Source: a virus | Reading direction: 5' to 3' (one strand) | DNA: 21,528 nt | IMG/VR virus record: IMGVR_UViG_3300010885_046861 | Span: 1 to 21,528 of that record | In this document: positions 1 through 21,528 of the stretch, one piece after another | Numbering within the stretch: position 1 is the stretch's first letter | How the letters are laid out: every line of letters starts with the position of its first letter | Translations under genes and position numbers: made by a program | Notes under the pieces: model-generated | Database searches by the model: none | Seen by the model: the letters and a program-made list of their open reading frames with translations, nothing else | Told to the model about the DNA's origin: nothing

Positions 1-2
1 TA

Positions 3-1874
3 ATGTCAAATAATACAAGAAAAGATATAAAGTATATTAATAAAGACTTTAGTAACTTTAGACAATCTCTAATAGAGTTTGCAAAAAGTTACTTCCCAAA
101 TACATACAATGATTTTAATGAAACATCTCCAGGTATGATGTTTATTGAAATGGCTGCCTATGTAGGAGACGTTCTTTCTTATTATACAGATAATCAACTA
201 AAAGAAAGTTTATTATCATATTCCCAAGAAAGATCGAACTTATTACAGTTAGCTCAGGAACGTGGATATAAACCAAAGAATTCTGTACCGGCAACTGTAA
301 ATTTAGATGTATTTCAATTATTGCCAGCAATACAATCTGGTTCTATATACTATCCTGATTGGAATTATTCTTTATCGATAAATCAAGAAATGATCGTTAA
401 AGCTACGAATTCTAATATACAATTTAGAACAATTGAACCAGTAGTTTTTACTTCTGCATCTATTACTAAAACTGGCGGAGATTCTTTATCAGTTTATCAA
501 GTAGATTCTAGCAATAACCCAGTTTATTATTTATTAAAAAAACAAGTAAAAGCTGTTGCTGGAACAATTACAACTCAAACATTTACATTCGGAGCTCCAA
601 AAAGATACGATAAAATTATTTTAACTGATACTAATATAATTGAAGTTTTAGATATTATAGATTCTGATGGAAATACTTGGTATGAAGTTCCTTATTTAGC
701 GCAAGATACTATTTTTGATGAAATTAAGAATGACCAATATGCAAATGTAAATTATACATCATCTAATGGTGTTGCTCCATACTTATTAAAACTTAAAAAA
801 GTATCTAGAAGATTTGAAACAAGAGTTAATGGAGATAATACAATTACAGTTCAATTTGGAGCAGGTGTATCTACATCAGCAGATGAAGAATTAATACCTA
901 ATCCAGATTTAGTTGGAAGTTCGTTATATTCTCCAAATTTTGATTATTCAATTGACCCTAGTAATTTTTTATATTCTAAAACATATGGTTTAGCACCTGC
1001 AAATACTACATTAACAGTAAGATATACAACAGGTGGAGGAATTGAATCAAACGTTCAAGCAGATACATTAACCACTATTGCTGGAGTTACATTTGATTCT
1101 GACGGATCGGGTTTAAATCAAGCTTTATTTACTAGAATAAAAAATTCAGTAGCCGTAAACAATCCAGTACCAGCAGTTGGCGGAAAGAGCTTAGAAAGTA
1201 TTGATGAAATTAGATTTAATGCAATTGCAAATTTTGCTTCTCAAAACAGAGCAGTAACAGTTGAAGATTATATTGTAAGAGTATATGCAATGCCACAAAG
1301 ATTTGGTTCGGCAGCAAAAGCATATATTTTACAATCTAAAGATAAGGTGACTGATAAAGGTGTTGTTACATCTAATCAATTAGCAATGGATTTATATGTA
1401 TTGGGATATGATTTAAATAAAAATTTAACACCATTAAATTTAATCATTAAATCTAACTTGTCTACATATTTAGAACAATATAGAATGATTACAGATGCTA
1501 TTAATATTAAAGATGCATATATCGTAAATATCGGATTAGAGTTTAGTATAGTAGTATTACCAGGATATAACAGTAATGAAGTATTATTAAAATGTATTTC
1601 TAAATTAAAAGACATTTTTGATATTAATAAATGGCAAATCAATCAACCAATTGTTTTATCAAAATTATATGCAGAATTAGATAGAGTTGATGGTGTTCAA
1701 ACAGTATCAAATATTACAATCAACAATTTAACAGGAGGCGATATAGGATATTCAAATAATAAGTATGATATTGCGGCTGCTACAAGAAACGGTGTAATTT
1801 ATCCTTCATTTGATCCTTGTATATTTGAAATCAAATACCCGAATAAAGACATTAAAGGTAAAGTAACTAGTTAA
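3..1874 (+). CDS. Baseplate wedge protein, T4 gp6-like (baseplate J family)
   Basis: Probably the baseplate wedge protein that, in T4-like phages, dimerises around the inner baseplate and helps trigger sheath contraction. At 623 residues it is close to T4 gp6 (about 660). Residues 15-72 carry the family's conserved N-terminal block: an FRQSLIEFAKSYFP segment, then SPGMMFIEMAAYVGDVLSYY. Residues about 393-424 (GGKSLESIDEIRFNA, then RAVTVEDY) match the central signature of baseplate J proteins. The remainder is a beta-rich, non-membrane protein. The first bases read TAATG, so an upstream gene could end with a TAA overlapping this ATG by one base, but that gene lies outside the window. The next structural gene begins 11 bases after its stop. 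The family call is confident; exact equivalence to gp6 rests on motif memory and on the neighbouring gp7-like gene. Confidence 0.85.
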   Translation: MSNNTRKDIKYINKDFSNFRQSLIEFAKSYFPNTYNDFNETSPGMMFIEMAAYVGDVLSYYTDNQLKESLLSYSQERSNLLQLAQERGYKPKNSVPATVNLDVFQLLPAIQSGSIYYPDWNYSLSINQEMIVKATNSNIQFRTIEPVVFTSASITKTGGDSLSVYQVDSSNNPVYYLLKKQVKAVAGTITTQTFTFGAPKRYDKIILTDTNIIEVLDIIDSDGNTWYEVPYLAQDTIFDEIKNDQYANVNYTSSNGVAPYLLKLKKVSRRFETRVNGDNTITVQFGAGVSTSADEELIPNPDLVGSSLYSPNFDYSIDPSNFLYSKTYGLAPANTTLTVRYTTGGGIESNVQADTLTTIAGVTFDSDGSGLNQALFTRIKNSVAVNNPVPAVGGKSLESIDEIRFNAIANFASQNRAVTVEDYIVRVYAMPQRFGSAAKAYILQSKDKVTDKGVVTSNQLAMDLYVLGYDLNKNLTPLNLIIKSNLSTYLEQYRMITDAINIKDAYIVNIGLEFSIVVLPGYNSNEVLLKCISKLKDIFDINKWQINQPIVLSKLYAELDRVDGVQTVSNITINNLTGGDIGYSNNKYDIAAATRNGVIYPSFDPCIFEIKYPNKDIKGKVTS

Positions 1875-1885
1875 ATAATTAAATA

Positions 1886-2965
1886 ATGATTTATCATTTA
1901 TATTCAGATCAAGACGCAACGATATACGAAAAAGAACCGACATTAAATGCTGGTTTAGACGAAGTATTGGAGTTAGAAAAAGTTGTTACTAGTACTAGTA
2001 TTATTGAAGTATCTAGAATCTTAATAAACTTTAATGCTAGTCAATCAATTGCTAGTTTAAGAAGTCAAGGATTGATTTCTACCGGAAGTTTAGTTTCTAC
2101 ATTAAAATTATATAGTTTAGAAGCTATTGATGTACCGGTAGATTATACCGTTGCTTGTTACCCAGCATCTCAATCATGGACAAGAGGAACAGGAAAAGTA
2201 AGTTATATACCATTTTTAACTGATGGTGTTTCATGGCAATATGCAACAGCATCAACCCCATGGATAACTGGTTCATTTGCTGCGGGTGTTACGGGTTCGT
2301 ATTTAGTAAATAAAATGGGAGGAAATTGGTATACAGTATCAGAATCTAAACAAACATTTACTTATTCTCCTTTAAGACAAGATCTAAATTTAAATGTATC
2401 TAATATCGTAAATTCTTGGTTAAGCGGTTCTATTAAAGAACAAGGATTTATAATTAAAGTGTCCGGCTCATTAGAATATGATACTCAAACTTACGGCCCT
2501 ATTCAGTTTTTTAGTAATGAAACAAATACAGTTTATCCTCCTAGATTAGAATTAGCATGGGACGATTCTTTATTTGTAACGGGTTCATTACCTGCATTAT
2601 CAACTGATAGATATACAATTATAACAAAAAATCTTAATAAACAATATGATGAAAATTCAGTTGATATAGTAAGATTAATATCAAGACCATTATTTCCTGT
2701 TAGAACATTTGCAACGGGAAGTGCATATAATATTGTGCAATATCTTCCAAGAACCACATACTATGGCGTAGAAGATTTTTATACGGGAGAATCTTTAGTT
2801 CCGTTTAGTGACTATACTAAAGTAAGCTGTGATAGCGCAGGCAATTATTTTAAATTTAATTTTAATATACTTCAAAAAAATAGATTTTATAGATTTGTTT
2901 ATAAAGTAAATAATAATGGGTTAACAAAGTATTTTAAAACCGATGAGGTTTTTAGTGTAATATAA
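1886..2965 (+). CDS. DNRLRE-like virion structural protein
   Basis: A 359-residue protein, probably part of the baseplate or tail periphery. It opens with YHLYSDQDATIYEKEPTLNAG and continues with a run of beta strands. A block at about residues 95-125 contains SWTRGTGK, then TDGVSWQYA. Around residues 165-230 there are NIVNSWLSGS and PPRLELAWDD. This order (a D-A-T-I-Y opening, a W-x-R-G-T-G block, a late P-P-x-L-x-x-W) resembles DNRLRE/CBM96-type beta-sandwich domains found in phage structural proteins. Seven TGS or SGS tripeptides punctuate the sequence. No signal peptide or membrane segment is seen. It sits between the gp6-like and gp7-like genes, which supports a baseplate-associated role. 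It starts at the first ATG after the previous stop, behind an A/T-only leader. A carbohydrate-binding role is possible but not shown. Confidence 0.6.
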   Translation: MIYHLYSDQDATIYEKEPTLNAGLDEVLELEKVVTSTSIIEVSRILINFNASQSIASLRSQGLISTGSLVSTLKLYSLEAIDVPVDYTVACYPASQSWTRGTGKVSYIPFLTDGVSWQYATASTPWITGSFAAGVTGSYLVNKMGGNWYTVSESKQTFTYSPLRQDLNLNVSNIVNSWLSGSIKEQGFIIKVSGSLEYDTQTYGPIQFFSNETNTVYPPRLELAWDDSLFVTGSLPALSTDRYTIITKNLNKQYDENSVDIVRLISRPLFPVRTFATGSAYNIVQYLPRTTYYGVEDFYTGESLVPFSDYTKVSCDSAGNYFKFNFNILQKNRFYRFVYKVNNNGLTKYFKTDEVFSVI

Positions 2966-2966
2966 T

Positions 2967-3758
2967 ATGGCAAGAAATAGTTTAGGACAGTTTATAGTTC
3001 AAGAAAGTGGTAGTAGTGTTGTTAGCATTAAATGTGATGAATTATATATCACAAAAACTCAGTATGATCTTTTTTTATTAGATAATAAAGAATTTACAGA
3101 ATTAACACCTACAATTGATAAAGATGCTTTAATTAATTCATTAACAAATGAAATTACCGGATTAAATAATCAAATTAACGTATTTAAAACAAATTTAACT
3201 CAAGAGCAAATAAATTCTAGAGGTGGGTGTAATGTAGGTATTAGAATATCATCATCTGCAGCACCAAACAAAACATATAACGGTAAATTTTATGGCGAAA
3301 GCATTGGATTTGATATTTTATCAAGCCCAGACGGTATATATTATAATGCTATACAAACTAATGGTAAGTCTACATATAACGTAACTGATAAAGGGGCTAC
3401 ATTATATAAAGATGCTCAAAGTAGAGGGTATTATACTTTAAAGGCTACTATAAAATATCGATATAGATATGTAGGATTAAATACAATTAATCAAGATAAT
3501 GCTACAACTAAAATACAATTTTGGAAGTTTACAAATGGAAGCTCATCTCCAATCGGCGGCGGTGTTGAAAGAGAAGATAATATAGCATTTACATATAAAC
3601 CTGGTGATACTACCAAATCATTTACAATAAACTTATTAGATACAAACCAAGGATTAGGAGGTGAGACAGATTTAATTTATTTACCTGTACTAAAAATGCC
3701 AGATAATTTTATAATGGAAATACTTCCTGGGTCGACATTTACAATATTACCAGAATAA
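2967..3758 (+). CDS. Structural protein of unknown function with short N-terminal coiled coil
   Basis: I do not recognise a specific family for this 263-residue protein. Residues 1-45 are mixed and include IKCDELYITKTQYDLFLL. Residues about 50-80 form a likely helix or short coiled coil (INSLTNEITGLNNQINVF). The remainder looks like one beta-sandwich of about 180 residues with many Y, G and T, including YGESIGF, YYTLKATIKYRYRYVGL and a C-terminal PDNFIMEILPGSTF. There is no signal peptide, membrane segment or catalytic motif. The gene begins one base after the stop of the DNRLRE-like gene and ends three bases before the gp7-like gene, so it is almost certainly co-transcribed with them. By position it is probably a small baseplate component, for instance a trimer initiated by the short coil; that role is inferred. 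Confidence 0.55.
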   Translation: MARNSLGQFIVQESGSSVVSIKCDELYITKTQYDLFLLDNKEFTELTPTIDKDALINSLTNEITGLNNQINVFKTNLTQEQINSRGGCNVGIRISSSAAPNKTYNGKFYGESIGFDILSSPDGIYYNAIQTNGKSTYNVTDKGATLYKDAQSRGYYTLKATIKYRYRYVGLNTINQDNATTKIQFWKFTNGSSSPIGGGVEREDNIAFTYKPGDTTKSFTINLLDTNQGLGGETDLIYLPVLKMPDNFIMEILPGSTFTILPE

Positions 3759-3761
3759 CAA

Positions 3762-6700
3762 ATGCTTATAGATAATTTACTTCAAACAGATAAACCAATT
3801 TACGACCCTGGATTTAATAATACTGATTTATTAATAGCAGGTCAAGTAAACACTAAAATACCTACTGCCTCAATTAGCAAATATGAAGTAAATATATATT
3901 CTTTTAATGGTATATTACTTGAAAGCTATATACAAAATAATCCAGTTCTATTTAGAAATACATCTGCAAGCAAATATTTAGATATTAACTTATCTACATA
4001 TTTTGATCAAAGCAATTTAAATTCTGGTAAGTATTATTATATAGTTAATTCTTACGGTACAGTAATGGACCGACTTGTAGTAGAAGAAATTTCGTCTACA
4101 AGAACAGAGATTAGATTATTAAAGAGTAGAGAAAAGAGCTTTATTGCAATTGAACTACCGACGGAAATACCAATGGCAGGTGTTGTAACTACACAAACTG
4201 TTGAAGAAACAAATACAACGCAAACTGCACCTAATATTGTACCTACTGATTTTGATAATTATTTAATTTATAAAAATACAAATCCACGATTATCTCAATT
4301 TAAAAATATATTTCTTAATTTTGGACAAAATAGACTTTATAGAGTTATTAATATTGAAAACTTTGGTGCTCCGACATATGAAATACTAATTAAATTATAC
4401 GAGCCTCTACCAATTGATATTGATATTAAACAGCTTTGTCAACTTGATGAAGTTTATTTTAGTTATGGAGATGTAGCAGAATATATTCAAAATGTAGAAA
4501 TTGTAGACCCTACAATACAAATTAAAGGTCCTAATTTTAATATTGATGTAGATTTTTATAAAAATTCAACTACGGGCTTTCAAACATGGAATGATTTATT
4601 AGATGTAAATTTATCTACATCACAACAAATTATTGATTCATATTTTGGAGAATCATTACAAGGTATTAAGTTAAATATTGATTATAGTAAGCCAGAACAA
4701 TTTGTATTTTATAGTTCTGCAGAAGAAAGATTTAATAACTTTTATTATAAGATACAATTAATAGAAGATTACAATAAGCAATTAATTGCTCTTAACAATA
4801 TTAATCAATCTATAAAATCTTCAAATATTATTGACGTCACTAAAAAGCGTAATAAAATAATTACAGGCTTTGATGATTTTGAAAAGTATTTATATTTTGG
4901 TACTGAATCTGGAAGTTTATATACATTTTATACCGGAAGTGTAGCTACTTGGCCTAAAACAACTACGGGTAGTTTAAATTGGCTAGAAGCATATAACTAT
5001 TGGGTTGATACTTATTCTACCGGTTCATTAAATACCAATATTGGATATAACTTACAAAGTACTACATCTACAATTGTAAAAACATACGCAGAAGATACAA
5101 TAGCAATATTACGAGAATATGATAAAAATAATATCAGTTCTTTATTAAAAACAGTACCGGCTAGTCTTACTCTAGACGAAAGTAACTCGGAATATTTTGT
5201 ATTTGTAAATATGATAGGTCATCATTTTGACATTATCTATACATATATTAATCATTTAAGTTCAATACATTCTAGAGAAGAACATCCCTTAGATGGTATT
5301 AGTAAAAGTTTATTAACTGATGTTGCAGATTCTTTTGGATGGAAATTAGTTAATTCTAAAAAGAAAGATAGTCTTTGGAGATACATAACTGGATTAAATT
5401 CTGATGGAAATTATCTTCAAACAGGAAGTTTAACTCCGACAATTTCTACGGAACAATATACCTTAGAAATTTGGAATCGTATTGTAAATAACTTACCTTA
5501 CTTATTAAAAACAAAAGGAACAAAACGTTCTATTCAAGCTTTAATGTCTTGTTATGGAATTCCTTCTACTGTTATTAATATTAAAGAATTTGGAGGGCCT
5601 ACAAAAAATAATATACAACCAGATTGGCAAATGGATAAGTTTATTTATTCTTTAGAATTTGGAAATAATACGGGGTCTATAACAATTCCATGGGATACAT
5701 TAACAACAACAAATAGAACACCAGATACAGTTCAGTTTAGATTTAAACCAGATACTAGTGTTGCATTATATCCTCGTACATTATTAAGAACAAATAACTC
5801 TGGTAATCCATATTTTTATATAACATATGATCAGCCAAATAGTTATAATTCTAAAGAAGGACAATTAACATATTATCTACTTCAACCAGATTCTACATAT
5901 GTAAGTGCATCTCTTAATAACATACCAATGTTTAATGGAGATTGGACGTCGGTTAGTATTCAACGAACTTATTTACCAACTTCATCAACATCATATGTAT
6001 CTGCATTTAAAACAAGAGTAGCTAGTAGCGCTGGGACATTAGAAGCAGAAAGTTGTTTAACATCTACAATAAGTAGTTTAATAACTTTAGATTCTATATC
6101 ATCATTTACAATTGGTGCTGTTGTTAAGAATTATGATAAAATAATTTATAATTCTTATAGCTCCGTAACCGGGTCTAATTTGTACTATAATCTAACCTCG
6201 AATATCATAATAGGGTCTGCTAGTTTTGGCACGTCTAATAAAGCATTTGATGGTAATTTAAATGAGTTTAGGTATTGGTCGTATTTATTAAATAATGATT
6301 CGATGGTCCAATATGCTAAGAATCCATTATTTTACGGAGGTAATGCAGATCAAGATGCTTATGATTATTTAAGTTTTAGATTACCATTATCTTATTTAAT
6401 AACAACAACCGGAAGTTATCCATCAGTTCATCCTAATCAAAGTATTTCAAGTTTTATAAGTGCAGCTTCAGCAGCAACATTTAACGGATTTCAAGATGGA
6501 GATTTAGGAGGAGAAGATTATACAACATATGTAGTTACTCCTAGTTTAGGAAGCGATAATTTATATTCTACAAAAATAAGAGTAGTATCAAATTCTTTAA
6601 CTAGCTCATTAAACCCAGAACATACTGCGGAAACCTTAACGTCTGAACAAACACCAAAAGATACTAATGTAGTAGGTATTTATTTATCTCCACAAGACAT

Positions 6701-7652
6701 GGTAGATTCTGATATTTACAATCAGTTAGGATATTTTGATATTGACGATTATGTTGGAGATCCAGCAGATCAAAACTTATCTTATTATACTGATTTAAGA
6801 ACAGTACAATATCAGTATTGGAAAAAGTATAAAGATAAAAATAATATGCCGGAACTATTAAGACTTTTATCGGTATATGATTATTCTTTCTTTGATCAAT
6901 TAAAGCAATTATTACCAGCTCGTGTATCTTTAGATAATAGCATTAAGATTAGACCGAATGTATTGGAGCGTAGTAAATTTACTATTTTAGACGATGTTGT
7001 TGCTACAACTCCTATGTATGATAAGACAATTAATGTTAATGATTATGTAATTCTTACGGGAGAATATCCAGTATATAGCGCAAGCATCGATTACACAGAG
7101 CAATTAGAAAAAGCAGGATTATATAACTATAGTTCTAGTAAATATGTTACGGGTTCTGGAGTTGTCGATATGATGGTAAGATTTGAACCTACAGGTACAA
7201 TTGTATTACAAAATACATTATCATTAACAAGACAAGTATTTTATCCTATATATTCAACAGAAGAAAGTGCAAGTTTTGGAAGATATAATTCAAGTAGTTA
7301 TTATAGAGCTGCGGAGGTTCAAGATTATAATTATGCATTAAGTGCATTTAGAAGAAGATCATTTGAAGGAACAAAAATATCAGCTCCGGGATATGGAGTT
7401 AATAGTTCAGACTTATCTGATAATTCACCAATAATTTCTATAAAAATAGTTAAACCAGGTACAATAAGAAATAATCCTTCGATAATAACATCACCAATAC
7501 CAAAACAAGGAGCGATAATTACACCAACAAATCCATCTGCAGGCACTAGAAATAATCCACTACCACCTGTTAAGGAAGCTCCGAAACAATTACCGACAGC
7601 AGGTCAAGTAACAAATACAAGAAATACGACATTGCCAAGGGGTGGGGGTTAA
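3762..7652 (+). CDS. Large baseplate protein, gp7 / tail-protein-I-like, with LamG-like insertion
   Basis: A 1296-residue baseplate protein. Residues about 484-606 hold a helical segment (NMIGHHFDIIYTYINHLSS) followed by NLPYLLKTKGTKRSIQALMS and CYGIPSTVINIKEFGGP. This combination recalls phage tail protein I (P2 gpI) and the matching part of T4 gp7, which pairs with gp6. Residues about 615-865 look like an inserted concanavalin/LamG-type beta-sandwich, ending in FDGNLNEFRYWSYLL. Residues about 1015-1085 contain YWKKYKD, then a FFDQLKQLLPARV segment and an I-x-P-x-x-LERSKF element that I associate with phage tail proteins. The last 60 residues are rich in Pro, Thr and Asn and probably unstructured. 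T4 gp7 is about 1030 residues, so the LamG-like insert and C-terminal tail account for extra length. The gp7 equivalence is inferred from motifs plus adjacency to gp6. Confidence 0.65.
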   Translation: MLIDNLLQTDKPIYDPGFNNTDLLIAGQVNTKIPTASISKYEVNIYSFNGILLESYIQNNPVLFRNTSASKYLDINLSTYFDQSNLNSGKYYYIVNSYGTVMDRLVVEEISSTRTEIRLLKSREKSFIAIELPTEIPMAGVVTTQTVEETNTTQTAPNIVPTDFDNYLIYKNTNPRLSQFKNIFLNFGQNRLYRVINIENFGAPTYEILIKLYEPLPIDIDIKQLCQLDEVYFSYGDVAEYIQNVEIVDPTIQIKGPNFNIDVDFYKNSTTGFQTWNDLLDVNLSTSQQIIDSYFGESLQGIKLNIDYSKPEQFVFYSSAEERFNNFYYKIQLIEDYNKQLIALNNINQSIKSSNIIDVTKKRNKIITGFDDFEKYLYFGTESGSLYTFYTGSVATWPKTTTGSLNWLEAYNYWVDTYSTGSLNTNIGYNLQSTTSTIVKTYAEDTIAILREYDKNNISSLLKTVPASLTLDESNSEYFVFVNMIGHHFDIIYTYINHLSSIHSREEHPLDGISKSLLTDVADSFGWKLVNSKKKDSLWRYITGLNSDGNYLQTGSLTPTISTEQYTLEIWNRIVNNLPYLLKTKGTKRSIQALMSCYGIPSTVINIKEFGGPTKNNIQPDWQMDKFIYSLEFGNNTGSITIPWDTLTTTNRTPDTVQFRFKPDTSVALYPRTLLRTNNSGNPYFYITYDQPNSYNSKEGQLTYYLLQPDSTYVSASLNNIPMFNGDWTSVSIQRTYLPTSSTSYVSAFKTRVASSAGTLEAESCLTSTISSLITLDSISSFTIGAVVKNYDKIIYNSYSSVTGSNLYYNLTSNIIIGSASFGTSNKAFDGNLNEFRYWSYLLNNDSMVQYAKNPLFYGGNADQDAYDYLSFRLPLSYLITTTGSYPSVHPNQSISSFISAASAATFNGFQDGDLGGEDYTTYVVTPSLGSDNLYSTKIRVVSNSLTSSLNPEHTAETLTSEQTPKDTNVVGIYLSPQDMVDSDIYNQLGYFDIDDYVGDPADQNLSYYTDLRTVQYQYWKKYKDKNNMPELLRLLSVYDYSFFDQLKQLLPARVSLDNSIKIRPNVLERSKFTILDDVVATTPMYDKTINVNDYVILTGEYPVYSASIDYTEQLEKAGLYNYSSSKYVTGSGVVDMMVRFEPTGTIVLQNTLSLTRQVFYPIYSTEESASFGRYNSSSYYRAAEVQDYNYALSAFRRRSFEGTKISAPGYGVNSSDLSDNSPIISIKIVKPGTIRNNPSIITSPIPKQGAIITPTNPSAGTRNNPLPPVKEAPKQLPTAGQVTNTRNTTLPRGGG

Positions 7653-7724
7653 TGATATATATTTAATATTGTATAAAAAATTAATCTTAACATATAATTA
7701 TTTAAAATAAGAAGATAACACATT
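7653..7724 (+). promoter_or_regulatory. Intergenic leader with a candidate sigma70-type promoter
   Basis: This 72-base A/T-rich gap is one of only two sizeable gaps in the window. It contains TTGTAT at 7669-7674 and TATAAT at 7693-7698, separated by 18 bases, which would place a transcript start near 7705 and give a leader of about 20 bases. The -35 match is only partial, and TATAAT is common by chance in sequence this AT-rich. No hairpin terminator follows the preceding gene. A weak AAGAAG lies about 10 bases before the ATG. Confidence 0.3.
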
Positions 7725-8399
7725 ATGGGATATTTAAATAATGCTAGCGTAACTGTAGACGCAATATTAACTACAAAAGGCCGTGAATTACTTTCGAAAG
7801 GAGGTAATACTAACGGTTTAGATATTAAATACTTCGCATTAGGAGATGATGAAGTAAATTATGATTTATGGAATCCGGCTAATCCATTAGGAAGTGATTA
7901 CTATGGTATTATTATAGAGAATATGCCAGTATTAGAAGCTTCTCCAATTCCGGAGCAGAATTTAAAAAGTAAATTATTGACGTTAGCGAAAGATACTAAA
8001 ACTTTAGCATTTCTTACTAATATACAACAACAAACGTTAAATAATACAAATAATAAACAATTTGCTCTTACGCCAAGTGTGTCTAATGGTAATAATAATA
8101 CATTAGGTTATAATGTTTCATATGATAAAAGATATCTTAGATTTATAGGCGGTACTCCAGCATTATCAAACCAAACTATCTCAACATCAGCAATTGGAGA
8201 TTCAGTAACATCCCCTTCTAACACGGATATTATAACAAGAACAGGATTAACTTTTAGATTTGAAGTAGTAGTACCAGCTACTTTACCTGCAGGTACTACA
8301 ACAGTTAATACCCAAATAATTGTTGAGGGTAATGAATTAGGTGGAAGATCATCAATACCAGTAAATATAACTTATACAATAGCAATTCAAGGGGCATAA
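7725..8399 (+). CDS. Conserved virion-associated protein (tail-fibre/collar type N-terminus)
   Basis: A 224-residue probable virion protein. The N-terminus (GYLNNASVTVDAILTTKGRE, then LDIKYFALGDDEVNYDLWNP and YYGIIIENMPVLEA) matches a family I recall from T4-like and other marine or gut phages, often annotated simply as structural protein. The 'TKGRELL...IKYFALGDDE' pattern resembles the N-terminal domain of phage tail-collar or tail-fibre proteins that bind the virion. Residues about 85-125 are Asn/Thr-rich and low in complexity. The C-terminal 100 residues look like one Ig-like or jelly-roll beta domain. There is no enzymatic motif. The start is supported because the conserved block begins at residue 2. 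The next gene follows 15 bases later. The role as an adaptor or decoration protein is inferred. Confidence 0.55.
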   Translation: MGYLNNASVTVDAILTTKGRELLSKGGNTNGLDIKYFALGDDEVNYDLWNPANPLGSDYYGIIIENMPVLEASPIPEQNLKSKLLTLAKDTKTLAFLTNIQQQTLNNTNNKQFALTPSVSNGNNNTLGYNVSYDKRYLRFIGGTPALSNQTISTSAIGDSVTSPSNTDIITRTGLTFRFEVVVPATLPAGTTTVNTQIIVEGNELGGRSSIPVNITYTIAIQGA

Positions 8400-8414
8400 T
8401 TAAAAATATAAATA

Positions 8415-9512
8415 ATGGATCAAACATTTAAAGCATTAAATACACCAGCTGATATAGTAACTAATAATAATCAAATAGTTACGTCACCATTATGGGCAAA
8501 CAATGTAGGTACATTAACTACATATTATACTAGCTCATTAATGACTTCTACACAAAAACAATATTATTATGATGTTGTTAGTGATATTAGTACTAGTGCA
8601 AGTGGGCAATTTGCAGTTACATACGGAAATAGATTAGGAAGTGGAAGTTATTCTGGAGGCGGTTCATTAAATGATTCTCCTACAAGAGCTATTTATTCAC
8701 AATATAAAAATATTTTATTATCTCCTACAGATACACAATTTACATTTTATGGAGGAGTTAATTCTAATAACATTTATGTAATTGCCGTTAACAGAGCAAG
8801 ATTAAAAGAAAGATTAAATGCAGGTACATGGCAACTAAATTTAGCAGAATTAAATGGAAGAAGCTTTGCTAATGCAGCATATACCGGAAGTAATGTTCAA
8901 GTATCTAGTTCAAATAAAGTAATTAATTTAATTGATGACAGTAATACAACATCTACATTAAGTTCAGGAAATGGTGGTAAAGTATATAATATAGTATCTG
9001 GTTCAGTAAATAATGGTATATTTGGTGGAAGTATAAATTCAGCATCAGCATATGGTTTAGTTTACCCAGATTTAGGATTATTAGTATTAAATGGAGATAT
9101 GTTAAATTCTCAACTTTCATTTAATACAGTAACGGCTTCTTATACAGTAACTGGTTCATCTGCAGTACCAGGCGGAGATAATGCTTGGAAATTATATACA
9201 TCTATTTCAGGAGCAGCTGCAATCAGTGCAGCGAATGGGTTTACTGCTAGAAGTCAAGAATCAATTAAGTCTCAAATAGTATTTGTAAGAGCATTTAATA
9301 ATGAATATAATTTTTCAAATAACCCGACATTCGTAACTGGGTCAAATAATACATTAGCTCAACCTACGATGTATGGAGATCCTAGAGTTTATATTACAAC
9401 AGTTGGTTTATATGATGCAAATTATAATTTAGTTGCTGTAGCAAAATTGAGCAGGCCTTTACAAAAATCTTTTGATAAAGAATTATTAATTAAAGTTAAA
9501 TTAGATTTCTAA
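8415..9512 (+). CDS. Structural protein with conserved phage C-terminal domain (paralogue of 9595-11091)
   Basis: A 365-residue tail-associated structural protein. The N-terminal half includes SPLWANNVGTLTTYYTS, a Gly/Ser-rich stretch, then SPTRAIYSQYKNILLSPTDT and NNIYVIAVNRARLKERL, a pattern I recognise from structural genes of marine T4-like phages. The C-terminal part (about 210-365) has YGLVYPDLGLLVLNG, then FVRAFNNEYNFSNNPTF, and finishes with TTVGLYDANYNLVAVAKL and a basic/hydrophobic end. This C-terminal domain is repeated in the gene after the terminator. No signal peptide or catalytic motif is visible. The first base of the ATG follows TATAAATA directly, with no Shine-Dalgarno. The gene is the last before the hairpin terminator at 9524-9548. 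Tail fibre, baseplate spike or receptor-side protein are all possible. Confidence 0.55.
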   Translation: MDQTFKALNTPADIVTNNNQIVTSPLWANNVGTLTTYYTSSLMTSTQKQYYYDVVSDISTSASGQFAVTYGNRLGSGSYSGGGSLNDSPTRAIYSQYKNILLSPTDTQFTFYGGVNSNNIYVIAVNRARLKERLNAGTWQLNLAELNGRSFANAAYTGSNVQVSSSNKVINLIDDSNTTSTLSSGNGGKVYNIVSGSVNNGIFGGSINSASAYGLVYPDLGLLVLNGDMLNSQLSFNTVTASYTVTGSSAVPGGDNAWKLYTSISGAAAISAANGFTARSQESIKSQIVFVRAFNNEYNFSNNPTFVTGSNNTLAQPTMYGDPRVYITTVGLYDANYNLVAVAKLSRPLQKSFDKELLIKVKLDF

Positions 9513-9523
9513 GAAATACGAAG

Positions 9524-9548
9524 AAAGCTCCTTTATTGGAGCTTTTTT
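9524..9548 (+). terminator. Intrinsic (rho-independent) terminator
   Basis: The 8-base arm AAAGCTCC (9524-9531), loop TTTATT (9532-9537) and the complementary arm GGAGCTTT (9538-9545) form a perfect hairpin, followed without a break by T residues to 9548. It lies 11 bases after the stop of the preceding structural gene. It is the only convincing terminator I see in the window and probably separates two transcription units. Confidence 0.85.
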
Positions 9549-9594
9549 ACTGAATATATTATCTTATCGATATTTATAATAAAGGTAAGAATTA
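9549..9594 (+). promoter_or_regulatory. Post-terminator leader, likely promoter region
   Basis: A new transcript is expected to start after the terminator. The 46 bases hold TATATTATCTTA (9555-9566), which recurs exactly just before the primase gene at 11536-11547, and ATATTTATAATA (9570-9581), which recurs at 20663-20674 before the nucleotidyltransferase gene. Either may be a promoter element. A weak AAAGGTAAG lies about 6-15 bases before the ATG and is the closest thing to a ribosome binding site in the window. Motif significance is low in such AT-rich DNA. Confidence 0.35.
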
Positions 9595-11091
9595 ATGGCA
9601 GAATATAAAATAATAAGTTCAATACAAGATTCAAATATAACTACATATACTGCTCATAAGAACTGGAATTTTACATCTCAATCTTTTACTGACTCAAGAT
9701 TTAAATATTTGCGTGGCATTTATTCAAATAAATACGTAACTATAAGTGCATCATCTGCAATCGGAGAACTTCAAAATTCTGACGGAAGTTATATGAAAAA
9801 TACATATATAGGTATTAATCATTTATACTATTCTTATTATCCAAACTTTGGATATGTTAGTTATCCTATAGGAAGTTTTATTAGAAATTTAAATAAAGAA
9901 TTAGTAACATATTCTGTTCCGAGAATTAAAACGGGTTATGAAATAAAACCTGGTAGTTTATCTTTAACAGTTACTGGAAACGCTAATGAAACAATTACTT
10001 TACAAGATAATGGTAATTACGAATTAATAGATACTAGAATTAACACATCAAGCTTTGCATCAAATAGCATTATTTATCTAGGATTTAATAATGGATTTGA
10101 TTTAAGTTATATTCCAGATAACTATTACTCTAAAGATATAAGTTATACTACGGGTATTAGTAGTAGTAATTACACTCATGGATATCAAGCTAATTTTAAC
10201 GGGTCTTCATCATATATACAAGTTGTAGATAATTTAGATAATTGGTTTAATACTTTTGATAATGACTTTGCAATATCATTTTGGATTAATCCATCATCAA
10301 CCGCAACTACACAATCAATTATATCTAAAAAATGGTTAAATAATACATTATTACAAGCATATCCATTTGATATATTTTATACTAGTGCATCTATTAATTT
10401 TAAACGATCGGATAGCAATTTAACAATTACCATATCATCTGGTTCAATAAATACAAATACTCAACACCATATTGTTTGTCAAAAAACCGGAAGTGTTTTA
10501 CAAATATATAAAAATGGAAGTTTATTAAATTTTGGAACTGATACAACAAAAGAAAAAGTATCAAACAAAAGTAGTATATATTTAGGAGCAGCAAATACAG
10601 CAGGACTAACACCATTTAGTGGAAGTTTAGATGAAGTGAGGTTTTATAGTAAAGCACTAACTCAAAGTGAAATAACATCATTATCTACAATAACTGATAC
10701 AAATTATTCAGCGCTTCAAACTAATAAAGTTGGAAATATATTTTATGATCAAGGAATGACAGTTTATTCTCCTTATCAAAACGAATTAATTTCATCATCA
10801 TTCACAAGAGACTTTACTTTATCATATAAAAGTAGTTTAGATATAGAACAATCAAAATACTATATCAATGTTCCTATGAATGATTTTAATACAAGTACCA
10901 ATCCTTCATTATATGATTCTACAGGGTCACTTCTTTCATTCGCAACTGGGTCTGATTTTAATCCATATATAACAACAATTGGATTATATGATACAAATTA
11001 TAATTTAGTAGCAGTTGCAAAATTAGGATCACCAATACCAAAAAGAAACGACATTGATCTAAACTTTGAAGTAAGATTTGATAGATCATAA
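9595..11091 (+). CDS. Structural protein with LamG-like domain and conserved phage C-terminal domain
   Basis: A 498-residue probable tail or baseplate-periphery protein. Residues 1-160 are a beta-rich N-terminus without a family I can name. Residues about 165-355 look like a LamG/concanavalin-type sandwich: ANFNGSSSYIQV, then FAISFWINPSS, IYKNGSLL, and a closing GSLDEVRFYSKALT, which is the classic end of laminin-G-like domains. Residues about 375-498 form the domain shared with the preceding gene (VGNIFYDQGMTVYS, then an NDFNTSTNP block, then YITTIGLYDTNYNLVAVAKL). LamG-like modules in phage tails often contact sugars, so glycan binding is a reasonable guess. It is the first gene after the terminator and ends 16 bases before the resolvase gene, with no intervening terminator. 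Confidence 0.6.
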   Translation: MAEYKIISSIQDSNITTYTAHKNWNFTSQSFTDSRFKYLRGIYSNKYVTISASSAIGELQNSDGSYMKNTYIGINHLYYSYYPNFGYVSYPIGSFIRNLNKELVTYSVPRIKTGYEIKPGSLSLTVTGNANETITLQDNGNYELIDTRINTSSFASNSIIYLGFNNGFDLSYIPDNYYSKDISYTTGISSSNYTHGYQANFNGSSSYIQVVDNLDNWFNTFDNDFAISFWINPSSTATTQSIISKKWLNNTLLQAYPFDIFYTSASINFKRSDSNLTITISSGSINTNTQHHIVCQKTGSVLQIYKNGSLLNFGTDTTKEKVSNKSSIYLGAANTAGLTPFSGSLDEVRFYSKALTQSEITSLSTITDTNYSALQTNKVGNIFYDQGMTVYSPYQNELISSSFTRDFTLSYKSSLDIEQSKYYINVPMNDFNTSTNPSLYDSTGSLLSFATGSDFNPYITTIGLYDTNYNLVAVAKLGSPIPKRNDIDLNFEVRFDRS

Positions 11092-11107
11092 AAATAAAAT
11101 ATAAGTT

Positions 11108-11524
11108 ATGGCAAAAAAGAAATTTTCAATAAGAGCATTAGCTCGTAAACATGGATATCGTTCTGGATTAGAAGATCAAATATCAGAGCAACTTAAGTTC
11201 ACAGGAAAAACATGGAGTTATGAATCCGAAAAATTAAAATATACTGTACCAGAAAGAATAGCAACATATACTCCTGATTTTATTTTAATAAAAAAAGATG
11301 GAAGTAAAATGTATATTGAAACAAAAGGTAGATTTACCACGGCAGATAGAAAAAAGATGAAGTTAGTAAAAGAAGCTAATCCAGAATTAGATATACGTCT
11401 TTTATTTCAAACTCCAAACAACAAAATCATTAAGACATCTAAAACTACCTACGCAGATTGGGCAGCTAAACACGGATATCTTTGGGCAGCTAAAGAAATT
11501 CCTACTAAATGGCTAGAAGAATAG
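11108..11524 (+). CDS. T7 endonuclease I-like Holliday junction resolvase
   Basis: Likely a structure-specific endonuclease that resolves four-way junctions and other branched DNA during replication, recombination or packaging. At 138 residues it is close to T7 gp3 (149) and can be followed through it by eye: YRSGLEDQISEQL near the N-terminus, TYTPDFIL, IETKGRF, the ELDIRLLFQ strand, and a C-terminal KHG...IPTKWLEE. The four catalytic residues of T7 endonuclease I (Glu20, Asp55, Glu65, Lys67) correspond here to Glu22, Asp57, Glu71 and Lys73, all present. The N-terminus is rich in Lys and Arg, fitting DNA binding. It lies 24 bases before the primase gene and 16 bases after a tail gene. T4 itself uses an unrelated resolvase (endonuclease VII), so the type is notable for a T4-like phage. 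Confidence 0.9.
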   Translation: MAKKKFSIRALARKHGYRSGLEDQISEQLKFTGKTWSYESEKLKYTVPERIATYTPDFILIKKDGSKMYIETKGRFTTADRKKMKLVKEANPELDIRLLFQTPNNKIIKTSKTTYADWAAKHGYLWAAKEIPTKWLEE

Positions 11525-11548
11525 AAAATTTTTATTATATTATCTTAG

Positions 11549-12496
11549 ATGGATAATACTAAATTAGTTTCTTCTGTAGAGTCAATATTAGGTAAAGGTA
11601 GAAAAACCTCAAATGGTAACGTAGCATATCACTGTCCATTTTGTAACCATCATAAACGTAAATTAGAAGTACAAATGATTATTAATTCTAAAGGAGAAAA
11701 TCCTTGGAATTGTTGGGTATGTCAAAAAAAGGGAAAAAAATTAGTTAATCTTTATAAACAATTAAATGCTGGTTATGATAAAATTGTAGAGCTAAATAAA
11801 GCATTAGGAGTTGTTACTAAAGATATTAATAGTTTATTTACGGAATATTCAAACTATACATCAACCCACTTATCATTACCTACAGAATATAAGTCTTTTT
11901 TAGAAGCAGATAATACTCCTAATTACAGAAATGCTTTAAAATATTTAAGAGAAGATCGTGGATTTACAAATTTTGATATTATAAAATATCATCTAGGATT
12001 TTGCGAAACAGGACAATACAGACATAAAATTATTATTCCTAGTTATAATTTATCCGGAAGTTTAAATTTCTTTGTTGGTCGAGATTTTTATGGTTCTGAT
12101 TTTAAACATAAAAATCCAAATGTAAGTAAAGATATAATAGGGTTTGAATTATATGTGAACTGGAATTTACCCGTAGTATTAGTTGAAGGCGCGATTGATG
12201 CAATGACAATTAAAAGAAATGCTATTCCATTATTTGGAAAGACTATTCCAGATGAACTTAGAAAAAGGTTAGTGGAAAAGAAAGTAAAAGAAATTTATAT
12301 TTGTTTAGATAAAGATGCTCAAAAACAAGCATTAAATGTAGCAAATGAATTTATGGATGAAGGTATTATAGTTTATTTTGTAGACCTTCAAGAAAAAGAT
12401 CCAAATGAAATTGGATTTGAACGAATGATTAAAATTATTAAAGAAACAAAACCTTTATCATTTGCAGATTTGATAAAGTATAAATTAAATATATGA
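11549..12496 (+). CDS. DNA primase, T4 gp61-like (zinc finger plus Toprim)
   Basis: Probably synthesises RNA primers for lagging-strand replication, working with a replicative helicase encoded elsewhere. The 315-residue protein is near the size of T4 gp61 (342). A zinc-binding N-terminal domain has CPFC at residues 29-32 and CWVC at 55-58, separated by a basic stretch. A Toprim fold follows: VLVEGAIDAM with the key Glu at 213, and IYICLDKDAQ with Asp254 and Asp256; an EKDPNEIG segment near 280-288 matches the end of primase Toprim domains. No helicase motifs follow, so it is a stand-alone primase, unlike T7 gp4. The stop overlaps the start of the Mre11-Rad50 gene (ATGA), suggesting translational coupling. 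The ATG is only one base after a TATATTATCTTA motif, so there is no ribosome binding site. Confidence 0.88.
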   Translation: MDNTKLVSSVESILGKGRKTSNGNVAYHCPFCNHHKRKLEVQMIINSKGENPWNCWVCQKKGKKLVNLYKQLNAGYDKIVELNKALGVVTKDINSLFTEYSNYTSTHLSLPTEYKSFLEADNTPNYRNALKYLREDRGFTNFDIIKYHLGFCETGQYRHKIIIPSYNLSGSLNFFVGRDFYGSDFKHKNPNVSKDIIGFELYVNWNLPVVLVEGAIDAMTIKRNAIPLFGKTIPDELRKRLVEKKVKEIYICLDKDAQKQALNVANEFMDEGIIVYFVDLQEKDPNEIGFERMIKIIKETKPLSFADLIKYKLNI

Positions 12497-15400
12497 TTAA
12501 AATTCATAAAATAAATAATAAAATAACTAATATTCAATATATTATTCATATTGCAGATATTCATATTCGCTTACAAAAGCGACATGAAGAATATCGTACA
12601 GTATTTTCTAGATTATATGATTATTGTAAAAACTTTAAATCTAATAATCCAAATACAATTATTTATGTAGCCGGAGATATAGCTCATTCTAAGACAGATA
12701 TGTCGCCTGAGCAAATAAATATGATTCAAGACTTTTTTAGGTCCTTAGCAGATATTACAGATACAATTGTAATTACTGGTAATCATGATATGAATTTAAA
12801 CAATAAAACTAGATTAGATGCATTAGAGCCTATTATTAATGCTCTTAATCATTCTAATTTATTTTATTTAAAAAATACCGGTGTTTATGAATTAGGTAAT
12901 GTTTATTTTAATGTAATGGGTGTAGCTGATAGACCAGTAACATTTATTAAAGGAATAGATATACCAAACGATAAAATTAAAATTGCTCTTCATCATGGTG
13001 CAGTAAATCAAGCTTCGACAGCCGTTGGATTTCAATTAACAAACGATCATGTAAATACAGAAACATTTGCAAACCACGGAATTACATTATTAGGAGATAT
13101 ACATAAATTTCAATACTTAGATTCTAATAAAACTATTGCATACGCTTCTAGTCTTATTCAACAAAATTTTGGAGAGACTTTAGATTTTCATGGATTAATG
13201 ATTTGGGATGTTAATACAGCTCAATCTAAATTTATAGAAGTAGAAAATGATTATGGGTATGTTACTTTAGAAGTTAGTAATGGTATTATAACATCATACC
13301 CAGCAAAATTTCCAAAAAAACCTAGAATTAAATTAAAAATTCAAAATACAACATCTTCTCAAATAAAAACAATTATAGCAGATTTAAAATCTAAATATAA
13401 TGTTCAAGATATCGTAACACAAAAAGTAAAAGATTTTCATAAAGACAATTCCAATACAACAAAAATATCTTTAGGTAATGTTAGAGATGTAGAATATCAA
13501 AATACAATACTAACAGATTATTTAACAAATCGTTTAGATATTGATGAAGATGAAATTTTAGATGGCGTACGTCATATTAACAGGATAATTAACTCTAAAC
13601 TACAAAGTGCAGATATTCCTAAAAATATAACATATAATCTTATGAAATTTGAATTTTCAAACATGTTTAGTTACGGAGAAAATAATGTTATAGATTTTAG
13701 TCAAATGAATGGAATTTATGGATTATTTGCTTCTAACAGAAGTGGTAAAAGTTCATTATTAGATTCATTATTATATTGCATTTTTGATAAATCTACAAAA
13801 ACAGATAAAGCAGCTTATGTTTTAAATAATAAAAAAGATTCATTTTCTTGTAAATTAGAAATAGAAATTAACAATAAAAAATACTTTATTGAACGTTCCG
13901 GAGTAAAACAAAAATCAGGCCATGTTAGAGTAACTGTTAGTTTTTATACATTAGATGATGCGGGTCAAGTAGTTTCATTAAACGGCCAAGAGCGTGATGA
14001 AACAAATGCCATTATTAGAACATACTTAGGGACATATAAAGATTTTATCTTAACTTCAGTAATCGCTCAAAATAACAATACTGGCTTTATTGAAATGACT
14101 CAAAAAGAACGTAAAGATTTATTATCACAATTTTTGGATATTAATATTTTTGATGATTTACAAAAAATTGCAGCAGAAGAAATTAAAGATGTACATGCTC
14201 TTTTAAAAGATTTACAAAAACAAGACTTTGGTGGTCGTATTTCTGAAGCAGATTCTATTATAAAAGAAAATGAAAAATCTCATAAAGAATTAGATGGTAA
14301 ACGTTTAATATTAGAAGAAAGTATAACAAAGAATGAAGCTTCTTTATTAGATATTGCTCAACAAATTATTCCATTATCAGGTGTAAGTTATGACTTAAAT
14401 AAACTGCAAACTAATTTAGATGTAGCAAACCAAAGATCTGAAAAACTTTTATCTGAGATAACCGATATATCTAATGAAATTAGCTATTTAGATGAACGTA
14501 TACAGCCTTTAATAGATAAACTAAATACTTTTAATATGGATGAGATTGAAGGTGCTTTAAATCAATTAAAATTGTATGACGAGCAACATAAAAAATTGCT
14601 ATCTGATATAAAAGTTAAAGAAGTACAACATTCTCATATTCTAGACAAAATGAAAAAACTAGAAGATTTAGAATATGACCAAAATTGTACATTTTGTATG
14701 AATAATATATTTGTAAAAGATGCTATTCAAACTAAAGAAACGTTGTCTTTTCATGAAAATGAAATTAAAGATTTATTAAAGAAACAAGAATCTCTTGAAA
14801 TTGCAATAAGTGGTTTAGAACAATATACTCTTCAAAATTTAGAAGTTAATGATATTAAGATAGAAATTCAAGAAATTAAAAATAAAAAATCTTCTTTAGA
14901 ATTAACTTCAAGTCAAAAGAAAGTTGGATATGCAGCAGCGGAAAGTTTAAAGAAAGAATCTGTTGATAGCATTGCAAAGTATAATGAAAATAAAGAAGCT
15001 ATTGAATATAACTTATCGTTTACGGGAGAAATTAATCGTATTAAAGAAGAGTTAGGCCAATATAAATCTGAACTAAGTATTATTAATTCTCAAATGTCTA
15101 AATTAATAACTGGCATTGAATTACAAAAACAAAATAAAACTAATGCTTTAAATAGTATTGAAAAACTTAGATCATTAGAACGTGAATATAAATTTTATGA
15201 ATTATATTTATCTGCAACAAATCGTAACGGAATTCCATATGATTTAATTTGTAAGGTAATGCCTCAAATTGAAACGGAAATTAATAATGTATTAGGGCAA
15301 TTGGTAGATTTTAATATTATGCTTCAAACAGATGAAAAAAATATTAATGCATATATTGTTTATGACGATGACAATTATTGGCCCTTAGAATTGACATCTG

Positions 15401-15669
15401 GAATGGAAAGATTTATTAGTTCATTAGCAATAAGAAATTCGTTAATTAGTATCACTAATTTACCTAAGCCAAATTTTATTGCTATTGATGAAGGGTTTAC
15501 TCAATTAGACTCTGAGAATATGAATCAAGTATACTTACTGTTTAATTATCTTAAGACACAATTTGATTTTATGATGATTATATCTCATATAGATGTTATG
15601 AGAGATATGGTAGAACATTTTATTGATATTAAAAAAGAGCAAGGATTTTCTAAAGTTTCACTTATGTAA
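12493..15669 (+). CDS. Single-chain Mre11-Rad50 (gp47-gp46 / SbcD-SbcC) fusion
   Basis: A 1058-residue recombination nuclease/ATPase. In T4 the gp47 nuclease and gp46 ATPase are separate and process DNA ends for recombination-dependent replication and host DNA breakdown. Here the nuclease part has ADIHI (Asp22, His24), GDIAH (61-65), GNHD (96-99), LHHGA (His167/168) and GDIHKF (201-206), the metallophosphoesterase motifs of Mre11. Residues about 250-375 fit the Mre11 cap/Rad50-binding region. The ATPase begins near 384 (MKFEFSNMFSYGENNVIDF) with Walker A ending SGKSS at 417-421, a coiled coil with zinc-hook-like CTFC (732-735), ABC signature LTSGMERF (967-974), Walker B FIAIDEG ending at 1001 and a switch His1032. 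Lengths are roughly 383 plus 675 residues versus 339 and 560 in T4. The reading frame is uninterrupted. It overlaps primase by four bases. Confidence 0.93.
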   Translation: MIKIHKINNKITNIQYIIHIADIHIRLQKRHEEYRTVFSRLYDYCKNFKSNNPNTIIYVAGDIAHSKTDMSPEQINMIQDFFRSLADITDTIVITGNHDMNLNNKTRLDALEPIINALNHSNLFYLKNTGVYELGNVYFNVMGVADRPVTFIKGIDIPNDKIKIALHHGAVNQASTAVGFQLTNDHVNTETFANHGITLLGDIHKFQYLDSNKTIAYASSLIQQNFGETLDFHGLMIWDVNTAQSKFIEVENDYGYVTLEVSNGIITSYPAKFPKKPRIKLKIQNTTSSQIKTIIADLKSKYNVQDIVTQKVKDFHKDNSNTTKISLGNVRDVEYQNTILTDYLTNRLDIDEDEILDGVRHINRIINSKLQSADIPKNITYNLMKFEFSNMFSYGENNVIDFSQMNGIYGLFASNRSGKSSLLDSLLYCIFDKSTKTDKAAYVLNNKKDSFSCKLEIEINNKKYFIERSGVKQKSGHVRVTVSFYTLDDAGQVVSLNGQERDETNAIIRTYLGTYKDFILTSVIAQNNNTGFIEMTQKERKDLLSQFLDINIFDDLQKIAAEEIKDVHALLKDLQKQDFGGRISEADSIIKENEKSHKELDGKRLILEESITKNEASLLDIAQQIIPLSGVSYDLNKLQTNLDVANQRSEKLLSEITDISNEISYLDERIQPLIDKLNTFNMDEIEGALNQLKLYDEQHKKLLSDIKVKEVQHSHILDKMKKLEDLEYDQNCTFCMNNIFVKDAIQTKETLSFHENEIKDLLKKQESLEIAISGLEQYTLQNLEVNDIKIEIQEIKNKKSSLELTSSQKKVGYAAAESLKKESVDSIAKYNENKEAIEYNLSFTGEINRIKEELGQYKSELSIINSQMSKLITGIELQKQNKTNALNSIEKLRSLEREYKFYELYLSATNRNGIPYDLICKVMPQIETEINNVLGQLVDFNIMLQTDEKNINAYIVYDDDNYWPLELTSGMERFISSLAIRNSLISITNLPKPNFIAIDEGFTQLDSENMNQVYLLFNYLKTQFDFMMIISHIDVMRDMVEHFIDIKKEQGFSKVSLM

Positions 15670-15698
15670 CATAATTATATGTATAGAAATATCATATA

Positions 15699-18600
15699 AT
15701 GTACAGAAAAGAATTGTTTTATAGAGGTTTAGACCAGCTTCCAGTATATATTGAAGATACTTTACAAAATTCTCCTTATTATTTTAATATTGTAGATATA
15801 CCTAAAGTATTTGGGCCTGGTAAAAACTCAATTAGATTTAATTTAAACGAAAATAATCTTGACATTTACAATAACGTAGATGTTGAGATTATTGATTCAT
15901 ATGGAAATACTGTATATCACGAAGCCCCGGAATATTTTCAAAGAGATGAAGAAAATATTAGAGTATTAACTGTATTTCTTTATGATGATATTTCTAATGG
16001 TCCATTAACAATTACTTTTGTAGGTTATGCAAAAGCAGGATTAAATGGAGAGGAAGTACCAGAAGAGTTTAAAGACAAATATAATGTTCGTTATACTACC
16101 ATAGTAGATTATAATCGATTCCAAAAAAATACAAGCAGATTATTATTTTCTCAAGACCCTTCTATTTCAATATCAGAAGCAAGAACAGCTTATGTTAGCA
16201 GAAGTTTAAGTCCATTAGATACAGTAACAGTATCAGGTAGCGGGATTTATCGTTATCAACAATCTTATCCATTATTAGATTTGCCTGCTGGCAAATCATT
16301 TATAAATGATATGCTTAATGGAACATTAATATTAACTGGCTCATCAATTTTACCTGATTTTAGTGGATATACAACATCTAGTTTTAATATATTTAATTCT
16401 AGAATATCTAATATTTATAATTCACAAGTAGCTATTTTAAATATTCCATGGACAGCATCTATACTTGGTCAAGGTTCATCTCCTTCATATGGATTAGTTA
16501 ATAATGCAAATGTAAATTATACATTAACATATAATCCAACGCCAAATTATACTCCTATAAATAACTTTAAATCATTTATAAATTTAAAGATATCTAATTT
16601 AGACCCGGCATCAGGTTACTTAAAATATATAAAATTATACGGAAAGAGCCAAGGTAGTTTAGACCAATATGAATTATTAGGAGAATCTCAGACAATAGAT
16701 AATGAATTATTAATTAATAGTGCTTCATATACACAATTTGATAGAAGTAATGTAGGATATTTTTTAAATACATCTTCATTTCAAAGTTTCTGGAACTATA
16801 ATAATACATACTTATCTGCTTCATTTAATACATCTAGTTTATTTAATTCATTATACTTAAATCCACAAGTAGATACTACATTAAATAATGTGTTATTTAC
16901 AAGTAATGTAGATATTAATTTCCAAAAAGAATCTTCATATAGATTGTATTTTAATTATGTAAGAGATACAAACTTTATATTAGAAGTATATATGTCTGGA
17001 TCTGCCTTTATAAATAAAGAAGGTAACGGTCAAAAAGTATTTTATTTAGATTCTTCAAACTTTGGTCCTTCATATTTAAACTTTCCTATTGATTTTTTAG
17101 CTACGCAAACAGGTACTGGAAGATTGCAGTTTAAAATAATAACGGGCAGTTTTTATATAAGCGATATTTCTTTAAAATCCGGAGTTGATCAAGGATTTAA
17201 TCCTTCAAACTTTAATTCATATTTTCCAATTAACGTAAAAAATCGTAACGATGTATATGATTTTAAAGTAGATTTTATTGATGATAACAATCAAATCAAT
17301 AGTTATGAATTTGATAATGCAGGGGCTTCAAATATACAAGTATCTGGAAGTAATCAATTTATAAGTGGTTGTGATAATTTAATACCTGGATGTATACGTC
17401 TAGGAAATTCATTACAGCAAGGTATTCATTTAGACGGGCAAAATAATCAAGTTACGACTTATAATAATAGCACTGGATGGGTAATGTGGTCTGGAAGTCA
17501 AACAATAAGTGGAAGCAGCCAACCAGGGTCTGGATTTTATTTTGAAACAGGTGCACCATTTAATCATTATATAAAAGCTACAGTAGGAGGTCAAATACAA
17601 ATAAGCGGGAGTGTATCTGGCGCAACGGGAGGTACATCTGTAGATACGGGTTCATTTGTAACAACTAGTTCATTTAATAGTTTTACAAGCTCTATTAATA
17701 ATTTTACGAGTTCAATAAACAATATTACGAGTTCATTTGTAACTACTTCATCATTTAATAACTTTACAAGTTCCATTAATAGTTTTACAAGCTCCATTAA
17801 TAACTTTACCAGTTCTATTAATAATGCAACGGGTTCGTTTGCTACAACAAGCAGTAATACATTTAATGGTAATCAAATTATTAATGGTAGTTTAATTGTT
17901 ACTAATGGTATATCTGGAAGTTTAATAGATACGGGTTCATTTGTAACTACTTCATCATTTAATACATATACTTCTAGTATTAATAGTTTTACAAGCTCTA
18001 TTAATAATAAAACAGGTTCTTTTACAACTACGTCATCATTTAATAGTTTTACAAGCTCTATTAATAATGCAACTGGTTCATTAGTAACAACTAGTTCATT
18101 TAATAATTTTACAAGTTCCATTAATAGTTTTACAAGCTCTATTAATAATTTTACGAGTTCCATTAATAATAAAACAGGATCATTTGTAACTACATCATCA
18201 TTTAATAACTTTACAAGTTCCATTAATAACTTTACAAGTAGTATTAATAATATTACAAGCTCATTTGCGACTACCGGTAGTAATACTTTTAATGGAAATC
18301 AAATTATAACGGGTAGTTTATCAAACGGTGCTGCCACACAAGCACAAGGAGATTATTCTCACGCAGAAGGGTCTGGATCAAGAGCAGTTGGTAATTATTC
18401 ACACGCAGAAGGAGAAGGTACAATAGCAAATCGTAATTATTCTCATGCAGAGGGTATAGGGACTATAGCAAATGGTAATTATTCACATGCAGAGGGTATA
18501 GGTACAACAGCAAATGGATATGCTTCTCATGCTGAAGGATATGCTACATTTGCAAATGGAGATTATTCTCACGCAGAAGGAGAAAGTACAACAGCAAACG

Positions 18601-20663
18601 GTAATAATTCTCATGCAGAAGGTTCTGGCACGACAGCACAAGGAAATTATTCACATGCAGAAGGAGAAAATACAACAGCAAATGGATATGCTTCTCATGC
18701 TGAAGGTTTAGATACAATAGCAAACGGAGATTATTCACATGCAGAAGGATTAGGTACAATCGCATCTGGTTCATATCAAACAGTAGTAGGCAAATATAAT
18801 AAACAAAATAATTCTTCTTTATTTATTATTGGAAATGGAATTTCTGACGATGATAGAAGTGATATTGTATTAGTAAATAATAATAATATAGTTATAAATG
18901 GTAGTTTAGTTGTTACTAATGGTATATCTGGAAGTTTAATAAATACAGGTTCATTTGTAACAACTAGTTCATTTAATAATTTTACAAGTTCCATTAATAG
19001 TTTTACAAGTTCAATAAACAATAAAACAGGATCATTTGTAACTACATCATCTTTTAATAACTTTACAAGTTCTATTAATAATAAAACAGGTTCTTTTACA
19101 ACTACTTCATCATTTAATAATTTTACAAGCTCCATTAATAGTTTTACAAGCAGTATTAATAATGCAACAAGTTCGTTTGCTACAACAAGCAGTAATACAT
19201 TTAATGGTAATCAAAATATAATAGGTAGTTTATCAAATGGACTAAATACTAATGCATATGGAGATTATTCTCACGCAGAAGGTAATGAAACACAAGCATC
19301 TGGAGAATATTCTCACGCAGAAGGAGAAAGTACACAAGCAAATGGACATGCTTCTCACGCAGAAGGATATGCTACAATAGCACAAGGAGATTATTCTCAC
19401 GCTGAAGGATTAGGTACAACAGCAGTTGGAAATTATTCTCACGCAGAAGGAGAAGGAACTATAGCGTCTGGGTCTGGGGAAACAGTAGTAGGTAAATACA
19501 ATAAACAAAATAATACAAGTTCTTTATTTATTATTGGTAATGGAACAGATAATTATAACAGAAATGATTTAGTTTTATTTAATACTAGTAGCGTTGAAAT
19601 TAGTGGTTCTTTAATCGTTAATAATCAAACATTACCTGCAATTAATACTTTAATATCAAGTACTCAAACTGGGTCATTTGCTACAACATCATCATTGTAT
19701 TATATAGGCACAACTCCTATTTATTTAAACAGAACCAGTTCTAATCAAAACTTATATGGTATTAATATAGATGGAAATGCTATAACTGCTGGAACTGCTG
19801 GAACTGTATTAAATACTAATTTAGGAGCAACTGCTATAGGCGTAAGTCAATTTATATCATCTTCTGAGTATTCTAAACCTGCTGGTTATCAAGGATATTT
19901 AGTACATAGTTCTATCGGCTTACCTGCTGGAGTATCAGGATGGCTAGCATATAATGTTGTAGGTAAAAGAGATGTAGAAGAAGGAACTTTTGCTACATTA
20001 ACAAGTCAAAATGGAAGTATGTGGTTTGGATTTGCTCTTACTTCAAGTGTTTATCCTACTTGGACTAAAATTCAAACTGTTGATGCATTTAATGCAATAT
20101 CAAGTTCTTTTACAACTACTTCATCATTTAATAATTTTACAAGTTCCATTAATAATGCAACTGGTTCATTTGTAACTACATCGTCATTTAATACATATAC
20201 ATCTAGTGTACAATCAGCTATTAATAGTATAGGAGGTAAAGCAAATCTTGTCGGCGGTAATACATTTAGCGGAGATCAAACAATAAGCGGTTCTTTAGAA
20301 TTTACAGCTGCTAATACTGCTATTACTAGTAATATTAAAATTACTGATATTCAAAATGGCAACCCGTCTACACTATATCAATTTAATGGAGATAGGTATA
20401 GAGGAGCATTTGGAGATATGATGATAACAGATGAAAACGATCCTACACGTTTAGAACTTGTTCGTTTTAGTATAGCCCTTAAAATTAACAATAGCGGTGT
20501 TTTAGATTCATACAGCGTTATAACATCCTCAGCAGATTTAACTGATATATCATTCTCTACAGATATAAGCTCAATATCAAATGTAAAAATAATAGCGTCT
20601 GTTGCTGGTGGAGGATATACATATACAGCTAGAATATCCAATGTGCATCTTTTAGCAATTTAA
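15699..20663 (+). CDS. Modular repeat tail fibre / adhesin with SHAEG (YadA-head-like) arrays
   Basis: A 1654-residue probable trimeric tail fibre for host recognition. Residues 1-160 (RGLDQLPVYIED, VEIIDSYGNTVYHEAPE, LTITFVGYAKAG) are non-repetitive and likely the virion attachment end. Residues about 160-630 are beta-rich structural domains. Four runs of FTSSINN-type heptads (residues 650-719, 745-861, 1083-1165, and from 1468) alternate with NTFNGNQ...GSL beta segments and with 14-residue SHAEG repeats at 884-1024 and 1188-1257. Each SHAEG array ends in TVVGKYNKQNN, then LFIIGNG, a cap typical of these adhesin-like heads. Residues about 1385-1460 resemble a pyocin-knob domain (QGYLVHS...GWLAYNV...WTKIQ). 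The C-terminus (YTYTARISNVHLLAI) is a compact beta end with no obvious chaperone domain. It follows the Mre11-Rad50 gene by 29 bases. Function is inferred from architecture. Confidence 0.8.
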   Translation: MYRKELFYRGLDQLPVYIEDTLQNSPYYFNIVDIPKVFGPGKNSIRFNLNENNLDIYNNVDVEIIDSYGNTVYHEAPEYFQRDEENIRVLTVFLYDDISNGPLTITFVGYAKAGLNGEEVPEEFKDKYNVRYTTIVDYNRFQKNTSRLLFSQDPSISISEARTAYVSRSLSPLDTVTVSGSGIYRYQQSYPLLDLPAGKSFINDMLNGTLILTGSSILPDFSGYTTSSFNIFNSRISNIYNSQVAILNIPWTASILGQGSSPSYGLVNNANVNYTLTYNPTPNYTPINNFKSFINLKISNLDPASGYLKYIKLYGKSQGSLDQYELLGESQTIDNELLINSASYTQFDRSNVGYFLNTSSFQSFWNYNNTYLSASFNTSSLFNSLYLNPQVDTTLNNVLFTSNVDINFQKESSYRLYFNYVRDTNFILEVYMSGSAFINKEGNGQKVFYLDSSNFGPSYLNFPIDFLATQTGTGRLQFKIITGSFYISDISLKSGVDQGFNPSNFNSYFPINVKNRNDVYDFKVDFIDDNNQINSYEFDNAGASNIQVSGSNQFISGCDNLIPGCIRLGNSLQQGIHLDGQNNQVTTYNNSTGWVMWSGSQTISGSSQPGSGFYFETGAPFNHYIKATVGGQIQISGSVSGATGGTSVDTGSFVTTSSFNSFTSSINNFTSSINNITSSFVTTSSFNNFTSSINSFTSSINNFTSSINNATGSFATTSSNTFNGNQIINGSLIVTNGISGSLIDTGSFVTTSSFNTYTSSINSFTSSINNKTGSFTTTSSFNSFTSSINNATGSLVTTSSFNNFTSSINSFTSSINNFTSSINNKTGSFVTTSSFNNFTSSINNFTSSINNITSSFATTGSNTFNGNQIITGSLSNGAATQAQGDYSHAEGSGSRAVGNYSHAEGEGTIANRNYSHAEGIGTIANGNYSHAEGIGTTANGYASHAEGYATFANGDYSHAEGESTTANGNNSHAEGSGTTAQGNYSHAEGENTTANGYASHAEGLDTIANGDYSHAEGLGTIASGSYQTVVGKYNKQNNSSLFIIGNGISDDDRSDIVLVNNNNIVINGSLVVTNGISGSLINTGSFVTTSSFNNFTSSINSFTSSINNKTGSFVTTSSFNNFTSSINNKTGSFTTTSSFNNFTSSINSFTSSINNATSSFATTSSNTFNGNQNIIGSLSNGLNTNAYGDYSHAEGNETQASGEYSHAEGESTQANGHASHAEGYATIAQGDYSHAEGLGTTAVGNYSHAEGEGTIASGSGETVVGKYNKQNNTSSLFIIGNGTDNYNRNDLVLFNTSSVEISGSLIVNNQTLPAINTLISSTQTGSFATTSSLYYIGTTPIYLNRTSSNQNLYGINIDGNAITAGTAGTVLNTNLGATAIGVSQFISSSEYSKPAGYQGYLVHSSIGLPAGVSGWLAYNVVGKRDVEEGTFATLTSQNGSMWFGFALTSSVYPTWTKIQTVDAFNAISSSFTTTSSFNNFTSSINNATGSFVTTSSFNTYTSSVQSAINSIGGKANLVGGNTFSGDQTISGSLEFTAANTAITSNIKITDIQNGNPSTLYQFNGDRYRGAFGDMMITDENDPTRLELVRFSIALKINNSGVLDSYSVITSSADLTDISFSTDISSISNVKIIASVAGGGYTYTARISNVHLLAI
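17646..17855 (+). repeat. Heptad repeat run 1 in fibre gene
   Basis: Fibre residues 650-719 are built from FTSSINN/FTSSINS heptads, encoded by near-identical 21-base units such as TTTACAAGCTCCATTAATAA. Phe and Ile are spaced 3-4-3-4, as in coiled coils, and TTSSF segments break the register. A single NTFNGNQ segment separates it from run 2. Confidence 0.85.
17884..17947 (+). repeat. 64-base duplicated linker, copy 1
   Basis: Encodes the NGSLIVTNGISGSLIDTGSF linker before heptad run 2. It matches 18898-18961 with three base differences in 64, showing that a whole fibre module has been duplicated. Confidence 0.85.
17931..18281 (+). repeat. Heptad repeat run 2 in fibre gene
   Basis: Fibre residues 745-861, the longest run of FTSSINN-type heptads. 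Interruptions are NKTGSF or NATGS segments. It leads directly into NTFNGNQ and the first SHAEG array. Confidence 0.85.
18348..18771 (+). repeat. SHAEG repeat array 1 (10 copies of a 42-base unit)
   Basis: Ten 14-residue units of the form G-x-Y-SHAEG-x-x-T-x-A-x occupy fibre residues 884-1024. SHAEG is invariant in protein while the DNA varies at silent positions (CAC/CAT, GCA/GCT, GAA/GAG, GGA/GGT/GGG). The pattern resembles YadA head (Hep/Hag) repeats that wind into a trimeric left-handed beta-roll. The array ends in the TVVGKYNKQNN cap. Confidence 0.88.
18898..18961 (+). repeat. 64-base duplicated linker, copy 2
   Basis: Second copy of the segment at 17884-17947, encoding NGSLVVTNGISGSLINTGSF. 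It restarts a heptad run after the first SHAEG head and its cap. Confidence 0.85.
18945..19193 (+). repeat. Heptad repeat run 3 in fibre gene
   Basis: Fibre residues 1083-1165 repeat the FTSSINN heptads and NKTGSF breaks of runs 1 and 2. The run precedes NTFNGNQ and the second SHAEG array. Confidence 0.85.
19260..19470 (+). repeat. SHAEG repeat array 2 (5 copies of a 42-base unit)
   Basis: Five SHAEG units at fibre residues 1188-1257, half as many as array 1, with the same closing ETVVGKYNKQNN cap and LFIIGNG. It appears to be a shortened version of the first head module. Confidence 0.87.
20100..20220 (+). repeat. Short heptad run 4 near fibre C-terminus
   Basis: A short reprise of the SSFNNFTSSINN repeat, then FNTYTSSVQSAIN, from fibre residue 1468. 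It lies between the pyocin-knob-like region and the C-terminal beta domain and probably acts as a final stalk segment. Confidence 0.75.
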
Positions 20664-20675
20664 TATTTATAATAT

Positions 20676-21528
20676 ATGAATAAAACAATAGCACTTTTCC
20701 CTGGAAGATTTCAACCTTTCGGAAAACATCATGCAGCTGCATTTATGTGGCTTCAAAATAAATTCGGCAAAGAAAATACTTATATCGTAACATCAAATAA
20801 AGTAGACCCAGAAAAATCTCCTTTTAATTTTAACGAAAAGAAAGCCATTATTGAACTATATGGTATTGACCCGTCTCATATTATTGAAGTAAAGAATCCG
20901 TACAGTCCCGCAGAACTATATGGCCAAATTGACCCGGAAACTACTTCGGTAGTATTTATGGTTGGAGAAAAAGATATGGGAGAAGATCCTCGATTTAAAA
21001 TAGGAACGAAGAAAGACGGAAGTCCTAGTTTTTTTCAAAACTTTAAAGGAAATGAAAATAACTTAGAGCCATTATCTAAACATGGATATTTAATTACTGC
21101 TCCGCATATTTCATTAAAAGTGCCTGGGTATGGAGAAATGTCCGGAACAGAAATAAGAAGAGCATTAGGAGATATTACAAAAACACGAGAAGAAAAGAAA
21201 GAAATATTTCAAGAAATATTCGGATGGTATTCAGAAAAAATGGCTAACTATATATTTGATAAACTAGAAAATAAAATGACAGAAAAATTTAGTAAAGATT
21301 GGTGGTTAAATAAACTACTTCAAGAAGATTGTTGGGATGGATATAAACAAGTTGGTATGAAGAAAAAAGGAAAAAAGCAAGTTCCTAATTGCGTTCCTAT
21401 TAATGAGGATGAATTAATTATACATGCTTTAGAAAGTGCCGGTGGCAGTTCTATACAATTATTATTGTGCGGAGGTGCGGCCGGTCATATGAAACACCCC
21501 TTTGATTTACCTCAAGTAAATTCTGGTA
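20676..21528 (+). CDS. NMNAT-like nucleotidyltransferase with extra C-terminal phage domains (partial, runs off the window)
   Basis: 284 complete codons are visible with no stop before the window edge. Residues 1-165 form a HIGH-superfamily nucleotidyltransferase most like archaeal-type NMN adenylyltransferase (NadM): FPGRFQPFGKHHAAAF at 8-23, SPFNFNEKKAII at 48-59, a VFMVGEKD strand at 93-100, and MSGTEIRRAL at 155-164, matching the family's SGTEIRR motif. The first motif reads GKHH where HxGH is usual. Residues about 205-245 (WWLNKLLQEDCWDGYKQVG, then a basic stretch and VPNCVP) form a segment I recall from proteins of marine T4-like phages. Residues 266-284 (CGGAAGHMKHPFDL...) resemble an element that, in such phages, precedes a ligase-like nucleotidyltransferase domain. 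The adenylyltransferase call is good; substrate and the downstream domain are inferred. The gene starts 12 bases after the fibre stop. Confidence 0.78.
   Translation, partial: MNKTIALFPGRFQPFGKHHAAAFMWLQNKFGKENTYIVTSNKVDPEKSPFNFNEKKAIIELYGIDPSHIIEVKNPYSPAELYGQIDPETTSVVFMVGEKDMGEDPRFKIGTKKDGSPSFFQNFKGNENNLEPLSKHGYLITAPHISLKVPGYGEMSGTEIRRALGDITKTREEKKEIFQEIFGWYSEKMANYIFDKLENKMTEKFSKDWWLNKLLQEDCWDGYKQVGMKKKGKKQVPNCVPINEDELIIHALESAGGSSIQLLLCGGAAGHMKHPFDLPQVNSG

Follow-up and report, generated by a model that had tools for sequence, protein, structure and literature searches.

A conserved Mre11-Rad50 fusion of the R555 type encoded by a phage

Mre11-Rad50 is, in most organisms, a two-part enzyme that trims and holds broken DNA ends. 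The question raised here is whether a single long frame in a 21,528-nucleotide stretch of viral DNA (IMG/VR record IMGVR_UViG_3300010885_046861; referred to as the window) genuinely encodes both parts as one chain and, if so, what such a chain might do. The frame is open for 1058 codons from an ATG start that overlaps the stop codon of the upstream primase gene (ATGA, 12493-12496). Pfam, PHROG and PDB sequence searches assigned its first third to a Mre11/SbcD-type phosphoesterase and the rest to a Rad50/SbcC-type ATPase. Specifically, Pfam Metallophos covered residues 17-205 (E 3e-9) and AAA_23 covered residues 389-600 (E 1.7e-8), each exceeding its curated cut-off, SbcD-like phrog_100 was matched by residues 2-335 (2.9e-17), SbcC-like phrog_77 was matched by the fused protein (1e-42), and a phmmer search of PDB sequences linked the C-lobe to Rad50 C-lobe structures. 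The features so defined, together with the adjacent genes, are listed in Table 1.

Table 1. Features of the fused gene and its upstream neighbors (window positions; residue numbers refer to the fused protein).
Feature	Positions	Strand	Basis
T7 endonuclease I-like Holliday-junction nuclease, cassette member	11108..11524	+	Phage_endo_I 4e-40, phrog_945; in many related loci
DnaG/Toprim-type primase, cassette member, overlaps start of fusion gene	11549..12496	+	phrog_47 4e-35, Toprim_2; adjoins fusion in most related loci
Fused Mre11-Rad50 (SbcD-SbcC) CDS	12493..15669	+	1058 aa; same fused frame in 103/106 loci
Mre11-type metallophosphoesterase domain, residues 15-240 (D22xH24; GD..H, 61-65; GNHD, 96-99; H168; GDxH, 201-204)	12535..13212	+	Pfam Metallophos; motifs compared with split proteins; invariance
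Mre11 capping domain, residues 241-330	13213..13482	+	AlphaFold2 strands 254-311; probable, by analogy with Mre11
Helix-loop-helix that likely binds Rad50, residues 333-347 and 353-368	13489..13596	+	AlphaFold2 helices; matches its place in the T. maritima complex (PMC3175470)
Junction linker, 11 residues (369-379)	13597..13629	+	AlphaFold2; junction (331-384) dN/dS about 0.1
Rad50 ATPase N-lobe, residues 380-560 (Walker A ASNRSGKS; Q-loop Q526)	13630..14172	+	Pfam AAA_23; motifs; AlphaFold2
First coiled-coil arm, residues 561-725, fast-evolving	14173..14667	+	AlphaFold2 helices; dN/dS 0.26-0.53
Zinc-hook CxxC (C732, C735)	14686..14697	+	Invariant in 60/60
Second coiled-coil arm, residues 746-909	14728..15219	+	AlphaFold2
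Rad50 ATPase C-lobe, residues 910-1058 (signature TSGME; Walker B AIDEG; D-loop LD; switch H1032)	15220..15666	+	Motifs; AlphaFold2; phmmer

To these profile matches could be added the conservation of individual residues, considered across 60 aligned fused proteins, namely, that of the window and 59 others sharing 39-88% identity with it. In the nuclease half, a calcineurin-like fold and phosphoesterase motifs I-IV are present and conserved (Pfam and the alignment), and every motif residue given in Table 1 is invariant in 60/60 sequences, save for H24, which is histidine in 58/60. In the ATPase half, the Rad50/SbcC set is complete, comprising Walker A, Q-loop, signature, Walker B, D-loop and switch histidine and being split by a coiled coil bearing a CxxC hook; here, A413..GKS of Walker A, Q526, both hook cysteines, SGME (969-972), D999/E1000, D1006 and H1032 are likewise invariant in all 60. 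The match of the frame to the motifs of Mre11 and Rad50 is far beyond chance. As such, an earlier reading made from the letters alone (the original prediction), which proposed one uninterrupted 1058-codon Mre11-Rad50 frame, was borne out by Pfam, PHROG and the alignment. All of the motifs that it had listed are present and nearly all are invariant, with two details proving inexact: GDxH had been taken for a canonical Mre11 motif, when the canonical form is GHxH and the aspartate is specific to the fused clade, and of the 'HH' pair only H168 is invariant, residue 167 being H, Y or F.

The arrangement of the two halves was next considered in an AlphaFold2 model of the single chain, based on an alignment of 60 sequences (mean pLDDT 83, with a pTM of only 0.44). 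The model places, in order, the phosphoesterase core, the cap, the two helices of the helix-loop-helix, an extended linker and the Rad50 ATPase, the first strand of which spans residues 380-389. The coiled-coil arms, each of about 165 residues, meet at a CxxC turn at residues 732-735 and are followed by the C-lobe. The Rad50-binding helix-loop-helix thus runs straight into the ATPase N-terminus, as had been predicted. Yoshida et al. estimated that 9-12 residues of linker are needed in such a fusion (PMC3175470), a value with which the 11-residue linker of the model agrees; the protein accordingly possesses both the linker and the helix-loop-helix of an R555-like fusion. When the model was compared with the PDB using Foldseek, Mre11-Rad50 complexes (Chaetomium, E. 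coli SbcCD, T. maritima and human) appeared among the SMC-like matches. In a structural search of BFVD, the top five among the matches listed were Mimiviridae-type proteins (Tupanvirus, Harvfovirus, Yasminevirus, Terrestrivirus and Catovirus), with the Tupanvirus protein sharing 26% identity with the window protein in the structural alignment; R555 did not figure among the matches named.

Because the window is a 21.5-kb metagenomic fragment, the possibility that the fused frame reflects an assembly or sequencing artefact joining two adjacent genes had to be weighed. Joined frames can, indeed, appear sporadically, given that Listeria phage LMTA-57 (KJ591605.1) contains a single 1009-aa SbcD-SbcC ORF (positions 1738-4767) in the place of two genes, separated by 94 bp, in its relative A511; the LMTA-57 ORF is either an independent and very recent fusion or a sequencing error. 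Relatives of the window gene were, therefore, sought. In IMG/VR, 24 stretches with close relatives were found, while a profile-guided scan revealed at least 562 stretches with relatives, the best 80 of these at least 562 being retained. Across the 106 loci examined, which include that of the window and a few from the same contig, both halves lie in one frame in 103 and are split in none, the other three loci being cut by contig ends. None of the 103 fused loci has a stop or frameshift at the junction, in line with the uninterrupted frame of the original prediction. Moreover, an isolate, Microcystis phage Mel-JY01, contains a fused CDS of 1066 aa, and the fusion is also present in the huge-phage records LR756501 and LR756503 (735 kb) and LR756508 (484 kb), although in the last an ORF has been inserted into the nuclease half. 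Finally, the junction (residues 331-384) yielded dN/dS values of 0 to 0.12 when the window was compared with six relatives, near those of the catalytic lobes and below those of the coiled coils. The junction, hence, evolves under purifying selection, with a dN/dS of about 0.1. With independent contigs and an isolate genome agreeing, an artefact is hardly credible and was rejected.

The fusion is real, strongly conserved and common in aquatic phages, and is of a type already described in 2011. At that time, Yoshida, Claverie and Ogata (2011) reported Mre11/Rad50 fusions from Mimivirus (R555), plasmids, bacteria and eukaryotes as well as from a Bacillus phage, identified as 0305phi8-36 (PMC3175470). 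The same study found R555 homologues to be abundant in aquatic metagenomes and enriched in the viral fraction, noted phage primase and T7-type endonuclease genes on metagenomic R555-homologue scaffolds and suggested phages as the carriers, with the environmental fusion being confirmed for only a few long scaffolds (PMC3175470). The rarity implied by the original prediction is not supported, in view of that paper, hundreds of environmental phage contigs, an isolate phage and giant-virus homologues; many described phages with the same fusion, it had been said, would make the finding unremarkable, and this is largely the case. What can now be added is that about 100 loci, one of them from an isolate phage, carry the fusion intact and that it is the only version seen there, supporting the 2011 proposal that environmental R555-like genes are largely phage-borne.

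The likeness to R555 extends to details. As in R555-like fusions, the window protein is a single chain with Mre11 first and a linker of similar length, and the GDxxH of motif II and the His-to-Asp change at the metal ligand described for Mimivirus R555 (PMC3175470) correspond to the GDxxH and GDxH variants of the window protein. The primase and T7-type endonuclease genes of the aquatic scaffolds form exactly the cassette of the window. Given this gene-for-gene agreement with the 2011 description and the Mimiviridae-type BFVD matches, the window protein is a well-supported addition to the R555-like fusions. The two proteins differ in that R555, from an amoeba virus, is 1351 aa long, whereas the 1058-aa protein has a shorter coiled coil and belongs to a bacteriophage. 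The Mel-JY01 protein (WWT39521.1), annotated only as 'AAA domain containing protein', is 42% identical over 97% of the protein, and its gene likewise lies just downstream of a primase gene, with a GIY-YIG protein encoded upstream where the window has endonuclease I.

The window protein also resembles T4 gp47/gp46 and the SbcD/SbcC proteins of Herelleviridae in domain content, in the nuclease preceding the ATPase in transcription and in the short, phage-type coiled coil. In those systems, however, there are two genes and a GHxH metal site, and in trees of both half-proteins the fused proteins form a group separate from the small number of split proteins sampled (SH-aLRT 98 and 96), although long branches and sparse sampling leave a single fusion event unproven by these trees. 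E. coli SbcCD shares the domain composition and the hook, but comprises two chains with a much longer coiled coil and very remote sequence.

The metal site itself raises the question of catalysis. At the motif V position corresponding to His206-x-His208 of P. furiosus Mre11, all fused proteins examined present GDxH, with D202 replacing the metal-ligand histidine in all 60 members, Mel-JY01 and LR756501. Canonical GHxH was absent from all 60 fused proteins, yet was found in 6/6 split proteins compared (T4 gp47, two from Herelleviridae, one from a Staphylococcus phage, a cyanophage gp47 and E. coli SbcD). Catalysis could, therefore, differ from or be weaker than that of the canonical enzyme. On this basis, and as R555 is reported to carry the same change (PMC3175470), the Mre11 half might be nuclease-poor, with the protein acting mainly as an ATP-driven end tether or a structure-specific endonuclease rather than as a resecting exonuclease. 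This is fairly improbable, since the other ligands (D22, D62, N97, H168 and H204) are invariant and aspartate is itself a good Mn2+ ligand, which suggests an altered but working site. The ABC signature of the fused clade is also modified, reading SGME rather than SGGE. Conceivably, if on the unlikely side, both substitutions changed along with the fusion to give a mechanistically distinct single-chain enzyme of altered nuclease specificity; were this so, phages would hold a very widespread Mre11-Rad50 subfamily whose nuclease specificity is unlike that of canonical Mre11-Rad50.

Genomic context was considered next. The order endonuclease I, primase, fusion is common to most loci with enough flanking sequence, such that the fusion usually sits inside a conserved cassette, and a long tail-type ORF is often found downstream. 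Baseplate wedge, endonuclease I and primase genes nearby point to a tailed phage, and the description of the 1058-aa protein as a Mre11-Rad50 fusion of such a phage is supported. A RecA-family gene was detected in 5/5 larger records examined; in the 197-kb relative, RecA profile matches at both contig ends suggest a circular or terminally redundant molecule. No second SbcC-type gene of comparable strength was found in the 197-kb, 145-kb and 132-kb relatives, nor was a separate SbcD-type gene found in the 197-kb relative or Mel-JY01. Backup by a split pair encoded at another site was thus rejected, the larger relatives holding none of comparable strength. Weak extra phrog_77 matches (E 7e-6 and 2e-4, mid-profile) were noted in Mel-JY01, as were weak phrog_100 matches in G002 and G005.

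Two chain kinds might still arise if the Rad50 half were also made separately, through an internal start or proteolysis. Residue 384 of the window protein, located in the strand that opens the Rad50 half, is indeed methionine, but this is so in only 2/60 relatives, and an internal start at M384 was rejected as the residue is not conserved. M391, which is invariant, falls past the first strand, within the conserved FSNMF motif, and no Shine-Dalgarno-like sequence precedes either methionine. Separate production of Rad50 is, accordingly, very unlikely.

Taken together, the motifs, architecture, matches to solved complexes, intact frame, selection at the junction, sole copy and presence of RecA argue that the gene very probably encodes a single-chain, R555-like phage Mre11-Rad50 (gp47-gp46) DNA-end-processing enzyme, with a likely role in recombination-dependent replication. 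Domain layout, conservation and context were computed here, while dimerisation, catalysis and biological role are drawn from characterised relatives; no biochemical test of any member of the fused family was found in the literature searched. T4 gp46/47 carries out end resection for recombination-dependent replication (PMC3175470), and the simplest reading is that one chain would perform this role in the phage considered here. By analogy, two fused chains would probably dimerise into the usual M2R2 head, in which the Rad50 lobes, opening and closing with ATP, would determine when DNA ends reach the active site of Mre11, with the hook coiled coils tethering the ends. During infection, the enzyme would most likely resect ends and clear blocked ones, allowing phage RecA to load and recombination-dependent replication to ensue, and the neighboring endonuclease I would resolve junctions and the primase prime restarted forks. 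A compact single chain of about 1050 aa would be well suited to biochemical and structural work on Mre11-Rad50.

Several further observations were made in the window and related loci. A scan of genome contigs revealed only two fused loci, both in MAGs. One, on CALBOT010000005.1, presents the endonuclease I-primase-fusion cassette on a contig assigned to a Candidatus Nitrosopelagicus MAG, and is probably viral contamination or else a clue to a host. The ORF interrupting the nuclease half in LR756508.1 (5623-6540) is inserted right after the GDIHK motif, contains zinc-finger-like cysteines and shows a weak TnsA-like endonuclease match (Pfam 5.8e-6), a pattern as expected of homing-endonuclease insertion. 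A group I intron in this copy was considered and rejected, there being no Rfam match. A TnpB/IS605 OrfB-like gene (1256-2473) also lies near the fused gene in this record. In the window, positions 9595-11091 encode a protein of structural type that carries a concanavalin/laminin-G lectin domain (Pfam 4.5e-21), and positions 15699-20663 a probable tail-fibre protein of 1654 aa, with a weak YadA head repeat match and 21-bp/81-bp (FTSSINN) and 42-bp (YSHAEG...ANGN) repeats (TRF scores up to 502). Positions 20676-21528 encode a cytidylyltransferase-like (NMN adenylyltransferase-type) N-terminal domain of a protein that runs off the window and whose relatives, reaching lengths above 800 aa, are encoded 3' of the tail gene in many loci.
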